A stretch of DNA of 64,000 nucleotides, taken from positions 1 to 64,000 of the forward strand of contig CAIMWE010000253.1 of assembly GCA_903845115.1 (NCBI GenBank). Direction: 5' to 3'. This DNA comes from an uncultured Acidobacteriota bacterium. Lineage in GTDB: Bacteria > Acidobacteriota > Thermoanaerobaculia > UBA5066. A program made the position numbers and the translations under genes. The notes under the pieces were generated by a model, which saw only the letters and a list, made by a program, of their open reading frames with translations, searched no databases and was not told the DNA's origin. This document shows, in pieces, positions 1 through 64,000 of the stretch. The first letter of the stretch is position 1, and every line of letters begins with the position of its first letter.

Positions 1-138
1 CGATGGGTTCGGGCGGCGCGCGGCCATCTGCTTTGTTGTCGCTCCTCCGAGGTCGGACGGCCACGTTCGTCGCGACGCCGCGCCCCTGGCCGCGCGGCGC
101 TCCGAACGCACGTCATCGTATTTAGGGAGCGGGGTACT

Positions 139-144
139 TAGAAT
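139..144 (+). promoter_or_regulatory. -10-like hexamer of the patatin gene
   Basis: TAGAAT ends 10 bases before ATG 155. No good -35 hexamer is visible 16-18 bases upstream. It belongs to a recurring pattern in this window in which TAnnAT sits just before a start codon. Confidence 0.35.
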
Positions 145-154
145 GGAGCCCTCG

Positions 155-2368
155 ATGCAAAAGCTCCTCTTGGCGTCCGTGACCGCACTGCTCCTGACGT
201 CCGGCTTCGCCGCAGGGGAGCAGGCAGCGGGCGCTCCGCCGGCCGCGAAGCGGCCCCGCATCGGCCTCGCCCTCTCCGGCGGAGGCGCGCGGGGGGCGGC
301 CCACATCGGCGTCCTCCGCGTGATGGAGCGGCTCCGGATCCCGGTCGACGCCATCGCCGGCACCAGCATGGGGTCGATCATCGGGGCCCTCTACGCCTCG
401 GGGATGTCGCCCGACGAGATGGAGAAGGCCCTCGAAGAGATCGACTGGATCGACGCCCTCAAGGACGACCCGCCGCGGCAGGAGTTCGCCTACCGGACGA
501 AGGAAGACGACTTCCTCTACGGCATCAAGGCGGAGCTGGGGTTCCGGAAGGGGAAGCTCATCCTCCCTCGCGGGTTCGTCGCCGGCGAGAAGCTCGGGTT
601 CATCCTCCGGACCCTCCTCCTCGGGGCCGAGGGGGTCACCAGCTTCGACTCCCTCCCGATCCCGTACCGGGCCGTCGGGACCGACCTGGAGACCGGGAAG
701 AAGGTGGTGCTCTCCCAGGGCGACCTCGCCCGCGCCGTCCGCGCGAGCATGGCGATCCCGGGCGTCTTCACGCCCGGGGAGATCAGCGGCCGGATCCTCG
801 TGGACGGCGGCATGGCCTCCAACATGCCGGCCGACGTCGTCCGCGAGATGGGGGTCGACGTCGTCATCGCGGTCAACATCTCGACCCCGCTCGTGACCCG
901 CGAGAAGCTGGAGTCTGCCTTCTCGATCCTGAACCAGACCTCCGGGTTCCTCACCTACCTCAATGTCGAAGAGGAGATCCGGCGCCTCGGAAAGCGGGAC
1001 GTCCTCGTCCAGCCCAACCTCGAGGGAATCGCCACGCTCGACTTCTCGAAGGTGGCGGAGGCCCTGAAGCGGGGCGTGGCCGGCGCAGAGGCGGCCGTCG
1101 ACCGGCTCACGACCCTCTCGGTGACCGAGGCCGAGTTCCAGGAGTTCCTCTCCCGCCAGCGGCGTCCGCCGAAGCCGATGCCGATGGTGGACGAGCTGCG
1201 AGTCGCCGGCGTCGACGGCATCGACTCGCGGTGGATCACACGGCGGATCCTGACCGCACCGGGCCGCCCGCTCGACCTGGCGCTCCTCCGGGAAGACTTC
1301 GGCCGGATCTACGAGCTGGGCGACTTCGACCTCATCGACTTCCACCTGCGGCAGGAAGATGGACGCACGGTCCTCGAGATCGCCCCCCATCTCAAGCCGA
1401 TCGCCAACGGCAGGCTCCGCCTCGGCATCAACTTCACGACCGACTTCGACACGACGTCGGCCTTCGACCTTCGCCTCGGCTACGACCAGACACGGATGAA
1501 CGCGCTCCGGGCCGACTGGCGGACCCGGATCAACGTCGGCCGGGAGATGGCGATCGACAGCGAGCTCTACCAGCCGCTCGACTACTCCGGTCGGTTCTTC
1601 CTGGCCCCGCGGGTCGGCTTCGAGCGGAAGAACTACATGTACTACGACGACAGGTACGCCTCGGCGGTCGTCCGGTTCGACACCTCGTACGTGGGAGTCG
1701 ACGGCGGCCTGTCGTTCGGGAAGTACGGCGAGTTCCGTCTCGGCTACATGAGGGGGCGGTCCGCGCTCGACTCGATCGTGAGCCCCATCGACTTCTCGGG
1801 GCTGGTCATCGACCACGGGAAGGCCATCGCGAAGCTCGACCTCGACCAGCTGGACGACGTCAATTTCCCCACGAAGGGGTACCTCGTCCGGGCCGAGACC
1901 GACTTCGGGCGGAAGTCGCTGGGGAGCGTCTCCGACTTCGACAAGCTGACGGTGTCCGCGACGAAGGTCTTCTCGTCCGGCCGGACCTCGGTTTCCACGA
2001 TGCTCCTGCTGGCGACGCCGCTGGGCGGCGACCTGCCCGTCTGGGAGTGGTCGTCGCTCGGCGGCCCGCTCGTCCTGTCGGGGCTCCGACCCGACCAGCT
2101 CCTGGGCCCCTACGCCGGGCTGGGCCGGGCCGTCGCCACGCGGCAGATCGGCCAGGGGGGCGCCATCGGGACCTTCTACGTCGGCGGCTCGCTCGAGACG
2201 GGGAACGTCTGGCAGACGACGAAGGACATCAATCTCGGCGACCTTCGCCTTTCCGGCAGCCTCTTCCTCGGCATCGACAGTCCGCTCGGCCCGGTCTACC
2301 TCGGCGTCGGGTACGCCGACCGGGGCAACACGTCGGTCTACCTCCTGATCGGCTCGGACCAGCGGTAG
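155..2368 (+). CDS. Patatin-like phospholipase with Omp85-type barrel (type Vd autotransporter-like)
   Basis: A 737-residue protein. Residues 1-20 form a signal peptide ending near GFAAG. The patatin domain follows: oxyanion motif SGGGARG at 41-47, nucleophile elbow GTSMG at 69-73 (Ser71) and a DGG motif with the catalytic Asp in ILVDGGMASN. A short POTRA-like segment (about 345-400) leads into a C-terminal beta-barrel rich in alternating aromatic residues. This is the PlpD-type layout, in which the barrel places the lipase at the cell surface; that role is inferred from family. An ATG exists at 143, but ATG 155 is preferred because GGAG lies 6-8 bases upstream and a TAGAAT hexamer (139-144) ends 10 bases before it. 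The predicted activity is hydrolysis of phospholipid acyl esters. Confidence 0.9.
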   Translation: MQKLLLASVTALLLTSGFAAGEQAAGAPPAAKRPRIGLALSGGGARGAAHIGVLRVMERLRIPVDAIAGTSMGSIIGALYASGMSPDEMEKALEEIDWIDALKDDPPRQEFAYRTKEDDFLYGIKAELGFRKGKLILPRGFVAGEKLGFILRTLLLGAEGVTSFDSLPIPYRAVGTDLETGKKVVLSQGDLARAVRASMAIPGVFTPGEISGRILVDGGMASNMPADVVREMGVDVVIAVNISTPLVTREKLESAFSILNQTSGFLTYLNVEEEIRRLGKRDVLVQPNLEGIATLDFSKVAEALKRGVAGAEAAVDRLTTLSVTEAEFQEFLSRQRRPPKPMPMVDELRVAGVDGIDSRWITRRILTAPGRPLDLALLREDFGRIYELGDFDLIDFHLRQEDGRTVLEIAPHLKPIANGRLRLGINFTTDFDTTSAFDLRLGYDQTRMNALRADWRTRINVGREMAIDSELYQPLDYSGRFFLAPRVGFERKNYMYYDDRYASAVVRFDTSYVGVDGGLSFGKYGEFRLGYMRGRSALDSIVSPIDFSGLVIDHGKAIAKLDLDQLDDVNFPTKGYLVRAETDFGRKSLGSVSDFDKLTVSATKVFSSGRTSVSTMLLLATPLGGDLPVWEWSSLGGPLVLSGLRPDQLLGPYAGLGRAVATRQIGQGGAIGTFYVGGSLETGNVWQTTKDINLGDLRLSGSLFLGIDSPLGPVYLGVGYADRGNTSVYLLIGSDQR

Positions 2369-2395
2369 GTCCAGGGCCTCGCGCGGCCGCTCCGC

Positions 2396-3901
2396 CTACC
2401 CGGCCAGCTTGCTCCTTGTCCGGCCGTAGAGGAGGTAGATCGCCATCCCGGCGGCCAGCCAGAGGACGAACCGCCACCAGGTGACGAGCGGGAGACCCGC
2501 CATCAGGAAGAGGCACATCACGATCCCGAGGAGCGGCGTCCAGGGGACGAACGGCACACGGAACGACCGGTGCCGCTCCGGCTCCCGCTTCCGGAGGACG
2601 AGGATCCCGATCGCGACGAGGATGAAGGCGAAGAGGGTCCCGATGTTCGTCAGCTGGACGATCTCGTCGATGTTCGCCACGGCCGAGAAGAAGGCGACGA
2701 AGACGCCGGTGAGGACCGTCGTGACGTGCGGCGTCCGGTACTTCGGGTGGATCTTCCCGAACCAGGGGCCGAGGAGGCCGTCGCGCGACATCGCCATCAG
2801 GATCCGGGGCTGACCCAGCTGGAAGACGAGGAGGACCGAGGTCATCGCCACGACCGCGCCGAAGGCCAGGACCCCCGCGGCCCACCCCTGGTTGACGTAG
2901 TTGAGCGCGGCCGCGAGCGGATCGGCGGTCCCCTTCAGCTTGTCCCACGGGATCATCCCGGTCAGGACGAGCGCGGCGGCGATGTAGAGGACCGTGCAGA
3001 CGACGAGCGACCCGATGATCCCGCGCGGCATGTCGCGCCCGGGGTCCCTGCACTCCTCGGCCGCGGTCGAGATCGCGTCGAATCCGATGTATGCGAAGAA
3101 GATCAGCGAGGCCCCGGTCCAGACCCCCGAGAGCCCGCCCGGGAAGAAGGGATGCCAGTTCGACGGCTTCGTGAAGAAGACGCCGACCCCGATGAAGAAC
3201 AGCAGCGTCGCGAGCTTCAGGACCACGATCACGTTGTTGAACCGGGCCGACTCCTTCACGCCGATGACGAGGAGCCAGGTGATGGCGGCGGTGATGAAGA
3301 CGGCCAGCAGGTTGCAGACGACGGGTATGCCGAAGAGGACCGGGTGGTGGAGGTGCGCCTCCCACGCCACGGCCGCCTCGGGACCGAGCGAGGCGACCCC
3401 CGACTCGGCGACCGCGCTCGCGGCGAGGAGCGTGGAGCGGTAGTCGGTCGCCATCCAGGCCGGGATCTCCACCCCGAACCCGACCATCAGCTGGCGGAAG
3501 TAGGCCGCCCACGAGATCGCGACGGCGATGTTGCCGACCGCGTACTCCAGAATCAGGTCCCACCCGATGATCCAGGCGACCAGCTCGCCGAGCGTGGCGT
3601 AGCTGTAGGAGTAGGCCGACCCGGCCATCGGGACGAGGCTGGCGAACTCCGCGTAGCAGAGGGCACAGAAGCCGCACGCGACGGCGGTGATGGCGATCGA
3701 CACGACCACTCCCGGCCCGGCCGGGCGGCCGGAGGAGCCGGAGACGGCGCTCCCGAGCGTGGCGAAGATGCCGGCGCCGATGATGGCGCCGATCCCGAGC
3801 GCCACCAGGTCGACCGCGGTGAGCGTCTTCTTCAGGCCGTGCGCCTCGTCGCTCCCTTCGGCCAGGATCCGGTCGAGCGGCTTTCTCCGGAAATAGTCCA
3901 A
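2396..3901 (-). CDS. APC-superfamily amino acid permease (cationic amino acid transporter type)
   Basis: A 501-residue inner-membrane transporter with about 12-14 hydrophobic segments. The first membrane segment carries the APC signature GAIIGAGIF (38-46), and EECRDPGRDMPRGI is the cytoplasmic loop typical of the CAT/YfnA branch. The expected role is proton-coupled uptake of amino acids; the substrate cannot be read from sequence. The start is a TTG with a strong GGAGG five bases upstream. It is convergent with the patatin gene, 27 bases away. A short HAD gene precedes it on the same strand. Confidence 0.9.
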   Translation of the reverse strand: MDYFRRKPLDRILAEGSDEAHGLKKTLTAVDLVALGIGAIIGAGIFATLGSAVSGSSGRPAGPGVVVSIAITAVACGFCALCYAEFASLVPMAGSAYSYSYATLGELVAWIIGWDLILEYAVGNIAVAISWAAYFRQLMVGFGVEIPAWMATDYRSTLLAASAVAESGVASLGPEAAVAWEAHLHHPVLFGIPVVCNLLAVFITAAITWLLVIGVKESARFNNVIVVLKLATLLFFIGVGVFFTKPSNWHPFFPGGLSGVWTGASLIFFAYIGFDAISTAAEECRDPGRDMPRGIIGSLVVCTVLYIAAALVLTGMIPWDKLKGTADPLAAALNYVNQGWAAGVLAFGAVVAMTSVLLVFQLGQPRILMAMSRDGLLGPWFGKIHPKYRTPHVTTVLTGVFVAFFSAVANIDEIVQLTNIGTLFAFILVAIGILVLRKREPERHRSFRVPFVPWTPLLGIVMCLFLMAGLPLVTWWRFVLWLAAGMAIYLLYGRTRSKLAG

Positions 3902-3928
3902 CGCGTCCTCCCTGTCGGTCCGGCCTGT

Positions 3929-4639
3929 CTATCCGGCGTTCCGGTCGAGCCACGCGGGGATCTCGGCGAGCGAGGCAATCGACTCGACCGCGCCGTGCCC
4001 GTGGCCCACCCGGTCCAGGAGCAGCGCGGAAAGGCCGGCGGCCCGCGCCCCCTCGTAGTCCTCCACCGGGTGGTCGCCCACGTGGAGCACCTCCCCGGCG
4101 GTGACGCCCGTCCGGGCGAGCGCCTCCTCGAAGATCCGGGGCGACGGCTTGGAGACCCCCGCCAGGGCCGAGACCACGATCGCCGAGAAGCGCGGGGTGA
4201 GCTCGAGCCGGTCCAGCAGCCGGGGAAGCGAGGAGTCCCAGTTGCTCACGACGGCCAGGACGGTCCCGCGGCGATCCAGCTCGTCCAGGACCGGCACCAC
4301 GTCCGGGTAGACGCTCCAGTGGGCGGGGTCCCCGAAGTGGTCGATCAGCTCCTGGAGCATCTCCTCGGGGAGCTGGCCCCCCCCGACGCGCCAGAGGACT
4401 CCCTGCACGAACCGCCTCCAGAAGCCCCGCTCGCCGTCCCTCGTCCCCCAGCGCTCCTCACCCCGGGCCCGGCGCTCGGCCACCTCCCGCCAGGTGGCCT
4501 GGACCGCCCCGTCGACGGCCCCCGGATCGGCGCTCAGACCCCGGCGGGCGAAGGCGCGGGAATAGACCTCCTCGACCGGGGGGTCGGAAGCGAGAAGGGT
4601 GTTTCCCGCGTCGAAAAAGACCGCCCGGATGGGACTCAG
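3929..4639 (-). CDS. HAD-superfamily hydrolase
   Basis: A protein of about 236 residues with all HAD motifs: motif I FFDAGNT (nucleophile Asp near residue 10), motif II VVSNWDSS, a Lys in GVSKPSPRIFEEAL and motif IV HVGDHPVEDYEGA. The residue two after the nucleophile is Gly instead of the usual acid/base Asp, which is seen in some HAD subfamilies and may mean weak or atypical phosphatase activity. No ATG, GTG or TTG lies near the conserved N-terminus. The likely start is CTG 4639, overlapping the TGA stop of the upstream SDR gene (CTGA), so translation is probably coupled to it. Substrate unknown. Confidence 0.85.
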   Translation of the reverse strand: MSPIRAVFFDAGNTLLASDPPVEEVYSRAFARRGLSADPGAVDGAVQATWREVAERRARGEERWGTRDGERGFWRRFVQGVLWRVGGGQLPEEMLQELIDHFGDPAHWSVYPDVVPVLDELDRRGTVLAVVSNWDSSLPRLLDRLELTPRFSAIVVSALAGVSKPSPRIFEEALARTGVTAGEVLHVGDHPVEDYEGARAAGLSALLLDRVGHGHGAVESIASLAEIPAWLDRNAG

Positions 4640-5424
4640 GGCATCACCTGCCCGCCGTCGATGACGATCGCCTGCCCGGTGACGTTCCGGGCCTCGTCCG
4701 AGGCCAGGTAGACGGCCAGCCCGCCGATCTCGTCGGGCGTCAGGACCGCCCCCAGCGGCGCCATGCGGCCCGCCATCTCGAACGCCCGGTCCGCCGGAAG
4801 GCCCGACTCCTTGGCGACCCGCCCGATCCCGGCCCGTCCCATGTCGGTGTCGACCCAGCCGGGGCAGAGCGCGTTGACCGTGATCCTCCGGGGAGCCAGC
4901 TCCAGGGCCAGGGAGCGGGTCAGGCCGATCACGGCATGCTTGGAGGTGGCGTACGCGGCGCTCCCCGCCACCCCGAACCGGCCGGTGACCGACGACAGGT
5001 TCAGGATCCTCCCGCCGTCGGCCAGGAACGGGTGGGCCGCCCTCAGGACGCGCCAGGTCCCCGTGACGTTCACGTCGAGGATCTTCCGCCAGAGCGAGTC
5101 GGAGCGCTCGTCCCCGGCGAGAGGGGTGATGCCGCCGATCCCGGCGTTGTTGACGACGATGTCCAGGCGGCGGTCGGGACGGGAGGCCCGCTCCACCCCG
5201 GTGGCCACGGAGGCGGCGTCCGCCACGTCGAGGACGACCGGCGAGAGGGTCCACCCCTGCCGGGCCGCGTCTGCAGCGAGCGCCCGGCCGTCCTCCTCGC
5301 TCCGGACGCCGGCGAAGACGGCCGCCCCCTCGCTCGCGAAACGGAGGGCGATGGCCCGCCCGATCCCCCGAGAGGCACCGGTGACGAGCGCCTTCTTCCC
5401 TGAGAGCCTTCCAAGGGCAGCCAT
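4636..5424 (-). CDS. SDR-family oxidoreductase (3-oxoacyl-ACP reductase-like)
   Basis: A 262-residue short-chain dehydrogenase with a classical Rossmann fold. It has the cofactor motif TGASRGIGRAI near residue 15, NNAGIGG, an active-site Ser in SSVTGR and the Tyr-Lys pair in YATSKHAVIG. It resembles FabG and 3-hydroxybutyrate dehydrogenases; an isolated gene like this is rarely the main fatty-acid FabG, so the substrate is left open. ATG 5424 has AAGGGGG six bases upstream. It is divergent from moaD and coupled downstream to the HAD gene. Confidence 0.88.
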   Translation of the reverse strand: MAALGRLSGKKALVTGASRGIGRAIALRFASEGAAVFAGVRSEEDGRALAADAARQGWTLSPVVLDVADAASVATGVERASRPDRRLDIVVNNAGIGGITPLAGDERSDSLWRKILDVNVTGTWRVLRAAHPFLADGGRILNLSSVTGRFGVAGSAAYATSKHAVIGLTRSLALELAPRRITVNALCPGWVDTDMGRAGIGRVAKESGLPADRAFEMAGRMAPLGAVLTPDEIGGLAVYLASDEARNVTGQAIVIDGGQVMP

Positions 5425-5434
5425 GAATCCCCCT

Positions 5435-5463
5435 TTGAGATCGATTCTAGCGGTTGTTACGAT
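5435..5463 (+). promoter_or_regulatory. Sigma-70-type promoter of moaDE
   Basis: TTGAGA (5435-5440), a 17-base spacer and TACGAT (5458-5463). The -10 ends only 8 bases before the moaD ATG, so the transcript is probably leaderless or nearly so. Confidence 0.6.
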
Positions 5464-5471
5464 CCCTCCCG

Positions 5472-5720
5472 ATGCTCGTCGAGGTTTTGCTCTTCGCGTC
5501 TCTCAGGGAAGAGGTCGGGTCGGTCTACCGCGTGGAGGTGGACGCGGCCGGCGAGACGACCGTGGCCGAGCTCCGGAAGGCCCTCGAGGCGGCGCACCCG
5601 GCCTTCGGACGGATGGGCCGGAAAGCGCTGGTAGCGGTGAACGAGACGTGGGCCAGGGACCGCGATCCGGTCCGGGAAGGGGACACCGTCGCCCTCGTCC
5701 CCCCCGTGGCGGGGGGGTGA
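5472..5720 (+). CDS. moaD: Molybdopterin synthase sulfur carrier subunit MoaD
   Basis: An 82-residue ubiquitin-like protein ending in the required Gly-Gly tail (PPVAGG), which carries the thiocarboxylate used to make the dithiolene of molybdopterin. A TTG lies 18 bases upstream in frame, but ATG 5472 fits the family start (MLVEVLLFASLRE) and the promoter position. Its stop overlaps a GTG of moaE (GTGA), the usual moaD-moaE coupling. Together with moeA at 22.8 kb it shows the cell makes molybdenum cofactor. Confidence 0.93.
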   Translation: MLVEVLLFASLREEVGSVYRVEVDAAGETTVAELRKALEAAHPAFGRMGRKALVAVNETWARDRDPVREGDTVALVPPVAGG

Positions 5721-6157
5721 GCAGGATGGCCTTCCTCACGCGCGAGCCGATCGACCCCGCCGCCCTCCTCGCGTCGGCCCGCCGGGACTCCGACGGGGGC
5801 TTGACGATCTTCGTGGGGGCCGTTCGGAACCACCACGAAGGGAGGACGGTCGATCACCTGATCTACGAGGCGTACGAACCGATGGCGGAACGGGAACTGG
5901 GCCGCATCCACGCGTCCCTGGAGAACGAGTACCCGGGAGTCCGCGCCGTGATCCAGCACCGGATCGGGACGCTGAGGATCGGGGACGTGGCGGTGGTCGT
6001 CGTGGCGGCCGCCCCGCACCGGGAAGAGGCGTTCGCCGCCTGCCGGGCCGGGATCGAGCGGATCAAGGCGTCGGTCCCGATCTGGAAGAAGGAATACGGC
6101 CCCGGGGGCGACTTCTGGATCGAGGGATGTGCGGCGGATCACCAGGAAATTTGTTGA
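5717..6157 (+). CDS. moaE: Molybdopterin synthase catalytic subunit MoaE
   Basis: A protein of about 143-146 residues containing the MoaE hallmarks FVGAVRNHHEGRTVDHLIYEAY (quoted in part: residues near 30-50), HRIGTLRIGDVAVVV and the catalytic Lys segment PIWKKEYGPGG. It transfers sulfur from MoaD to cyclic pyranopterin monophosphate. The start may be GTG 5717, overlapping the moaD stop, or ATG 5726; GTG is used here because it allows direct coupling. The promoter of the next gene overlaps its last codons. Confidence 0.93.
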   Translation: MSRMAFLTREPIDPAALLASARRDSDGGLTIFVGAVRNHHEGRTVDHLIYEAYEPMAERELGRIHASLENEYPGVRAVIQHRIGTLRIGDVAVVVVAAAPHREEAFAACRAGIERIKASVPIWKKEYGPGGDFWIEGCAADHQEIC

Positions 6158-6182
6158 AAATCCAGCCATTTTTTGGTAAAAT
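6154..6182 (+). promoter_or_regulatory. Strong sigma-70-type promoter upstream of the VOC/coiled-coil gene
   Basis: TTGAAA (6154-6159), exactly 17 bases, then TAAAAT (6177-6182). The surrounding stretch is clearly AT-richer than the rest of the window. It overlaps the moaE stop and predicts a leader of about 100 bases before the ATG at 6292. Confidence 0.7.
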
Positions 6183-6234
6183 CACAGCCTCTGGGTAGCC
6201 GGACCTGAACCTCCTTATCTCGGCACCCAAGAAC

Positions 6235-6270
6235 CAGCGGTCGCCAAAGACCGCCGTTCCCGATCGGAAC
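6235..6270 (+). promoter_or_regulatory. Two adjacent hairpins in the 5' leader of the VOC gene
   Basis: GCGGTC-gccaaa-GACCGC is followed at once by CGTTCC-cgatc-GGAACG. Both lie between the predicted transcription start (about 6190) and ATG 6292. They could be a structured leader. No known riboswitch class was recognised. Confidence 0.4.
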
Positions 6271-6291
6271 GGACGCGGAGGTCTCGAAGGT

Positions 6292-7506
6292 ATGTTCGTC
6301 GCTCTCAGGCGTATCCACGTCGCTGCCAGCGACTTCTCTCGGTCAAGGCGCTATTACGGCGAGACCCTCGGCCTGCCCGAATCGGGCGGTTTCGAGGATG
6401 ACTGGGTCGAGTTCGGCCTCGGGCCGATGATCCTGAAGCTGACTCCGCTTCGGCCCGGAGAGGTTCCTTCCCGGAACCAGGTTGCCCTCGCCCTCTCGAC
6501 CGACGTCCTGGAGTCGACCCTCGTGACGCTCAAGGAGCGCGGCGTCACGGTGACCCGCGGTCCGTTCGACGAATTTACCGGCCGGTCGGCCGAGATCCTC
6601 GACCCCGACGGCTACAGGATCGTCATTTTCCAGGCGTCGGAGCTCCACCCGGACGAGGAGTGGGTCCCCGTCTCCCGGATCGACGAGATGGTCAAGCACG
6701 GCGTCCACCCCGGAAAGTCGACAGGGACGGCGCTGTCGTTCCGGGACGATCGCCTCCAGGCCCGGAAGGCGGAAGAGGCAAAGCAGAGGGCGGAGTCCAG
6801 GGCCAGGTTCGAGGCGACGAAAGCCCGCGAGGAGAAACGGCGGGCCGAGACGGCCGCCAAGCTCGAGGCCAAACGCCTGAAGGAAGAGAAGAAGAAGTCC
6901 GACCTGAAGGCCAGGGCCGACGCCAAGAAGGCCGCCGAGGCGCGGCGCCGGGCCGAGAAGAAGGCCCGGGCCGAGGCGGCGAGGACCGCGGCGATCCAGA
7001 AGAAGGCGGCGCTCCGGGCGAAGCTCGAGGCCAAGAAGGTCGCCGAGACCGAGAAGAAGGCCGAGCTCAGGGCGAAGCTCGAGACCAAGAGGGCCGCCGA
7101 GACGCAGAGGAAGCTCGAGGCCAAGGCCAAGGCCGAGGCCAAGAAGGCCGCCGATGCCCAGAAGAAGGCCGAGGCCAAGGCCAGGGCCGAGGTCAAGAAG
7201 GCCGCCGATGCCGAGAGGAGAGCCGAGCTCAAGGCCAAGGCCGAGGCCAAGAAGGCCGTCGACGCCAAGAAAAAGGCCGAGCTCAGGGCCGCCCTCCAGG
7301 TCAAGGCCGAGGCGAAGAAGCAGGCCGACGAGAAGAGGCGGGCGGAAGAGAAGCGCCTGGCCGCTGACCGGCAGAAGGTCGAGGCCAAGAAGAAGGCCGA
7401 AGCCCAGAAGGCGGCCGGACCAAAGGCTACGAAGTCCCATCACGCGGCCACGGAAGCGAAGAAGGCCAGTCCGCCGAAGGCCGAGAAGAAGCCGATCAAG
7501 GGTTGA
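6292..7506 (+). CDS. VOC (glyoxalase/bleomycin resistance) domain fused to a long Lys/Ala/Glu coiled coil
   Basis: A 404-residue protein. Residues 1-117 are a VOC domain: it opens with RRIHVAASDFSRSRRYY, contains the GLPE segment and ends in ILDPDGYRIVIFQAS with the usual metal-site Glu region. From about residue 155 to the end it is almost entirely repeats of A-K-K-A-E type, predicted to be a long charged helix like TolA or histone-H1-like tails. The VOC part suggests a small-molecule lyase, dioxygenase or binding role; the tail may bind nucleic acid or act as a spacer. It has its own strong promoter and a structured leader, so it is probably well expressed. The kbl gene follows 4 bases later. 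Function unknown. Confidence 0.85.
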   Translation: MFVALRRIHVAASDFSRSRRYYGETLGLPESGGFEDDWVEFGLGPMILKLTPLRPGEVPSRNQVALALSTDVLESTLVTLKERGVTVTRGPFDEFTGRSAEILDPDGYRIVIFQASELHPDEEWVPVSRIDEMVKHGVHPGKSTGTALSFRDDRLQARKAEEAKQRAESRARFEATKAREEKRRAETAAKLEAKRLKEEKKKSDLKARADAKKAAEARRRAEKKARAEAARTAAIQKKAALRAKLEAKKVAETEKKAELRAKLETKRAAETQRKLEAKAKAEAKKAADAQKKAEAKARAEVKKAADAERRAELKAKAEAKKAVDAKKKAELRAALQVKAEAKKQADEKRRAEEKRLAADRQKVEAKKKAEAQKAAGPKATKSHHAATEAKKASPPKAEKKPIKG

Positions 7507-7510
7507 CGCG

Positions 7511-8698
7511 ATGGCCTCGACCAGCCTCGTCGACTTCTGCCGCGCAGAGATCGCGGGCCTGAAGGAATCTCGCACCTACAAGACGGAGAGGGTCCTCGAG
7601 GGACCGACCGGGGCCCGTGTCCGCGTGGACGGGCGCGACGTCCTGATGCTGACGTCGAACAACTACCTCGGGTTCGCCAACCACCCGCGCATCGTCGACG
7701 CCGCCCGCGGCGCCCTCGGGCGATGGGGGAACGGGCTCGGCTCCGTCCGGTTCATCTGCGGCACACAGCAGCTCCACAAGGATCTCGAGGCCGCGATCTC
7801 CCGGTTCTTCGGGGCCGAGGACACGATCCTCTACATGTCGTGCTGGAACGCCAACGAGGGCCTCTTCCAGCCGCTCCTCGCCGAGGAGGACGCCCTCCTG
7901 ACCGACGGGCTGAACCACGCCTCGATCATCGATGGCGTCCGCCTTTGCAAGGCGAAGCGGTTCATCACCCCGCACGGCGACCTGGCCGGGGTCGAGAAGG
8001 CGCTCCAGGAGGCACAGGCCTGCCGCCGGCGCCTGATGATCACCGACGGGATCTTCTCCATGGAGGGGGAGCTGGGCCCGCTCCGGGAGCTGGCCGACCT
8101 GGCCGAAAAGTACGACACCACGCTCGTCGTCGACGACTCCCACGCCACCGGGGTCCTCGGGAGGACGGGGCGCGGGTCGGCCGAGGAGCTGGGAGTCATG
8201 GACCGGATCCCGGTCTTCACGTCGACGCTCGGCAAGGCGATGGGGTCGGCGGCCGGCGGGTTCACGACCGGGCCGGCGCCGCTGGTCGACCTGCTCCGGC
8301 AGCGCTCGAGGACGAGCCTCTTCACGAATTCGCTTCCTCCCGCGGTCGCGGCGGCCTCCCTCGAGGCCTTCCGGATGCTGATGGAGGACCCCTCCCCCGC
8401 CCTGAAGGTCCAGTCGAACGCCCTTTACTTCCGCCGCCGGATGAAGGAAGCGGGCTTCACGATCCCCGCGGGGATCCACCCGATCGTGCCGGTCATCGTC
8501 GGCGACACGGCCAAGGCGCTCGCGATGTCGGCGGCCCTCTTCGAGAAGGGGGTCTACGTCTCTGGCTTCGGGTTCCCGGTCGTCCCGCAGGGCCACGCCC
8601 GGCTCCGCTGTCAGATCTCGGCCGTTCACACCGAGGCTGACCTGGAAGAGGCGGTCTCCGCTTTCGTGGCGGTCGGAAAGAAGTTCGGGGTCGTCTAG
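7511..8698 (+). CDS. kbl: Glycine C-acetyltransferase (2-amino-3-ketobutyrate CoA ligase)
   Basis: A 395-residue PLP enzyme of the alpha-oxoamine synthase family, close to the usual 398 of Kbl. Seen are SNNYLGFANHP, GTQQLHKDLE, the PLP-contact DDSHATGVLG and the Schiff-base Lys in TSTLGKAMG. It cleaves 2-amino-3-ketobutyrate with CoA to glycine and acetyl-CoA in threonine breakdown; BioF and SPT relatives are the alternatives, but length and RFICGTQ-type context favour Kbl. No threonine dehydrogenase is adjacent. The gene starts four bases after the VOC gene, so the two are probably cotranscribed. Confidence 0.88.
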   Translation: MASTSLVDFCRAEIAGLKESRTYKTERVLEGPTGARVRVDGRDVLMLTSNNYLGFANHPRIVDAARGALGRWGNGLGSVRFICGTQQLHKDLEAAISRFFGAEDTILYMSCWNANEGLFQPLLAEEDALLTDGLNHASIIDGVRLCKAKRFITPHGDLAGVEKALQEAQACRRRLMITDGIFSMEGELGPLRELADLAEKYDTTLVVDDSHATGVLGRTGRGSAEELGVMDRIPVFTSTLGKAMGSAAGGFTTGPAPLVDLLRQRSRTSLFTNSLPPAVAAASLEAFRMLMEDPSPALKVQSNALYFRRRMKEAGFTIPAGIHPIVPVIVGDTAKALAMSAALFEKGVYVSGFGFPVVPQGHARLRCQISAVHTEADLEEAVSAFVAVGKKFGVV

Positions 8699-8701
8699 GC
8701 G

Positions 8702-8841
8702 CGGGAGAGGCCTGCGCCGACCCAGGATCGCTTTCCCTCTCCCGGGCGCGGGGAGGTAGCGCCGAAGGCGCGCAGGGGGACCCGGCGCCGGGTCTCCCTG
8801 ATCAACGATGGCTGCCCTCGGCGAGGCGCGAAGCGTCCTCG
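8702..8841 (-). repeat. Dispersed structured repeat, copy 1
   Basis: Read on the minus strand, this region matches 38541-38660 over about 120 bases. It starts with the 32-base module CGAGGACGCTTCGCGCCTCG... (8810-8841, one mismatch to the module at 38541). Next comes a 26-base hairpin centred on 8786 (GACCCGGCGCCGGGTC core), then a second small hairpin with a TTC loop, then a conserved CTACCTC-CCGCGCCC block. It lies just after kbl, where it may also end transcription. No coding potential is convincing. Confidence 0.7.
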
Positions 8842-8930
8842 CTCCGGTGGGGCGCGCAGCGCCCCCCACAAAAGAACATCCCGGCCTTGCGACCGGGACG
8901 TCTTGAAGCTCGAGTTTTGGTGGAGAGAAG

Positions 8931-9233
8931 TTAGTTCTTCTTCTCCGCGGGGGCGGCGGCCGGCTTGGCAGCCTCGGGCTTGGCGGCCGGGGCGGCGGCG
9001 GGCTTCGCCTCGGCGGCGGGCTTGGCGGCGTCGGCGGCGGGCTTGGCGGTCTTCTTCTTGGAGGTCTTCTTCTTCGCGGCGGGCTTGGCCTCGGCCGGCT
9101 TGGCGGCGTCGGCGGCCGGGGCGGCGGCGGGCTTGGCGGCCTCGGGCTTCGCGGCCGGCTTGGCCTCTTCGGCGAAGGCGGCGCCCAGGGAGAGGATGGT
9201 CACGGCGACGAGGGTAGCGATGGTCTTCTTCAT
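8931..9233 (-). CDS. Small secreted Ala/Lys/Pro-repeat protein
   Basis: A 100-residue protein. Residues 1-21 form a signal peptide cleaved after AAFA. The rest is low complexity, built from AAKPAAAPAA and KPAEAKPAAK units with a basic centre KKKTSKKKTAK. No enzymatic motif is present. Such proteins are often abundant periplasmic or cell-wall-contacting polypeptides, but the function is unknown. The ATG has AGGAG seven bases upstream. The gene is monocistronic; the repeat copy lies just downstream. Confidence 0.75.
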   Translation of the reverse strand: MKKTIATLVAVTILSLGAAFAEEAKPAAKPEAAKPAAAPAADAAKPAEAKPAAKKKTSKKKTAKPAADAAKPAAEAKPAAAPAAKPEAAKPAAAPAEKKN

Positions 9234-9508
9234 GTTCTTCTCCTGTTTTTTCCCCTGTTGTCTGTGGCCGGCCCGGGGCTGCCGACGCTTTCCCTACTTC
9301 AACTCGCCTGCCAAGTCCTCGCCCGCCGCCCCTCGACCCATGCAACCAGTTCATTTTCAAAATCTTACAAAGAACGGACAGTCGGCCGGGATCTTCGACG
9401 ACGCCTCCGACTGCACCTTTCCGTGTGATCGCGGTGACCCAAAGGAGGTACCCGGGGGGGTCGGTTTCGTTATCCGGTGCCGCCGGCCGGGGAGGGACGA
9501 TCCGCGCC
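9234..9508. other. Intergenic region upstream of the AKPA-repeat gene
   Basis: A 275-base gap between two minus-strand genes. It holds the AGGAG ribosome-binding site and A-rich leader of the small secreted protein (about 9234-9262). No tRNA, hairpin or convincing promoter pair was found in the rest. Confidence 0.4.
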
Positions 9509-10090
9509 TCACCCCAGCTCGACGTTCCAGTAGGCGACGTCCAGGAAGTTCCGCCAGGAGGGGTGGATTCGCTGCGGGGAAAGGAGCCCGAGCGGGGAGG
9601 CCTTCGGCTTGACCGGCGCCCGCCGGAGCCTGAGGCCGGCCTCCTCGAGGAGCTGGTTCCCCTTCCGGACGTTGCAGGGGAGGCAGGCGCAGACCACGTT
9701 CTCCCAGGTCGAAGGCCCCCCGCGGGAGAGGGGGATCACGTGGTCGAGCGAGAGTTCCGAGGTCGAGAAGCGCTTGCCGCAGTACTGGCAGCGGTTTCCG
9801 TCCCGGACGTAGATGTTGTGGCGGGAGAACTTCACGTCGTGGCGGGGGGCGCGCTCGCAGGAGAGGAGCTGGACGACGCGGGGAACGCGGAGAGTCAAGG
9901 AAGGGGTCTGGATGAGGTCGTCGCCCGGCTGCACCGGGACGTCGCGCCACTCCTCCCACGCGTAGGTCGTGTAGTCGGGGAGGACGGCCCGGACGTGCCC
10001 CTTGTAAAGTAGGGTGAAGCAGCGCTTGACGTCGGTGAGCGCCAACGCCACGAACCCCCGGTTGAGGACCAGCACGGACGAGTCGATCAC
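9509..10090 (-). CDS. HNH endonuclease
   Basis: A 193-residue protein with a C-terminal HNH nuclease domain. A CxxC pair CQYCGKRF and a second CLPCNVRKGN bind structural zinc, and the catalytic core is LDHVIPLSRGG...TWENVVCAC, giving His, Asn and the CN-R-K-G-N end. The N-terminal half (SSVLVLNRGFVALALTDVKR) is the conserved extension of stand-alone bacterial HNH proteins found in many phyla. Those proteins are not restriction enzymes in an obvious system, and the role is uncertain. The start is GTG; rc TATCCT (10097-10102) sits six bases before it, with no Shine-Dalgarno, so the message may be leaderless. Divergent from the GT9 gene. Confidence 0.87.
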   Translation of the reverse strand: MIDSSVLVLNRGFVALALTDVKRCFTLLYKGHVRAVLPDYTTYAWEEWRDVPVQPGDDLIQTPSLTLRVPRVVQLLSCERAPRHDVKFSRHNIYVRDGNRCQYCGKRFSTSELSLDHVIPLSRGGPSTWENVVCACLPCNVRKGNQLLEEAGLRLRRAPVKPKASPLGLLSPQRIHPSWRNFLDVAYWNVELG

Positions 10091-10113
10091 GGTGGGAGGA
10101 TAGCGAAACCGGT

Positions 10114-11118
10114 ATGAAAATTCTGTTGATCCGGTTTTCCTCCTTCGGGGACGTCGTCTTCACCCTCCCCCTCGCCAGGGCCCTCAAGAGCCACCGGCCC
10201 GGGGTGGAGGTCGCGTGGGCGATCGAGGAGCCGCTGGCCCCGCTCGTCGAAGGGGCCGCCTTCGTCGACCGGGTGCTCCCCGCCAGGACCCGCGTCTGGC
10301 GGCACTCCCTCCTGTCGCGAGGGACTCGCGGCGAGATCGCGGTGTTCCTCCGCTCCGCGCGCTCCTTCGCCCCCGACCTCGTCGTGGACGCCCAGGGCCT
10401 CTTCAAGTCGGCATGGGCCACTCTCCTCGTCCCGGCCGCTCGCAAGGTCGGGTACGGTCCGGGCACGGCGACCGAGCGGATCAACTGTCTCACCACGCGG
10501 GAGTGGGTCGACGCCCGCGGCCGGCCTCACGCCATCGACCGGTCCCTGGCCCTCGCCGAGCACGTCGCGGGCCGGGGAGGATGGGACCGGATCCCCGACG
10601 TCTCCCACCTGGTCGCCCAGCCCGACGCCGCCGTCGACGCCTGGCTGGACGGGCGCGGCGGCCGCCCGTTCGCCCTCCTTCAGCCCTGGTCGTCCAGGGG
10701 GGCGAAGGAGTGGGGCGCGGAGTCGGTCCTCGACGTCGCGGGGAAGCTCGCCGAGCGGGGGCTCGAACCGGTGGTCAAGTGGGGGCCGGCGGAGGAGGGC
10801 CGGGCGGCCGCGCTCGCCGCCGCGAGCGGCGGACGGCTCGTCCTCGCCCCGAGGGCCGGGCCGGCCGCCACGGCGCGGCTCGCCTCCCGCGCCTCTCTCG
10901 TCATCGGCGCCGATTCCGGCCCCACCCACCTCGCCGCCGCGACCGGGACCCCCACCCTCGCCCTCTTCGGACCGACCGATCCGGCACGATTCGGCCCCGC
11001 GGGAGGCCGGACCGCGACCGCGAGGGGCGGCCCAGGCTCCTACAATGGCGGAGGGGAGGGGCCGTCCCTCCCCTCTGCCGATGAAATCCTCCGCTCGATC
11101 GACCGCCTCCTCCCCTGA
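10114..11118 (+). CDS. Glycosyltransferase family 9 (heptosyltransferase-like)
   Basis: A 334-residue GT-B enzyme. The N-terminus KILLIRFSSFGDVVFTLP is the family 9 opening with the catalytic Asp of the FGD motif. The C-terminal nucleotide-sugar domain has ADSGPTHLAAATGTPTLAL and FGPTDPARFGP. GT9 members add heptose or related sugars to the inner core of lipopolysaccharide at the cytoplasmic face of the inner membrane. The last codons overlap the start of the DUF3108 gene by 38 bases, so the two are likely an operon. Confidence 0.9.
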   Translation: MKILLIRFSSFGDVVFTLPLARALKSHRPGVEVAWAIEEPLAPLVEGAAFVDRVLPARTRVWRHSLLSRGTRGEIAVFLRSARSFAPDLVVDAQGLFKSAWATLLVPAARKVGYGPGTATERINCLTTREWVDARGRPHAIDRSLALAEHVAGRGGWDRIPDVSHLVAQPDAAVDAWLDGRGGRPFALLQPWSSRGAKEWGAESVLDVAGKLAERGLEPVVKWGPAEEGRAAALAAASGGRLVLAPRAGPAATARLASRASLVIGADSGPTHLAAATGTPTLALFGPTDPARFGPAGGRTATARGGPGSYNGGGEGPSLPSADEILRSIDRLLP

Positions 11119-11965
11119 GGTCCGGCGCGGGGCCGGGGGCTTCGCCCTGTTCCTGGCCATCGGTCTCGCCGTGGCGGCGAGCCCCCCGCCGCCCTCCCCC
11201 GGGCCGCTCCTCCTGGCCGCACGGCCGTTCCTCCCGAAGGACTCCGTCTACCGGGCCCCGTTCGTCGCCGGCGAGACGCTCGTCTACGGGCTGGACTGGC
11301 TGGGGATCGAAGGGGGCGAGATGACGCTCTCGGCGAGCCGGGAGACCTCCTCCGACGGGATCGACCTCCACCGGCTCGTCCTGACGGCGGAATCCAACGC
11401 CGTCGTCTCGACGTTCTACCCGGTCCGGACCCGGTACGAGACGTGGGTCGACGTCCGTGACTTCCAGCCCGTCCGCTTCGAGAAGCACGCCCGGGAGGGG
11501 CGCTACGAGTCCGACGAGGTGGAGGAGTTCGACCTGACGCAGCGGGTCGGCAGCTGGCGGGAGAAGCGAACGGCGCTTCCGGACAGGGTCGAGGACCTCA
11601 TCTCGTCCTTCTACTTCCTCCGGACGCAGCCGCTCGTCCCCGGGGAGGCGGTCCAGGTGGACGTGTACTCGCGCGGCAACATCTACAAGCTCTCGGCGGC
11701 CGTCCTCGGGAGGGAGCGCGTGGAGACCGGCGCCGGGACGTTCGAGACCTTCAAGGTCCAGCCGCAGCTCCGCGAGAGCGAGACCGGCGAGGACCGGAAT
11801 CGGGGCAAGCTGCTCCTCTGGTTCTCCGACGACGACCGGCGCCTCCCCGTGATGGCCCGCACGGTCCTCGGCATCGGGGCGGTGACCGCCAGGCTGAAGA
11901 GCGTGACGCCGCCCGGCCCGACCCTCGCGCCGCCCGCCCCGGCGGCGCCCCCGGCTCCGGGTTAG
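11081..11965 (+). CDS. DUF3108 domain protein, exported
   Basis: A 294-residue protein with an N-terminal hydrophobic segment (GFALFLAIGLAVAAS) followed by a Pro-rich stretch. The DUF3108 body starts at APFVAGETLVYGLDWLGIEGG and includes TRYETWVDVRDFQPVRFEKH and LLLWFSDDDRRLPVMART. DUF3108 proteins are periplasmic beta-rich proteins of unknown function, often near envelope genes, which agrees with the overlapping GT9 gene. ATG 11081 is used; an in-frame ATG 36 bases upstream would lie further inside the GT9 gene. Confidence 0.82.
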   Translation: MKSSARSTASSPEVRRGAGGFALFLAIGLAVAASPPPPSPGPLLLAARPFLPKDSVYRAPFVAGETLVYGLDWLGIEGGEMTLSASRETSSDGIDLHRLVLTAESNAVVSTFYPVRTRYETWVDVRDFQPVRFEKHAREGRYESDEVEEFDLTQRVGSWREKRTALPDRVEDLISSFYFLRTQPLVPGEAVQVDVYSRGNIYKLSAAVLGRERVETGAGTFETFKVQPQLRESETGEDRNRGKLLLWFSDDDRRLPVMARTVLGIGAVTARLKSVTPPGPTLAPPAPAAPPAPG

Positions 11966-11985
11966 GCAGACGGGCCTCTCGTAGC

Positions 11986-11991
11986 TAGAAT
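11986..11991 (+). promoter_or_regulatory. -10-like hexamer of the pil operon
   Basis: TAGAAT ends exactly six bases before the pilB ATG at 11998, and no Shine-Dalgarno is present in between. This fits a leaderless transcript. The -35 is poor. Confidence 0.45.
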
Positions 11992-11997
11992 CGTCAC

Positions 11998-13728
<1,731 letters not shown>

Positions 13729-13774
13729 GCAGGCTGAGGTATCATCGCGCTGGCGATACGAAAGAGAGACAACG

Positions 13775-14914
13775 ATGGGAGCGACTCTCCACCAGCTCCT
13801 CAAGCTGCTCGTAGAACGGGGGGGGTCGGACCTCCACCTGACGACGAATTCCCCGCCCGTCATCCGGGTGAACGGGGACCTCGCCTCGCTCGACTTTCCG
13901 CCCCTGACCGTCCCCGAGACGAAGCAGCTCTGCTACTCGATCCTCACCGACGTCCAGAAGCACCGATTCGAGGAGAATTTCGAGCTCGACCTCTCGTTCG
14001 GCGTGAAGGGCCTCGCCCGGTTCCGGGGCAACGTCTTCCTCCAGCGGGGCGCGGTCTCCGCCGTCTTCCGGCAGATCCCCTACGAGATCCTCGGGTTCCG
14101 CGACCTCGGGCTGCCCCCCATCGTCGAGACGCTCTGCAACAAGCCCCGCGGGCTCGTCCTCGTCACGGGCCCCACCGGCTCGGGAAAGTCGACGACGCTC
14201 GCGACGATGATCGACAAGGTCAACCGCGAGCAGGCGAAGCACATCGTCACGATCGAGGACCCGATCGAGTTCCTCCACACCCACAAGAAGTGCATCGTCA
14301 ACCAGCGGGAGCTCCACGCGGACACCCACTCCTTCCCGAACGCCCTGAAGGCCGTCCTCCGCGAGGACCCCGACGTCGTGCTGGTCGGCGAGATGCGAGA
14401 CCTCGAGACGATGGAGGCGGCCCTCCGGATCGCCGAGACGGGCCACCTCACCTTCGCGACGCTCCACACGAACAGCGCCGTCCAGACGATGAACCGGATC
14501 ATCGACGCATTCCCCGCGAACCAGCAGTCGCAGATCCGCGCCCAGCTCTCGTTCGTCCTGGAGGGGATCCTCTGCCAGACGCTGCTCGCGAAGACGAACG
14601 GGAAGGGCCGTTGCATGGCGATGGAGGTCCTCATCCCGACGCCCGCCATCCGGAACCTGATCCGCGAGGACAAGCTCCACCAGGTCTATTCCATGATGCA
14701 GACGGGGCAGAACAAGTACGGGATGCAGACCTTCAACCAGGCGCTCGCCACCCTCGTCTACCGGAAGCAGATCACCCAGGAGCAGGCCGTCACGGTGTCG
14801 TCGTTCCCCGACGAGCTCACCGAGATGCTCGCCCGCGGGGCCGGCCTGATCGGCGGCCCGCCCCCCGCAGCGGGCTCCCCACCGGCCGCCGGCACGCCGG
14901 CGCGGCGGACGTAG
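13775..14914 (+). CDS. pilT: Type IV pilus retraction ATPase PilT
   Basis: A 379-residue retraction motor. Seen are Walker A GPTGSGKST, IEDPIEFLHTHKKC, Walker B VVLVGEMRDLET, the His box FATLHTNSA and the diagnostic PilT motif AIRNLIREDK near the C-terminus. A Pro/Ala/Gly tail of about 25 residues follows the motor domain. A purine-rich AAGAGAGA lies before the ATG, so unlike pilB this gene has a ribosome-binding site. It starts 46 bases after pilB. Confidence 0.96.
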   Translation: MGATLHQLLKLLVERGGSDLHLTTNSPPVIRVNGDLASLDFPPLTVPETKQLCYSILTDVQKHRFEENFELDLSFGVKGLARFRGNVFLQRGAVSAVFRQIPYEILGFRDLGLPPIVETLCNKPRGLVLVTGPTGSGKSTTLATMIDKVNREQAKHIVTIEDPIEFLHTHKKCIVNQRELHADTHSFPNALKAVLREDPDVVLVGEMRDLETMEAALRIAETGHLTFATLHTNSAVQTMNRIIDAFPANQQSQIRAQLSFVLEGILCQTLLAKTNGKGRCMAMEVLIPTPAIRNLIREDKLHQVYSMMQTGQNKYGMQTFNQALATLVYRKQITQEQAVTVSSFPDELTEMLARGAGLIGGPPPAAGSPPAAGTPARRT

Positions 14915-14929
14915 GCGGGCGGCGCCGAG

Positions 14930-16135
14930 ATGGCTCAGTTCATCTGGAAGGGAAAGACCCGGCAAGGGGTCGCCACGGGCGGCGTCCTGACGGCCGACTC
15001 GAAGGACCTGGCGATCTCCGACCTGCGCAGGCGCCAGATCGAGGTGACGTCCGTCAAGGAGAAGGGGAAGGAGCTGGCGGTCCCGAAGCTGGGGAGCGGC
15101 AAGGTCAGCGCGAAGCGGCTCGCCATCTTCACCCGGCAGTTCTCGGTCATGATCGACGCCGGCCTCCCCCTCGTCCAGTGCCTCGAGATCCTCGGGACGC
15201 AGCAGGACTACAAGCCCTTCCAGAAGATCATCGTGGCGGTCCGCCAGGACGTCGAGGGGGGACAGTCGCTGGCCGAGGCCCTCCGGAAGCACCCGAAGGC
15301 GTTCGACGACCTGTTCGTGAACATGGTGGCGGCGGGCGAGGCGGGCGGCATCCTCGACACCATCCTCCGTCGGCTGTCGACCTACATCGAGAAGGCGGTC
15401 AAGCTCACCGGCCAGGTCAAGACGGCGATGATCTACCCGGTGTCGGTGATCGGCGTCGCCACCATCGTCGTCGCGATCATCCTCTGGAAGGTCATCCCCA
15501 CGTTCGCGGCCCTCTTCGCGGCCCTGGGCGCCCAGCTCCCGCTGCCGACCCGGATGGTCATCGCCGCGTCAAACTTCCTCGCGAACTACATCGTCTTCAT
15601 CGTCCCCCTCGTGATGATCGGGCTGTACGCCCTGCGGCGCTACTACGCGACCTACAAGGGCCGGCGCGTCTGCGACGCCATCATCCTGAAGCTCCCGGTC
15701 CTGGGCGACATCATGAAGAAGATCGCCGTCGCGCGCTTCTGCCAGACGCTCGCCACGCTGACCTCGTCGGGCGTCCCGATCCTGGACGGCCTGGAGATCA
15801 CGGCGAAGACCGCCGGGAACGCGATCATCGAGGACTCCATCATGTCGGTCCGTAAGTCGGTCGAGGCGGGGAGGACGATCTCGGAGCCGCTGGCGGAGAC
15901 GAAGGTCTTTCCCCCCATGGTCGTCCAGATGATCGGCGTCGGCGAGCAGACCGGGGCCCTCGACGCGATGCTCAACAAGATCGCCGAGTTCTACGAGGAA
16001 GAGGTCGACAACGCCGTCAACGGCCTGATGAAGCTGATGGAGCCGATCATGATCGCGATCCTGGGCGTCGTCATCGGGACGATCGTCGTCGCGATGTACA
16101 TGCCGATGTTCGACCTGCTCTCGAAGATCGGTTAG
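14930..16135 (+). CDS. pilC: Type IV pilus inner membrane platform protein PilC
   Basis: A 401-residue GspF-family membrane protein. It has the short N-terminal segment MAQFIWKGKTRQG, two tandem GspF cytoplasmic domains (about 65-190 and 270-395; FTRQFSVMIDAGLPLVQ and RFCQTLATLTSSGVPIL) and three membrane segments (near 165-190, 215-240 and 370-395). It couples PilB and PilT to the pilus rod. It begins 15 bases after pilT. Confidence 0.96.
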   Translation: MAQFIWKGKTRQGVATGGVLTADSKDLAISDLRRRQIEVTSVKEKGKELAVPKLGSGKVSAKRLAIFTRQFSVMIDAGLPLVQCLEILGTQQDYKPFQKIIVAVRQDVEGGQSLAEALRKHPKAFDDLFVNMVAAGEAGGILDTILRRLSTYIEKAVKLTGQVKTAMIYPVSVIGVATIVVAIILWKVIPTFAALFAALGAQLPLPTRMVIAASNFLANYIVFIVPLVMIGLYALRRYYATYKGRRVCDAIILKLPVLGDIMKKIAVARFCQTLATLTSSGVPILDGLEITAKTAGNAIIEDSIMSVRKSVEAGRTISEPLAETKVFPPMVVQMIGVGEQTGALDAMLNKIAEFYEEEVDNAVNGLMKLMEPIMIAILGVVIGTIVVAMYMPMFDLLSKIG

Positions 16136-16158
16136 GGACCCTCCCCCTGGATCCGGCC

Positions 16159-17826
16159 GTGGAGGCCCTGCGAAGAGAGAGCCCGGGCCCGGCCCCCGAG
16201 ACGCTTCGGGGGTTGATGCTGTTCCGCCTCGTCATCATCTCGACGCTGATCTTCTCGGCCCTGCTGATCCAGCTGACGTTCTCGATCGAGCTGCCGCTCC
16301 GGCCGATCTACTACCTGGCGGCGTTCGCCTACGGGCACTCCCTGACCGCGCTCCTCACCTTCCGGCGGATCGGAGCCGAGGCCCACGCCGCCCTCCAGAT
16401 CATGGGCGACCTCTTCGTCGTCACCGGCCTCGTCTATCTCTCGCACGGCCCCGATTCCGGCTTCACGTTTCTCTACCTGGGGGTCGTCGCCGCCGGGTCG
16501 ATCCTCCTCGGCTGGAGAGGCGGCCTCGTCGCGGCCGGCCTCGCCGCGATCTTCTACGCGGTCCTCGTCGACCTGACCCATTTCGGCATCCTCCCCATCC
16601 CGGACGCCGGGGACGTCCCCCCGAGGGTCTGGTCCATGGCCGGCCTCGTCGGGAACGTGGTCCTGAACACCTCCGCCTTCGTGGCGACGGCGCTCCTGGT
16701 CGCGAAGGTCTCCGCCAAGCTGCGGGAGACGAGCCAGGACCTCCTCCGCCGGAAGGAGGAGATCGCCCGCCTCCAGGCGCTCCACGCCTCCGTCCTCTCG
16801 TCGATGTCGTCCGGGGTGATCACGGCGGACCGGGAGGGGAGGATCATCCTCGTGAACCGCTCGGCCGAAGAGCTCCTCCACGTGCCGCCGGGAGGCCTCG
16901 ACGGGACCCACCTCCTGGGGCTGGGGCTCTTCGACGCCTCGACCTGGGGGCGGATCCAGGGGTCCGACTACGAGATCCAGCGGTACGAGGCGAGCCGGGT
17001 GCGGGAGGGCGCCGAGCAGTTCTTCGGCACCACCGTGAGCCCGCTCCGCGGAGCCGACGGCGCGGTGAACGGCCACATCCTCATCTTCCAGAACCTCACG
17101 ACGCTCAAGCGGCTCGAGGGGGAGGTCCGCCTGAAGGAGAAGCTGGCCGCGGTCGGCGAGCTGGCCGCCGCGATCGCCCACGAAATCCGGAATCCTCTCG
17201 CCTCGATCTCCGGCTCCGTGCAGGTCCTCCGCGGTTCGGCCGTCCCGGGAACGGGCGACTACCGGCTCATGGAGATCGTCGTCCGCGAGTCTCACCGGCT
17301 GTCGGCCATTCTCGAGGACTTCCTCCGGTACACCCGGCCACGGGAGCGGGAGGTCGAGCGGGTCGACGCGGCCACGGCCCTGCGGGACGTGATGACCCTC
17401 CTCTCGCACAGCGACGAGGTGACGGGCGTCCACCGGCTCGAGACCTCGATCGAGCCAGAGGTCGTGAACGTCCTCGCCGACCCGGGACAGCTCCGCCAGG
17501 TCTTCTGGAACCTCGCCCGGAATGCCGTCGCCGCCATGCCCATGGGAGGCACGCTTCGCGTCACCGCCCGGCTGGACGGCGACCGGTGGAGGGCCTCGTT
17601 CGCGGACGAGGGCCGGGGGATGAGCGCCGAGGAGAGGGAACGCCTCTTCACGCCGTTCGCCCACTCGTTCCCCGGGGGAACCGGCCTCGGCCTCGCCATC
17701 GTCTACCGGATCGTGGAGGAGCACACGGGGTCGATTCACGTCGACACGGAGCTCGGGAAGGGGACGACGATCGTCGTGGAGCTCCCCGTCTCGCGGCAGA
17801 ATGCCGTCGACAGGGATGCCGCATGA
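16159..17826 (+). CDS. pilS: Membrane sensor histidine kinase PilS
   Basis: A 555-residue kinase. About six membrane segments fill residues 20-190, then a PAS domain (about 205-320), HisKA with the phosphorylated His in AAIAHEIRNPLASISG and a HATPase domain with N-box NLARNAVAAMP, G1 FADEGRGMS and G2 GGTGLGLAI. PilS senses pilin level or surface contact and phosphorylates PilR. The start is GTG 16159, 23 bases after pilC. The stop overlaps the pilR ATG (ATGA). Confidence 0.93.
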   Translation: MEALRRESPGPAPETLRGLMLFRLVIISTLIFSALLIQLTFSIELPLRPIYYLAAFAYGHSLTALLTFRRIGAEAHAALQIMGDLFVVTGLVYLSHGPDSGFTFLYLGVVAAGSILLGWRGGLVAAGLAAIFYAVLVDLTHFGILPIPDAGDVPPRVWSMAGLVGNVVLNTSAFVATALLVAKVSAKLRETSQDLLRRKEEIARLQALHASVLSSMSSGVITADREGRIILVNRSAEELLHVPPGGLDGTHLLGLGLFDASTWGRIQGSDYEIQRYEASRVREGAEQFFGTTVSPLRGADGAVNGHILIFQNLTTLKRLEGEVRLKEKLAAVGELAAAIAHEIRNPLASISGSVQVLRGSAVPGTGDYRLMEIVVRESHRLSAILEDFLRYTRPREREVERVDAATALRDVMTLLSHSDEVTGVHRLETSIEPEVVNVLADPGQLRQVFWNLARNAVAAMPMGGTLRVTARLDGDRWRASFADEGRGMSAEERERLFTPFAHSFPGGTGLGLAIVYRIVEEHTGSIHVDTELGKGTTIVVELPVSRQNAVDRDAA

Positions 17827-19277
17827 AGGAAACCGACGCTCCGCTCTCCCCTCGCGCCCCGCTCGTCCTCGTCATCGACGACGAGAAGGGGATCGTCGAC
17901 GTCCTGACGATCGCCCTCGAGAAGGACGGCTACCGAGTCGTCGGCGCCACCTCGTGCACGGACGGCCTCCGCCTCCTCGAGGAGGCCCGGCCCGACCTCG
18001 TCCTGACCGACCTCAGAATGGACGACGGGAGCGGATTCGACGTCCTCCGCGCCGCGCGCGCCTCCTCCCCCGACACGCCGGTCATCATGATCACGGCCTA
18101 CACCTCGACGAAGACGGCCATCGACGCCCTCAAGCTCGGCGCCTACGACTACATCTCCAAGCCGTTCGACATCGAGGAGCTCAAGCACGTCGCCGGGAAG
18201 GCGCTGGAGCGCAAGCGTCTCGTCGAGGAGAACGTCGTCCTCCGCCTGCGGGTCTCCGGGACCCCCTTCGGCTCGCTCGTCGGCATCTCCCGGAGGATGA
18301 AGGCGGTCTTCGACCTGTCGGAGCGGATCGGGAGGACCTCCTCCACGGTCCTGATCACCGGCGAGTCGGGGACCGGCAAGGAGCTGATCGCGCGGGCCAT
18401 CCACGCCGCTTCGGCTCGGTCCGCCAGGCTCTTCGTCTCCGTCAACTGCGGCGCGATGCCCGAGAACCTCCTGGAGTCGGAGCTCTTCGGACACGAACGG
18501 GGGGCGTTCACGGGCGCCGTCAAGGAGAAGCGCGGGCTCTTCCACGAGGCGGAAGGGGGAACGCTCTTCCTCGACGAGGTCGGCGAGATGTCCTTGACGA
18601 TGCAGGTCAAGCTCCTCCGCGCGCTGCAGGACCGGGTGATCAGGCGGGTGGGCGGGAACACCGAGGAGCAGGTGGACGTCCGGATCATCTGCGCGACGAA
18701 CAAGGACCTCGGGAAGAAGGTCGCGGAGGGGAGCTTCCGGGAGGACCTCTTCTACCGGATCAACGTGATCCCGCTGCCGATTCCGCCCCTCCGCGAGCGG
18801 AGGGACGACATCCCGCGCCTCGTGAAGCACTTCCTCGAGAAGGTCTGCCGGGAGCAGGCGGTCGAGCCGAAGAGGATCTCCTCGGAGGCGATGAAGCTCC
18901 TGGAGTCCTGGTCCTGGCCGGGCAACGTGAGGGAGCTGGAGAACCTGATCGAGAGGACCGTGGCCCTCGAGCCGTCGGAGATCATCACCTCGTCGTCGCT
19001 CCCCGAGGAGTTCCTCCGGCCGGCCGGCGTCTCGACCGTGGGCGACGTAGACGCGTTGAACCTGCCGCCCGAGGGACTCGACCTGGAAGCCACCCTCGAG
19101 TGGATCGGGAGGCGGCTGATGCACCAGGCCCTCGACCGTACCGGGGGCGTCCAGATCCGCGCCGCGGAGCTCCTCCGGATGTCCGAACGCTCCTTCCGTT
19201 ACTACGCCAAGAAGTACGGCCTCCGGCGCGAGGAGAACGACCTGGTCGGCCTCGACCCGCCCGCGGAGGAGCCGTGA
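17823..19277 (+). CDS. pilR: Sigma-54-dependent response regulator PilR
   Basis: A 484-residue NtrC-family regulator: receiver domain 13-130 with the phospho-Asp in LVLTDLRMDDGSG, AAA+ domain with Walker A GESGTGKE and an intact sigma-54 loop GAFTGA, FLDEVGEM as Walker B, WPGNVRELEN, and a Fis-type helix-turn-helix at the end (RAAELLRMSERSFRYY). It activates sigma-54 promoters, classically that of major pilin. It is translationally coupled to pilS and to the following DUF192 gene by 4-base overlaps. Confidence 0.94.
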   Translation: MKETDAPLSPRAPLVLVIDDEKGIVDVLTIALEKDGYRVVGATSCTDGLRLLEEARPDLVLTDLRMDDGSGFDVLRAARASSPDTPVIMITAYTSTKTAIDALKLGAYDYISKPFDIEELKHVAGKALERKRLVEENVVLRLRVSGTPFGSLVGISRRMKAVFDLSERIGRTSSTVLITGESGTGKELIARAIHAASARSARLFVSVNCGAMPENLLESELFGHERGAFTGAVKEKRGLFHEAEGGTLFLDEVGEMSLTMQVKLLRALQDRVIRRVGGNTEEQVDVRIICATNKDLGKKVAEGSFREDLFYRINVIPLPIPPLRERRDDIPRLVKHFLEKVCREQAVEPKRISSEAMKLLESWSWPGNVRELENLIERTVALEPSEIITSSSLPEEFLRPAGVSTVGDVDALNLPPEGLDLEATLEWIGRRLMHQALDRTGGVQIRAAELLRMSERSFRYYAKKYGLRREENDLVGLDPPAEEP

Positions 19278-19750
19278 AGGGGGCGCTCGCGCTCGCCCTG
19301 GTCCTCGCCGCCGCCGCGGCGTGCGGCGGTCCCTCCGGGGGGACGGCCCCCCCGGCCGCGTCCCCCCCTCCCGTGCCGCACGCTTCCCTGCCCGACGGCC
19401 GCGCCATCGCCCTGGAGGTCGCCAGGACGCCGGAACAGCTCGCGCAGGGGCTGATGTTCCGGGCGTCGATGCCGGCCGATGTCGGCATGGTCTTCCTGTT
19501 CGAGAAGGCGGGCCCCCAGTCCTTCTGGATGAAGAACTGCCATTTCCCGCTCGACATGGTCTTCCTCCTCGCGGACGGCACCGTCACCGCCCTCCTGGAG
19601 AACGTCCCACCCTGCGCCCAGGACCCGTGCCCGAGCTATCCCGCCGGTGCCGACGCCGACACCGTCCTCGAGCTGAACGCCGGGATCGCCCGGGCGGCCG
19701 GCGTCACCGTCGGGCAGAAGGTGGCGTTCTCGGGGGTGCCGGGGCGGTAG
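19274..19750 (+). CDS. DUF192 lipoprotein
   Basis: A 158-residue protein starting at GTG 19274, which overlaps the pilR stop. The N-terminus is a lipoprotein signal with Cys near residue 18 (LAAAAAC-GG), then a Pro-rich linker. The DUF192 core covers residues 38-155: RTPEQLAQGLMFRASMP, FWMKNCHFPLDMVFL and VLELNAG. DUF192 is a small beta-barrel of unknown function found across bacteria and archaea. Its coupling to pilSR may be accidental. Its 3' end overlaps the end of the convergent BNR gene by 47 bases. Confidence 0.88.
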   Translation: MKGALALALVLAAAAACGGPSGGTAPPAASPPPVPHASLPDGRAIALEVARTPEQLAQGLMFRASMPADVGMVFLFEKAGPQSFWMKNCHFPLDMVFLLADGTVTALLENVPPCAQDPCPSYPAGADADTVLELNAGIARAAGVTVGQKVAFSGVPGR

Positions 19751-21572
19751 AGGCCGCGGCCGCCTCCGGCCGCGGGACGAACCGGAAGAGCCCTCGGCCG
19801 ATCGTCGCGAGGAGCAGTCCGTCGGCCCTCCGCGGGTCCCCGGCCCAGTCCGACACCGCCAGCCCGTTCTCCGGGACCGGCAGGAGGATCGTCTCTTCGT
19901 CCCGCCCGTCACCCCGGAAGACGATCTGCCCCCGGTCCACCTCGACGCCGACCGTCACCGGGGCCGGGCCCCTCGTTGACGCGGCGGTCCGGCCGAACCC
20001 GCCCACCAGGAGGTGCGGGCCGTCGGCGGCGAGGGCGCCCGGCACGTCGCTCCAGTCCGCCCGCTCCCGGTACCACGTCAGGCCCCGCGCCCGCGCGGCC
20101 AGGGCCGTCGTGCCGCCCGCGAACCGGACCCGGAAGAGCCCGTCCACCCGCCCCGACAGCGAGCCGACCCGGTCCCAGCTCTTTCCCCCGCCCGTCGACG
20201 TGACGACGCCGTCGGACGTGCCGACGAAGAGCTGTCCCGCGTGGACGGCCAGGGCCCGCACCGCTCCCGGGAAGAGCAGGCGGAACGGCGCTCCCGTCCC
20301 GTCGGCCGCGAAGAGCCCCTCCGCGGTCCCGGCGTAGAGCCTTCCGCCGACCGAGACCATCGCGACGATCGTCGCCGGCGGCGAGTGCGGTAGCTTCGCG
20401 CTCCGGCCGCTCTCGAGGTCGACGCTCCAGAGTCCGCCGCTCCGGCCGTCCGCCGCCCGGGCCACGACCGCCTGCCCGGGCCCGGTCGTCACCACGGCGC
20501 TGACCCGGGTCTCCGAGAGGCCCGCGTTCGACTCCTGGAGCGTCCGCCCGCCATCCTCGCTCCGGAGAATCCCTTCGGCCTCCGTCCCCACCAGGAGGAC
20601 CGCCGGGTTCGACGGATCGAACGCCAGCGCGTTCACGACCATCTCCGGCCCGATCCGGTGAAACGTCCGGCCGCCGTCCAGGCTCTCGAAGAGCCCGCCC
20701 GTCGTCCCCGCCAGGACGCGCGCGCCGTCTCGCGGATCGCGGCGCACCACGTGGGTCCGGCGGTCCGCCAGCCCCTCCTTGTACCGGACCCACTGCCGGC
20801 CTCCGTCCGAGGTGCGGTAGACCCAGCCGCACGTGGCCGCCCAGTAGTCCTCGGGGTCGGTCGGCGAGAAGTCGATGTCGAAGACCTCGGTGTCCTCGAT
20901 CATCCCGCCGGCGATGCGGCGCCAGCTCCGCCCGAGATCGGCGGAGACGAACGGGTGCCGGAACGAGCCGGCGAAGAGGAGCTCCGGGCGGGACGGGTGG
21001 AACGCCAGGAAGGAGATGCCGCTCCCGGGATCGAGAGGGGGCCGCGTGAGGCGCCAGCTCTCCCCGTCGTCCGCCGAGATCTCGACGCCGCCGTCCCCTC
21101 CCACGGCGACGACCCTTCTCCCGGACCGAACGGCCACCGCGACCGCCCGCGCCGCGGTCCGGTCCGGCCACCGGCGGATCTCGCTCCAGTGAAGGCCCCC
21201 GTCGTCCGTCCGGGCCAGGAGCCCGCCCCGGACCACGCCGGACAGCGCGGCCCAGACGACGGCGGGGGACGCCGGGTCGACGGCGAGGCCCGAGACGGCG
21301 AAGCCTGGAAACGGCGGCCCGGCCGGCGGGCCCTGCCACGACCGTCCGCCGTCCGCTGAGCGGTAGATCCCGCCCTGGGCCGTCCCCAGGAAGTAGAGAC
21401 CCGGGGCTCCCCTGGCGGCGACCAGCGACTTCACCTCGGCGCCGGGAAGGACGTACCGGAGCCACGTCCCAGGGAGCGACACGCCCGGAGCGGCGGCGGT
21501 TTCCCCCGCCGTCCCGACGGCGAGCCACGCGGCGGCCAGCGCGGCGCGACCCGCTCCGCGCGGCCTCTTCAC
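19704..21572 (-). CDS. Secreted BNR-repeat (VPS10/sialidase-fold) protein
   Basis: A 622-residue protein with a signal peptide (about 1-27) and repeated Asp-box/BNR motifs such as SADGGRSWQG, TDDGGLHWSEI, SADDGESWRL, SEDGGRTLQ and SLDGGRTFHR. These mark a beta-propeller of the sortilin/sialidase class. No sialidase catalytic arginine triad was evident, so a carbohydrate- or protein-binding role is more likely than hydrolysis. Its start overlaps the stop of the FmdB gene by 4 bases, so the two are coupled. Confidence 0.82.
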   Translation of the reverse strand: MKRPRGAGRAALAAAWLAVGTAGETAAAPGVSLPGTWLRYVLPGAEVKSLVAARGAPGLYFLGTAQGGIYRSADGGRSWQGPPAGPPFPGFAVSGLAVDPASPAVVWAALSGVVRGGLLARTDDGGLHWSEIRRWPDRTAARAVAVAVRSGRRVVAVGGDGGVEISADDGESWRLTRPPLDPGSGISFLAFHPSRPELLFAGSFRHPFVSADLGRSWRRIAGGMIEDTEVFDIDFSPTDPEDYWAATCGWVYRTSDGGRQWVRYKEGLADRRTHVVRRDPRDGARVLAGTTGGLFESLDGGRTFHRIGPEMVVNALAFDPSNPAVLLVGTEAEGILRSEDGGRTLQESNAGLSETRVSAVVTTGPGQAVVARAADGRSGGLWSVDLESGRSAKLPHSPPATIVAMVSVGGRLYAGTAEGLFAADGTGAPFRLLFPGAVRALAVHAGQLFVGTSDGVVTSTGGGKSWDRVGSLSGRVDGLFRVRFAGGTTALAARARGLTWYRERADWSDVPGALAADGPHLLVGGFGRTAASTRGPAPVTVGVEVDRGQIVFRGDGRDEETILLPVPENGLAVSDWAGDPRRADGLLLATIGRGLFRFVPRPEAAAASTAPAPPRTPPSARR

Positions 21573-21961
21573 CCGGGGGATTTCCCCCCGTCCTTCGCGG
21601 CCGAGCTCTCGCTCCCGCTGCTCGACGCCTTCTCGGACGGCTTCTCGGAGGACTTTTCGGACGGTTTCTCGGAGGACTTCTCGGACGGCTTCGCATCCGA
21701 GCCGGCGCCCTCGGACTTCCCGCCTTCCGTCTTGGACCCCTCCCCCGCGCCCTCCTTAGGCTTCTCCTGTCCGGGCGAGTTCCCCTTCCCGTAGTCGCTC
21801 GCGTACCATCCCGACCCCTTGAACTGGAAGGCGGGAGACGAGAGCAGCTTCTTCAGCTCTCCGCCGCACGACTCGCAGACCGTCAGCGGTTCGTCGCTGA
21901 ACGACTGGATCACCTCGGTCGTGGTTCCGCACGCGGAGCAGCGGTACTCGTAGAGTGGCAT
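21569..21961 (-). CDS. FmdB-family zinc-ribbon protein with Ser/Lys/Glu repeat tail
   Basis: A 130-residue protein. Residues 1-42 are the FmdB putative regulatory zinc ribbon: MPLYEYRCSACG and CESCG provide the four Cys, followed by LLSSPAFQFKGSGWYASDY, typical of the family. From residue 60 on it is low complexity with SEKSSEKPSEK repeats. The family is often said to regulate, but the true role is unknown. It lies between a DUF4388 gene and the BNR gene on the same strand. Confidence 0.85.
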   Translation of the reverse strand: MPLYEYRCSACGTTTEVIQSFSDEPLTVCESCGGELKKLLSSPAFQFKGSGWYASDYGKGNSPGQEKPKEGAGEGSKTEGGKSEGAGSDAKPSEKSSEKPSEKSSEKPSEKASSSGSESSAAKDGGKSPG

Positions 21962-21977
21962 CGTTCCTGTCTCTCCC

Positions 21978-22769
21978 TCACTCGCCGGCGCGGTAGGTGC
22001 TCCCGGCGCTCTTCCACTGGAGCTTCTTGATCTTCGCCGAATCCGACTCTCGCCGGACGACCAGCTTCAGCACGTAGAAGGCGTAGATCAGCCTCGCATT
22101 GTGCGCCGCCTCGCCGGGCCCGGCGCTGACCAGCTCCCGGAGGGTCTTCACTCCGTCGACGAGACCGAGGTAGGCCAGCTCCGACGGCGACAGACCGGCG
22201 TCGCCCAGCTCGACCCCGGCGTAGGCGGGGGACAGGACGGTCCAGGACGGCCCGAGGGCGGCGACGGCGCGCCGGACGTCGCTGAGCCCCTTCACTCCCT
22301 GGAGGATCAGCTGACGGGTCGGGATCGAGAGCTGGATCAGCTCGTCGGTCCTGTACTCCCCGACCTTGAACGACACCTCGCCCTCGTCCCAGGCGAAGAG
22401 CTCCGTCACGATCGCCTTCACCTGCTCGAGGACCATCGCCTTCAACCGCGCCCCGTCCATCAGCCCCATCTCGGCGAGGACGTCGCCCAGCCTCTTCGCC
22501 CCGGCCGACGCGACCAGACGGCGGGACGACTCGACGAACTGGGCCTGGCTGATCAGCCCGCACTTCAGGAGGTAGTGGCCGAGCGAGTCGAACCGGTCCG
22601 ACGAGGTCGCGAAGATCACGTCCCCGTGCCAGATGAAGATCCGTTTTTCGATCCCCTGTCTCGTCACGGTGATCACGCCCGGAACACGGTAGCGGCGCAC
22701 CGTCTCCAGGACCTCCGGGAGGGGGGTCTTGGCCAGATCGCTGCGGAATTCCGGCTCGGGGGACGACAC
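21978..22769 (-). CDS. DUF4388 (PATAN-type) domain protein
   Basis: A 263-residue cytoplasmic protein. Residues 8-110 fit DUF4388: LAKTPLPEVLETVRRYRVPG, RIFIWHGDVIFATSS and an ALRLM-like helix region. A second similar segment follows (KAIVTELFAWDEGEVSFKVG). DUF4388 domains occur with type IV pili, gliding and response regulators in Deltaproteobacteria and Acidobacteria, so a signalling role is plausible. The start is GTG; rc TAATAT ends about 9 bases before it. Divergent from moeA. Confidence 0.8.
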   Translation of the reverse strand: MSSPEPEFRSDLAKTPLPEVLETVRRYRVPGVITVTRQGIEKRIFIWHGDVIFATSSDRFDSLGHYLLKCGLISQAQFVESSRRLVASAGAKRLGDVLAEMGLMDGARLKAMVLEQVKAIVTELFAWDEGEVSFKVGEYRTDELIQLSIPTRQLILQGVKGLSDVRRAVAALGPSWTVLSPAYAGVELGDAGLSPSELAYLGLVDGVKTLRELVSAGPGEAAHNARLIYAFYVLKLVVRRESDSAKIKKLQWKSAGSTYRAGE

Positions 22770-22819
22770 CGTGCCGCAATATTAACGGGACCGGCCCGAA
22801 AGGTCGTGGACCCCGCTGC

Positions 22820-22825
22820 TACCAT
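22820..22825 (+). promoter_or_regulatory. -10-like hexamer of moeA
   Basis: TACCAT ends six bases before the GTG start at 22832, with no Shine-Dalgarno. It fits the leaderless pattern of pilB, higB and others. Confidence 0.4.
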
Positions 22826-22831
22826 CGCCCC

Positions 22832-24031
22832 GTGATCACCTTCGCCGAGGCGGTCGCCCAGGTGGCGAAGCGGACCCCTCCGGCGAGCGCCGAGGAGGTC
22901 CCGCTCGACGCCGCCGCGGGACGCCTCCTCGCCGGAACAGTCGAATCCCGCCTCGACCACCCCCGATTCGACGCCACGTCGAAGGACGGCTGGGCCGTCT
23001 GCTCGGACCAGACCTTCCCCGCCCGCCTGCGGGTCCTCGGAACGCTGGCCGCCGGCCGGGTCGCTCCCGGATCGGTGGGCGTCGGCGAGACGATGAAGAT
23101 CATGACCGGCGCGCCGGTCCCCTCCGGCGCCGACGCCGTCGTCCCGGTGGAGGAGGCCGTCGAGGAGGCCGGAAGCGTCGCGATCGACGCCCCCCCCCGC
23201 CCCGGCGCCAACATCCGGCGGCGCGGCGAGGTCTTCGCCGGCGGCGCCCCTCTCCTCGAGGCCGGCGTCTTCCTCACCCCCGTCCGCATCGCGGCGGCCG
23301 CGGCCGCGGGCCGCCGCTCCCTCCGCGTCGTCCGCCGCGCCCGAGCCGGCCTCCTCGTCACCGGCGAGGAGATCGCCTCGTCCGCTGCCGGCCCCGGCCC
23401 CGGCCAGATCCCCGACAGCAACGGCCCCCTCCTCCGCGCCGCCCTCGCGCGCGAAGGGTGCGAGACGACCGACCTCGGCGTCTGCCGCGACGACCTGGCC
23501 GAGCTGACCTCCCGGCTCGGCGCCGCCGCAAAGCTCGGACTCGACCTCCTCGTGACGACGGGCGGCGTCTCGGCCGGCGACTTCGACCTCGTCTCCGCGG
23601 CGCTCCGCTCCCTGGGCGCCGAGATCGTCTTCCACAAGGTCTCGATGCGCCCCGGCAAGCCGACCCTCTTCGCCCTCCTCGGTCCGACCCTCCTCTTCGG
23701 CCTCCCCGGCAATCCGGTCTCCGCCGCCGTCGGCTTCGACCTCTTCGTCCGCGGCGCCCTCCGCGTCCGGGCCGGACTCCCACCCCTTCCCGCCCCGATC
23801 GACGCCGCCCTCCTCGCCCCCGTCAGGAACAGGGGCCGCCGCCTGGCGCTCCTTCCCGGATGCCTCCACTTCGCTGGCGGCACCGTCGGGGTCGAGCCGA
23901 TCCCGACCCTGGGGAGCCACGACCTCCTGGCGCAGTCCAGGGCCGACGCGCTCTTCGCCGTTCCGGGGGAGACGTCGCTCCGCGCCGGGGAAGTCGTGGA
24001 GGCTTACCCGATCTCTCGCGACTGGGCCTGA
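22832..24031 (+). CDS. moeA: Molybdopterin molybdenumtransferase MoeA
   Basis: A 399-residue enzyme that inserts molybdate into adenylylated molybdopterin. Seen are the N-terminal RLDHPRFDATSKDGWAV (the family's D-x-S-x-x-D-G-Y/W-A element), MTGAPVPSGADAVVPVE, the MoCF-binding core LLVTTGGVSAGDFD, FHKVSMRPGKP and LFGLPGNPVSAAV. The start is GTG 22832. The moaDE genes are 17 kb away, so the pathway is scattered. Confidence 0.95.
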   Translation: MITFAEAVAQVAKRTPPASAEEVPLDAAAGRLLAGTVESRLDHPRFDATSKDGWAVCSDQTFPARLRVLGTLAAGRVAPGSVGVGETMKIMTGAPVPSGADAVVPVEEAVEEAGSVAIDAPPRPGANIRRRGEVFAGGAPLLEAGVFLTPVRIAAAAAAGRRSLRVVRRARAGLLVTGEEIASSAAGPGPGQIPDSNGPLLRAALAREGCETTDLGVCRDDLAELTSRLGAAAKLGLDLLVTTGGVSAGDFDLVSAALRSLGAEIVFHKVSMRPGKPTLFALLGPTLLFGLPGNPVSAAVGFDLFVRGALRVRAGLPPLPAPIDAALLAPVRNRGRRLALLPGCLHFAGGTVGVEPIPTLGSHDLLAQSRADALFAVPGETSLRAGEVVEAYPISRDWA

Positions 24032-24124
24032 CGGCCGCCGGGACTCCCGCCGGGACGGCGACCGACGCGTCCGGGCTCGTCGAGGCCCCCGGGAAGAGGC
24101 CGACCGTCCTACCGCCGACGGGTA

Positions 24125-24154
24125 TTGACGTTTCGTCTCTCCGTTCGATATCCT
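24125..24154 (+). promoter_or_regulatory. Possible promoter of the collagen-like gene
   Basis: TTGACG (24125-24130), 18 bases, TATCCT (24149-24154). It lies 49 bases before ATG 24203. The -35 is good, the -10 moderate. Confidence 0.4.
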
Positions 24155-24202
24155 CCGCTGATAGGCGGGGCTTGGTTTCCAGGGAACCGAAGGGGGAAGA
24201 AG

Positions 24203-24838
24203 ATGAGCGGCGTTTCGAGAAGACAGGTGATCGGTCAGGGGCTCGTTGCGACGATCGGCTTTTCGTCCCTGTTCCGGTCCCTCGAGGCCACACTCCTCCA
24301 GGGGGCTCCGCTCCTGATGAACTACCAGGGGCGCCTGACCGATCCGGCCACTGGCTTGCCCAGGGTCGGAACCTTCGACATGACGTTCCGGGTGTTCGAC
24401 GCGCTGTCGGGCGGCTCCCTCCTCTGGGAGGAGGCCCACCCGGGCGTCGCCGTCACGCAAGGGTTCTTCAGCGTCCAGCTCGGCGGGACGACGTCTCTCG
24501 GGACCCTCTTCGCCGGCGGTCCGACCGATTCCCTCGGGCCCCTTCGCTTCCTGGAACTGACGATCGGGAGCGGGGCCACGAGCGAAACGCTGGCGCCGAG
24601 GCTGCGGGTCACGAGCGCCGCCTACGCCATCGGGACGACCCAGGGACCGGCTGGCGCCACCGGCGCGACCGGCCCCACCGGCTACACTGGCTACACCGGC
24701 TATACCGGGCCTCAGGGCTCCACCGGTCCTCAGGGCCCCACCGGCTACACCGGCTACACCGGCTACACCGGCTACACTGGTCCGACCGGTCCCACCGGTC
24801 CCACCGGTCCCGCCGGCTACACCGGCGCCACCGCCTAG
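24203..24838 (+). CDS. Tat-signal collagen-like surface protein
   Basis: A 211-residue protein with AAGGGGGAAGA before the ATG. Residues 5-30 look like a twin-arginine signal ([16 protein letters not shown]). Residues 33-146 match a domain often seen in bacterial surface or tail-fibre-like proteins: [40 protein letters not shown]. From 148 to the end there are about 21 uninterrupted Gly-X-Y triplets, mostly GYT, GPT, GAT and GPQ, a collagen-like triple-helix sequence rich in Thr, a common glycosylation acceptor in bacterial collagens. There is no C-terminal anchor; the protein ends within the repeats. The downstream glycosyltransferase-like genes make glycosylation plausible but unproven. Confidence 0.8.
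24647..24835 (+). repeat. Tandem 9-base (GGCTACACC-type) coding repeat
   Basis: The Gly-X-Y segment is encoded by near-identical 9- and 12-base units (ggctacacc, ggtcccacc). Such tracts can change length by slippage, which would alter triple-helix length without changing frame. Confidence 0.7.
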
Positions 24839-24896
24839 TCTCCTCGAGGCTTCCGCGAACGGACAACGGCAACGAAAAGGTGAATACGAGCAGGGT

Positions 24897-25640
24897 ATGA
24901 GCGCGGATCGGAACGAGGGAGCGAAACGAGTGAAGATCGCGAGAGCCGTCCTGCTCCTTCTCCTGATCCCCCTTGCCGCCGCCCGGCTGGAAGGGCAGTC
25001 GGCGTCCAGCCCGTCGCACCGGCTGGACGACTCGCTCCTCTCCGTGACGGGCGGCTACTCGACCTCTCCGTCCCACGGCGTCCAGGGGGTCCTGACGCAC
25101 GACCCGGCCGGCTCCATCTCCAGCGCCTCGCACTCGGTGACAGTGGGCTTCGGCCACACGTTTCTCCCGCTGCTCCTCCCCCCGACGGTGGCGAAGTCCT
25201 TCAATCCCGCGTCCGTCGGGCAGGGAGAGTCGTCGACGCTGACGATCACTCTCGGGAACCCGAACACGCAGGCGATCACCGGGGTCGCCTTCACCGACAT
25301 CTACCCGACAACCCTAACGAACGCCGCCGTTCCCAGCGTCCTCAATACCTGCGGCGGGACGGTGACCGCCGCGGCCAACGGGACGTCCGTCGCCCTGGTC
25401 GACGGGATCATCCCGATCGGCGGCTGCTCGATCAGGTTGACCGTCACGAACCTCGGTATCGGGTGGCTCAGGAACACGATCCCCGCCGGCGCCGTCCAGA
25501 GCGCGAACGCCCCGCCGAACCCGGTGCCCGCGGCCGCCGCCCTCGGGGAGGCGGTCCCTACCCTCTCGACCGGCTTCCTCGTCCTCCTCGGGGTGCTTCT
25601 CGCGGCCGCCGGGACCAGGCTCCTCGTCCGCGGAGCCTGA
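24897..25640 (+). CDS. Exported DUF7933-like protein with VPTLS C-terminal sorting tail
   Basis: A 247-residue protein. The signal peptide is in residues 12-33 (VKIARAVLLLLLIPLAAA); a GTG at 24930 could be the real start. Residues 98-200 fit the DUF7933/DUF11-type Ig-like fold: KSFNPASVGQGESSTLTI, GNPNTQAITGVAFTD, a Cys pair CGGTV/GGCSI. The tail is VPTLSTGFLVLLGVLLAAAG followed by TRLLVRGA: a conserved P-T-L-S, a membrane helix and Arg residues. This is the layout of IPTL-CTERM sorting signals, in which an exosortase-like enzyme processes surface proteins. The gene lies 58 bases after the collagen-like gene. Function unknown. Confidence 0.75.
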   Translation: MSADRNEGAKRVKIARAVLLLLLIPLAAARLEGQSASSPSHRLDDSLLSVTGGYSTSPSHGVQGVLTHDPAGSISSASHSVTVGFGHTFLPLLLPPTVAKSFNPASVGQGESSTLTITLGNPNTQAITGVAFTDIYPTTLTNAAVPSVLNTCGGTVTAAANGTSVALVDGIIPIGGCSIRLTVTNLGIGWLRNTIPAGAVQSANAPPNPVPAAAALGEAVPTLSTGFLVLLGVLLAAAGTRLLVRGA

Positions 25641-26050
25641 CGCTCGGCCGCTATTCGAGGCGGGGCGGGCGCCGTGAGAGCCGGTGGTCGTACCGTGCCG
25701 ACTCCGAGCACGGCCTGCCGATCCGATAGAATTCGACAGGTGGAGCCCAGGGACTTCAGTCGGCGCGTCTTCGTCGAGAACAGCCTCGCCCTCGGCGGGA
25801 CGCTGACGGGGCTCTTCGACGCCGTGGAGGCGGTGGCCCGGAGCATCCCCCTTCTCCTCGGGACGTTCACCCTGTTGTTCCGGATCCTCCACGGGCCGAC
25901 CCCGGGGAACGCTCTCCGGTCCGAGGCGCACGCGTGAGTCCAGGCCGTCAAGGGCTGGGTGAACGTCCAGCTCGGCATCTCACCCCCCCTCTCGCCGTGG
26001 CGGGGCCTGCCGTCCCGGTTCGTACCGGCCAGGGATAGCGAGCGGGACCG
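25641..26050. other. Low-density region between the VPTLS protein and the glycosyltransferase island
   Basis: A 410-base stretch. It holds only the short Tat-like ORF described separately (25740-25937). The remaining 100 bases on each side show no RNA gene or strong terminator. The reading frame after 25937 gives a coding-like AVKGWVNVQLGISPPLSPW in another frame, so this may be the scar of a larger decayed gene. Confidence 0.4.
25740..25937 (+). CDS. Short Tat-signal-like protein or gene remnant
   Basis: A 65-residue ORF from GTG 25740. TAGAAT (25727-25732) ends seven bases before the GTG. The N-terminus SRRVFVENSLALGGTLTGLF resembles the Tat signal of the collagen-like protein 1.5 kb upstream ([20 protein letters not shown]), including a shared SRR and a following LFxxxEA. 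There is no mature domain, so it is either a truncated paralogue or a very small exported protein. Confidence 0.4.
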   Translation: MEPRDFSRRVFVENSLALGGTLTGLFDAVEAVARSIPLLLGTFTLLFRILHGPTPGNALRSEAHA

Positions 26051-28006
26051 GTGCCTCTTCCCGCAGAAGACCCGATCCCCGGCGAGAGGCCACGCCTCTG
26101 CCTGAACATGATCGTCAGGAACGAGGCGGCGAACATCGAACGCTGCCTCGCGTCGGTGGCGCCGTCCGTCGACGCGTGGGTGATCGGGGACACGGGCTCG
26201 ACCGACGACACGCCCGAGCGCATCTGCCGGCTCTTCGAAGCGCGCGGCATTCCCGGTGAGCTCCATCGCTTCCCCTTCGTGGACTTCGGGCAGGCCCGCA
26301 ACGAAGCCCTGGAACGCTGCCGCCGCTCTCCGCTCGCCTTCGACTACATCCTGCTCACGGACGCGGACATGGAGCTCGTCCTCGACGATCCGGGCTGCTT
26401 CAGGGGCCTTTCGGCGCCGGCCTACCTCGTCCAGCAGCGCAACGTCGTGGCGTACGAGAACGTCCGGCTCCTGCGCCGGGACGCCTCGGCGCACTACGTC
26501 GGCGTGACGCACGAATACCTCCATGTCCGGGGCGACACCGATCGGCTCGGGGGCGTCTGGTTCTTCGACCACGCGACCGGCGGCAACCGCGAGGGAAAGT
26601 TCGAACGCGACGCCCGGCTGCTCGAGGAAGACCTTGCGCACGACCCGGACAACGCGCGCAGCATCTTCTACCTCGCACAGAGCTACCGTGACGCCGGCAG
26701 GCTCGAGGACGCGATGGCGGCGTACCGGTATCGCGCCGCGATGGGGGGATGGGCCGAGGAAGCCTGGTTCTCGCTCTACCAGGTCGCGAAGCTGTCGGAA
26801 GCCCGGAACCTGCCTTCTGCCGAGGTCGAGCATGCTTACCTCGCCGCGTACCAGGCCCGGCCGGAACGGGCCGAGCCCCTCTGCGACCTGGCGCGTCGCC
26901 ACCGGGAGCGGGGCGAATGGGCGCTTGCGCGACTCTACGCTCGCGCGGCGCAGGGGATCGCCCAGCCGGCGGACCGCCTCTTCCTGTCGGAAGACGTCTA
27001 TCGCTGGCGCGCCGACGACGAGGCGGCGGTGGCGGCCTCCTGGACCGGCTGCCGGACGGAGAGCTTCGCGCTCTGCTGGTCCCTGCTGGACGGCGACCGG
27101 CTGCCGGAAGGCGAGCGCCCGCGGATCGAAGCCAACCGCGATTTTGCTGCCGCCGCCGTCGGCGAGGTCACGGGGCAGTACCCTCGGGAGGTGGTCGCGC
27201 GGCTCGCGGCGGCGGACCGGCGGCGGCCGCTGGTCCCGGGCGTGACGCTCACCGTGACGGCCGGCCGTCGGCCGCACCTGTTCGAGACCACGGTCAACTC
27301 GTTCCTCAACTGCTGCCGGGACGTGGACCTCGTCGACCGGTTCGTCTGCATCGACGAGAGCTCCGATCCGGCCGATCGCGATCGGATGCGGGAGCGCTAC
27401 CCGTTCTTCGAGTTCGTCTTCAAGGGCGCCGGCGAGGCCGGGCTGGCGCACAGCGCCAACCTGCTGCTCGACGCCGTTTCCACCCCGTACTGGCTGCACC
27501 TCGAGGACGACTGGCACTTCCTCGTGACGACCGACTACGTCGGGCGCGCCCTCTCGATTCTGGACCAGGAACCTTCCGCCGCGCAGGTGCTGTTCAATCG
27601 CAACTTCGCCGAGACGCTGGGCGACCGCGTCGTGGCCGGGGGGGCCCCGCGCCGGCACCCCGGGACGGGGCTTCGCTACGTGCTCCACGAGCACGTGCCT
27701 CCCGGCCCGGCGCAGGACGACGCCCTGCGCCGCCTGGGCGCCGGCGCCCTCTCGAGCGTCGACCGGCTCCACTTTGCCCTCCGGCCGTCGGTGCTGCGAA
27801 CCGAAGCGGTTCGCAGCGTCGGTCGATTCGAGGAGGGTTCCGCTTCCTTCGAGAGGGAGTTCTCGGAGGTGTACACGCGGCGAGGGCTGCGGAGCGCGTT
27901 CTTCGACACGGTGGCCTGCGTTCACCTCGGTCATCCGGGAGCCGGCCTGGAGCAAATCGGCCGGCCGAGCTTCCGCTCGCCGAACGAAGCGTGGCGGTGG
28001 TCGTGA
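26051..28006 (+). CDS. Multi-domain glycosyltransferase (GT2 + TPR-like + second GT-A domain)
   Basis: A 651-residue protein. Residues 14-190 are a GT2-type domain seen in TPR-glycosyltransferases: LCLNMIVRNEAANIERCL, DTGSTDDTPE and the DxD LLTDADMEL. Residues 200-320 are helical repeats (FYLAQSYRDAGRLEDAMAAY). Residues 396-640 form a second GT-A-like domain: VTLTVTAGRRPHLFETTVN, a CIDESSDPADRDRM segment and the acidic HLEDDWHF. Two nucleotide-sugar sites in one chain suggest stepwise addition of two sugars, but the acceptor is unknown. GTG 26051 is taken as start. Codon use looks slightly less GC-biased than the pil genes. Confidence 0.78.
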   Translation: MPLPAEDPIPGERPRLCLNMIVRNEAANIERCLASVAPSVDAWVIGDTGSTDDTPERICRLFEARGIPGELHRFPFVDFGQARNEALERCRRSPLAFDYILLTDADMELVLDDPGCFRGLSAPAYLVQQRNVVAYENVRLLRRDASAHYVGVTHEYLHVRGDTDRLGGVWFFDHATGGNREGKFERDARLLEEDLAHDPDNARSIFYLAQSYRDAGRLEDAMAAYRYRAAMGGWAEEAWFSLYQVAKLSEARNLPSAEVEHAYLAAYQARPERAEPLCDLARRHRERGEWALARLYARAAQGIAQPADRLFLSEDVYRWRADDEAAVAASWTGCRTESFALCWSLLDGDRLPEGERPRIEANRDFAAAAVGEVTGQYPREVVARLAAADRRRPLVPGVTLTVTAGRRPHLFETTVNSFLNCCRDVDLVDRFVCIDESSDPADRDRMRERYPFFEFVFKGAGEAGLAHSANLLLDAVSTPYWLHLEDDWHFLVTTDYVGRALSILDQEPSAAQVLFNRNFAETLGDRVVAGGAPRRHPGTGLRYVLHEHVPPGPAQDDALRRLGAGALSSVDRLHFALRPSVLRTEAVRSVGRFEEGSASFEREFSEVYTRRGLRSAFFDTVACVHLGHPGAGLEQIGRPSFRSPNEAWRWS

Positions 28007-28016
28007 CGGGGCAGCG

Positions 28017-29492
28017 GTGAACGCGGGCCGGATGGTCGAGACCGCCGAAGCGACGATATTCCCCGTGATGGCGGCGGGGGCTCACCAGGAGGCCAACGAG
28101 TTCCGGCTCGAGTGGATGGGCGACGTGGCGTCCAGAAGCGCGCTCGCCGCGTACGGGCGGCAATGCCGGGACCTGGGGGTCGGCGAGGAGGAGCCTGCCG
28201 TTCAGGCGATGTGGCTCCTCCTCCTGCGGTCGGTGCGCGGTGTCCGGGGAGGGTTCCTCGCGGTCGGCGAGCAAGGAGGACGGAGCCTCCCCCTGGTCGC
28301 CTTCCTCGCCGCCCGGGAGGAGGAGGGTGGCTCCCTCGGGAGGTCCGTTCACTCGCTGGGGTCGTCGCAGGAACCGCAGGCGTCCGAGCGCCTGCGGGAA
28401 GCACTGGATGCGAAGGGTGGAGGCGAATTCGCCCTGCTCCTGATCGACGGCAGCCAAGACGGAGAGATCGTGGAGAGGGACCTGGCCTTCTACCCGGAGT
28501 TCGTCGGTGAGGGCGGGTTCCTGGTGACGTCCGGCAGCAGCTTTCACTATGCCTTTGCAACGGACCGACCCAGGGGGAGTGCGGCGGTCTCGGACGCCGT
28601 GAACGCCTGGATTCTCGGGCAGGGGGCGGGAGCCGGCTGGGTGGAGCTGGGCCCCGTCGGGCACAGCCGCATCTTCTGGAAGGTGCCGCGGACGACGATG
28701 GTCACGATGCTCTACGACATCGGCCGCGATCGGTGGGAGCACTTCCAGCGCCCGATGAGCTACTACCTGCAGCAGGCGAGGAGGACGCTCTCGCTCTCGA
28801 ATCCGATGGTGATCCATACCGAGCCGAAGTACGCGAGCCTGCTCGGGGAGATCCGGGAGTCCTACGGCCTCGGGAAATGGACCGAGATCCGGTGCGTTCC
28901 CTACGAACAGACGGCGCTCGGCTACCGGCATCTCGCGACACTGCGCGCGAGGTGGAGGGATCCGGAATACGCCGACGCGAGCGCGAAAACGACCGCCATG
29001 CTGCCTCCCGAGTACATCCTGCTGAACTGGCTCAAGACGGAGTTCCTGGGCCTCGCCATCGACCGGGATCCGTTCCGCGCGAGCTCCTTCTGCTGGATCG
29101 ACCTGGGGCTTCACGGCCACATGCTCCGGGACGGGCACCTCTTCCGGTCGTACTCCTGGAAAGGGGCCCCGCCGGACGGGGCGAGGTTCTGCCAGGTCGG
29201 GCCGATCCGGACGGATATCCGGGGGTTCGAGGAGTCTGCCCGTCTGTCCCACCAGAACGTGGCGGCCAGCTGTTTCCTGGTCTCCCGGGCGTATGGACCG
29301 ATACTGGACCGATGGTGGGCCTTCTTCGAGGAGGCCGTGGCGGCGGGTTGGCCCACGACAGAAGAACGCCTCGTCGAGCTGATGTCGCTGGACCACCCGG
29401 AGTGGTTTCACTTCTACCCGGATACGAGAGGCTGGGAGAACGCCTTCGAAGGTCTCTTCGACGCGGAAGAGAGAATCCGGAGGGAGACATGA
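28017..29492 (+). CDS. Methyltransferase-like domain fused to an HtrL/YibB (WlaTC) domain
   Basis: A 491-residue protein starting at GTG 28017, 11 bases after the previous gene; ATG 28032 is the alternative. The N-terminal 220 residues resemble a Rossmann-type fold (FLAVGEQGGRSLPLVAFLAA, FALLLIDGSQDGEIVERDL), perhaps a Methyltransf_24 relative, but the SAM motif is weak. Residues 228-490 match HtrL/YibB: TMVTMLYDIGRDRWEHFQRP, YYLQQARRTLSLSNPMVIHT, SSFCWIDLGLHGHML. HtrL proteins sit in lipopolysaccharide and capsule loci and are probably glycosyltransferases. Part of the same operon as its neighbours. Confidence 0.68.
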   Translation: MNAGRMVETAEATIFPVMAAGAHQEANEFRLEWMGDVASRSALAAYGRQCRDLGVGEEEPAVQAMWLLLLRSVRGVRGGFLAVGEQGGRSLPLVAFLAAREEEGGSLGRSVHSLGSSQEPQASERLREALDAKGGGEFALLLIDGSQDGEIVERDLAFYPEFVGEGGFLVTSGSSFHYAFATDRPRGSAAVSDAVNAWILGQGAGAGWVELGPVGHSRIFWKVPRTTMVTMLYDIGRDRWEHFQRPMSYYLQQARRTLSLSNPMVIHTEPKYASLLGEIRESYGLGKWTEIRCVPYEQTALGYRHLATLRARWRDPEYADASAKTTAMLPPEYILLNWLKTEFLGLAIDRDPFRASSFCWIDLGLHGHMLRDGHLFRSYSWKGAPPDGARFCQVGPIRTDIRGFEESARLSHQNVAASCFLVSRAYGPILDRWWAFFEEAVAAGWPTTEERLVELMSLDHPEWFHFYPDTRGWENAFEGLFDAEERIRRET

Positions 29493-29558
29493 GGCCGGAA
29501 GCGGTGCTTCGGCGTCGGGCTGCAGCGGCGCCGGGCATGGACTGATCCCGGGAAGCCG

Positions 29559-31427
29559 ATGGCAGCCATCGTCGTGATCGACCAGCTCGCCCAGCCCTAC
29601 GACGGGATGAGCATGCTCGAAGAGCCGCTGGGTGGCTCGCAGAGCGCCGTGATGGATACGTGCCTCCGTCTTTCGGAGATCGTGGAGACCGTTCTGTTCA
29701 ACGCGGTGTCGAGCCCCAGGACCCACGGCCGCCTCCGGATCCGGCCCAACCGGCAGATCGTCCTCTCCGAGCTCGCCGACGCGCTGTGGATCGTCTTCGT
29801 GAGCTGGACCACTCCGACGGGGCTGGAGCGGCTTCCGCTGCGCAAGGGCGGCCCGAAGATCGCGCTCTGGGCGCACCACGATGTCGACCAGCAGGCGGTC
29901 CGGTTCCTCGAGGAGCCTTCCGCGCGTCGATACATCTCGAGGTACCTGTTCGTGAGCCGCTGGCAGCGCGATCGGTACATCGAGAGGTTCCGGATCGACC
30001 CGGGTGCCGCCGCCGTCATCGGCAACCCTTACTGTGAGCGCGCCCTCTCGGCGGTCGGTCAAGGCGAGAAGAGCTTCGACCGGCCGCGCCTCATCTACAC
30101 GTCGACGCCGTTCCGTGGGCTAGGCATCCTGGCGGACGCATTCCCTCTCTTCAGGCGGCGATTTCCGGACGCGACGCTGACCGTGCTCAGCGGCATGGAG
30201 CTGTACGGCTTGCGGGACAACACGCCGTACGAGGACCTGTTCGCCAGGATCGGTCGGACGCCGGGTATCACCCTGCTCCCGCCAGCCGGCAAGATCGATC
30301 TGTACCGGAGGCTCGGCGAGGCGAACCTGTTCGCCTTCCCGTCGACCTTCGCGGAGACCTTCGGCATCGCGGCGCTGGAGGCGCGCCTGCTGGGCAACCC
30401 CCTGCTGCTCACGCGGCTCGGGGCCTTGCCGGAGATCTACCCGGACGCGCGCTTCTTCGACGGGGACGCGGCGAGAGACCTGACGGCAGAACGATGGGCG
30501 GAATTCATGGCCGAAGCCTGGGAAAAGATCCGGGAGGAGCGGGCGCAGACCGCCCTTGCGATCTGCCGGGACGACACAATGCGGCTCTACGCTCCGGCAG
30601 CCGTGGCGGAACGGCTCGCGGCCGCGCTGGGGACTCCGGCCGTGCCCCCGCGAGGGGGGACGTCTGGCGGCGCCGGCCGGGCGGGCGAGCCCGGCCCGGT
30701 CGAAGGGATTTCGGCACAGGTTCCGCTCTACGTCGGACTGACGACGCTCCCGAGCCGCATCCACCACCTTCGCCCCACCCTCGACTCCCTGCGCAACCAG
30801 ACCTTCCCGCCCGACGCGATCCTCCTCTGCCTGCCGCGCCGGTCGATCCGCGAGGACTGCGCCTACGACAGGCCCGGCTGGCTGCAGGAGTACGCCCCGC
30901 TCCTCAGGATCGTCGACTGCGAGGAGGACCACGGGCCGGGGACCAAGCTCCTGGGATGCCTGGATCACCTGCCCGAGCAGGGCTGTCTCGTTCTCGTCGA
31001 CGACGACCTGGTCTATCGCCCGTTCCTCCTCGATTGCCTCTACCGCAGGCAGGTGGCGGACCCCCGATCGAGCTTCAGCTTCTGGACCTATTCCTTCGAG
31101 GGTATCGACGTCGGTCAAGGCGCCGACGGCTTCAGCTTTCACGTTCCGAACCTTGCCGGCATCCGGGAGTTCGCGGAACGTGCGGTCAGGCACCCCCAGC
31201 TGCGGTTCGCGGACGATCTGTGGATTTCCGCGTTCCTAAAACGCGCCGGCATCAGCGTCAGGAGCCTGCGGCACGAGCTTCCCGACGACGAGGACGTGTA
31301 CGAGACCGTGCATCGCGTGAATCAGCTGCGCGACATGGAAGGGGTCCACGCACGCCAAGCCGTGCTCGTGGAAGGAGCCAGGTACCTGTTCGAGAGCGGG
31401 ATGATGGCGCCGGAAAACCGCCGGTGA
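29559..31427 (+). CDS. Bifunctional glycosyltransferase (GT4 + GT-A)
   Basis: A 622-residue protein. Residues 1-360 are a GT-B glycosyltransferase of family 4: LGGSQSAVMD near the N-terminus, RLIYTSTPFRGLGILADAF and the E-x7-E element in FAETFGIAALEARLLG. A Gly/Pro linker at 365-385 joins a second catalytic domain (390-620): YVGLTTLPSRIHHL, LRNQTFPPDAILL and the metal-binding LVDDDLVYRPF. This is the third two-domain transferase in a row. The gene is followed by a hairpin shared with the convergent DinB gene. Confidence 0.8.
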   Translation: MAAIVVIDQLAQPYDGMSMLEEPLGGSQSAVMDTCLRLSEIVETVLFNAVSSPRTHGRLRIRPNRQIVLSELADALWIVFVSWTTPTGLERLPLRKGGPKIALWAHHDVDQQAVRFLEEPSARRYISRYLFVSRWQRDRYIERFRIDPGAAAVIGNPYCERALSAVGQGEKSFDRPRLIYTSTPFRGLGILADAFPLFRRRFPDATLTVLSGMELYGLRDNTPYEDLFARIGRTPGITLLPPAGKIDLYRRLGEANLFAFPSTFAETFGIAALEARLLGNPLLLTRLGALPEIYPDARFFDGDAARDLTAERWAEFMAEAWEKIREERAQTALAICRDDTMRLYAPAAVAERLAAALGTPAVPPRGGTSGGAGRAGEPGPVEGISAQVPLYVGLTTLPSRIHHLRPTLDSLRNQTFPPDAILLCLPRRSIREDCAYDRPGWLQEYAPLLRIVDCEEDHGPGTKLLGCLDHLPEQGCLVLVDDDLVYRPFLLDCLYRRQVADPRSSFSFWTYSFEGIDVGQGADGFSFHVPNLAGIREFAERAVRHPQLRFADDLWISAFLKRAGISVRSLRHELPDDEDVYETVHRVNQLRDMEGVHARQAVLVEGARYLFESGMMAPENRR

Positions 31428-31435
31428 ATCCAATT

Positions 31436-31466
31436 GCCGGACCGACCCGGCGCCTCCCGGTCCGGC
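31436..31466. terminator. Shared hairpin between convergent genes
   Basis: GCCGGACC (31436-31443) pairs with GGTCCGGC (31459-31466) across a 15-base loop. It lies between the stop of the glycosyltransferase gene and that of the DinB gene. No T-tract follows, so termination is only suggested. Confidence 0.4.
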
Positions 31467-32122
31467 TACTTCTTCTTCGCGGCCTTCTTGACCGCCTTCT
31501 TCGCCTTCACGGCCTTCTTCGGGGCCGGCTTCCCGGCCTTCCTGGCTGGCTTCGCCGCCGTCTTCGCCGCCTTCTTCTTCGGCGCGGCCTTCCGCTTCTT
31601 CGAGCCGCCGAAGAGGCCGACGCAGATCGTCTCGATCTGGCGGAGGTGGTGGAGGTCGTGGCCCGCGTACATGTGGAGCATCGCGAGGATCGACTCCTCG
31701 CCCCGCTCCGAGTGGAGGCCGACCCGGTCGAGGCTCCCCGTCGGGAGGCGGTCGAGGAGGCCGAGGTTCACCGCCCGCGCGAGGGCGAAGTCGTCCAGGA
31801 GGTCGGCCGCGGTGGTGTTCTCCACGCCCAGCATCGCCACGAAGGCGTCCTGGTCGTAGCCGACCAGGGCGGGCTTCTCTTGGGCGGCCACGAACCGGTA
31901 GCGCGAGCCGAGGATCACCTCGCCGTCCGCCAGGTGGGCCACGATCTCCTTGACCGACCACTTCTCGGGAAGCGGCCGCCGGGCCAGCTGGGCCTCCGTC
32001 AGGCCGCGCAGCGCCTTCCGCAGCCGGTCGGGGGTCGTCGCCATCACGATGATCGGGTCCTGGTCGCCGAGCGCCTCGGCGTAGTGGGCCGGAATCACCG
32101 GCCCGGGTTTCGTCGTCGACAT
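31466..32122 (-). CDS. DinB-family protein with histone-H1-like Lys/Ala tail
   Basis: A 218-residue protein. ATG 32122 has AAGGAGG five bases upstream; an in-frame TTG at 32137 lies before that site and is unlikely. Residues 1-170 are a DinB four-helix bundle with the three metal His (KEIVAHLADGE, MYAGHDLHHLRQIE). DinB/YfiT-type proteins are metal-dependent thiol S-transferases or related hydrolases. Residues 178-218 are basic, KKKAAKTAAKPARKAGK type, like bacterial histone-H1-like proteins, suggesting DNA or RNA binding. Confidence 0.82.
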   Translation of the reverse strand: MSTTKPGPVIPAHYAEALGDQDPIIVMATTPDRLRKALRGLTEAQLARRPLPEKWSVKEIVAHLADGEVILGSRYRFVAAQEKPALVGYDQDAFVAMLGVENTTAADLLDDFALARAVNLGLLDRLPTGSLDRVGLHSERGEESILAMLHMYAGHDLHHLRQIETICVGLFGGSKKRKAAPKKKAAKTAAKPARKAGKPAPKKAVKAKKAVKKAAKKK

Positions 32123-32161
32123 GACGTCCTCCTTCAAGGGTTCCTCTTTACTACGGATTCT

Positions 32162-32995
32162 TCACTTGCGGGGAGCCTGGACGGTGGAGCGCGCGACGGC
32201 GCCCAGGAATCCCAGGTTCGTCCCGGTCAGCCAGTGGCCGCCGTCGACCGGCAGGCAGGCCCCGGTGATGTACGCCGCCCGCTCCTCGTCCGCGAGGAAC
32301 GCGATCGACTCGGCCACCTCCTCCGCCGTCGTGTACCGGCGGAGCGGGATCGACTCGAGCACCTCCTGCGCCAGCTTGTCGTCCAGCCAGAGGTTCTTGT
32401 CGGTCCCTTCCGACCGGAATGGCCCCGGCGAGACCGCGTTCGACCGGATGCCGTGGCGCGCCCACTCGACGGCCAGCGTCCGGGTCATCGCCAGGACGCC
32501 GGCCTTGGCCGACGCCGAGTGGATCACGCCCGGCCCCGCGCCCCACGCGTAGTCGGCCACCACGTTGACCATCGACCGGCCCTGGCCGTCCTGGCCGTGC
32601 GCGTCGATCATCGCCCGGCCGAAGGCGCTCGAGCAGAAGAACGACCCGTTCAGGACGATCTCGATCACCGCCTTCCAGCCGTTCGGCGAGAGCTTCTCCG
32701 CCGGGCAGACGAAGTTCCCCGCCGCGTTGTTCACCAGCACGTCCAGAGGCCCCCACGCGGCGTGGACGGCCGCCGCCATCTTCGCCACGTCGTCGTCGTA
32801 CCGGACGTCGCAGACGAACGTCTTGACGTCGGCCGCCCCGGCCCGGCGGATCGCCTCCGCCGCCTCGGCCAGGACCGCCTCCCGGCGGCCGCAGACCGCC
32901 ACCCGGTCCCCGCCGGCCCCGAACCTCACCGCCGTCGCCTTGCCCAGCCCCGTGCCGCCGCCGGTCACCAGGACGGTCCGCACCTTCTTCGTCAT
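32162..32995 (-). CDS. SDR-family enzyme, 2,4-dienoyl-CoA reductase-like
   Basis: A 277-residue protein with the cofactor motif TGGGTGLGKA, then NNAAGNFVCPAEKLSPNGWK, which is typical of the peroxisomal/mitochondrial DECR branch, and SASAKAGVLAMTRTLA with the conserved Lys but no ordinary catalytic Tyr, as in DECR. The predicted reaction is NADPH-dependent reduction of 2,4-dienoyl-CoA in beta-oxidation of unsaturated fatty acids. The start is ATG 32995 with GGAGGAGA upstream. A 107-base gap separates it from malQ. Confidence 0.85.
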   Translation of the reverse strand: MTKKVRTVLVTGGGTGLGKATAVRFGAGGDRVAVCGRREAVLAEAAEAIRRAGAADVKTFVCDVRYDDDVAKMAAAVHAAWGPLDVLVNNAAGNFVCPAEKLSPNGWKAVIEIVLNGSFFCSSAFGRAMIDAHGQDGQGRSMVNVVADYAWGAGPGVIHSASAKAGVLAMTRTLAVEWARHGIRSNAVSPGPFRSEGTDKNLWLDDKLAQEVLESIPLRRYTTAEEVAESIAFLADEERAAYITGACLPVDGGHWLTGTNLGFLGAVARSTVQAPRK

Positions 32996-33102
32996 CGTCT
33001 CCTCCTCGGTCCTTCTGCTCTTCATCCGCCCAGCCCGAAGAGCCGGTCTCTTTCCGAACTCCACCAGGAACGCCCGGTCGGAGGGCGCCCCGCCCCGCGC
33101 GC

Positions 33103-34662
33103 TCAGGAGGCCGTCTTCGGCGCCCGGTCGGGTCGCGTCCCGGCCTCGGGGTTCGCCTTCGCCTTCGGGACGGGGAATCGGCCCGTCAGCTCCGCGAGCC
33201 GCCTCAGCCCCGTGGATGGCCCGTCCTGGAAGTCCCGATCCCGGGCCCGCCAGATCCAGTTCCCTCCGCCGCAACCCGGAGTGTTCATCCGGGCGTCGCT
33301 CCCGAAACAGAAGACATCCTGGACCGGGACGATCACGCGGTCGGCCACGGACGTGTAGGCCGCGCGGATCAGCTCCCAGCCGATCTCCTCGCCGATCGGC
33401 CCGACGTAGTCCCGCACCCGCTTCCGCTCCTCCTCGTCCAGCGACCGCCACCAGCCGACCGTCGTGTCGTTGTCGTGGGTGCCGGTGTAGACGACCGTGT
33501 TCCTCTGGAACCGATGGGGCTGGTACTCGTGGTCGTCCTCGGCGAAGCCGAACTGGAGCACCCTCATCCCCGGGAAGCCGGTCGCCCGGAGCAGCGCCCG
33601 GACGTCGTCGTCGATCTCGCCCAGGTCCTCCGCGACGAAGGGCACCTCGCCCAGCGCGCCGCCGATCGCGGTGAACAGCCGGATCCCCGGCCCCGGCTTC
33701 CATTCGCCGTCGACGGCCGTCCGGTCGCCGGCGGCGACCGCCCAGTACGCCGCGAAGCCGCGGAAATGGTCGATCCGGAGAAGGTCCGCCGTCCGGAGGT
33801 TCGCCCGCACCCTTTCGACCCACCACGCGAACCCCTCCTGCTCCAGCCTGTCCCACCGGTAGAGCGGGTTTCCCCAGAGCTGTCCCTCGGGGCTGAAGTA
33901 GTCCGGGGGGACGCCGGCCACCTCCTCGGCGAGGCCTTCCTCGTCGATCCAGAAGAGGCGCCGGTGGGCCCAGACGTCGGCGCTGTCCCCCGCGACGTAG
34001 ATGGGGATGTCGCCCAGGATGGCGATTCCGCGGCTGGCCGCCTCGCCGCGGACCCTCCCCCACTGGCTGAAGAAAAGGAACTGGACGAATTTCCGGTACT
34101 CGACCTCCTGGGAGAGGTCTCGCTGCGCGGCGGCCAGCGCCGCCGGCTCCCGGTCGCGGAGGGGGACCGGCCAGGCCGACCACTCGCGCCGCCCGTGCGT
34201 CGACTTCAGCGCGGCGAAGAGGCTCCAGTCGTCCAGCCACCCGCGCTGTTCCGGGGCGGCCGAAAAATCGGCGAACGCGCGGACCGCCGCCGCCGGGCCG
34301 GCGGTGCGGAAACGGGCGAAGGCGGTCCGGAGCATCGCCTTCTTCCAGGCGATCACGTCGTCGAACGGGACGGGCCCGGTCCCGACCGCCGGCACCTCCG
34401 TCAGGTACGACTCCGGGAGGATCCCGTCTTCCACCAGCAGCTCCGGCGAAATGAGGAGCGGGTTCCCGGCGAATGCCGACAGGAGCCCGTAGGGGGAGTT
34501 CCCGTACCCGGTCGGTCCGAGCGGGAGGATCTGCCACAGCTTCTGCCCGGCCTCGGCCGCCCAGTCGAGGAATCGCGTCACCGAGGGCCCCAGGTCCCCG
34601 ATCCCGAAGGGGCCAGGCAAGGACGTGGGGTGGAGCAGGAGGCCGGCGGAGCGCTCAGTCAT
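33103..34662 (-). CDS. malQ: 4-alpha-glucanotransferase (amylomaltase)
   Basis: A 519-residue GH77 enzyme that disproportionates maltodextrins. It has LLLHPTSLPGPFGIGDLG at the start, the nucleophile Asp in LLRIDHFRGF, the acid/base Glu in VAEDLGEID and the third acid in THDNDTT. The length is normal for bacterial MalQ. No other glycogen gene is adjacent. Its start overlaps the end of the RluA gene by 8 bases. Confidence 0.95.
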   Translation of the reverse strand: MTERSAGLLLHPTSLPGPFGIGDLGPSVTRFLDWAAEAGQKLWQILPLGPTGYGNSPYGLLSAFAGNPLLISPELLVEDGILPESYLTEVPAVGTGPVPFDDVIAWKKAMLRTAFARFRTAGPAAAVRAFADFSAAPEQRGWLDDWSLFAALKSTHGRREWSAWPVPLRDREPAALAAAQRDLSQEVEYRKFVQFLFFSQWGRVRGEAASRGIAILGDIPIYVAGDSADVWAHRRLFWIDEEGLAEEVAGVPPDYFSPEGQLWGNPLYRWDRLEQEGFAWWVERVRANLRTADLLRIDHFRGFAAYWAVAAGDRTAVDGEWKPGPGIRLFTAIGGALGEVPFVAEDLGEIDDDVRALLRATGFPGMRVLQFGFAEDDHEYQPHRFQRNTVVYTGTHDNDTTVGWWRSLDEEERKRVRDYVGPIGEEIGWELIRAAYTSVADRVIVPVQDVFCFGSDARMNTPGCGGGNWIWRARDRDFQDGPSTGLRRLAELTGRFPVPKAKANPEAGTRPDRAPKTAS

Positions 34663-35407
34663 CTGCGCGCATGCTACCAATCGCTCGTTCCGGGGGCCCC
34701 CCGGAAGGTCCGCCGCCCCCCTCGAGGAGCGAGAGGAGACGGACGTACTCGGCGGGGAGGGGGGCGGAGACGTCGATCCCCGCCTCGGCCACCGCCAGCT
34801 GCTCGGCGTGGAGGAGCGGACGCGTGAGGGCGGCCAGCGCCCCGCGCACCGCCGGGTCGCGGACCCCCCTCCACCGCGTCGCGCCTCCGTAGAGGTCGTC
34901 GCCCGCGATGGGGTGGCCGTGCGCCGCGAGGTGGACCCGGATCTGGTGCGTCCGGCCGGTGGCCGGCTGAAGCCGCAGGTCGGCCAGCGACCGGTACCGA
35001 CGGAGGGTCCGGTAGTCGGTGACCGCGGCCTTTCCGTCCGGGGCGGCGCGCATCTTCCTGGCATCCGCCCGGTCCCGCGCGAGCGGGTCGCGGTAGGCTC
35101 CCGCGGCCGGCACCGGATGCCCCCAGCAGAGCGCCCGGTACGACTTGACCACGCGCCTCTCCTGGAACGCCATCGAGGCGAGCCGGTGGGCCGGGGCGTC
35201 CTTCGCGAGGAGGACGCACCCGCTCGTCCCCACGTCCAGCCTGTGGACCAGGAGCGGCAGCGGGTCGGGGCAAGGGAGGCCGAGCGCCTCGAGGAGGCGG
35301 CGGACCGCCGGTTCCCCTGCCGATTCCCCGCGGGGGGTCGCCATCGAGACCCCGGAAGGCTTGTCCAGGACGAGGTACTCGCCGCTCTCGAAGAGGAGGC
35401 CGCTCAC
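34655..35407 (-). CDS. RluA-family pseudouridine synthase
   Basis: A 250-residue protein starting at GTG 35407, which overlaps the stop of the MFS gene (GTGA). The catalytic motif is HRLDVGTSGCVLLAK with the essential Asp. DKPSGVSMATP near residue 15, TGRTHQIRVHLAAHGHPI and GDDLYGG are family signatures. No S4 domain is seen. Whether the target is tRNA or rRNA cannot be told. Confidence 0.9.
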   Translation of the reverse strand: MSGLLFESGEYLVLDKPSGVSMATPRGESAGEPAVRRLLEALGLPCPDPLPLLVHRLDVGTSGCVLLAKDAPAHRLASMAFQERRVVKSYRALCWGHPVPAAGAYRDPLARDRADARKMRAAPDGKAAVTDYRTLRRYRSLADLRLQPATGRTHQIRVHLAAHGHPIAGDDLYGGATRWRGVRDPAVRGALAALTRPLLHAEQLAVAEAGIDVSAPLPAEYVRLLSLLEGGGGPSGGPPERAIGSMRADD

Positions 35408-36897
35408 CGCTCCTCCACGCTCCGCGGAAGCCGGCCGGCGACCACGACGTTCAGCAGGGCGAGGACGAGGAGGACGCCGAAGACCGGCAGGAGCGACCGC
35501 TCGATCGCCACGCGGAGGGCGGCGGCGGCCGTCTCTGCCGCCCCGGCCGGCGGGACGCTCCCCCCGCGCGCCAGGAGACGCCCCGCGCCCGCGGCCGCCG
35601 GCCCCAGGCGCGCCGCGAGCCCGGCCGAGAAGATCCCGCCGAGCGCCGCCACCCCGAGCGAGCCGCCGATCGTCCGCGAGAACGGGACGAGCGCCGTGGC
35701 CGAGCCGCGCATCGCCTCGTCCGCCGTGTGCTGGACCGTCAGGAGCTGGGCGAGGGACGACGGGCCGAGGCCCGACCCGATCACGCCGCAGACCACGCTG
35801 ACGACCCAGACCGGTGCGTCGAGGAAGGCCGAGGCCACCAGCCCCGAGAGCCCGGCGAGGATCAGCAGGGCGCCCGTTCGGGCGGTCCGGCGGAACCCGA
35901 ACCGGACGATCGCCCGGGCCCCGAGCGTGGCCGAGAGCGACCAGGTGAGGACCAGCGGGGTGACGACCGCCCCGGCCGCCCCGGCCGTCCCCCCTCGCGC
36001 CCCCTGGACGAAGAGCGGCACGAACGTGTCGACGCCGTAGATCGTCGTCCCGAGGAACAGCCCTCCCAGGTACGGCGCCGCCCGCGCGGCCGACGAGAAG
36101 AGCGCGACGGGGATCAGCGGGTGCTCCCGGCGCCGCTCCAGGCGGACGAAGACGCCCGCGAGGAGGAGCCCCGCGAGGGACAGCGCCGCCCGCGCCGCGG
36201 GCGGAAGGCCCTCCGCGTCGGCTCGCCGGGTGACGGCGACCAGGAGCGTCGTCACCGCGGCCGCGAGGAGGAGCGCGCCGGCCACGTCGATCGGGTCGGA
36301 GCGCCGGGCGCGCGTCTCCACGAGCTGCGTGGCGACCAGGGCCGCCGCCACCAGGCCGAGCGGGATGTTGATCGTGAAGATCGACCGCCAGCCGAACGCC
36401 ACCGTCATCGCTGCCCCGATCAACGGCCCCGTGAGGCTGGCCAGCCCCCAGATCCCGCTGAAGAGTCCCTGGACGCGCGCCCTCTCGTGGACCGAGAAGA
36501 GGTCCCCCGCCACCGTCAACGAGAGGGGGACGAGGCCTCCGGCTCCCAGGCCCTGGAGGGCCCGTGCCCCGATCAGCCACGGCATCGACCGGGCGAAGGC
36601 GCAGGCGGCGGCGCCCGACAGGAAGAAGCCCATCGCCACCAGGAGGAGCCTCCGCCGGCCGTAGAGGTCCGCCAGGCGGCCGTAGACGGGCATCGTCAGC
36701 GTCGAGGCGAGGAGGTAGACCGAGAAGACCCAGGAGTAGACCGGCAGCCCGCCCAGGTCCCCGATGATCGTCGGCATCGCGGTGGAGACGACGGTCGACT
36801 CGAAGGAGGCCAGGGCGGTCACCAGGGCGAGGGCGAACGTCACCCGCCGGCGGCGGGACGGGTCGAAGCGGGGAGGAAGCGCCGGGGCGTCGGACAC
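35404..36897 (-). CDS. MFS transporter, DHA2 (14-TM drug/H+ antiporter) type
   Basis: A protein of about 497 residues with 14 hydrophobic segments. The N-terminal TM1 motif FALALVTALASFESTVVSTAMPTII and loop 2-3 GRLADLYGRRRLLL mark the DHA2 family of EmrB/QacA exporters (quotations cover residues near 20-100). GTG 36897 is used as start, since a longer version from 36945 would overlap the divergent SDR gene. The substrate is unknown. Coupled to the RluA gene downstream. Confidence 0.85.
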   Translation of the reverse strand: MSDAPALPPRFDPSRRRRVTFALALVTALASFESTVVSTAMPTIIGDLGGLPVYSWVFSVYLLASTLTMPVYGRLADLYGRRRLLLVAMGFFLSGAAACAFARSMPWLIGARALQGLGAGGLVPLSLTVAGDLFSVHERARVQGLFSGIWGLASLTGPLIGAAMTVAFGWRSIFTINIPLGLVAAALVATQLVETRARRSDPIDVAGALLLAAAVTTLLVAVTRRADAEGLPPAARAALSLAGLLLAGVFVRLERRREHPLIPVALFSSAARAAPYLGGLFLGTTIYGVDTFVPLFVQGARGGTAGAAGAVVTPLVLTWSLSATLGARAIVRFGFRRTARTGALLILAGLSGLVASAFLDAPVWVVSVVCGVIGSGLGPSSLAQLLTVQHTADEAMRGSATALVPFSRTIGGSLGVAALGGIFSAGLAARLGPAAAGAGRLLARGGSVPPAGAAETAAAALRVAIERSLLPVFGVLLVLALLNVVVAGRLPRSVEER

Positions 36898-36943
36898 CGC
36901 GTCAAGGTTAGCAGCCGTAGTATCGGCTCTCGGGAGGGTCGCC

Positions 36944-37657
36944 ATGGAACTCAAGGACCGCGTCGTCCTCGTCACCGGCGCCGGGCGCGGCATCGGCCGC
37001 GCGATCGCCCTCGCCTTCGCCCGCGAAGGGGCGCACCTCGGACTGATGGGGCGAACGAAGAAGAGCCTCGCGGAGGCCGAGCAGGAGATCCGCGCTCTCG
37101 GGGGCCGGGGGGTGGTCCTGCCCGGCGACGTGTCGGACGAGGGGACCGTCTCGCGCTGCGTCATCGCCTGCGAGCAGGAGCTGGGGCCGGTGGACGTCCT
37201 CGTCAACAACGCCGGGATCTTCGCCTCGGGGCCGATCGACAGTTTCGACACCCTCGTCTTCGACCGTCTCATCGCCGTCAACCTGCGCGGGCCGTTCCTG
37301 ATGACCCGCGCCGTCCTCCCGGGGATGAAGAGCCGGCGGTTCGGCCACATCGTCAACATCGCCTCCACGGCCGCAAAGCGCGGCTTCGCGAACGGCGCCC
37401 CCTACTGCGCCTCCAAGTTCGGGCTGGCCGGGCTGTCGGAAGCGACGCTGTGCGAGGCGCGTCCCTTCGACGTCCGCGTCTCCACCGTCTTTCCGTCCAC
37501 CGTCCTCACCGACCTTTCGCGCTCGGCCGGCATCGCCGCGAAGGACCCGGCGCGGACCATCCACCCCGAGGACATCGCCGAGGCGGTCGTCGCCCTCGTG
37601 AAGCTCCACGGCCGGGCCATGCCCACCTCCATCGAGATCTGGCAGACCAACCCGTGA
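36944..37657 (+). CDS. SDR-family oxidoreductase
   Basis: A 237-residue classical short-chain dehydrogenase. Seen are TGAGRGIGRAIALAFAREG, NNAGIFASGPI, NIASTAAKRGF and the catalytic Tyr-Lys in YCASKFGLAGL. A good GGGAGG lies seven bases before the ATG. The stop overlaps the GTG start of the VIT1/CCC1-family gene, so the two are coupled. The substrate is not predictable. Confidence 0.88.
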   Translation: MELKDRVVLVTGAGRGIGRAIALAFAREGAHLGLMGRTKKSLAEAEQEIRALGGRGVVLPGDVSDEGTVSRCVIACEQELGPVDVLVNNAGIFASGPIDSFDTLVFDRLIAVNLRGPFLMTRAVLPGMKSRRFGHIVNIASTAAKRGFANGAPYCASKFGLAGLSEATLCEARPFDVRVSTVFPSTVLTDLSRSAGIAAKDPARTIHPEDIAEAVVALVKLHGRAMPTSIEIWQTNP

Positions 37658-38397
37658 GCGAAGCGTCCGACCCCCTTCCCCTCGCGCCGTCTCTCTCTCG
37701 GCCGAGGCACCATCACGTCGAGAGGCACTTCTCCGGCTCCGAGATCGTCCGGGACATCGTCCTCGGCATGTCGGACGGCCTCACCGTCCCGTTCGCGCTC
37801 GCGGCGGGGCTCTCGGGAGCCGTCGCCGACTCCCGCGTCATCCTGGTCGCCGGCACGGCCGAGCTGGCCGCCGGTGCGATCGCGATGGGGCTGGGCGGCT
37901 ACATGGCCGCCCGGAGCGAGGCGGACACCTGGACGAGCGAGATGGACCGCGAGGGGCGCGAGGTGGAGGAGATCCCGGACGTCGAGCAGGAAGAGGTCCG
38001 GCGCGTCTTCCGCGACTGGGGCGTCTCCGGCGACGCCCTCGAGTCGGCCACGAACGCGGTCTGTGCCGACAAGGAGCGGTGGGTCCGCTTCATGATGAAG
38101 GAGGAGCTGGGCCTCCAGGAGCCGCACCCGGCGCGCGCGCGGCTCTCGGCGCTGACCATCGGTGGGTCGTACGTCGCCGGAGGGGCGATCCCGCTGGCCC
38201 CCTACCTCTTCCCGGCGACCGTCCCGCAGGCGCTCCTCGCCTCGGTCGCGGTCACCATGATCGCGCTCGGGATCTTCGGCGGCACCAAGGGAAAGCTGAC
38301 CGGGCGGCCGGTCCTCCGCGAGGCGGCCCGCACGATGCTCGTCGGGGCGCTCGCCTCAGGCGCGGCCTATGGTTTAGCCCGCCTGATAGCGGGCTGA
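37654..38397 (+). CDS. VIT1/CCC1-family iron/manganese transporter
   Basis: A 247-residue membrane protein starting at GTG 37654. It has the family opening RHHHVERHFSGSEIVRDI and VLGMSDGLTVPFALAAGLSG. The metal-binding cytoplasmic helix with many Glu residues (EMDREGREVEEIPDVEQEE) is as expected for divalent metal transport. Five membrane segments are predicted. The last 9 codons lie within the left arm and loop of a long inverted repeat that ends after the stop. Confidence 0.9.
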   Translation: MSEASDPLPLAPSLSRPRHHHVERHFSGSEIVRDIVLGMSDGLTVPFALAAGLSGAVADSRVILVAGTAELAAGAIAMGLGGYMAARSEADTWTSEMDREGREVEEIPDVEQEEVRRVFRDWGVSGDALESATNAVCADKERWVRFMMKEELGLQEPHPARARLSALTIGGSYVAGGAIPLAPYLFPATVPQALLASVAVTMIALGIFGGTKGKLTGRPVLREAARTMLVGALASGAAYGLARLIAG

Positions 38398-38411
38398 ACC
38401 ATAGGCCGCGC
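38360..38411. repeat. Long inverted repeat spanning the VIT1-family stop codon
   Basis: Left arm 38360-38382 and right arm 38389-38411 pair over 23 bases with one G-T position, leaving a 6-base loop (ctgata). The stop codon TGA lies in the right arm. It can act as a terminator hairpin, though no T-run follows. Confidence 0.7.
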
Positions 38412-38444
38412 TGGCGCGCACGGCCGGGGGACCGGGAGAGGTGC

Positions 38445-38572
38445 CGAGGACGCTTCGCGCCTCGCCGAGGGCGGCACGAGGTCGCTTCGCGCCTCGCCGA
38501 GGGCGGCACGAGGACGCTTCGCGCCTCGCCGAGGGCGGCACGAGGACGCTTCGCGCCTCGCCGAGGGCGGCC
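38445..38572 (+). repeat. Four tandem 32-base hairpin units
   Basis: Units at 38445-38476, 38477-38508, 38509-38540 and 38541-38572. They are identical apart from one internal substitution in unit 2 and the last base of unit 4. Each begins CGAGGACGCTTCGCGCCTCG, which folds as CGAGG-a-CGC-ttc-GCG-CCTCG. There are no spacers, so it is not a CRISPR array. Confidence 0.9.
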
Positions 38573-38660
38573 ATCACTTATCAGGGGAACCCCGGCCCGG
38601 GTTCCCCTGCGCGCTCACGCGCTACCTCTCCGCGCCCCGGGGCGGGGGCCATCCCTGGTC
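38541..38660 (+). repeat. Dispersed structured repeat, copy 2
   Basis: Homologous to 8702-8841 (opposite strand). It holds the 32-base unit, then a 26-base hairpin AGGGGAACCC-cggccc-GGGTTCCCCT, then GCGCG-ctca-CGCGC and a CTACCTCTCCGCGCCCC block. Compared with copy 1 one stem pair is A-T in place of G-C, so pairing is kept while the bases differ. Confidence 0.7.
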
Positions 38661-38764
38661 TGAAGGAGATCGTCGGATTAGAGGCGGGAGCCGTGCGTCT
38701 GCGTCGCGAAGGCCTCGAGCACGGGCCGGGACCCGTCCGGAACGGCGCGCAGTGGAGGCGGTCA

Positions 38765-38809
38765 GGGCGTTCGCGTGTTTGAGGCCGAAGGCCGAGTTCG
38801 CGAACGCCC
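38765..38809. repeat. Nested hairpin element
   Basis: GGGCGTTCGCG (38765-38775) pairs perfectly with CGCGAACGCCC (38799-38809), and inside lies GGCC-gaa-GGCC (38783-38793). No gene overlaps it. It may be a structured RNA element or another repeat family with only one copy in this window. Confidence 0.6.
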
Positions 38810-38975
38810 CCGCCGAGCGAGCACCGGGCCGAGACGGGTGGACCGCGCGCAGGGCCGAAGCGACGCACACGCACGGCGACTCGCATGCAGGAGCGCTGCA
38901 AAGTGGCCGCGCGGTGCTTTCACGGAGGCTCCCCGAGCGGGAGGCCTTGGCCAGTAGCGAAGCGCCCGGGTCGAC

Positions 38976-40163
38976 CTATTTCTTCTGCGTCATCCGGTAG
39001 ACGAGGCCGACGCCCGGCGTCCCCTTCTCGAGGAGCTGCGTGCGGTACGCGAGGGCCTCCTCCGCCGTGGCGAACTCGCCCACGACGGCCCGGTACCAGA
39101 GTCCCTTTTCCCCCAGGTCGACCTGGACCGCCCGCGCGGGGAGCCCCAGCTGCTTCGCGAGGAGGGCGGCGTGCTTCTCGGAGCGCGCCTTTTCCGTGAA
39201 GCTGGAGAAGTGGATCACGTGGATCGGCGCCCCCGTCCAGTCGGGCGTGACGAGCGGCCCGGCGCGAAGCTGCACCTGCGCCGCGGCGGGCTCCCGCTTC
39301 TCCCCTTGCTTCGGGGAAGCCGGCACGGCCTTTTCGACCGGCACGGCCGTCGGCTGCGGAGGCGGGGGGATCGGAGCCACGGCGGTCGTCACCGGGACGA
39401 CGGTGGCCGGAGCGGCGGCGGCCGCCTCGCGCTTCTCAGCGAGCGGAGGAGGAGGTCCGGCCGGCTTCGAGGGCCCCGAGATGAGGTACCAGGCACCGCC
39501 TCCGGCCACGAGCACGAGGAGGGCGGCCGCCAGAAGGAGCGGAAGCGGCGAGGTCCGGGCCGGGGGCGGCTGGAGAGGAGGAAGCGGCGCTTCCGCCCTC
39601 GCCGGCACGATCGGCTCGTCGAGAACGACGGCGAAGGGCGGCGGCGGGGCCGCCGGACCGGGCTCCGCGGCCGGCTCGCCTCCGGGCGGGGCGTCCGGGA
39701 GCGGGGAGGACACCTCGAAGGGGGCCGTCTCCGGCGGAGGGATCTCCCCGCCCTGGTCCTCCGTGGGCGCCAGCGCGTCGGCTTCCCATCGAAGGTCGAG
39801 CCTCCCGGACGTCTCGCCGAACGGGTCGGCCCCTTCCGGGAGCGGTCCCGCGGGCGGGGCGGGCAAGACCGGGGCGGGGGGAGGAGGCGGCTCGAACGGG
39901 AAGATCTCGAGCGGCGGCCGGGCTTCCTGCTCCAGCAGGAGCCACGCCCGCTCCACCAGGACCTCCACCGCGGCCGATTCCTCTCCTTCCTTGACCCGGA
40001 CCAGCTCCGCGGCGCAGACCTTCCGCGAGACCGTCTGAATGCTCGCCGCATCGGCGGCGGTCCTCCGCGACAGCTCCTGGGCGACCTCCGCCACCGACGG
40101 GAGCATCCTCTTGCGTGTACGCGACGACGTCGAATCGAAGCCGTTCTCGTGATCGCCGCTCAT
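38976..40163 (-). CDS. Membrane-anchored SPOR-domain protein
   Basis: A 395-residue protein. Residues 20-85 are helical and cytoplasmic (LPSVAEVAQELSRRTAADA), 88-205 are Pro-rich and acidic, a single membrane helix is at 206-228 (LLLAAALLVLVAGGGAW), then a Pro/Ala linker and a C-terminal SPOR domain at about 315-395 (PIHVIHFSSFTEKARSEKHA, LWYRAVVGEFATAEEALAYR). SPOR domains bind glycan strands stripped of stem peptides at the division septum, exactly the product of amidases such as the one two genes upstream. The long cytoplasmic part is unusual and could contact the actin-like protein encoded just upstream. Confidence 0.85.
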   Translation of the reverse strand: MSGDHENGFDSTSSRTRKRMLPSVAEVAQELSRRTAADAASIQTVSRKVCAAELVRVKEGEESAAVEVLVERAWLLLEQEARPPLEIFPFEPPPPPAPVLPAPPAGPLPEGADPFGETSGRLDLRWEADALAPTEDQGGEIPPPETAPFEVSSPLPDAPPGGEPAAEPGPAAPPPPFAVVLDEPIVPARAEAPLPPLQPPPARTSPLPLLLAAALLVLVAGGGAWYLISGPSKPAGPPPPLAEKREAAAAAPATVVPVTTAVAPIPPPPQPTAVPVEKAVPASPKQGEKREPAAAQVQLRAGPLVTPDWTGAPIHVIHFSSFTEKARSEKHAALLAKQLGLPARAVQVDLGEKGLWYRAVVGEFATAEEALAYRTQLLEKGTPGVGLVYRMTQKK

Positions 40164-40167
40164 CTGC

Positions 40168-41187
40168 TCATCCGGCCAGCTGCTCCCAGTCCTCTCCGGG
40201 CGCGTCGAGGGCGATGGACAGGCCGCCGATGGCCCCGGCGAAGACCGGGTCCTCGATCGGACGGACCGACCCGCCCCCCACGTCGGCGAGGGTCTTCTCC
40301 AGGACGCCCGCGAGGCCTCGGATCTGCGACCCGCCCCCCGCCAGGAGGACGTTCCGGCGGACCTTCTCCTGGAACTCGGGCTCGACCCGCGAGAGGAGGT
40401 CGAGCATCGTCTCGGAGAGCGGGGCGACGAGGCTCTCGCACGCTTTCCGCATCTCGCTCGTGATGTCGAGGAGCGTCGGCTTGCCTCCGACCGGGGCCGT
40501 CACCTGGACCGGGCCGGGCGACTCGCCCACGTAAGCGTGGGCTTCCTTCCACTCCCGGATCATGTGGATCGAGAAGCGGGCCTCGGGGTGGCGCGCCTTC
40601 ACCAGCATCATCAGCTGGTCGTCCACCGAGTCGCCCGCGTTCGTGAGCGTCCGCTGGTCGTCCTCGGTCGGGTAGCGGCCGTTCATGACGCAAAAGTCGG
40701 TCGTCCCCGCGCCGATGTCGATGATCATCGTGTGGAGCAGCGCGTCCATCCCGTACGCCACCGCGAACGGCTCCGAAACGATCATCAGCGCGTCGGCCAC
40801 GCCCTTCACCGCCGTCCGGAGGTTCTGGCGCGAGACCCGGAGCGCCTCGGCCGGCACCCCGACCACCGCGTTCACCTTCTGTCCGTCGGCCGGAGCGGCG
40901 AGCGAGATCAGGTGCTTGATCAGCTCGCGCACCGCGGCTTCGTCCTTCTCGGAGCCCTCCTTGATGAGCCCGCGCTCCAGCGGGCGGTGGAGGTCGAGCA
41001 TCGGGCGGCTGTCGAGCGCCTCGCGGCCGAAGAGGATCGATTTCTTGACCACCTTGCGCGCCACCATGTCGACGGGCCACCCGACGTAGCTCTCGACGAC
41101 GTGGCGGGAGCCGTTCGACGCGGCGATGGCGCTCCGCGAGGTGCCCAGGTCGATTCCGACGTGGAGGAGGTCTTTCTTCCCGGCCAT
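40168..41187 (-). CDS. MamK/MreB-like bacterial actin
   Basis: A 339-residue actin-fold ATPase. Phosphate-1 motif GIDLGTSRSAIAASNG (11-26), phosphate-2 IIDIGAGTTDF (155-165), SEPFAVAYGMD and the adenosine motif LLAGGGSQIRGL (about 298) are intact. VVESYVGWPVDMVARK and MLDLHRPLERGLIKEG resemble MamK, the magnetosome filament protein, more than MreB or ParM; this is recognition by memory, not alignment. No other magnetosome gene is in the window. ATG 41187 has GGGAG eight bases upstream and begins four bases after the amidase stop; the SPOR gene starts four bases after its end. The operon suggests a filament acting in wall remodelling. Confidence 0.85.
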   Translation of the reverse strand: MAGKKDLLHVGIDLGTSRSAIAASNGSRHVVESYVGWPVDMVARKVVKKSILFGREALDSRPMLDLHRPLERGLIKEGSEKDEAAVRELIKHLISLAAPADGQKVNAVVGVPAEALRVSRQNLRTAVKGVADALMIVSEPFAVAYGMDALLHTMIIDIGAGTTDFCVMNGRYPTEDDQRTLTNAGDSVDDQLMMLVKARHPEARFSIHMIREWKEAHAYVGESPGPVQVTAPVGGKPTLLDITSEMRKACESLVAPLSETMLDLLSRVEPEFQEKVRRNVLLAGGGSQIRGLAGVLEKTLADVGGGSVRPIEDPVFAGAIGGLSIALDAPGEDWEQLAG

Positions 41188-41191
41188 TCCG

Positions 41192-42211
41192 TCAGCTCCC
41201 TTTCTCCTTCTTCCGGCCCGCCGTCCGCGGCGCCGGCTCCCGCGAGTCCATGTAGCTCCTGAGACCCTGAAAGATCGAGGCGGCGATCCGCTGCCGGTAG
41301 TCGGCCCGAGCGAGGAGCCGCGCTTCCTCCTCGTTCGAGACACACGAGACCTCGACAAGGATACCCGGCATCTCGGTCCCGATCAGCACCGCGAGCGGCG
41401 CGCTCTTCACGCCGCGGTCGAGAAGCTCCCGGTTCGCCTCGTGAAGGCCCGCGAAGAGGCTCGTCTGGACCTCGCCGGCCAGGCGGCGGGACTCCTCCTG
41501 CCTCACGCCGGCGTAGACGCCCTCGAGCAGCCGCCGGAAGTCGGAGAGCGCGTAGCCGGACTCCCGGTTCTCGAGGCTGGCCACCTCCTCGATCTGCGGG
41601 CCGTCGGCGGCGCCGAGAAAATAGGTCTCCACCGCGCGAGCGTCCTTCCGGGGGATCGAGTTGACGTGGATCGAGACGAACAGGTCGCCGCGCTCGGCGT
41701 TCGCGAAGGTCGCCCGGTCGCGGAGCACGAGCCCCCGGTCGCCTTCGCGGGTCATCGCCACCTTGTAGCGTGCGTCCTCCAGGAGCGCCCGGAGCCTGCG
41801 GGCCACGTCGAGCGTGACCTCCTTCTCCGCGAGCCCCGAGGCGGCCGAGGCCCCCGGGTCGGCCCCGCCGTGCCCCGGGTCCAGGACCACCTTCCCCACC
41901 TCGAGGCTGAAGAGCGCCGGGGCGATCGCCCGCGGCGCCTGGTGAGGCCCGGAGAGAGGAGCCTGGAACGCCGTCCTCGGCGTGACCACCAGCACCTCGG
42001 GCTTCTCTCCGCCTCCGGTCGAGACCGCGTTCACGGAGAGGAAGATCACCACGGCCGCCGCCGCCGCGCTCAGCACCCGGACCGGCCAGCGCCACCGCTT
42101 CTCCGCGCGCCGGAAGCGGCGCTCCAGGTAGACGCGGTCGTCCAGCAGCTCCACGTTCTCGCGGACCGCGCCCCTCAGCATCTCCTTCTTCAGCCTTTGC
42201 ATTTCCGTCAT
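41192..42211 (-). CDS. N-acetylmuramoyl-L-alanine amidase (Amidase_3), membrane anchored
   Basis: A 339-residue protein. A basic cytoplasmic N-terminus (1-42) precedes one membrane helix (43-62), then the zinc amidase domain: VVLDPGHGGADPGAS (zinc His), EKEVTLDVARRL (zinc Glu), FVSIHVNS (zinc His) and ILVEVSCVSNEEEARLL (catalytic Glu). It cuts the bond between MurNAc and the stem peptide in the periplasm. Unlike AmiC it has no AMIN domain or cleavable Tat signal; it is tethered. First gene of the amidase-actin-SPOR operon. Confidence 0.92.
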   Translation of the reverse strand: MTEMQRLKKEMLRGAVRENVELLDDRVYLERRFRRAEKRWRWPVRVLSAAAAAVVIFLSVNAVSTGGGEKPEVLVVTPRTAFQAPLSGPHQAPRAIAPALFSLEVGKVVLDPGHGGADPGASAASGLAEKEVTLDVARRLRALLEDARYKVAMTREGDRGLVLRDRATFANAERGDLFVSIHVNSIPRKDARAVETYFLGAADGPQIEEVASLENRESGYALSDFRRLLEGVYAGVRQEESRRLAGEVQTSLFAGLHEANRELLDRGVKSAPLAVLIGTEMPGILVEVSCVSNEEEARLLARADYRQRIAASIFQGLRSYMDSREPAPRTAGRKKEKGS

Positions 42212-42232
42212 GCCAAACGATTCCGGGGCTAG

Positions 42233-42595
42233 TCAGTTCCGGATCATCGTCAGCAGCATCTTGAACGGCTTCAGGGCGTTGACCGCGTGAGGGATCCCGG
42301 CCGGCAGCAGGATCGACCGCCCGGCCACCACGCGGTGCGGCGTTCCCCCGATCACCACCTGCGCCTCCCCTGCCAGCACCTGCGCCAGTGCGTCGAACGG
42401 AGCCGTGTGCTCGCTCAACGCCTGCCCCCCGTCGAAGGCGAAGAGCGTGATCGTCCCCGTCGGCTTCTTCAGCAGCGTCCGGCTCACGACCGCCGCCGGC
42501 TGCGTCTCCACGAGGTCCGCCAGCACCACCGGTCCCCCGGCGAGGGGGTCCGGCGCCGCCGGCAACGTCCCCGCCTTCTCGTTCGCCTTTTCCAT
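42233..42595 (-). CDS. Cupin-domain protein
   Basis: A 120-residue protein made of one cupin barrel: motif 1 includes SEHTAPFDALAQVLAGEAQV and motif 2 VAGRSILLPAGIPHAVNAL, with His residues for a metal. Small cupins of this kind (YlbA- or RmlC-unlike) have no predictable substrate. ATG 42595 is preceded by GGGAGGAATCG. It ends 21 bases before the amidase start region and may be transcribed with it. Confidence 0.85.
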   Translation of the reverse strand: MEKANEKAGTLPAAPDPLAGGPVVLADLVETQPAAVVSRTLLKKPTGTITLFAFDGGQALSEHTAPFDALAQVLAGEAQVVIGGTPHRVVAGRSILLPAGIPHAVNALKPFKMLLTMIRN

Positions 42596-42606
42596 CGATT
42601 CCTCCC

Positions 42607-42624
42607 GGGCCCCGCCCGGGGCCC
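42607..42624. repeat. Perfect GC hairpin upstream of the cupin gene
   Basis: GGGCCCCG-CC-CGGGGCCC, perfect 8-base arms. It is in the leader region of the cupin gene. The rest of the 270-base gap (to 42865) also has a small inverted repeat ATGAC-gctg-GTCAT (42692-42705) that could be an operator. No promoter is clear. Confidence 0.35.
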
Positions 42625-42865
42625 GTCGTCCAGCTGCCGGACCCACCCCGGAGCCACCCCGGAAAACTACCCGAAAACCGGAGACGGCGCCATGACGCTG
42701 GTCATTCCTCCCCCGATCCTCGCCCTCCGTGACGCTCCCGCGCGCAGCCGGGTCGGAGGCCCCCGCCGCTTCTGGTAGCCTGAAGTCCTTGGACAGGCCC
42801 ACCGTCCTCCCCGTCGCCGCCGGTACCTTCCGGCTCGCCTCCGCGCCCGGTCTCGCCGTCTTGCC

Positions 42866-43573
42866 GTGAAGACCTACGATCACTCCGGCCCGGCCTTCGC
42901 CACCCTGCGAGTCCACCCCTGGACCGTCGCGCAGGGGAACCCGGGCTGCCGGTACCGGGATTTCAAGGAGACGCCGGCGCTCGTCCGCTCCTCCCTCGAG
43001 GACTTCCTTCCCTGGGCAGCCTGGCCCTGCGTCGACACGTTCTACAGGCTGGTCGAGTGGCTCAACGGCCCCGACTCGATCCTCGAGTCCAACGACTGTG
43101 CCTTCGAGGGGCCGCAGACGAACCCGACGCCCCGGGTGGCGAAGGATCTCGAGGCGACGGGCCGGCTCATGATCCTCTGGCGGCAGCTCCCGCGGAATCT
43201 CTCCCGAGCCGGCACGGAGGCGCTCAAGGGGGCCATTCACCGGCACCTGGCCGGGCTGGACACCGGGCTCGTTCATGCGGCGGTCGGGATCACCGTCTGT
43301 CCCGTTCGATACGTGACGCTCCCCCTGCCGGAGGCGCGGCAGGCCGGGACCCAGCTCATGCTCTCGTTCTGGGCGTGGGGCGACACCGACGAGGAGGTCA
43401 TGGGGAATCTGGACCGCACGTTCCAGGGCCTCCGGGAGGCTCTCGGCGCGGCCGCCAGGGAGGTCGGGGACTCCTTCCGCCGGGTGGGGCCGCCTGCCGG
43501 CCCCGGGCGCCGCCTGATATCGTTGCCGTCGATGCTCGACCCCCCCGGCCGCACTCCCTCGAGGTCAGGCTGA
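42866..43573 (+). CDS. Hypothetical protein, no family recognised
   Basis: A 235-residue cytoplasmic-looking protein starting at GTG 42866. It has no signal peptide or membrane segment. The sequence is globular with several Trp and Cys (HPWTVAQGNPGCRYRDF, EDFLPWAAWPCVDTFYRLV), a stretch of Thr/Val-rich strand (AAVGITVCPVRYVTLPLP) and an amphipathic C-terminal helix (DEEVMGNLDRTFQGLREAL). No catalytic motif stands out. It lies five bases before the STAS-like gene, so the two may form an operon. Confidence 0.6.
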   Translation: MKTYDHSGPAFATLRVHPWTVAQGNPGCRYRDFKETPALVRSSLEDFLPWAAWPCVDTFYRLVEWLNGPDSILESNDCAFEGPQTNPTPRVAKDLEATGRLMILWRQLPRNLSRAGTEALKGAIHRHLAGLDTGLVHAAVGITVCPVRYVTLPLPEARQAGTQLMLSFWAWGDTDEEVMGNLDRTFQGLREALGAAAREVGDSFRRVGPPAGPGRRLISLPSMLDPPGRTPSRSG

Positions 43574-43578
43574 CTCTC

Positions 43579-43950
43579 ATGCCGTGGAACGTCAGCGCCC
43601 CTGCCGCCCTCCCGATCATCGAGACCCGCTACGAGGGCGTCCTCGCCCCCTCGGAGCTGGCAGATGCTGTCCGCGAGACTCTCGTGCTCGCCCGCAGCAG
43701 CGGCCGGATGCTCTTCCTCGGTGACTGCAGGGCCATGACCGGCGGCCACTCCGTCGTCGACCTTTACTCCCTGGCCGAAGTTCTCCTGTCGAGCGGCATG
43801 GGCCGGGGCCTCAAGGAGGCGGTGGTCCTTCCCTCTCTCCCCGAGTCGGCCGAAAGCGTCAGGTTCTGGGAGACCGCCTGCCTCAACCGCGGGCTTCGGG
43901 TCAGGATCTTCCTGGACCGCGAGAGTGCACTCGCCTGGCTGCTGGAATAG
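43579..43950 (+). CDS. STAS/SpoIIAA-like protein
   Basis: A 123-residue protein with the fold pattern of the SpoIIAA-like family: IIETRYEGVLAPSELADAV, RMLFLGDCRAMTGGHSVVDLY, a central helix LAEVLLSSGM and VRIFLDRESALAWLL. No conserved phospho-Ser is identifiable. Such proteins are common in Proteobacteria and Acidobacteria and of unknown function. It immediately follows the hypothetical gene. Confidence 0.7.
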   Translation: MPWNVSAPAALPIIETRYEGVLAPSELADAVRETLVLARSSGRMLFLGDCRAMTGGHSVVDLYSLAEVLLSSGMGRGLKEAVVLPSLPESAESVRFWETACLNRGLRVRIFLDRESALAWLLE

Positions 43951-44098
43951 CCGATTCCGGCGCCCGGCCCCCGCGTTCCGTTCCCCTCGGGGCGGAGCGC
44001 CGGTCAGGCCCTCCAGGCGGCCATCCTGGGGCCCGAGATCGCCCGGCTCCGCGGGTGGGAAGGAATCTGCCGCCCGGAATTGCTCCCGCTGCGGGTGT

Positions 44099-44104
44099 TA
44101 CGAT
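44099..44104 (+). promoter_or_regulatory. -10-like hexamer of the SGNH gene
   Basis: TACGAT ends six bases before ATG 44111. No Shine-Dalgarno lies between them. Confidence 0.4.
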
Positions 44105-44110
44105 TTCGCG

Positions 44111-44929
44111 ATGGGAACGGTGAGCCGGCGGCTCTTCTCGCTCGCGCTACTGGCCGCGCTTCCGGCCGGAGCGCTGGCGGCGGCTCCGCCCGAAGGCCTC
44201 CCCGGGCGGCCCAGCCGCTTTGACGCGTCGGTGCTGTTCGTCGGGAACTCGCTCATCTCGGTCAACGACCTCCCGGAGACGTTCCGCCTGCTCGCCCTCG
44301 GTTCCCCCCGCCACGCCGAGGTGGCGGTCCGATCGGTCGTTGCAGCTGGGGCGCTCGTCCGGCAGCACTGGGAAGAGGGGCGGGTGGCGGCCGGGCTCCG
44401 GAGCCAGCGGCCGGACATCCTGGTCCTCCAGGCCCAGAGCACCGAGGCCGTCCTGAACCCGTCGGACCTCGACCGCAGCGTCCGGCTGTTCAAGAAGGCG
44501 GCCGACGAGGTCGGCACGATCACGGTGATCCTCGGGACGTGGGCGCGGCCGGCCCACGACCCGTTCTACTCCGTGGCCGCGTCCGGGGGCTCGCCCGAGG
44601 CGATGCAGGAGCGCCTCGACTCCGCCTACGCCTCGATCGCTGGCGAGGCGGGGATCGTGCTCGCGCCGGTCGGGAAGGCGTGGGCCCTCGCCCTCCGGCG
44701 TCACCCCGAGATCCCGCTCCTCGACGGGACCCATCATCCTTCCCGCGCCGGGACGTACCTCGCCTCGGCGGTGCTGTTCCAGACCGTCTTCGGGGAGAGG
44801 GCCGCCGGCGCGACCTTCACGGGCGGTCTCCCGCCGAACGTCGCCGAAGCCCTGCTGCGGGTCGCGGGCGAGCTCCCGCTCCCTCCCTCCTCACTCCTCC
44901 GCCCGAGGGCGAGGAGGCAGCCGTGGTGA
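44111..44929 (+). CDS. SGNH/GDSL-like hydrolase, exported
   Basis: A 272-residue protein with a signal peptide SRRLFSLALLAALPAGALA (about 5-23) that has a twin Arg. Block I is VLFVGNSLISVNDLP (Ser in GNS), block III GTWARPAHDP, and block V DGTHHPSRAGTYLAS supplies the catalytic Asp-x-x-His. It is predicted to be a periplasmic esterase or acetyl hydrolase. The C-terminal 20 residues are Pro/Arg-rich. Its stop overlaps the start of the thioesterase gene. Confidence 0.8.
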   Translation: MGTVSRRLFSLALLAALPAGALAAAPPEGLPGRPSRFDASVLFVGNSLISVNDLPETFRLLALGSPRHAEVAVRSVVAAGALVRQHWEEGRVAAGLRSQRPDILVLQAQSTEAVLNPSDLDRSVRLFKKAADEVGTITVILGTWARPAHDPFYSVAASGGSPEAMQERLDSAYASIAGEAGIVLAPVGKAWALALRRHPEIPLLDGTHHPSRAGTYLASAVLFQTVFGERAAGATFTGGLPPNVAEALLRVAGELPLPPSSLLRPRARRQPW

Positions 44930-45384
44930 CCTCGCCGTCGCACGACGAGGCCCGGAGGATCCTGGACAGCGCCCCGTTCATCCGGGACCTCGGGCTGAGG
45001 CTCGAGAGCCTCGGCGAGGGGACCTGCACGACCGTCCTCGACCTGGAGGAGCGCCATCTCCAGCAGGACGGGTTCGTCCACGCGGGAGTCCAGGCGACGA
45101 TCGCGGACCACACGGCGGGGACGGCCGGGGCGACGCTGATCCCGGCCGGCCGGGCCGTCCTGTCGATCGAGTTCAAGATCAACCTCCTCCGGCCCGCCCA
45201 CGGCGAGCGGCTCGTCTGCCGCGCGACGGTGCTGCGCGCCGGGAGGTCGGTCAGCGTCGTGGAATCCGAGGTTCTCGCGGTCGAGGCGGGGCGCGAGCGC
45301 CTCGTCTCCAAGGCCACGGTCACCCTGGCCGTCGTCCCGCGTCCCGGCAAGGACGCGAGGAGACCCCCCGAGGAGACACCCTGA
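44923..45384 (+). CDS. PaaI-type hotdog thioesterase
   Basis: A protein of about 153 residues. The hotdog core has LGEGTCTTVLDLEERH, GFVHAGVQATIADHTAGTAG (active-site region) and VLSIEFKINLLRPAHGERL. It probably hydrolyses acyl- or aryl-CoA. Two in-frame GTG codons, 44923 and 44926, both follow GGAGG at a proper distance; the first is used. It overlaps the SGNH stop. Confidence 0.85.
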   Translation: MVTSPSHDEARRILDSAPFIRDLGLRLESLGEGTCTTVLDLEERHLQQDGFVHAGVQATIADHTAGTAGATLIPAGRAVLSIEFKINLLRPAHGERLVCRATVLRAGRSVSVVESEVLAVEAGRERLVSKATVTLAVVPRPGKDARRPPEETP

Positions 45385-45461
45385 GCATCACCGCCAGCGG
45401 CGTCGTCGGCTTCGTGGCCCTTCAGCACGCCGCGTTCCTCGTCCTCGCCTCGCGCGGCTGA
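45381..45461 (+). pseudogene. Truncated DUF1304-like gene remnant
   Basis: From CTG 45381, overlapping the thioesterase stop (CTGA), a 26-codon frame reads SITASGVVGFVALQHAAFLV then stops. This matches the N-terminus typical of the small DUF1304 membrane proteins (G-x-V-A-L-x-H). The remaining family helices are missing, so it looks like a gene fragment. Short length limits certainty. Confidence 0.35.
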
Positions 45462-45496
45462 GAAGGCGCGAAGGGGCGGCAGCACTCCGCGAGGCT

Positions 45497-45529
45497 GGCG
45501 CCCCGGAGGCCTCTCGCCTCCGGGGCGCC
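45497..45529. terminator. Perfect 14-base hairpin between convergent genes
   Basis: GGCGCCCCGGAGGC (45497-45510), loop ctctc, GCCTCCGGGGCGCC (45516-45529). It lies between the thioesterase gene on the plus strand and the lipoprotein gene on the minus strand, so it can stop both. No U-tract. Confidence 0.6.
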
Positions 45530-45556
45530 GGGGAGCCCCGAGCTTTCCGGTCCCGT

Positions 45557-46030
45557 CTACTTGTCGTTCCGCTCCAGCTTGATCTGGAGCGTGCCGTGCT
45601 CGTTCTCGATCTCCACCTTGCCCGTGCTGGTCCCCTTCGCGAGGTACCACTTCACCTCCCCCGGCTTCTCCGAGGTGCTGGTGACCTGCCAGCCGTTCGA
45701 GGCGATCGCGGCGAGGTAGAACTTCTTGACGTTGTCGAAGGTGTCCCCGGAGTTGAACTTCGCTTCCACGCTGCTGGAGAACCCGGCGTGAGGCTCCGCC
45801 CTGAGCGCGACCTTCGTCGCCCCGGGATAGTCGGGGAGGTCGGCGACGGAGGGCGCAGCCGCCGGCGCGGCCGGGGCGGGCGCCGCGCTGGCCGGCGCGG
45901 CCGGGGCCTGGGCCGGAGCCGCTGCCGCCGGAGGAGCCGCAGCCGGGGGAGCCGCCGGCTGCTCGTTCCCCTTGCAGGCGACGAGGCTCATCGAGACCGC
46001 AACGAGAGCAGGGACCAGCAATTTTTTCAT
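45557..46030 (-). CDS. Small lipoprotein with Ala/Pro linker
   Basis: A 157-residue lipoprotein: MKKLLVPALVAVSMSLVAC gives a clear lipobox with Cys19. Residues 25-62 are an Ala/Pro linker. The C-terminal 95 residues are a small mixed fold (YPGATKVALRAEPHAGFSSS, FYLAAIASNGWQVTSTSE, LQIKLERN) as seen in many hypothetical periplasmic lipoproteins. Function unknown. AAAGGAA precedes the ATG. Confidence 0.8.
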   Translation of the reverse strand: MKKLLVPALVAVSMSLVACKGNEQPAAPPAAAPPAAAAPAQAPAAPASAAPAPAAPAAAPSVADLPDYPGATKVALRAEPHAGFSSSVEAKFNSGDTFDNVKKFYLAAIASNGWQVTSTSEKPGEVKWYLAKGTSTGKVEIENEHGTLQIKLERNDK

Positions 46031-46167
46031 CGTGTGTTCCTTTCCATGAGGTGGCGTGGCGCCACTCCTTCCGTGATTTGTGTAAATCCTACCAGCGAAG
46101 AGGGGGCGTCACCACTCCCGAATCGGAGGGAAGGCCGCGGGACCTGTCCCGCGCTCCGCGAAGGGGG

Positions 46168-47145
46168 TCAAGCGTCGCGCGGGACGGAGGCCGGGACCTC
46201 CGAGGCAGGGACCGCCTTCTCGAGCAGTGCGACGAGTTGCGGGTCCCAGGCTCCCTCCCGAGCCTCCTCGGCGATGATCCTCGTCGCGTCGGCGTGCTGG
46301 CGCGACGGGCGGTGAGGACGTGACGAGACGAGAGCGTCGTAGGCGTCGGAGATCGCCAGGACCTGGACGGAGAGAGGGATGTCGAGCCCGCTGACGCCGT
46401 ACGGGTATCCCGACCCGTCGATCCGCTCGTGGTGGCGAAGGACGAACGGCCCCAACGGCTCCAGCGATCGGATTCCCCGGATCATCTCGAATCCCACGAC
46501 CGGGTGGGAGCGGACGAGGGCGAGCTCCTCCCTCGAGAACTCCGTCTCCTTGAGGAGGATCCGGTCGGGGATGGACACGGTCCCGATGTCGTAGAGGGTC
46601 GCCGCCTGCCGGAGCCTCTCCATCTCGCCGGGGGGAAGGCCCACGAGCCGGCCCATCTCGATGGCCAGGCCCGCGACGCGGAGGGAGTGGTCCACCCGGT
46701 AGATCTCCCGGGACTCCACTCCACGCAGAATCCCCCCGAGGACGCGGACGAAGTCGTTCGTCTCGCGCTTGAGAAGGGTCCGCCCCGCCAGGGCGCGGAG
46801 CCGGGCCGCGAGGCGCGGGATGCCCGTGGGCCACTCCAGGATGTCGTCGGCCCCCTCGGAGAGAGCCGCGTCCGCGAGGCCGTCCGCCCCCGCGGGGACG
46901 ATGGCGAGGAGCGGAAGCGCCGCCCGCCCGGCCTCGTTCCGCCAGCTCCGGAGGAGCTCCCTCGGCGCCGGGGCCCCGCCGAGGAGCGAGACCGCCACGA
47001 CCTGCGGACTGACGAGGGCGGCGGCGGCGGCGGCGGCCGGATCGCCGACCGGAAGGCAGCTGAAGCGCGCGGCCTCGATCTGAGCGGCGATGGCTGAGCG
47101 CCGACTCTCGGACTCTTCCACCAGCAGGACGAGCGGGAAGCTCAC
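46168..47145 (-). CDS. Degenerate HD-GYP regulator with pseudo-receiver
   Basis: A 325-residue protein. Residues 3-115 have the receiver fold (LVLLVEESESRRSAI), but the phospho-Asp position is Ser (VVAVSLLGG, Ser53). Residues 128-320 are an HD-GYP domain with VDHSLRVAGL, SHPVVGFEMI and HHERIDGSGYP all kept, yet the central HD is changed to YD (LYDIGTVSIPD, Tyr185) and the following GK to GT. So c-di-GMP hydrolysis is doubtful; it may be a sensor. The start is GTG; rc TATCGT (47153-47158) ends seven bases before it. Divergent from the NtrC-like gene. Confidence 0.85.
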   Translation of the reverse strand: MSFPLVLLVEESESRRSAIAAQIEAARFSCLPVGDPAAAAAAALVSPQVVAVSLLGGAPAPRELLRSWRNEAGRAALPLLAIVPAGADGLADAALSEGADDILEWPTGIPRLAARLRALAGRTLLKRETNDFVRVLGGILRGVESREIYRVDHSLRVAGLAIEMGRLVGLPPGEMERLRQAATLYDIGTVSIPDRILLKETEFSREELALVRSHPVVGFEMIRGIRSLEPLGPFVLRHHERIDGSGYPYGVSGLDIPLSVQVLAISDAYDALVSSRPHRPSRQHADATRIIAEEAREGAWDPQLVALLEKAVPASEVPASVPRDA

Positions 47146-47202
47146 GCGCCGTACGATACATCCGCCGTCGCCTTGCTGCTATGCTCGCCCGCAGGGTGAG
47201 GC

Positions 47203-48591
47203 GTGGGTTCCCCTGAGTCGTCGTTCGCTCGCGTGGCGGTCGTGGCTTCCGACGCCGCCGTGCGCGAGCTGATCCGGTCGGCCTTGCGGACGGAGCCGGT
47301 CACCGTCGACCTGATCCAGAGCGCACGGGAGTTCTACGCCGGGTGCGGCCTTTCGCGCTACGCGCTGGTCCTCGCCGACTGGGCCCTCTCCGACAGCTCC
47401 GCCCTCGACTTCCTGCGCGAGGGCCGCCGCCTGGCGCCAGGGGCGCGTTTCGTCCTGATGGCCTCCGACGTGCCGCTCTCGGCGATCGTCGAGGCGGTCA
47501 AGGACGGGGCCGACGACGTCCTGCAGAAGCCGTTCCGGCTCGAGCAGCTGACGTCCATCGTCCGGCGCTCCCTTCCCTCCGCGGGCGAGCCCGAATCCGC
47601 GCCGAGCAGCGCCCCGCCGGGAGCGGCCGCCGCCGTGGGGAGCTCTCCGGCCTGGCGGGACCTTCTCGACCGCGCCCGGCGGGTGGCGGAGCTCTCCTCC
47701 ACGGTCTTGATCCGGGGGGAGACCGGGTCCGGGAAAGAGGTCCTCGCCCGGTACATCGCCTCGTGCAGCCGGCGGGCCGGAAAGACCTTCCTCGCGGTGA
47801 ACTGCTCGGCCATGCCCGAGACGCTCGTCGAGAGCGAGCTGTTCGGACACGAGAAGGGCGCGTTCAGCGGCGCCGACACCGCCCACGCGGGCCTCTTCGA
47901 GGAGGCGGACGGCGGGACGATCTTCCTCGACGAGATCGGGACGATGCCGATCCAGGCCCAGGCGAAGATCCTCCGGGTACTCGAGGAACGCCAGGTGCGG
48001 CGGGTCGGCGGCAGCCGCAACACCCCCGTCGACATCCGCGTCCTCGCCGCCACGAACCTCGACATCGAGGCGGCCATCGCCCGGAGGGAGTTCCGCGAGG
48101 ACCTCTACTACCGGCTCGCGGTGGTCACGCTCTGGATTCCCCCCCTCCGGAAGCGCGTCTCCGACATCGAGGTGCTGGCGGACTACTTCCTCGGGCAGCT
48201 CACGCCGCCCGGAGAGGCGCCGCGCAGCCTCTCCCCCGCCGCGCTCGCCTTCCTCCAGAGCTACCCGTTCCCCGGCAACGCCCGGGAGCTCCGCCACGCC
48301 CTGGAGCAGGCCGTGATCTTCTCGAGCGGCGTCGAGCTCCGCCCCGAGGACTTCTCGTCGCTGGCCGCACGCCTCGAGATGCTTCCGGGTCGCCGGGACC
48401 CCTCGGAATCGCCAGCCGATGAGCAGGTCACCCCCGAGCGCCTCCTCGCCGCCCTCCGGTCGTGCGGGGGAAATCGAGTCGAAGCCGCCCGGTCGCTGAG
48501 GATCAGCCGCTCCACGCTCTACCGGCTCCTGAAGCGGATCAGCAACGGCGAAGAGGACGACCAGGAGACGACGCTCACATCGACGCCCTGA
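47203..48591 (+). CDS. NtrC-family sigma-54 activator
   Basis: A 462-residue regulator. A receiver (8-125) has Asp59 (YALVLADWALSDSS), then a linker, AAA+ domain with Walker A RGETGSGKE, sigma-54 loop GAFSGA (Ser in place of the usual Thr), Walker B FLDEIGTM and FPGNARELRH, and a Fis-type HTH (RVEAARSLRISRSTLYRLL). The phosphoacceptor is present, unlike in the neighbouring HD-GYP protein. A partner kinase is not adjacent. The start is GTG 47203. The target may be the operon that begins 100 bases downstream, but no -24/-12 GG/GC element was found with confidence there. Confidence 0.92.
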   Translation: MGSPESSFARVAVVASDAAVRELIRSALRTEPVTVDLIQSAREFYAGCGLSRYALVLADWALSDSSALDFLREGRRLAPGARFVLMASDVPLSAIVEAVKDGADDVLQKPFRLEQLTSIVRRSLPSAGEPESAPSSAPPGAAAAVGSSPAWRDLLDRARRVAELSSTVLIRGETGSGKEVLARYIASCSRRAGKTFLAVNCSAMPETLVESELFGHEKGAFSGADTAHAGLFEEADGGTIFLDEIGTMPIQAQAKILRVLEERQVRRVGGSRNTPVDIRVLAATNLDIEAAIARREFREDLYYRLAVVTLWIPPLRKRVSDIEVLADYFLGQLTPPGEAPRSLSPAALAFLQSYPFPGNARELRHALEQAVIFSSGVELRPEDFSSLAARLEMLPGRRDPSESPADEQVTPERLLAALRSCGGNRVEAARSLRISRSTLYRLLKRISNGEEDDQETTLTSTP

Positions 48592-48691
48592 AGCGCCGGG
48601 GCGAGGTTCGACGGACCAGCCAGCCGGACGGCGCCCCTGGCCTCTATCGCGCGAGGCCGCCGAATTGCTACGATCCAGGCAGGCACAAACA

Positions 48692-50008
48692 ATGAAGAAT
48701 CCCGGCGGCACCGTTCCGCGGGAGAGTTCTGCTGAGGGATCGTCCTCCCCCGGCGCGGCGGATCCGGAGCCCGGCGCGGTGAAGCGGGATTTTCTCCTCC
48801 TGGTCGCCAGCCGGGTCTTCTCCCGCCTGGGAGACGGCTTCCTCCGGATCCTCGCCGTCCTCCTCGTGGCCGCCAGGAGCAAGGACCCGATGGTCGCGGG
48901 CCTCGTCCTCGTCTTCCGGTACGTCTCCGAGATCCTGATCAACGCCGTCTCGGGGCCGTTCATCGACCGGTTCCGGATCCGGACCTCGCTCATGGCCTCG
49001 GACCTCCTCCGGACGGCCCTCTCGCTCCTCCTCGTCGCGGCGGTCCTCTCGGGCCAGCCGTACTGGCTCTTCCTCGTCCTCTCGTTCCTGGGCGACTTCG
49101 TCTTCATCTTCTTCAAGCCGGCGGCCGACAAGGTGGTCAAGGTCGATTTTCCGGTCTCGGAGGGGACGAGGATCCTCTCGCTGGTGGACGCCGCGAACCA
49201 CGTGAGCAACATCGGCGGGTACGCCCTCGCGAGCCTGGTCGCCGCCACCCTGGGACTGGAGGTCGCGGTCCTTTTCGGGCCGGTCTTCTTCTTCTCGTCG
49301 TTCCTGCTGGTCGCCCGCCTCCGGTTGCCGGGCGAGAAGGCGATCGACTACCGGAAGGTCCGGAGCCAGTCGTGGTGGGAGAGCCAGCGCGAGGGTCTCC
49401 TCTACACCTGGAGGAGCCGTCCCCTGCGCTTCCTGCTGATCGGCCGCTCGCTCGTCGCCGTCGGGCAGGGGTCCTTCTCCGTCCTCTCGGTCGCCTACCT
49501 CGCGAGCCTGGCGAAGGGGATCTCGTCGTACGGGTACTTCGAGTCGGCCCAGTCCGCCGGGAAGGTCGTGGTCACGCTCCTGGTGATCCCGTTTTTCTTC
49601 GCGCGGCGCTCGACCTTCCTCCTGACGGCCGTCTCGCTCCTCCTCGTCGGGTTCTCCTTCTTCGGCTTCCGCCTCGCGCACGACGTCGTCCTCGCCTGTC
49701 TGGTCGGCGCGATGGTCGGGGCGGGGCAGGCGAGCCAGGCCGTCGGCGTCGACGCGATCCTGAACCGCTACTCCGAGGCCTCTATCCAGGGGCGCGCGAA
49801 GTCGACGACCAGCTTCGGGAGCCGCCTCTCGGGCCTCGCCGCCATCGGGCTCGTCTATTTCCTGGTGTCGGCCGCCAGGGTGGAGCCGAGGGTCATCTTC
49901 GGGTGGCTCGGCATCTTCCCCATAATAGGGGCGCTCGTCTTCTTCCTGGGGTGGATGGCCGAGCGGTCTGGAAAGGTCGGGGTGAGTGAGGTGACCGATG
50001 GAACCTGA
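48692..50008 (+). CDS. MFS transporter heading the kinase-like/FHA operon
   Basis: A 438-residue protein with a Ser/Pro-rich cytoplasmic start and about 11-12 membrane helices. SGPFIDRFRIRTSLMASDLLR is the loop 2-3 motif of the MFS_3/EntS-like family; quoted residues lie near 80-100. TACGAT at 48669-48674 is a possible -10 with a start about 9-10 bases before ATG. It is followed by three genes with unusual signalling domains, and its stop region overlaps the next ATG by 11 bases. The substrate is unknown. Confidence 0.82.
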   Translation: MKNPGGTVPRESSAEGSSSPGAADPEPGAVKRDFLLLVASRVFSRLGDGFLRILAVLLVAARSKDPMVAGLVLVFRYVSEILINAVSGPFIDRFRIRTSLMASDLLRTALSLLLVAAVLSGQPYWLFLVLSFLGDFVFIFFKPAADKVVKVDFPVSEGTRILSLVDAANHVSNIGGYALASLVAATLGLEVAVLFGPVFFFSSFLLVARLRLPGEKAIDYRKVRSQSWWESQREGLLYTWRSRPLRFLLIGRSLVAVGQGSFSVLSVAYLASLAKGISSYGYFESAQSAGKVVVTLLVIPFFFARRSTFLLTAVSLLLVGFSFFGFRLAHDVVLACLVGAMVGAGQASQAVGVDAILNRYSEASIQGRAKSTTSFGSRLSGLAAIGLVYFLVSAARVEPRVIFGWLGIFPIIGALVFFLGWMAERSGKVGVSEVTDGT

Positions 50009-51218
50009 GGTCCGTGGTCCGGAAAAGGTCGATCCCTCCGGTCTCGAGGACGCGGCGGCCCGCCTCTTCGAAGGCCTCCTGCAGGCGTCGCGGGCCGGCC
50101 AGAAGGAGGCGGACGTCGAGTACGGCGGCGCCCGGATGACGGTCGTGCTGCCGCCGCTCGGCGAGGGGGACCGCGGGGTCGTCTACCGGCTCAGGTCCCA
50201 CTCCCTGGAGGTGCGGCACCCTCACGGGCCGCTCTGCGTGAAAGTGGCGAAGCCGCAGGCGATCTGCCGGGAGCGGCTGCTCGAGGAGACGATGACGACC
50301 GACTTCTTCCTGTCGGAGAAGGTGTCGGTCCCGCGGATCCACTTCATGGACCCCGAGGGGCGGTTCTGCCTGAAGGACCTCGTCGAGGGGGAGACGGTCA
50401 CCAGCCTCTACCTGCGATTCCAGCAGCTCTCGGCCCGGACGCAGGGGCTGATCCTGTCGGACCTCGAGAAGTTCGTGGCGAGACTGCTCGAGCTCTTCCG
50501 GAAGCGCCCGGACTGCCAGGTGTCGATCAGCCCGAACAACGTCTACGTGCTGACCGAGGGCGGCCGGTTCCGCGACCCCGTCCAGTTCGTCCTCATCGAC
50601 CCCGGGACCACCTTGAAGAAGGGCTACGACGGCTTCACCTTCTCGAAGTACTGGAACGAGGTGCTCCCCGACCGGATCAGGAAGTACCAGCGGACCGGGT
50701 ACCTCCAGTGGCTGGTGCCCCAGGACGTCACGACGTCCGAGCGCGACGAGGCGAAGGACTTCGAGATCTTCCGCGGGCTCTCGCCGTCGGAAGTGTTCCT
50801 GCTGCTGAAGGCCGCCCGGACGATCGAGTTCGACGCCGAGGAGGTGATCCTCCGCGAAGGGGCGGTGGGAGAGAACTTCTACCTCGTCCTCGACGGCTTC
50901 GTCGAGATCCGGCGGGGCGCCTGGAGCCGGCCCGGCTCGTGGAACCTCCGGATCGGACGCGGCTCGGTGCTGGGGGAGATGGCGTTCCTCCTCCACGTCC
51001 CGCGCTCCATGACGGCGGTGGCGGCGACCCGGTGCAAGCTGATCGAGATCGACCAGGACCAGTTCCACGAGCTGCTCGAGGCGAAGCTCACGGCTCCCTA
51101 CAAGCTGATCCGGAACATCGCGGTCATCCTCGCGGAGCGCCTGCACTCGCTGGACCGGTCGCACGAGGTCCTCCTGGAGGCCCGCGACCGCGCGGCGGAG
51201 CCGGCGGGAAAACCGTGA
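49998..51218 (+). CDS. Kinase-like domain fused to a cyclic-nucleotide-binding domain
   Basis: A 406-residue protein. Residues 48-235 form a protein-kinase-like fold: Gly-rich loop GEGDRG (55-60), VAIK-type Lys82 (CVKVAKP), a catalytic loop SISPNNVYV (177-185) with Asn but no HRD Asp, and the metal site LIDPGTT (199-205) in place of DFG. Residues 258-390 are a cyclic-nucleotide-binding domain with GEMAF (326-330) and Arg336 (VPRSMTA), the phosphate-binding cassette, intact. So a cNMP- or second-messenger-controlled kinase or pseudokinase is predicted. The first domain is paralogous to that in the next protein. Overlap with the next GTG is four bases. Confidence 0.75.
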   Translation: MEPEVRGPEKVDPSGLEDAAARLFEGLLQASRAGQKEADVEYGGARMTVVLPPLGEGDRGVVYRLRSHSLEVRHPHGPLCVKVAKPQAICRERLLEETMTTDFFLSEKVSVPRIHFMDPEGRFCLKDLVEGETVTSLYLRFQQLSARTQGLILSDLEKFVARLLELFRKRPDCQVSISPNNVYVLTEGGRFRDPVQFVLIDPGTTLKKGYDGFTFSKYWNEVLPDRIRKYQRTGYLQWLVPQDVTTSERDEAKDFEIFRGLSPSEVFLLLKAARTIEFDAEEVILREGAVGENFYLVLDGFVEIRRGAWSRPGSWNLRIGRGSVLGEMAFLLHVPRSMTAVAATRCKLIEIDQDQFHELLEAKLTAPYKLIRNIAVILAERLHSLDRSHEVLLEARDRAAEPAGKP

Positions 51219-52219
51219 CGGGAGGCGTGGGCGCGGCAACCGTCTTCCGGGACAGCGAGACGACGCAGCACCGCGAGATCTGTCCGCACTGCGAGGAGGG
51301 GATCCTGACCACGGTCGAGGTCCCGCACGACATCACCCTGTCGGGCACGGTCGTGAGGATCCCGCGGGTGCAGGCGGAGGAGTGCCGGGTCTGCGGATTC
51401 CGCGCCCTCTCCGGGCGGGAAGTCCGGCTCTTCGACGTGCTCTTCGCGCCGCACTACCCGAAGATCTCCGACCTCGTCACCGCCCTTCGCGCCGCGCACT
51501 TCAACGGGATGTTCCTCCGGGAGGACCAGGCCGAGGGCCCCTTCGGCTTCGGGTCCCGGGAATACGTCGACAACCTCGCGAACGACCTGCGCGACCTCTA
51601 CCTCGACAACGAGACGAGCCACGTCCTCGGAGAGCTCGGCGGGGCCCGGGGAGTGGTCCCCCTGGACGTCGCCGGCCGCCGCTACCGCGTCGTCCTCCCC
51701 AAGATCGGGGAGGGGGAGAACGGCGTCGTTTACGACCACGAGGAGGATCCCGGCTCGGTCTTCAAGGTCGCCAAGCCGCGCGCCTACAGCCGGGACCACA
51801 TCCTCCAGGAGTGCGAGGTGACCGACCTCTTCGTCCGCGAGGGGATCGCCGTCCCGAGGATCGGCGATTTCGACCGTTACGGGAGCTACGTGGTCAAGGA
51901 GAAGCTCTCGGGCCAGTCGGTCGCCGTGATCTACGACGACCTGGGCGCCCCGGACGCCCTCCGTCACGCGCGGGTCCGCGCGGCGGTGAGGGCGTTCATC
52001 GACCGGATGATGGAGTTCTTCGTCCGGTGCCCTTCGGCCAAGACCTCCGTGAGCCCCAACAACATCTTCGTCCAGGAGACCGGCGACACGGTCGAGTGCC
52101 TGCTCGTCGACACCGGCCCGGCGCCGTTCCACGACTATTCCAGGTTCGACTTCGCGGAGTACTGGGAGGTCACGGTTCCTCAGAAGATCAGGCAGTACCG
52201 CGAGGTCGGGTACATCTAG
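51215..52219 (+). CDS. Zinc ribbon fused to a kinase-like domain
   Basis: A 334-residue protein from GTG 51215. Residues 20-65 are a YgiT-type zinc ribbon with CPHC (23-26) and CRVC (57-60). A helical linker (75-140) leads to a kinase-like domain with Gly loop GEGENG (165-170), Lys in VFKVAKP (about 184), VSPNNIFV and LLVDTGPAPFHDYSRFDF. The last segment (YWEVTVPQKIRQYREVGYI, residues 316-334) closely resembles the paralogue's YWNEVLPDRIRKYQRTGYL. The YgiT ribbon is normally an antitoxin-type DNA-binding unit partner, here without its HTH. Function unknown. Confidence 0.72.
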   Translation: MTGGVGAATVFRDSETTQHREICPHCEEGILTTVEVPHDITLSGTVVRIPRVQAEECRVCGFRALSGREVRLFDVLFAPHYPKISDLVTALRAAHFNGMFLREDQAEGPFGFGSREYVDNLANDLRDLYLDNETSHVLGELGGARGVVPLDVAGRRYRVVLPKIGEGENGVVYDHEEDPGSVFKVAKPRAYSRDHILQECEVTDLFVREGIAVPRIGDFDRYGSYVVKEKLSGQSVAVIYDDLGAPDALRHARVRAAVRAFIDRMMEFFVRCPSAKTSVSPNNIFVQETGDTVECLLVDTGPAPFHDYSRFDFAEYWEVTVPQKIRQYREVGYI

Positions 52220-52234
52220 CTTCAGGGAGTCCAC

Positions 52235-55200
52235 ATGAAAGAGCTCACCCCGTTCCCGATGAAGAGCGCCCCCGGTCCCGGCGACCCGGCGGAAGGCCTG
52301 GACGCGACCAGGCTCGACGAGGGCGCTGCGAAGCCCGGGGAGGACTCCGTCTGGAGGTCTACCCTGGAGGTCGTGCAGGGGGAGTCCAGCCGGCGCCTCG
52401 TGCACCTCGGAAGCGCCCCCGTCCGCCTGGGCCGGGCGGCCACGAACGACGTCGTGCTCTTGGACGACGGCGTCTCTCGCGCGCACGCCGAGATCCGTTT
52501 CGAGGGCGGCGGCTACGTCCTCCACGACCTCGACTCGTCCAACGGGACGCGGGTCGACGAGGTTCGCGTCAAGAGCCTGCCCCTGAAGGGAGGGGCGCGG
52601 ATCGGTCTCGGAGGGGCGGTCCTCCTCTTCTCCCAGCCGAACCCCGAAGTGGCCGAGGGGGACCGCCTCGCCCTCATGGCGAGGAGCGACCTCCTCTCCA
52701 CGCTGGCGCCTCCCACGCGGGCGGCGGCGGCGAAGCTGATGACCGTCCGGTTCGTCCCCCGCGGCGCCCAGCTCCTCAGGCAGTCCGCCCCGATGGAGGG
52801 GATCCTGTTCCTCCACAGGGGCCGCCTGCGGGTCGTCGAGGTGAACGACGAGGGAGGAGAGCGGGTGGTGGCCCGCATCGAGGCCGGAGACCACTTCGGC
52901 GAGCGCGCGCTCGTGGCCGCCGTCTCGGCGCCACAGACGCTCGTCGCGGACGCAGACTCGTGCGTCCTCGAGCTGACGAAATCGGCGCTGGACGGGCTCC
53001 TCCAGAAGGACCCGCACCAGAGCCAGGCGATGGCCGGGACGGTCCGGCTCAAGCTCCAGACGGCGCAGCGGAAGGCCGCGAAGCCGCCGGCGCTCCCGAC
53101 GGCCAAGGCCGCCCCGGCCGCCGCCGCCACGGCCCTTCCTGTCCTCCCGGCCGCCCGGGCCGTCCGGACCGACGACCTCGACGACGTCGTCACCTCCACC
53201 GACGTCGTCATCGTGGGCGAGGACAAGAAGATCCTCCAGGCCAAGGAGCGTCTCGAGACCTTCGCGAAGGACGAGCTCCCGGTCCTGATCGTCGGGCCGC
53301 AGGGATCGGGCAAGAGGACCTTCGCCCGCCATGCCCACCACGCCGGCTCGCACAAGGGACAGCCGTACATCGAGATGTCCACCGCCGATCCCGGCCCCGG
53401 GGGCCCTGGCGCGGCGATCTTCGGAGTCGAGCCGCAGACGGGGAGCGCCGCGAAGGGCCAGGTCGGCTTCCTCGAGATGGTCGGGGAGGGGACGCTGGCC
53501 GTCGTCCACGCCGAGCTGCTCGACGCCCACCTCCAGGCTCTCCTCGCGAGCTACCTCAAGCTCGGCTGGTTCCACCGGCTGCAGGGCCAGGGAGTGGTGA
53601 AGTGCAGGACCCGCGTCGTCCTCCTCGCCACCGGAGACCAGGCCTCGGTCCTCGAGAAGCTGATCCCGGAGCTGCGCGAGATGCTCGCCAAGCGCGTCGT
53701 CGCGATCCCGCCGCTCGCCTCACGCCTGAAGGACATCCCGCTCCTGGCCGAGCACTACGTGAGGGTCTACGCCGCCTCGGCCGGCCGCAAGCCGGTCTCT
53801 CTCTCGCGCGAGGCCACCGACAAGCTGGTGTCGTACGGGTGGCCGGGGAACGTCCGCGAGCTCGAGAACGTGATGCAGCGGGCGGCGATCGTGACGGCCG
53901 AGGACTCGATCATCCCGGGCGACCTGATCTTCGTCTCCGCTCCCGAGAAGGAGATCCACAAGCTCAACCTCCTCCGGAACGACCGCGTCCGCAACTTCCT
54001 GCGCCACCCGAAGCTGATGGCGACGCTCCTCTGGATCGACCTGATCTTCGTCCTGGGCGTCCTCGCCGTCACGCTGTACGGGGGGACGCGCCCCGCCGGC
54101 CACCCCCTGGCCGAGTTCGCGACGAACCCCGGGATGCTGGTCACCTGGATCATCTGGTTCCCGGCGCTCCCCATCACCGCCTTCCTCGTCGGCCGGATCT
54201 GGTGCGGGGTCTGCCCGATCGCCTTCGCGGGCGACCTCGTCGGCAAGGTGAAACGCTACAACCTGCCGGTCCCGAAGATCTTCAAGCGCCTCGATTTCTG
54301 GCTCGTGGCCGCCTCCTTCATCCTGATCGACTACGTGGAGGAGCTCTTCGGCGTGGCGGACAGGCCGATCGCCACCGCGGTCCTCCTCATCGTCCTGATC
54401 TACCTCGCGATCGCCATGACGGTCTTCTGGGAGCGCAAGACGTTCTGCCGCCACATCTGTCCTCTCGCGGGGGTCCTCGGCGCCTACTCGTCCATGAGCA
54501 TGTTCGAGGTCCGGGGCAACAAGAAAGTCTGCCAGACGCAGTGCGGGGAGCACACCTGCTACAAGGGGACCGCCACGGTCGACGGGTGTCCCCTCTTCTC
54601 CTACCCGGCGTCGATGAACATGAACGCCGAGTGCATGATGTGCCTCAACTGCCTCAAGAGCTGCGACAACCGCGGCGTCCAGCTCAACGTCCGGCCCCCC
54701 TTGCAGGAGATCTGGCGCAACGGCCAGACGAGCCTCGCCCTCTCGGTCTTCGGCGTCATCCTCGTCGGCATGATGGCCAAGCACCAGTTCCCGAAGCTGG
54801 CCGTCTGGGCCCCCGTCCAGCAGCGGCTCGGCTGGTCCGACCAGTGGGCCCACACGATCCTCTACTTCGGCTCCATCCTGATCGCCGTCACGGCCTTCTG
54901 GCTCGCGTCGATCCTCTCCGCGGCGGCGTCCCGGGAGGGGATCACGAAGAACATGGCCACCTACGGGGTCGCCTTCATCCCGCTCGCCCTCTCGGGGCAC
55001 GTCGCGCACCTGGCGCACGAGATCCTGGGCGAGAAGCTCTACCTCCTGCTCGCCTACCCCGTGAAGCTCTTCCAGTCTCTCTTTGGCGGGGTCCCGATCG
55101 CCGCGTCCACCTTCCAGATCGCGCCGTTCGTCCCGGACCCGGTCATCACCTTCCTGAAGTTCCTGCTGGTGGCGGGAGGGGTCGTCGGCTCCGTCGTGGC

Positions 55201-55444
55201 GCTGGTCATGGTCTCCAGGCGCATCTCGACCGAGAACGTCTTCGCGCGGGCGATGCCGCACCTCCTCCTCGTCGGGGTCTTCTCCGTCGCCTACCTGATG
55301 ATCTTCACCGGGGCGAAGGCGGGGGAAGCGGCGCCGCCCCCGGCGGCGTCGCCCGTGGCGGCGGCCCCGGCGCCCCAGCCTGCCCCGGCCAACCGGCCCG
55401 CGCCGGCTCAGCCGGGAAGGAGGCCCGGGCCCGCCGTTCCCTGA
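52235..55444 (+). CDS. FHA + cNMP-binding + sigma-54-like AAA + [4Fe-4S] membrane fusion protein
   Basis: A 1069-residue protein with an unusual layout. FHA at 42-130 (RLGRAATNDVVL, VSRAHAEIRF, DSSNGTRVDEV). CNB-like domain at 147-262 (GDHFGERALV), but the phosphate-binding Arg is Gln (SAPQTLV). AAA at 322-565 with Walker A GPQGSGK (354-360) and YGWPGNVRELENVMQRA (534-550), yet the sigma-54 loop is lost and Walker B reads LAVVHAELLD with no acidic pair; there is no HTH. From 590 on lies a NapH/NosR/CcoG-like membrane iron-sulfur module: WCGVCP (656-661), FCRHICP (737-743), ferredoxin CMMCLNCLKSC (800-810) and further Cys at 766, 770, 775 and 785, then four or five more helices and a Pro/Ala tail. 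It may link redox state to FHA-phosphothreonine signals. It follows the zinc-ribbon gene by 15 bases. Confidence 0.82.
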   Translation: MKELTPFPMKSAPGPGDPAEGLDATRLDEGAAKPGEDSVWRSTLEVVQGESSRRLVHLGSAPVRLGRAATNDVVLLDDGVSRAHAEIRFEGGGYVLHDLDSSNGTRVDEVRVKSLPLKGGARIGLGGAVLLFSQPNPEVAEGDRLALMARSDLLSTLAPPTRAAAAKLMTVRFVPRGAQLLRQSAPMEGILFLHRGRLRVVEVNDEGGERVVARIEAGDHFGERALVAAVSAPQTLVADADSCVLELTKSALDGLLQKDPHQSQAMAGTVRLKLQTAQRKAAKPPALPTAKAAPAAAATALPVLPAARAVRTDDLDDVVTSTDVVIVGEDKKILQAKERLETFAKDELPVLIVGPQGSGKRTFARHAHHAGSHKGQPYIEMSTADPGPGGPGAAIFGVEPQTGSAAKGQVGFLEMVGEGTLAVVHAELLDAHLQALLASYLKLGWFHRLQGQGVVKCRTRVVLLATGDQASVLEKLIPELREMLAKRVVAIPPLASRLKDIPLLAEHYVRVYAASAGRKPVSLSREATDKLVSYGWPGNVRELENVMQRAAIVTAEDSIIPGDLIFVSAPEKEIHKLNLLRNDRVRNFLRHPKLMATLLWIDLIFVLGVLAVTLYGGTRPAGHPLAEFATNPGMLVTWIIWFPALPITAFLVGRIWCGVCPIAFAGDLVGKVKRYNLPVPKIFKRLDFWLVAASFILIDYVEELFGVADRPIATAVLLIVLIYLAIAMTVFWERKTFCRHICPLAGVLGAYSSMSMFEVRGNKKVCQTQCGEHTCYKGTATVDGCPLFSYPASMNMNAECMMCLNCLKSCDNRGVQLNVRPPLQEIWRNGQTSLALSVFGVILVGMMAKHQFPKLAVWAPVQQRLGWSDQWAHTILYFGSILIAVTAFWLASILSAAASREGITKNMATYGVAFIPLALSGHVAHLAHEILGEKLYLLLAYPVKLFQSLFGGVPIAASTFQIAPFVPDPVITFLKFLLVAGGVVGSVVALVMVSRRISTENVFARAMPHLLLVGVFSVAYLMIFTGAKAGEAAPPPAASPVAAAPAPQPAPANRPAPAQPGRRPGPAVP

Positions 55445-55445
55445 G

Positions 55446-56354
55446 CTAGTCCCCCTTCCGGTTCACCCGTTTCATCTGGAGCTCGACGTCGGCGGTCCTG
55501 TAGATCGAGCGTTCGCTGACCTCGAATTTGAGCCAGACCGTCTCGTACTTCTCGTGCGAGAGCTTGACGAGGTGGGTGCCGGGCTCCCGGAAGGCGTACT
55601 TCCTTCCCTCGGTGGCCCCGTCCCACCGGTCGGCCGTTCCGATGGAGTGGCCGTCCACCGAGATGCTGATGTCCTCCGGGGTGATGTTGAAGATCGCGTT
55701 CTCGCGGCAGTCGTAGGTCTGCGAGATCTGCGGCGCGCTGGGCGGCGCCGGCGGACGGGCCGCCTGGCCTTGGGGCGGCGCCGGCGGACGAGCTGCCTGG
55801 CCCTGGGGCGGCGCCGGGCGGGCCGCGGCGACCCGGACGGGGACCTGCTGGGGCGGCGCCCCGGCCGCGTCCGAGGCGAGCGGGTCCTTCCAGCTCTTCG
55901 CGGACGGCGCCCGGTTTCCCACGGGAGGGGCGGCCGGCGCGGCACCGGGAGACGCAGGAGAGGGCGGAGCGCCGGGCGGGAGGTTGTCGGGAACCGAGAA
56001 GGCCGACGTCGTGGCCGGACTCGGCTGGGTGACCGGGGCCTCCGCGGGCGCGGTGGGGACAGGAACGGCCGGAACCGGGGCGGCAGGCGCCGCGGAAGCC
56101 GCCACGGCGGGGACCGGGCCCGGAGCGGGAGCGCCCGGAGGGGGGGCATTCGACTTCATGTACGCCAGGGCACCCACGAGGACGACCAGCCCGCCCCCGA
56201 AGATCGCGATGGGCAGGACGGGGACCTTCCTCCCTGCCGCCGGCGACGCGCCCGGCGCTCCAGCCGGCCCGCCGACGCCCTGCCCGCAGCTCGCGCAGAA
56301 CCTCGCGCTGGAGTCCAGGTTCGCCCCGCAATTGGGGCAGACGGTCGTGCTCAT
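55446..56354 (-). CDS. Zinc ribbon, membrane helix and PEGA-like domain protein
   Basis: A 302-residue protein. A zinc ribbon at 5-24 (CPNCGANLDSSARFCASCG), one membrane helix at 47-65 (VLPIAIFGGGLVVLVGALAY), a long Ala/Pro region with a 12-residue tandem repeat (APPQGQAARPP), and a C-terminal beta domain (NITPEDISISVDGHSIG, YAFREPGTHLVKLSHEKYET) like PEGA domains, which are thought to bind surface polysaccharide or wall. It is convergent with the FHA fusion gene, one base apart. Function unknown. Confidence 0.8.
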   Translation of the reverse strand: MSTTVCPNCGANLDSSARFCASCGQGVGGPAGAPGASPAAGRKVPVLPIAIFGGGLVVLVGALAYMKSNAPPPGAPAPGPVPAVAASAAPAAPVPAVPVPTAPAEAPVTQPSPATTSAFSVPDNLPPGAPPSPASPGAAPAAPPVGNRAPSAKSWKDPLASDAAGAPPQQVPVRVAAARPAPPQGQAARPPAPPQGQAARPPAPPSAPQISQTYDCRENAIFNITPEDISISVDGHSIGTADRWDGATEGRKYAFREPGTHLVKLSHEKYETVWLKFEVSERSIYRTADVELQMKRVNRKGD

Positions 56355-56505
56355 GGTGGCCTCCCTATCAGACGCCGGTTCACCCGACGGTTCGTGGCGT
56401 GCCGCCGGTCGGGACCGGCTGCCTTCCGGCGATGGGAGCCGTCAACCCCGCATCTCCAGCTATTTCTGGCCTCGAGGAAAAAATCGTAGCACAGCGGGCT
56501 GCCCG

Positions 56506-59500
56506 TCAGTCCTTGGGAGGCGCCGGCGCGACGCGCGGCAGCTTCAGCGCCTCCACCTCGGCACCGAAGGCGGCTACCTCCGAAGAGAGGACGGACCGCC
56601 AGCGGGAGAGGATTCCGTCGAGCCTTTCCTTCAGGACGCCGTAGTAGGCGGCGGAGCCCGCCGTCGGGCGGCTGTCGGAGGCTCCCACCGCGGCGGCGAG
56701 GAACGTCCAGTCGTGGTCGAGCTTCGGCTCGTAGTTGAGGCTGTCCTCGTCGGCCCTGATGTCGGGGTTGGTCAGCTCGTGCTCCAGCGCCGTCAGCTTC
56801 CCGGCGAGGAGGTCCGCTCGGGCCTTCAGCGCCGCTCCCTTTCCGAGCCTCTCCGCCCGGGCCCCGAGGTCGAGGAGCTGGCCCCTCGTGTCACGGATCT
56901 CGAGGACGGCCCGGTGCGTGTCGGAGAGCCGGTCGCGGATCGCCAGCAGCAGGTCGTACTGTGCCGCGAGGTCCGCGGCGGTCGTCCGGTCTCCCGGCTT
57001 CGGGCGCACCTCGAGCGGGGAGGTCAGGACCTGCCCGGCCGCGCTCAGCCGCACCGTGTAGGTCCCCGCTCCCACCTTCGGAGGGGCCTTCTCGCCGTCG
57101 TTGAAGACCGCCTTCGGCACCAGCGTCGGCCGGAGGACGCGCATGTCCCAGACGGTCCGGTTGAGCCCGGCCTTGGGCTCCAGCGGCCTGTCCTTCGCCT
57201 TGTCCAGCTCCTTCCTCTCCGTCCGCTCCTTCAGGTCCCCGTCCGGGTCCGGTTTCTCGCTCGAGAGGGACCGGATCACCTCGGAGCCGGCGAGGACCTC
57301 CAGCCGGACGACCTCGCCCTTCTTCGGTTTCTCCTTCAGCCACCAGTCGATGACGGCCCCTTCGGGCATGTTCGTCCCGAGGTTCCGGGGCGGGTCGTCG
57401 GGGTCGGCCTTCTCGACCGGGAACCGCGCCGTGGGACGCGGCGGGAAGAGGTGGACCGCCGCCTGCTCCACCCGGTCGCTCCACTCCCGGAGCGGAGTCA
57501 GGTCGTCGAGGATCCAGAACGCCCGTCCCTGCGTCGCGACCACCAGGTCGCCGTTCTTGACGGCGAGATCGGTGATCGGGACGGCGGGGAGGTTCCGCTG
57601 GAAGGGGTGCCAGAGGCCTCCCCCGTCGAAGGAGACGAAGAGGCCGGTCTCGGTCCCGGCGAGGAGGAGCCCCTTCCGGACCGGGTCCTCCCGGACGACG
57701 CGCGCGAAGGCGCCCTCGGGCAGGCCCGAGTCGATCCGCTTCCACGACGCCCCGCCGTCGGTCGTCCGGAAGAGATACGAGCGGAAGTCGTCGAGCTTGT
57801 ACCTCGTCGCGGCCACGAACACCGTTCCCGGGTCGTGCGGCGAGGTCTCGATCGAGTTCACCTGGGCCCACTCGGGCATTCCGGAAGGGGTGACGTTCTT
57901 CCAGCTCTTTCCACCGTCGCGCGTGACGTGGACGAGCCCGTCGTCGGTCCCCGCCCAGAGGACCCCCTTCTCCTGCGCCGACTCCGCCAGCGCGAAGATC
58001 GTGCCGTACACCTCGACCCCGGTCACGTCCGTGGAGACCGGCCCCCCCGACTTCCCCTGCTTCGACCGGTCGTTCCGGGTCAGGTCGGGAGAGATCTCCC
58101 TCCACGTCTCTCCCTCGTTGCGGGACTCGAGGAGGACCTGCGCCGCGTGCCAGAGAACCGCCGGGTCGTGGCGCGACACCAGGATCGGGGCGTTCCACTG
58201 GAACCGGTACCGGAGGACCTCCGTGGCCCGGCCCGAGGTGAGCTGCGGCCACGCCATGATGAGGCGCGCCTGCCGCGTCCGGTGGTCGTACCGCGTGATC
58301 GCCCCGCCATACTCGCCGGCGTAGACGACCTCCGGGTCGGTGCGCGACGGGGCGATCCAGCCCGCCTCGCCGCCCCCGACCGGGTGCCAGTCCGTGAAGT
58401 CGATTCCGACGTCCGGCACCCCGGACGGGATCCCGACCGAGGAGTTGTCCTGCTGGGCGCCGTAGACCCAGTACGGGAACCGGTCGTCCGTGGCGACCCG
58501 GTAGAACTGGGCGGTGGGCTGGTTGTTCAGCGTCGACCAGCTCTGGCCGCCGTTCCAGCTGACCGTGGCCCCTCCGTCGTTCCCGAGGATCGCCCGCTTC
58601 GGGTCGTCGGGGTCGACCCAGAGGTCGTGGTGGTCGCCGTGCGGCGCCTTGACCGCGTCGAACGTGCGGCCGCCGTCGATCGAGCGGTGGAGCTCCACGT
58701 TCGGAAGCCACACCGCCTCGGGGTCTTTCGGGTCCGGGTAGACCCAGGAGTAGTACCAGGCCCTCTCCCGGATCTTGTGCTCGTCGTTGACCTGCCGGAA
58801 CTTCTCTCCCCCGTCGTCGGAGACGTAGAGCCCGCCCCTCTTTTTCGCCTCGACGATCGCGAAGACGCGGCCCGGGCGCGCGGCGGACGCCGCCACGCCG
58901 ACCCGGCCCCAGGTCTCCTCGGGGAGCCCTTCGGCCAGCTTCTTCCAGGTTTCCCCTCCGTCGGCGGACTTCCAGAGGGACGACCCGGGCCCGCCGGAGA
59001 CCAGCTCCCACGGGTGGCGGACCACCTCCCAGAACGCGGCGAAGAGGACGCGTGGGTTCGTGGGGTCCATCGAGAGGTCCGCGGCCCCCGTCTTCGCGTC
59101 GACGAAGAGGATCCGCTTCCACGATTTCCCTCCGTCCGCCGACCGGTAGATCCCGCGCTCCTCGTTCGGCCCGAATGCATGACCCTGCGCCGCCACGTAG
59201 ACGAGGTCCGGGTTCACCGGGTGGATCCGGACCCGCGCCACGTGCCGCGTCTTCTCGAGCCCCATGTTCTTCCACGACCGGCCCGCATCGGTCGACTTCC
59301 AGACGCCGTCCCCGTGCGAGAGGTTGCCGCGGATCGGGGACTCTCCCATCCCGGCCCAGACGACGTTGGGGTCGGACTCCGAGACGGCGAGCGCCCCGAC
59401 CGAGCCGGTCCGGAAGTCCTTGTCCGACACCGGGGCCCAGCCCGCTCCCCCGTCGGTCGTCTTCCAGACGCCGCCTCCCGTCCCGCCGAAGTAGTACGTC

Positions 59501-59685
59501 AGCCGGTCGCCCCGGACGCCCGCGACCGCCGTGACCCGGCCACCCCGGTAGGGACCGATGCACCGGAACGAGATTCCCTCCAGCTTCTCGGAGAGGGTCT
59601 TCTCTTTCGGGGGTTCGGCCGAGAGCGCCGGAAGGGTGACGCCGAGACCGGCGAGGAGCGCGAGCCTGAAGAGCAATGTCCGCAC
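56506..59685 (-). CDS. Large secreted VPS10/BNR beta-propeller protein
   Basis: A 1059-residue protein starting at GTG 59685 with AGGAGGAACC upstream. A signal peptide (1-22) is followed by many BNR motifs: TTDGGAGWAP, STDAGRSWKN, SADGGKSWKR, SADGGETWKK and RTTDGGASWKR. This is the family annotated as VPS10-domain or glycosyl hydrolase repeat proteins in Acidobacteria, Bacteroidota and Gemmatimonadota. A C-terminal region of about 200 residues (VLPFRP-like TYTVRLSAAGQVLTSPLEVR) is a fibronectin-like module. Catalytic residues of sialidases were not recognised. A weak -10, rc TATACT, is at 59713-59718. Confidence 0.85.
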   Translation of the reverse strand: MRTLLFRLALLAGLGVTLPALSAEPPKEKTLSEKLEGISFRCIGPYRGGRVTAVAGVRGDRLTYYFGGTGGGVWKTTDGGAGWAPVSDKDFRTGSVGALAVSESDPNVVWAGMGESPIRGNLSHGDGVWKSTDAGRSWKNMGLEKTRHVARVRIHPVNPDLVYVAAQGHAFGPNEERGIYRSADGGKSWKRILFVDAKTGAADLSMDPTNPRVLFAAFWEVVRHPWELVSGGPGSSLWKSADGGETWKKLAEGLPEETWGRVGVAASAARPGRVFAIVEAKKRGGLYVSDDGGEKFRQVNDEHKIRERAWYYSWVYPDPKDPEAVWLPNVELHRSIDGGRTFDAVKAPHGDHHDLWVDPDDPKRAILGNDGGATVSWNGGQSWSTLNNQPTAQFYRVATDDRFPYWVYGAQQDNSSVGIPSGVPDVGIDFTDWHPVGGGEAGWIAPSRTDPEVVYAGEYGGAITRYDHRTRQARLIMAWPQLTSGRATEVLRYRFQWNAPILVSRHDPAVLWHAAQVLLESRNEGETWREISPDLTRNDRSKQGKSGGPVSTDVTGVEVYGTIFALAESAQEKGVLWAGTDDGLVHVTRDGGKSWKNVTPSGMPEWAQVNSIETSPHDPGTVFVAATRYKLDDFRSYLFRTTDGGASWKRIDSGLPEGAFARVVREDPVRKGLLLAGTETGLFVSFDGGGLWHPFQRNLPAVPITDLAVKNGDLVVATQGRAFWILDDLTPLREWSDRVEQAAVHLFPPRPTARFPVEKADPDDPPRNLGTNMPEGAVIDWWLKEKPKKGEVVRLEVLAGSEVIRSLSSEKPDPDGDLKERTERKELDKAKDRPLEPKAGLNRTVWDMRVLRPTLVPKAVFNDGEKAPPKVGAGTYTVRLSAAGQVLTSPLEVRPKPGDRTTAADLAAQYDLLLAIRDRLSDTHRAVLEIRDTRGQLLDLGARAERLGKGAALKARADLLAGKLTALEHELTNPDIRADEDSLNYEPKLDHDWTFLAAAVGASDSRPTAGSAAYYGVLKERLDGILSRWRSVLSSEVAAFGAEVEALKLPRVAPAPPKD

Positions 59686-59884
59686 GGTTCCTCCTGAGAC
59701 ATCGTTGCAGACAGTATAGGCGGAAGAGGAGCCGTCTCCCCTGCCCGACGGCCGCCGTCCACGGCGCCCCCCGGCAGAGGGCTCCGATCCTCGGCTCTAC
59801 GGTTCTCGGCTCTACGGATTTCGGGGTCCAGGTCACACCTCCCCCGACAAGACGAGACGACCGGAGGGGTAAGGGTCGACATGA
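59686..59884. other. Intergenic region between the VPS10-like gene and higBA
   Basis: About 200 bases. It holds the leader of the VPS10-like gene and a 15-base-period duplication (CTCGGCTCTACGG at 59790-59802 and 59805-59817). Nothing else is supported. Confidence 0.4.
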
Positions 59885-59906
59885 ATACACGGCATCCGTG
59901 TATAAT
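59876..59906 (+). promoter_or_regulatory. higBA promoter
   Basis: TCGACA (59876-59881), a 19-base spacer and a perfect TATAAT (59901-59906). The -10 ends six bases before GTG 59913, consistent with leaderless mRNA. Confidence 0.65.
59885..59903. promoter_or_regulatory. higBA operator
   Basis: Perfect inverted repeat ATACACGG-cat-CCGTGTAT that overlaps the -10. HigA antitoxins repress their own promoter by binding such palindromes, so this is the likely autoregulatory site. Confidence 0.7.
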
Positions 59907-59912
59907 CCACCA

Positions 59913-60203
59913 GTGATCCGATCGTTCGACGATCCGGCCACCGAGAAGGTCTTCTATGGAGAGGACGACAGAGTTTCTCGACGCCTTCCGCGAGTGCTGT
60001 GGCCCTTGATCCGGCGGAAGCTGGATGCCCTTCACGCCGCCCTCTCCCTGGTCGACCTTCGCATCCCCCCCGGGAACCGCCTCGAGAGCCTCCGGGGCGA
60101 TCGGCAGGGACGCCACAGCATCCGAGTCAACGAGAGGCTCCGAATCACATTCCGCTTCGAGGGCGGCCAAGCATGGGAGGTGCGCTGTGAGGACTACCAC
60201 TGA
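59913..60203 (+). CDS. higB: HigB-family toxin (RelE superfamily)
   Basis: A 96-residue RelE-fold toxin from GTG 59913. It opens VIRSFDDPATEKVFYGEDD and has LRIPPGNRLESLRGDRQG and HSIRVNERLRITFRF, typical of the PF05015 HigB branch, a ribosome-dependent mRNA interferase. The toxin-first order with HigA behind is the usual hig layout. The operator and promoter lie directly in front. Confidence 0.9.
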   Translation: MIRSFDDPATEKVFYGEDDRVSRRLPRVLWPLIRRKLDALHAALSLVDLRIPPGNRLESLRGDRQGRHSIRVNERLRITFRFEGGQAWEVRCEDYH

Positions 60204-60225
60204 ACCGGTCGTGGACGTGAGGAAG

Positions 60226-60495
60226 ATGAAGCGTCCCCCGACGCATCCGGGCGAGATGTTGCGCGCGGAGTTCCTGGAGCCCCTCGGCTTGAGCCAGGCC
60301 GAGGCAGCCAGGCGGATGGGGATCACCACGAACCGCCTGAACGAGCTGGTCCGCGGAAAGCGCGGCGTCACGGCAGCCACGGCTCTTCATCTCGCCGACC
60401 TTCTAGGGACCTCTCCTGAGTTCTGGTTGAACCTTCAGACGGCCTGGGACCTCTGGCATGCCTACCAGGAAAGAGGCCACGGCAGAGCGGCCTGA
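60226..60495 (+). CDS. higA: HigA-family antitoxin
   Basis: An 89-residue HTH_3 protein: MKRPPTHPGEMLRAEFLEPL then LSQAEAARRMGITTNRLNEL (helix-turn-helix) and TAATALHLADLLGTSPEFWL, matching HigA. ATG 60226 is the family start; GTG 60211 and GTG 60187 are longer options. It neutralises HigB and represses the operon. It overlaps the 3' end of a recombinase remnant on the other strand. Confidence 0.9.
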   Translation: MKRPPTHPGEMLRAEFLEPLGLSQAEAARRMGITTNRLNELVRGKRGVTAATALHLADLLGTSPEFWLNLQTAWDLWHAYQERGHGRAA

Positions 60496-60790
60496 CGAAA
60501 TAGTCGTCGGTCCGGTCCGTCGTCGCCTGGCGTCTCTCGCGCGTCGAGCCCCGGCTCCTGCTCGGGGTCCACGCCCGGATCTTCTGGGGCCCCGAGCCTC
60601 GATCCCGGAAGCGTCGCCTCGCGGATCTCCTTGAGCTTCTTGATCGAGACGTGGGTGTAGATCTGGGTCGTCTCGAGAGAGGCGTGCCCGAGCATCTGCT
60701 GGATGACGTGGACGTCGCCCTCCTTCGAGCATCAGGGGCTCCATCGTGTGACGGATGGCCGACAGGCGCAGGTGCTGGGCGCGGAAGGAG
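60462..60790 (-). pseudogene. Frameshifted C-terminal fragment of a tyrosine recombinase
   Basis: Read from 60790 down, the first frame gives HLRLSAIRHTMEPLMLEGG, then a one-base shift near 60721 leads to GDVHVIQQMLGHASLETTQI and YTHVSIKKLKEI. Together these are the end of a XerC/D-like integrase: RH-box, the LGHASLETTQIYTH motif and the nucleophile Tyr. The N-terminal core is missing, so it is an inactive relic. It suggests that this patch arrived by recombinase-mediated integration. Confidence 0.75.
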
Positions 60791-60897
60791 AGCGGGAGCT
60801 GGATGTCCGCACGTTCTGCGGCACGCTCGCGGCGAACGTCTTGTCGCTCGGGGCCGGGACGCCTCTCGGGCCAGAGGGGCCCACCTTGGGCCCCCGT

Positions 60898-60939
60898 GGC
60901 CCGCGCACCCGTAACCTTCAACCTACAGACCTGGCCCCA
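60898..60939 (+). repeat. 42-base direct repeat, left copy
   Basis: Matches 61904-61945 in 38 of 42 positions (GGCCC-CGCACCCGTAACC... ending CCTG-CCCCA). It contains the last codons and stop of the GNAT gene. The two copies bracket the GNAT/RHH pair. Confidence 0.85.
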
Positions 60940-61454
60940 TCCGACTTCGGGATCGCTCCGATCTCCAGGAACATCGCCGTCGGTTCCGGCCGGTCGCCAA
61001 GGTGGCCCGCCTCGGCATCGATCGGCATGAACCCGTACTGTTCGTAGAAAGCCACCGCCTCCTGCTTGGCATCCACGACGACGCCGACGCAGCCGAGGAG
61101 GGCGCCCATCTCGTGCGCGAGAAGGAACACGAAGCGAAGGAGGGCCGAGCCCACCCCCTGTCCTTTCACCGATTCCGCGACTGCGAGCCGGGCGAGGCGC
61201 AGGACCGGCAGCGGGTAGGCCGGCAACCTCTTCCGGGCCGCGGGAGAGAGCATCGACGTCTCGAGCGACGCCGCCGTCACGGTGACGAACCCGGGAATCG
61301 CGGTGCCGTCGACTGCGACGTAGGTCACTCCGATGTAGTGACGAAACTGGTTCTGGCCCGCGAAACGCTGGAAGAACCGGTCCAGGTCGATGTTCCCGGA
61401 CCGGAACGTCGAACGGTCGTCGCCCGGCGCCAGGGCCCGAATGATCAACGCCAT
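60918..61454 (-). CDS. GNAT acetyltransferase toxin (TacT/AtaT-like)
   Basis: A 178-residue GNAT protein: ALAPGDDRSTFRSGNIDLDRFFQRFA is the N-terminus seen in tRNA-acetylating toxins (residues near 8-33), and VAESVKGQGVGSALLRF carries the acetyl-CoA loop (Q-x-x-G-x-G/A) with FYEQYGF after it. Such toxins acetylate the amino group of charged tRNAs and stop translation. The partner RHH gene starts upstream with 6 bases between. The last 6 codons lie in the left 42-base repeat. Confidence 0.85.
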   Translation of the reverse strand: MALIIRALAPGDDRSTFRSGNIDLDRFFQRFAGQNQFRHYIGVTYVAVDGTAIPGFVTVTAASLETSMLSPAARKRLPAYPLPVLRLARLAVAESVKGQGVGSALLRFVFLLAHEMGALLGCVGVVVDAKQEAVAFYEQYGFMPIDAEAGHLGDRPEPTAMFLEIGAIPKSDGARSVG

Positions 61455-61460
61455 TCCGAC

Positions 61461-61742
61461 TCAGATCCCGGGGGAAGCCTTCATCAGTCGCCGCATCGCC
61501 GCCGTTGGCCGCCGGGGATGAAGGACGCGCTCGGCGGCCTTCGAGAACGACGCCGACGTCAGGACGAGCCTGACCGGGACCACGACGTCGGCCGGGATCT
61601 CCCGGAGGGCCTGGAGATGATGGAGAAGAGCGTCCTCGATGACGTACCCCTTCTTCAGCCCTCTGGCATCGGCGAAGCGCTCCAGTTCGTCCTTCGTGGT
61701 CGGCGAGATGTGGGCGGAGATCTGAACGGTGGACACGGTCAC
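61461..61742 (-). CDS. Ribbon-helix-helix antitoxin
   Basis: A 93-residue protein starting at GTG 61742. VQISAHISPTTKDELERFAD and KKGYVIEDALLHHLQAL form an Arc-type ribbon-helix-helix; the C-terminus (PRRPTAAMRRLMKASPG) would wrap the toxin. It is the antitoxin of the GNAT gene behind it. TTGACC-17-TACATT on the minus strand is its promoter. Confidence 0.85.
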   Translation of the reverse strand: MTVSTVQISAHISPTTKDELERFADARGLKKGYVIEDALLHHLQALREIPADVVVPVRLVLTSASFSKAAERVLHPRRPTAAMRRLMKASPGI

Positions 61743-61753
61743 CTCTCTACCAA

Positions 61754-61782
61754 AATGTAGATGATCGGCACGCCGCGGTCAA
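61754..61782 (-). promoter_or_regulatory. Promoter of the RHH-GNAT operon
   Basis: On the minus strand TTGACC (61782-61777), 17 bases, TACATT (61759-61754). The -10 ends 11 bases before the GTG at 61742. Confidence 0.65.
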
Positions 61783-61903
61783 GAATGGGGAGAAGAGTTC
61801 GCTCCCTCGCCGACCGCCGCGAGGTCCGGCCCTTTCCAGTACGACTCGACCCACCGCATCCGGCGATCCTTCCACGACTCGGCCGGCCGGCTCCAGTGCC
61901 CAC
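61779..61903 (-). pseudogene. Possible C-terminal protein fragment
   Basis: The minus frame reads GHWSRPAESWKDRRMRWVES, YWKGPDLAAVGEGANSSP and then a stop at 61779. Trp/Arg/Tyr-rich content looks like real protein, not random GC-rich frame. It begins abruptly at the right 42-base repeat, so it may be the distal end of a gene cut by the element. No family recognised. Confidence 0.3.
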
Positions 61904-61945
61904 GGCCCACGCACCCGTAACCTACAACCTAAAGACCTGACCCCA
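61904..61945 (+). repeat. 42-base direct repeat, right copy
   Basis: Direct repeat of 60898-60939 with four mismatches. It ends at CCCCA just where the A-run of the radical SAM terminator begins. Confidence 0.85.
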
Positions 61946-61976
61946 AAAAAAGAGAGCCGCCCGATCGCGGGCGGCT
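61944..61976 (-). terminator. Rho-independent terminator of the radical SAM gene
   Basis: AGCCGCCCG (61955-61963), loop atcg, CGGGCGGCT (61968-61976). On the minus strand the stem is followed by CTCTTTTTTT, a proper U-run. It lies about 80 bases after the stop at 62057. Confidence 0.85.
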
Positions 61977-62056
61977 TAGGAGGAGAGGTTGGAGTGTGCG
62001 CTGTCCGAGGGGAGAAGCACGGTCCGTGCCAGGCCCTTTCGCGCCATTTTGACCTC

Positions 62057-63328
62057 TCAGGGGGCCGGTTGGTCGCCCGGGACGACGGCGGGCCGCTTCC
62101 ACGCGCCGTAGACCCAGCTCCCGCAGCAGCGGCTGCAGATCGGGAGCGGCTCCTTCGCGAGCTTCCTCCGGAAGCGCTCGGCCCGCTCCCCGGTCCAGAC
62201 CTCCCGGAACGAGGTCTCGAGGACGCTGCCGAGGAAGTAGTCGGGGAAGTCCCCGCAGAAGCAGACCTGCCCGTCCGGCTCGACCTGGGCGAAGTACCAG
62301 GCCACCGGGCAGAGGTCGTGGCCGAAGGTCTTCTCCGGCTCGGCGAAGTAGCCGGGAACCCCCGCCGCGGGGACGTCCGGGACGAAGGAGATCCAGGGGC
62401 GGCCGAGCGTGGCGTCGACGAACCGCTTCTTCCGGGCCCGCCCGAGCAGCTTCGCGAGGCCCAGGAGCTGCTCCCGGCGGACCGCGGCAAAGTCGGCCCC
62501 CTCGAACGAGAAGCCCCTCCACGACTCGCCGGAAACCCCGAATTCCCTCCTCATCACCTCCTCGTACTCGGCCCCGGCCTCCTTTCCGACGAACCAGCGG
62601 AGGCCGACGTTGATCGTGTCGAGGGGTAGCTCGCGGAGCGCCTCGAGGGCCGGCCCCGCGTCCGGGAGGTTCAGCTCGGTCACCGGGAAGATCGCGAGGA
62701 GCATCGGGACCGCCGAACCCGCCCGGTCACGCTCCCTGGCCAGGGCCCGGACCCCGGCGGCGACCCGGGCGAAGCTCCCCTCGCGCCCCCGGATCCGGTC
62801 GTGGACGCCGGGCGGCCCGTCGATCGACACGGCGATCGCGTCGATCCCCGATTCGGCCAGCGGCCGGGCCATCTCCTCCAGATCCCAGCCGTTCGTGATC
62901 ATGGTGCAGGTCAGGCCGCGCTTCTTGACCTCCCGGATCAGCGGCACGAGGCCGGGGTACAGGAGAGGCTCCCCCCCGTAGATGCTGACGATCGGGGACC
63001 ACGCCGCGATCTCGTCGAGGAGCCGCGTCCACGAGGGAAGGCCCATCTGCCGCTGCCGCCCCACCAGCTCGCGGACCCGGCTCCGTTCCTCGCGGCCGTC
63101 GGTCGCCTCGTCCCCCTCGCCGGGCCGGTAGATGCCGGTCTCGCCCCACTGCCCGCACATCCGGCACCGCAGGTTGCAGACGTTCGTGACCTTGAGCTGG
63201 ACGAACGTCGGCATCGGCAGCGGCCCGGCCCCGTCCAGATGGCGCGTCACCTCGCCGCGGCCTCGGCTCATCCGGCCGAGGTGGCGGCGCGCGAAGGAGG
63301 CCAGCTTCAGGCCCCGGAGGAAGCTCAT
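62057..63328 (-). CDS. Radical SAM/SPASM protein
   Basis: A 423-residue enzyme. The radical SAM cluster is CNLRCRMC (Cys 51, 55 and 58), then SIYGGEPLLYP, ITNGW and VSIDGPPGVHDRIRG. The C-terminal part (about 345-410) has Cys-rich DLCPVAWYFAQVEPDG, QVCFCGDFPDY and PICSRCCGSW, a SPASM-type auxiliary cluster with a slightly unusual spacing. SPASM proteins modify peptides or bind a second cofactor; no precursor peptide is visible nearby. It has its own terminator and lies 31 bases after the sulfoxide reductase gene. Confidence 0.88.
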   Translation of the reverse strand: MSFLRGLKLASFARRHLGRMSRGRGEVTRHLDGAGPLPMPTFVQLKVTNVCNLRCRMCGQWGETGIYRPGEGDEATDGREERSRVRELVGRQRQMGLPSWTRLLDEIAAWSPIVSIYGGEPLLYPGLVPLIREVKKRGLTCTMITNGWDLEEMARPLAESGIDAIAVSIDGPPGVHDRIRGREGSFARVAAGVRALARERDRAGSAVPMLLAIFPVTELNLPDAGPALEALRELPLDTINVGLRWFVGKEAGAEYEEVMRREFGVSGESWRGFSFEGADFAAVRREQLLGLAKLLGRARKKRFVDATLGRPWISFVPDVPAAGVPGYFAEPEKTFGHDLCPVAWYFAQVEPDGQVCFCGDFPDYFLGSVLETSFREVWTGERAERFRRKLAKEPLPICSRCCGSWVYGAWKRPAVVPGDQPAP

Positions 63329-63359
63329 CGGGCCGGAACCGTCGCCGCGCCCGCCCTCT

Positions 63360-64000
63360 TCACCAGGGGTCCTTCACGTGGCAGGCGGCCCCGTTCTTCG
63401 CGAGGTACTCCTGGTGGTATTCCTCCGCGGGCCAGAACTCCTTCAGCGGCTCGACCCGGGTGACGATCGCCTTCGTCCCGTACTTCTTCGCCGCCTCCAT
63501 CTCCCGGATGATCTCCCGCGCTTCCTTCGCCTGCTCCTCGCCCGTCGTCCAGATTCCCGACCGGTACTGATCGCCCCGGTCCGGTCCCTGCCGGTCGAGC
63601 TGGGTCGGGTCGTGCATGGCGAAGAAGGCCTCGAGCAGGCGGCGGTAGGGGATCCGCTGCGGGTCGAAGACGACCTTCACCGTCTCGGCGTGGCCCGTCT
63701 CCCCGCCGCAGACCTGCTCGTAGGTGGCGTGCTCGACGTGCCCTTGCGCATAGCCGCTGACCGCGAGGACGACTCCCGGCCCCCGCGAAAAGTAGTGCTG
63801 GACGCCCCAGAAGCACCCTCCCGCGAAGTAGGCCGTCTCGAGCTTTGCCGGCTGGCTCTCGGGCGGCAGCGGCTGTCCGGCCTCGACGAACTTCAGCGAC
63901 GCCGAGTTGAGGCAGTGGCGCTCGTTCGTGGGCTTCGGCCCGTCGTCGAAGACGTGCCCCAGGTGCGCCCCGCACCGGGCGCAGCTGATCTCCGTCCGGG
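63360..64000 (-). CDS. msrAB: Bifunctional methionine sulfoxide reductase MsrB-MsrA (5' end outside window)
   Basis: At least 213 residues; the start is beyond 64000. The first visible part is the end of an MsrB domain: [18 protein letters not shown] (zinc CxxC) and the catalytic Cys in [15 protein letters not shown] 20-residue linker follows and then Msr[15 protein letters not shown] (catalytic Cys), [28 protein letters not shown] and YHQEYLAKN. The B-then-A order reverses the more common A-then-B fusion. MsrA reduces the S form and MsrB the R form of methionine sulfoxide. No signal peptide can be judged because the start is missing. Confidence 0.92.

Follow-up and report, generated by a model that had tools for sequence, protein, structure and literature searches.

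NtrC-type AAA modules are transcription machines, and NapH/NosR-like modules are respiratory parts. The stretch of 64,000 nucleotides analysed here (the window), from an uncultured Acidobacteriota bacterium, contains a gene for a protein, P0001, that carries both kinds of module behind an FHA domain and a cyclic-nucleotide-binding (CNB) domain. The locus raises the question of whether such a chain is a genuine fusion and what an AAA domain of this type would do in front of a membrane redox module. The joining of the two modules, with the motor always inactivated, suggests a way in which signalling could control membrane redox chemistry directly rather than via gene expression.

Domain layout and integrity of P0001

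The gene and its domains are arranged as follows:

52235-55444, plus strand: P0001, an FHA-CNB-pseudoAAA-membrane polyferredoxin protein of 1069 aa (ORF, Pfam, homologues, AlphaFold)
52421-52612, plus strand: FHA domain, residues 63-126, with the phosphothreonine-contact residues GR, SRxH and N intact (Pfam, 3.7e-16)
52748-53011, plus strand: CNB fold, residues 172-259, with the phosphate-cassette Arg replaced by Gln234 (Pfam cNMP_binding, 4.1e-15)
53210-53926, plus strand: degenerate sigma-54-type AAA and lid, residues 326-564 (Pfam, motif reading, NtrC1 fold match)
53972-55312, plus strand: membrane iron-sulfur module, about residues 580-1026, with helices around a cytoplasmic loop region and 12 invariant Cys

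The reading frame begins with ATG and is open throughout. Pfam models were matched, all above their gathering scores, in the order FHA, cNMP_binding, Sigma54_activat (PF00158, residues 326-475, 5.5e-15), AAA_lid_14 (PF25601, residues 496-564, 1.6e-19) and Fer4_5 (PF12801, matched twice, 1.6e-11). The initial annotation had placed an FHA domain, a CNB fold, a sigma-54-type AAA and a NapH/NosR/CcoG-like polyferredoxin in one chain, with which Pfam and the intact ORF agree. A helix-turn-helix (HTH) domain had no Pfam match in P0001, the C-terminal place being taken by the membrane Fer4_5 module. The model predicted by AlphaFold on a 62-row family alignment had a mean pLDDT of 88.4. The scan of the operon for promoters and terminators returned nothing above chance.

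The further claim that no standard family has this domain order is borne out by the curated libraries, since no NCBIfam model spans the whole chain and the scores for the AAA, NapH and CcoG models stay well short of their cut-offs. The FHA-CNB-AAA-polyferredoxin architecture was likewise found in no paper of the open-access literature searched. Each domain is known; it is the combination, the family-wide dead motor and the modular inputs that are absent from the curated family libraries and open-access literature searched.

The unusual domain mix alone could point to an assembly artefact or to two wrongly joined ORFs, an outcome named beforehand as one that would overturn the architecture. The same domain order is, however, found in separately assembled genomes at 63%, 49–54% and about 25% identity to P0001. 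Full-length homologues are present in G006 (63%) and G045 (49%), a partial one with about 62% identity is located at a contig end in G030, and the order recurs in G139, G140 and, from other assemblies, in L015, L016, L017, L019 and L023. As the full architecture is kept across independent genomes, the fusion is due neither to chance nor to an assembly error, and the artefact is vanishingly improbable.

Recognition domains, pseudo-AAA and membrane module

P0001 and eight close-clade rows of the alignment have the FHA core residues GR, SRxH and N. A second FHA-CNB-AAA-Fd group (L013, L061 and L102) is more distant, is separated from the P0001 clade in the tree and has lost the phosphate-contact Arg; parsimony requires two changes of FHA state on the family tree. 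In the genomes of this second group (G048, G135 and G131) a conserved gene for a large secreted protein lies directly downstream, at position +1.

The CNB part of the model matches the CNB domains of PKG and M. loti. In P0001 it keeps Glu223 and has Gln234 at the position of the phosphate Arg, in line with the initial reading of this fold, and the Arg is absent in all close-clade rows. The neighbouring kinase-like protein with a CNB domain has a canonical PR, as do several Desulfobulbales members. Because the CNB of the P0001 clade is devoid of the Arg that contacts the cyclic-nucleotide phosphate, binding of cyclic nucleotides is more plausible for that neighbour. The arrangement of a CNB fold ahead of a regulatory output resembles one-component regulators of the CRP/FNR type, from which P0001 differs in having no HTH and, with its clade, no phosphate-cassette Arg. 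Class III nucleotide cyclases of the same genome, at G000:C196 and G000:C304, are accompanied by FHA matches a short distance away on their contigs; the class III cyclases are a possible source of cyclic nucleotides for CNB proteins.

The AAA domain retains a Walker A motif (GPQGSGKR), while the Walker B position reads EGTLAVVHA, with the acids missing, and neither GAFTGA nor the REDLYYRL arginine-finger motif is present. Two true sigma-54 activators from the window served as controls for the motif reading, and both have a Walker B DE and GAFSGA or GAFTGA. The loss of GAFTGA and of the Walker B acids beside a preserved Walker A, as first noticed, is thus supported. The Walker B acid pair, GAFTGA and REDLYYRL occur in no family member read; the loss is therefore either older than the radiation of the family or was fixed repeatedly. 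The Walker A Lys is kept in the P0001 clade except in L017 and is replaced by Arg in several distant members. The activity of a sigma-54 activator is ruled out by the missing Walker B acids, GAFTGA and arginine-finger motif, and a defence system was also rejected, the PADLOC matches reflecting only the shared AAA (RtcR-like) and CNB folds.

In structural comparisons the AAA model matched NtrC1 (Z 27.6, rmsd 2.2 over 242 residues), FleQ (Z 26.0) and VpsR (Z 23.6). Solved structures of VpsR and FleQ with bound c-di-GMP exist, which offers a lead, by analogy, that the pseudo-AAA domain may still bind a nucleotide. P0001 shares the sensor-AAA-output layout, the AAA and lid fold and Walker A with sigma-54 activators of the NtrC family (bEBP), including the degenerate FleQ and VpsR; unlike bEBP, the family has no Walker B acids, GAFTGA, arginine-finger motif or HTH, and its output is a membrane iron-sulfur module. 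The chain is laid out like a sigma-54 activator with a membrane redox module in place of the DNA-binding domain.

Twelve Cys are invariant in all 62 fused members and their spacing is fixed throughout the family alignment. They form the groups C657/C660 (CX2CP, 657-661), C738/C742 (CX3CP, 738-743), C766/C770/C775/C785 (CX3CX4CX9CP, the first cluster motif of the module) and C800/C803/C806/C810. Distant unfused cousins keep 11 of the 12 (27/27). Among the eight Cys listed initially, 742, 800, 803, 806 and 810 were correct and three were off by one (the true positions being 657, 660 and 738); the conservation that was to be checked holds in 62/62 members, and the four invariant Cys 766, 770, 775 and 785 had been missed. 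The charge bias of the loops predicts a cytoplasmic location for all 12, next to the FHA, CNB and AAA domains.

Homology links the module with CcoG and the NapH-like proteins encoded by its own genome (hhalign 98%, E 3.1e-13). NapH has been proposed to take electrons from quinol, and NosR and RdhC share its membrane module (PMC5928378, PMC8238504). The similarity to these Fer4_5 proteins lies in paired Cys-P motifs between membrane helices, a ferredoxin region on the cytoplasmic side and profile homology. The differences are the N-terminal FHA-CNB-AAA part, the first motif, which is CX2CP instead of CX3CP, the absence of an FMN_bind match in P0001 (Pfam; the FMN-binding domain of NosR/RdhC type), and scores below the curated cut-offs, 32.8 against 213.05 bits for NapH (TIGR02163) and 15.1 against 316.7 bits for CcoG (TIGR02745). 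The NapH-like proteins and CcoG of the same genome have CX3CP twice, which makes CX2CP a signature of the family. A separate model of the module was predicted with pLDDT 92.3 and pTM 0.88. No solved structure in the PDB resembled the whole module above background (best Foldseek E 0.1, best VIA Z 6.9), which does not make the fold new; the ferredoxin part of 1hfe_L aligned with it at Z 4.1 and 2.5 A over 62 residues.

An alternative is a CcoG-like role in maturation or metal handling, in which the Fd module would reduce copper or another metal or aid the assembly of respiratory enzymes, and the signalling domains would control only its location or abundance. Distant stand-alone cousins in Chloroflexi and Bacillota do adjoin genes for cupredoxin, COX2-like, PCYCGC and HMA proteins and copper-type P-ATPases, but none of these genes was found beside the fused members inspected, fused members reach only 15 bits against the CcoG cut-off of 317, and the genome already encodes a true CcoG above the cut-off (L158), so that we regard this role as improbable. 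A Nos/copper link for the fused protein was rejected, being seen only for distant stand-alone cousins. The unfused cousins L057, L058, L060 and L065 are located beside cupredoxin, PCYCGC, YtkA, HMA and copper-type P-ATPase genes.

Family spread and gene neighbourhood

The family comprises more than 60 fused members from Acidobacteriota, Desulfobulbales, Planctomycetota (including Scalindua), Armatimonadota and others, the organism names being taken from MAG titles. Its constant core is the degenerate AAA with the membrane iron-sulfur module (AAA-Fd), to which FHA-CNB, CNB, CNB-GAF, GAF or HisKA-REC inputs are attached at the N-terminus. Most members have CNB only (Desulfobulbales, Armatimonadota, Acidobacteriota and others), as does a paralogue of P0001 in its own genome (G000:C197). 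CNB-GAF occurs in Nitrospirota, Scalindua and Brocadiaceae, GAF in Desantisbacteria, and HisKA-REC in one Planctomycetota and one Acidobacteria MAG. At E < 1e-60 members were found in 16 of 149 genomes of the class of the window, and at the stricter 1e-100 in 6 of 396 genomes evenly sampled from the phylum. Members occur in Desulfosediminicola flagellatus IMCC35005 and Desulfobulbus sp. Tol-SR; these named and presumably cultured strains make the family testable.

The HisKA-REC-AAA-Fd variants (L054, 8987-12061, and L088, 9002-11974) have no ATPase domain of a kinase, and are encoded next to a histidine kinase (hybrid or FHA-GAF-PAS) and a solitary receiver protein. One family of small membrane proteins with no Pfam match adjoins the family gene in eight loci (at +1 in L034, L044, L054, L055, L081, L088 and L103, and at -1 in L027) and is a possible conserved partner.

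The loss of many catalytic motifs, and of the CNB Arg in the P0001 clade, could also mean that the N-terminal and AAA domains are functionless, decaying remnants of a fusion that has left an ordinary polyferredoxin. All domain folds are nevertheless conserved at 49–63% identity over the full length, the FHA recognition residues are intact in the P0001 clade, and the predicted fold is confident. Moreover, the sigma-54 AAA and lid models still recognise all 46 members that were scanned singly, in which CNB was matched in 43, Fer4_5 in 43, FHA in 11, GAF in four, and HisKA and REC in two. Decay is accordingly very unlikely.

P0001 is the last gene of a cassette, the other genes and flanks of which are:

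45557-46030, minus strand: putative lipoprotein with a Cys-containing leader, with homologues next to the cassette in G006, G139, G075 and G138
48665-50008, plus strand: MFS transporter, overlapping the next gene (the gene caller prefers a start at 48779); conserved three genes upstream of P0001
49998-51218, plus strand: kinase-like protein with CNB, the phosphate cassette of which has the canonical PR; conserved as the second gene upstream of P0001
51227-52219, plus strand: protein with a YgiT-like zinc ribbon and a kinase-like domain, HRD Asp replaced by Ser; conserved directly upstream of P0001
55446-56354, minus strand: convergent zinc-ribbon protein, the G006 homologue of which matches PEGA; this flank is conserved in G006 and G139

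The order of the four plus-strand genes is the same in the window, G006, G030 and G140, and the last three are kept in G045 and G139; the cassette with two kinase-like genes was found in six genomes. The flanking lipoprotein and zinc-ribbon/PEGA protein are possibly part of the same system. Both kinase-like genes are present in 7/7 genomes of the class that have a P0001-clade protein (hypergeometric 2.9e-11, with shared ancestry ignored). Strict pairing was rejected as not universal, since the kinase-like genes occur without an adjacent Fd gene in G075, G039 and G138 (on another contig in G138), and the close-clade members L017/L128 and L019 have no kinase gene nearby.

Both kinase-like families retain the glycine loop, Lys, Glu, Asn and the DFG-type Asp, and the HRD Asp is replaced by Ser in all 14 sequences, which makes these neighbours nominal pseudokinases; judged from this residue, they may be pseudokinases in fact. 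Elsewhere in the family, genes for PknB-type kinases immediately follow the family gene in L015 and L020, immediately precede it in L054 and are two genes off in G131. A kinase or kinase-like gene is located within six genes in 8 of 12 FHA-containing members and in 3 of 43 without FHA (Fisher p 5e-5, a value that overstates independence because most FHA cases belong to one clade and the rows lack phylogenetic independence). Intact FHA recognition residues are found in the clade that has kinases nearby, the second FHA clade having no Arg. P0001 resembles bacterial FHA proteins paired with Ser/Thr kinases in its intact motif and kinase or kinase-like neighbours, but here the FHA domain is part of a membrane redox protein and the neighbours in the window have no HRD Asp. 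The genome contains 40 Pkinase matches above cut-off and three class III cyclases. No conserved redox partner gene (reductase or cytochrome) was found in the cassette; cytochrome-like genes are nearby in the Holophagae genome G045, and the others are without them.

Possible role of the fused protein

At about even confidence, we favour the explanation that P0001 is a membrane-anchored, signal-gated electron-transfer protein, responding to a ligand or to phosphorylation, with the build of a sigma-54 activator and a NapH-like iron-sulfur output, for which we infer the redox partners, the gating and the direction in which it works. The FHA domain would dock a phosphothreonine partner, either another protein of the cassette or a substrate of one of the about 40 Hanks-type kinases of the genome. 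The pseudo-AAA, perhaps nucleotide-bound and oligomeric, would relay the FHA state to the membrane module, which would accept electrons (from quinol, as proposed for NapH) and hand them on to an acceptor only in one signalling state. Since interchangeable inputs are attached to a constant AAA-Fd core, the Fd module is taken as the output, i.e. as gated membrane electron transfer. Counting against this reading are the cassette without a conserved redox partner gene, the HRD Asp missing from the kinase-like neighbours, the incomplete pairing of kinase-like and Fd genes, and the loss of the FHA Arg in the second clade.

The main rival runs in the opposite direction. As a redox sensor, the module would read the quinone pool or the cytoplasmic redox state, and, via the pseudo-AAA, the FHA and CNB domains would recruit or release the kinase-like partners, thereby regulating the MFS exporter or another target. 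NosR and NirI were originally described as regulators (PMC8139620, PMC5928378), the cassette consists of signalling proteins and an MFS transporter with no redox enzyme, and FHA, mostly a docking domain, suits an output role. However, the N-terminal domains vary and include receiver and GAF domains, which are normally inputs, and the Fd module is constant; Fd as the output fits this better, and we consider sensing rather unlikely.

The initial annotation had hypothesised a hub for redox sensing or electron transfer under the control of phosphorylation and nucleotide binding. It is still a hypothesis, which is favoured by the kinase-like operon, the Hanks-type kinases beside other members and the interchangeable N-terminal signalling domains, and is weakened by the CNB without the cyclic-nucleotide phosphate Arg in every clade member and by the kinase-like neighbours with Ser for the HRD Asp. 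With relatives from some ten bacterial phyla, P0001 belongs to a genuine and apparently undescribed family, by which cells may be able to turn membrane electron flow on or off, and there is a fair chance that these proteins form a new class of redox proteins gated by signalling. In its widest form the proposal is somewhat more tentative: a catalytically dead NtrC-type AAA would relay phosphothreonine, ligand or phosphorelay signals to a membrane iron-sulfur module, as direct post-translational control of electron transfer by a widespread undescribed class in about ten bacterial phyla, a count made approximate by the use of MAG titles. The family also offers a setting for chains that are probably labelled as sigma-54 regulators or 4Fe-4S proteins in automatic annotation.

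In the interval from the lipoprotein gene to the cassette, the window encodes an HD-domain protein (46168-47145, minus strand) and an intact sigma-54 response regulator (47203-48591, plus strand), a pair that is not found at the G006 cassette. At 38976-42595 (minus strand), a MreB/MamK-like actin gene is clustered with genes for Amidase_3, a SPOR-domain protein and a cupin.
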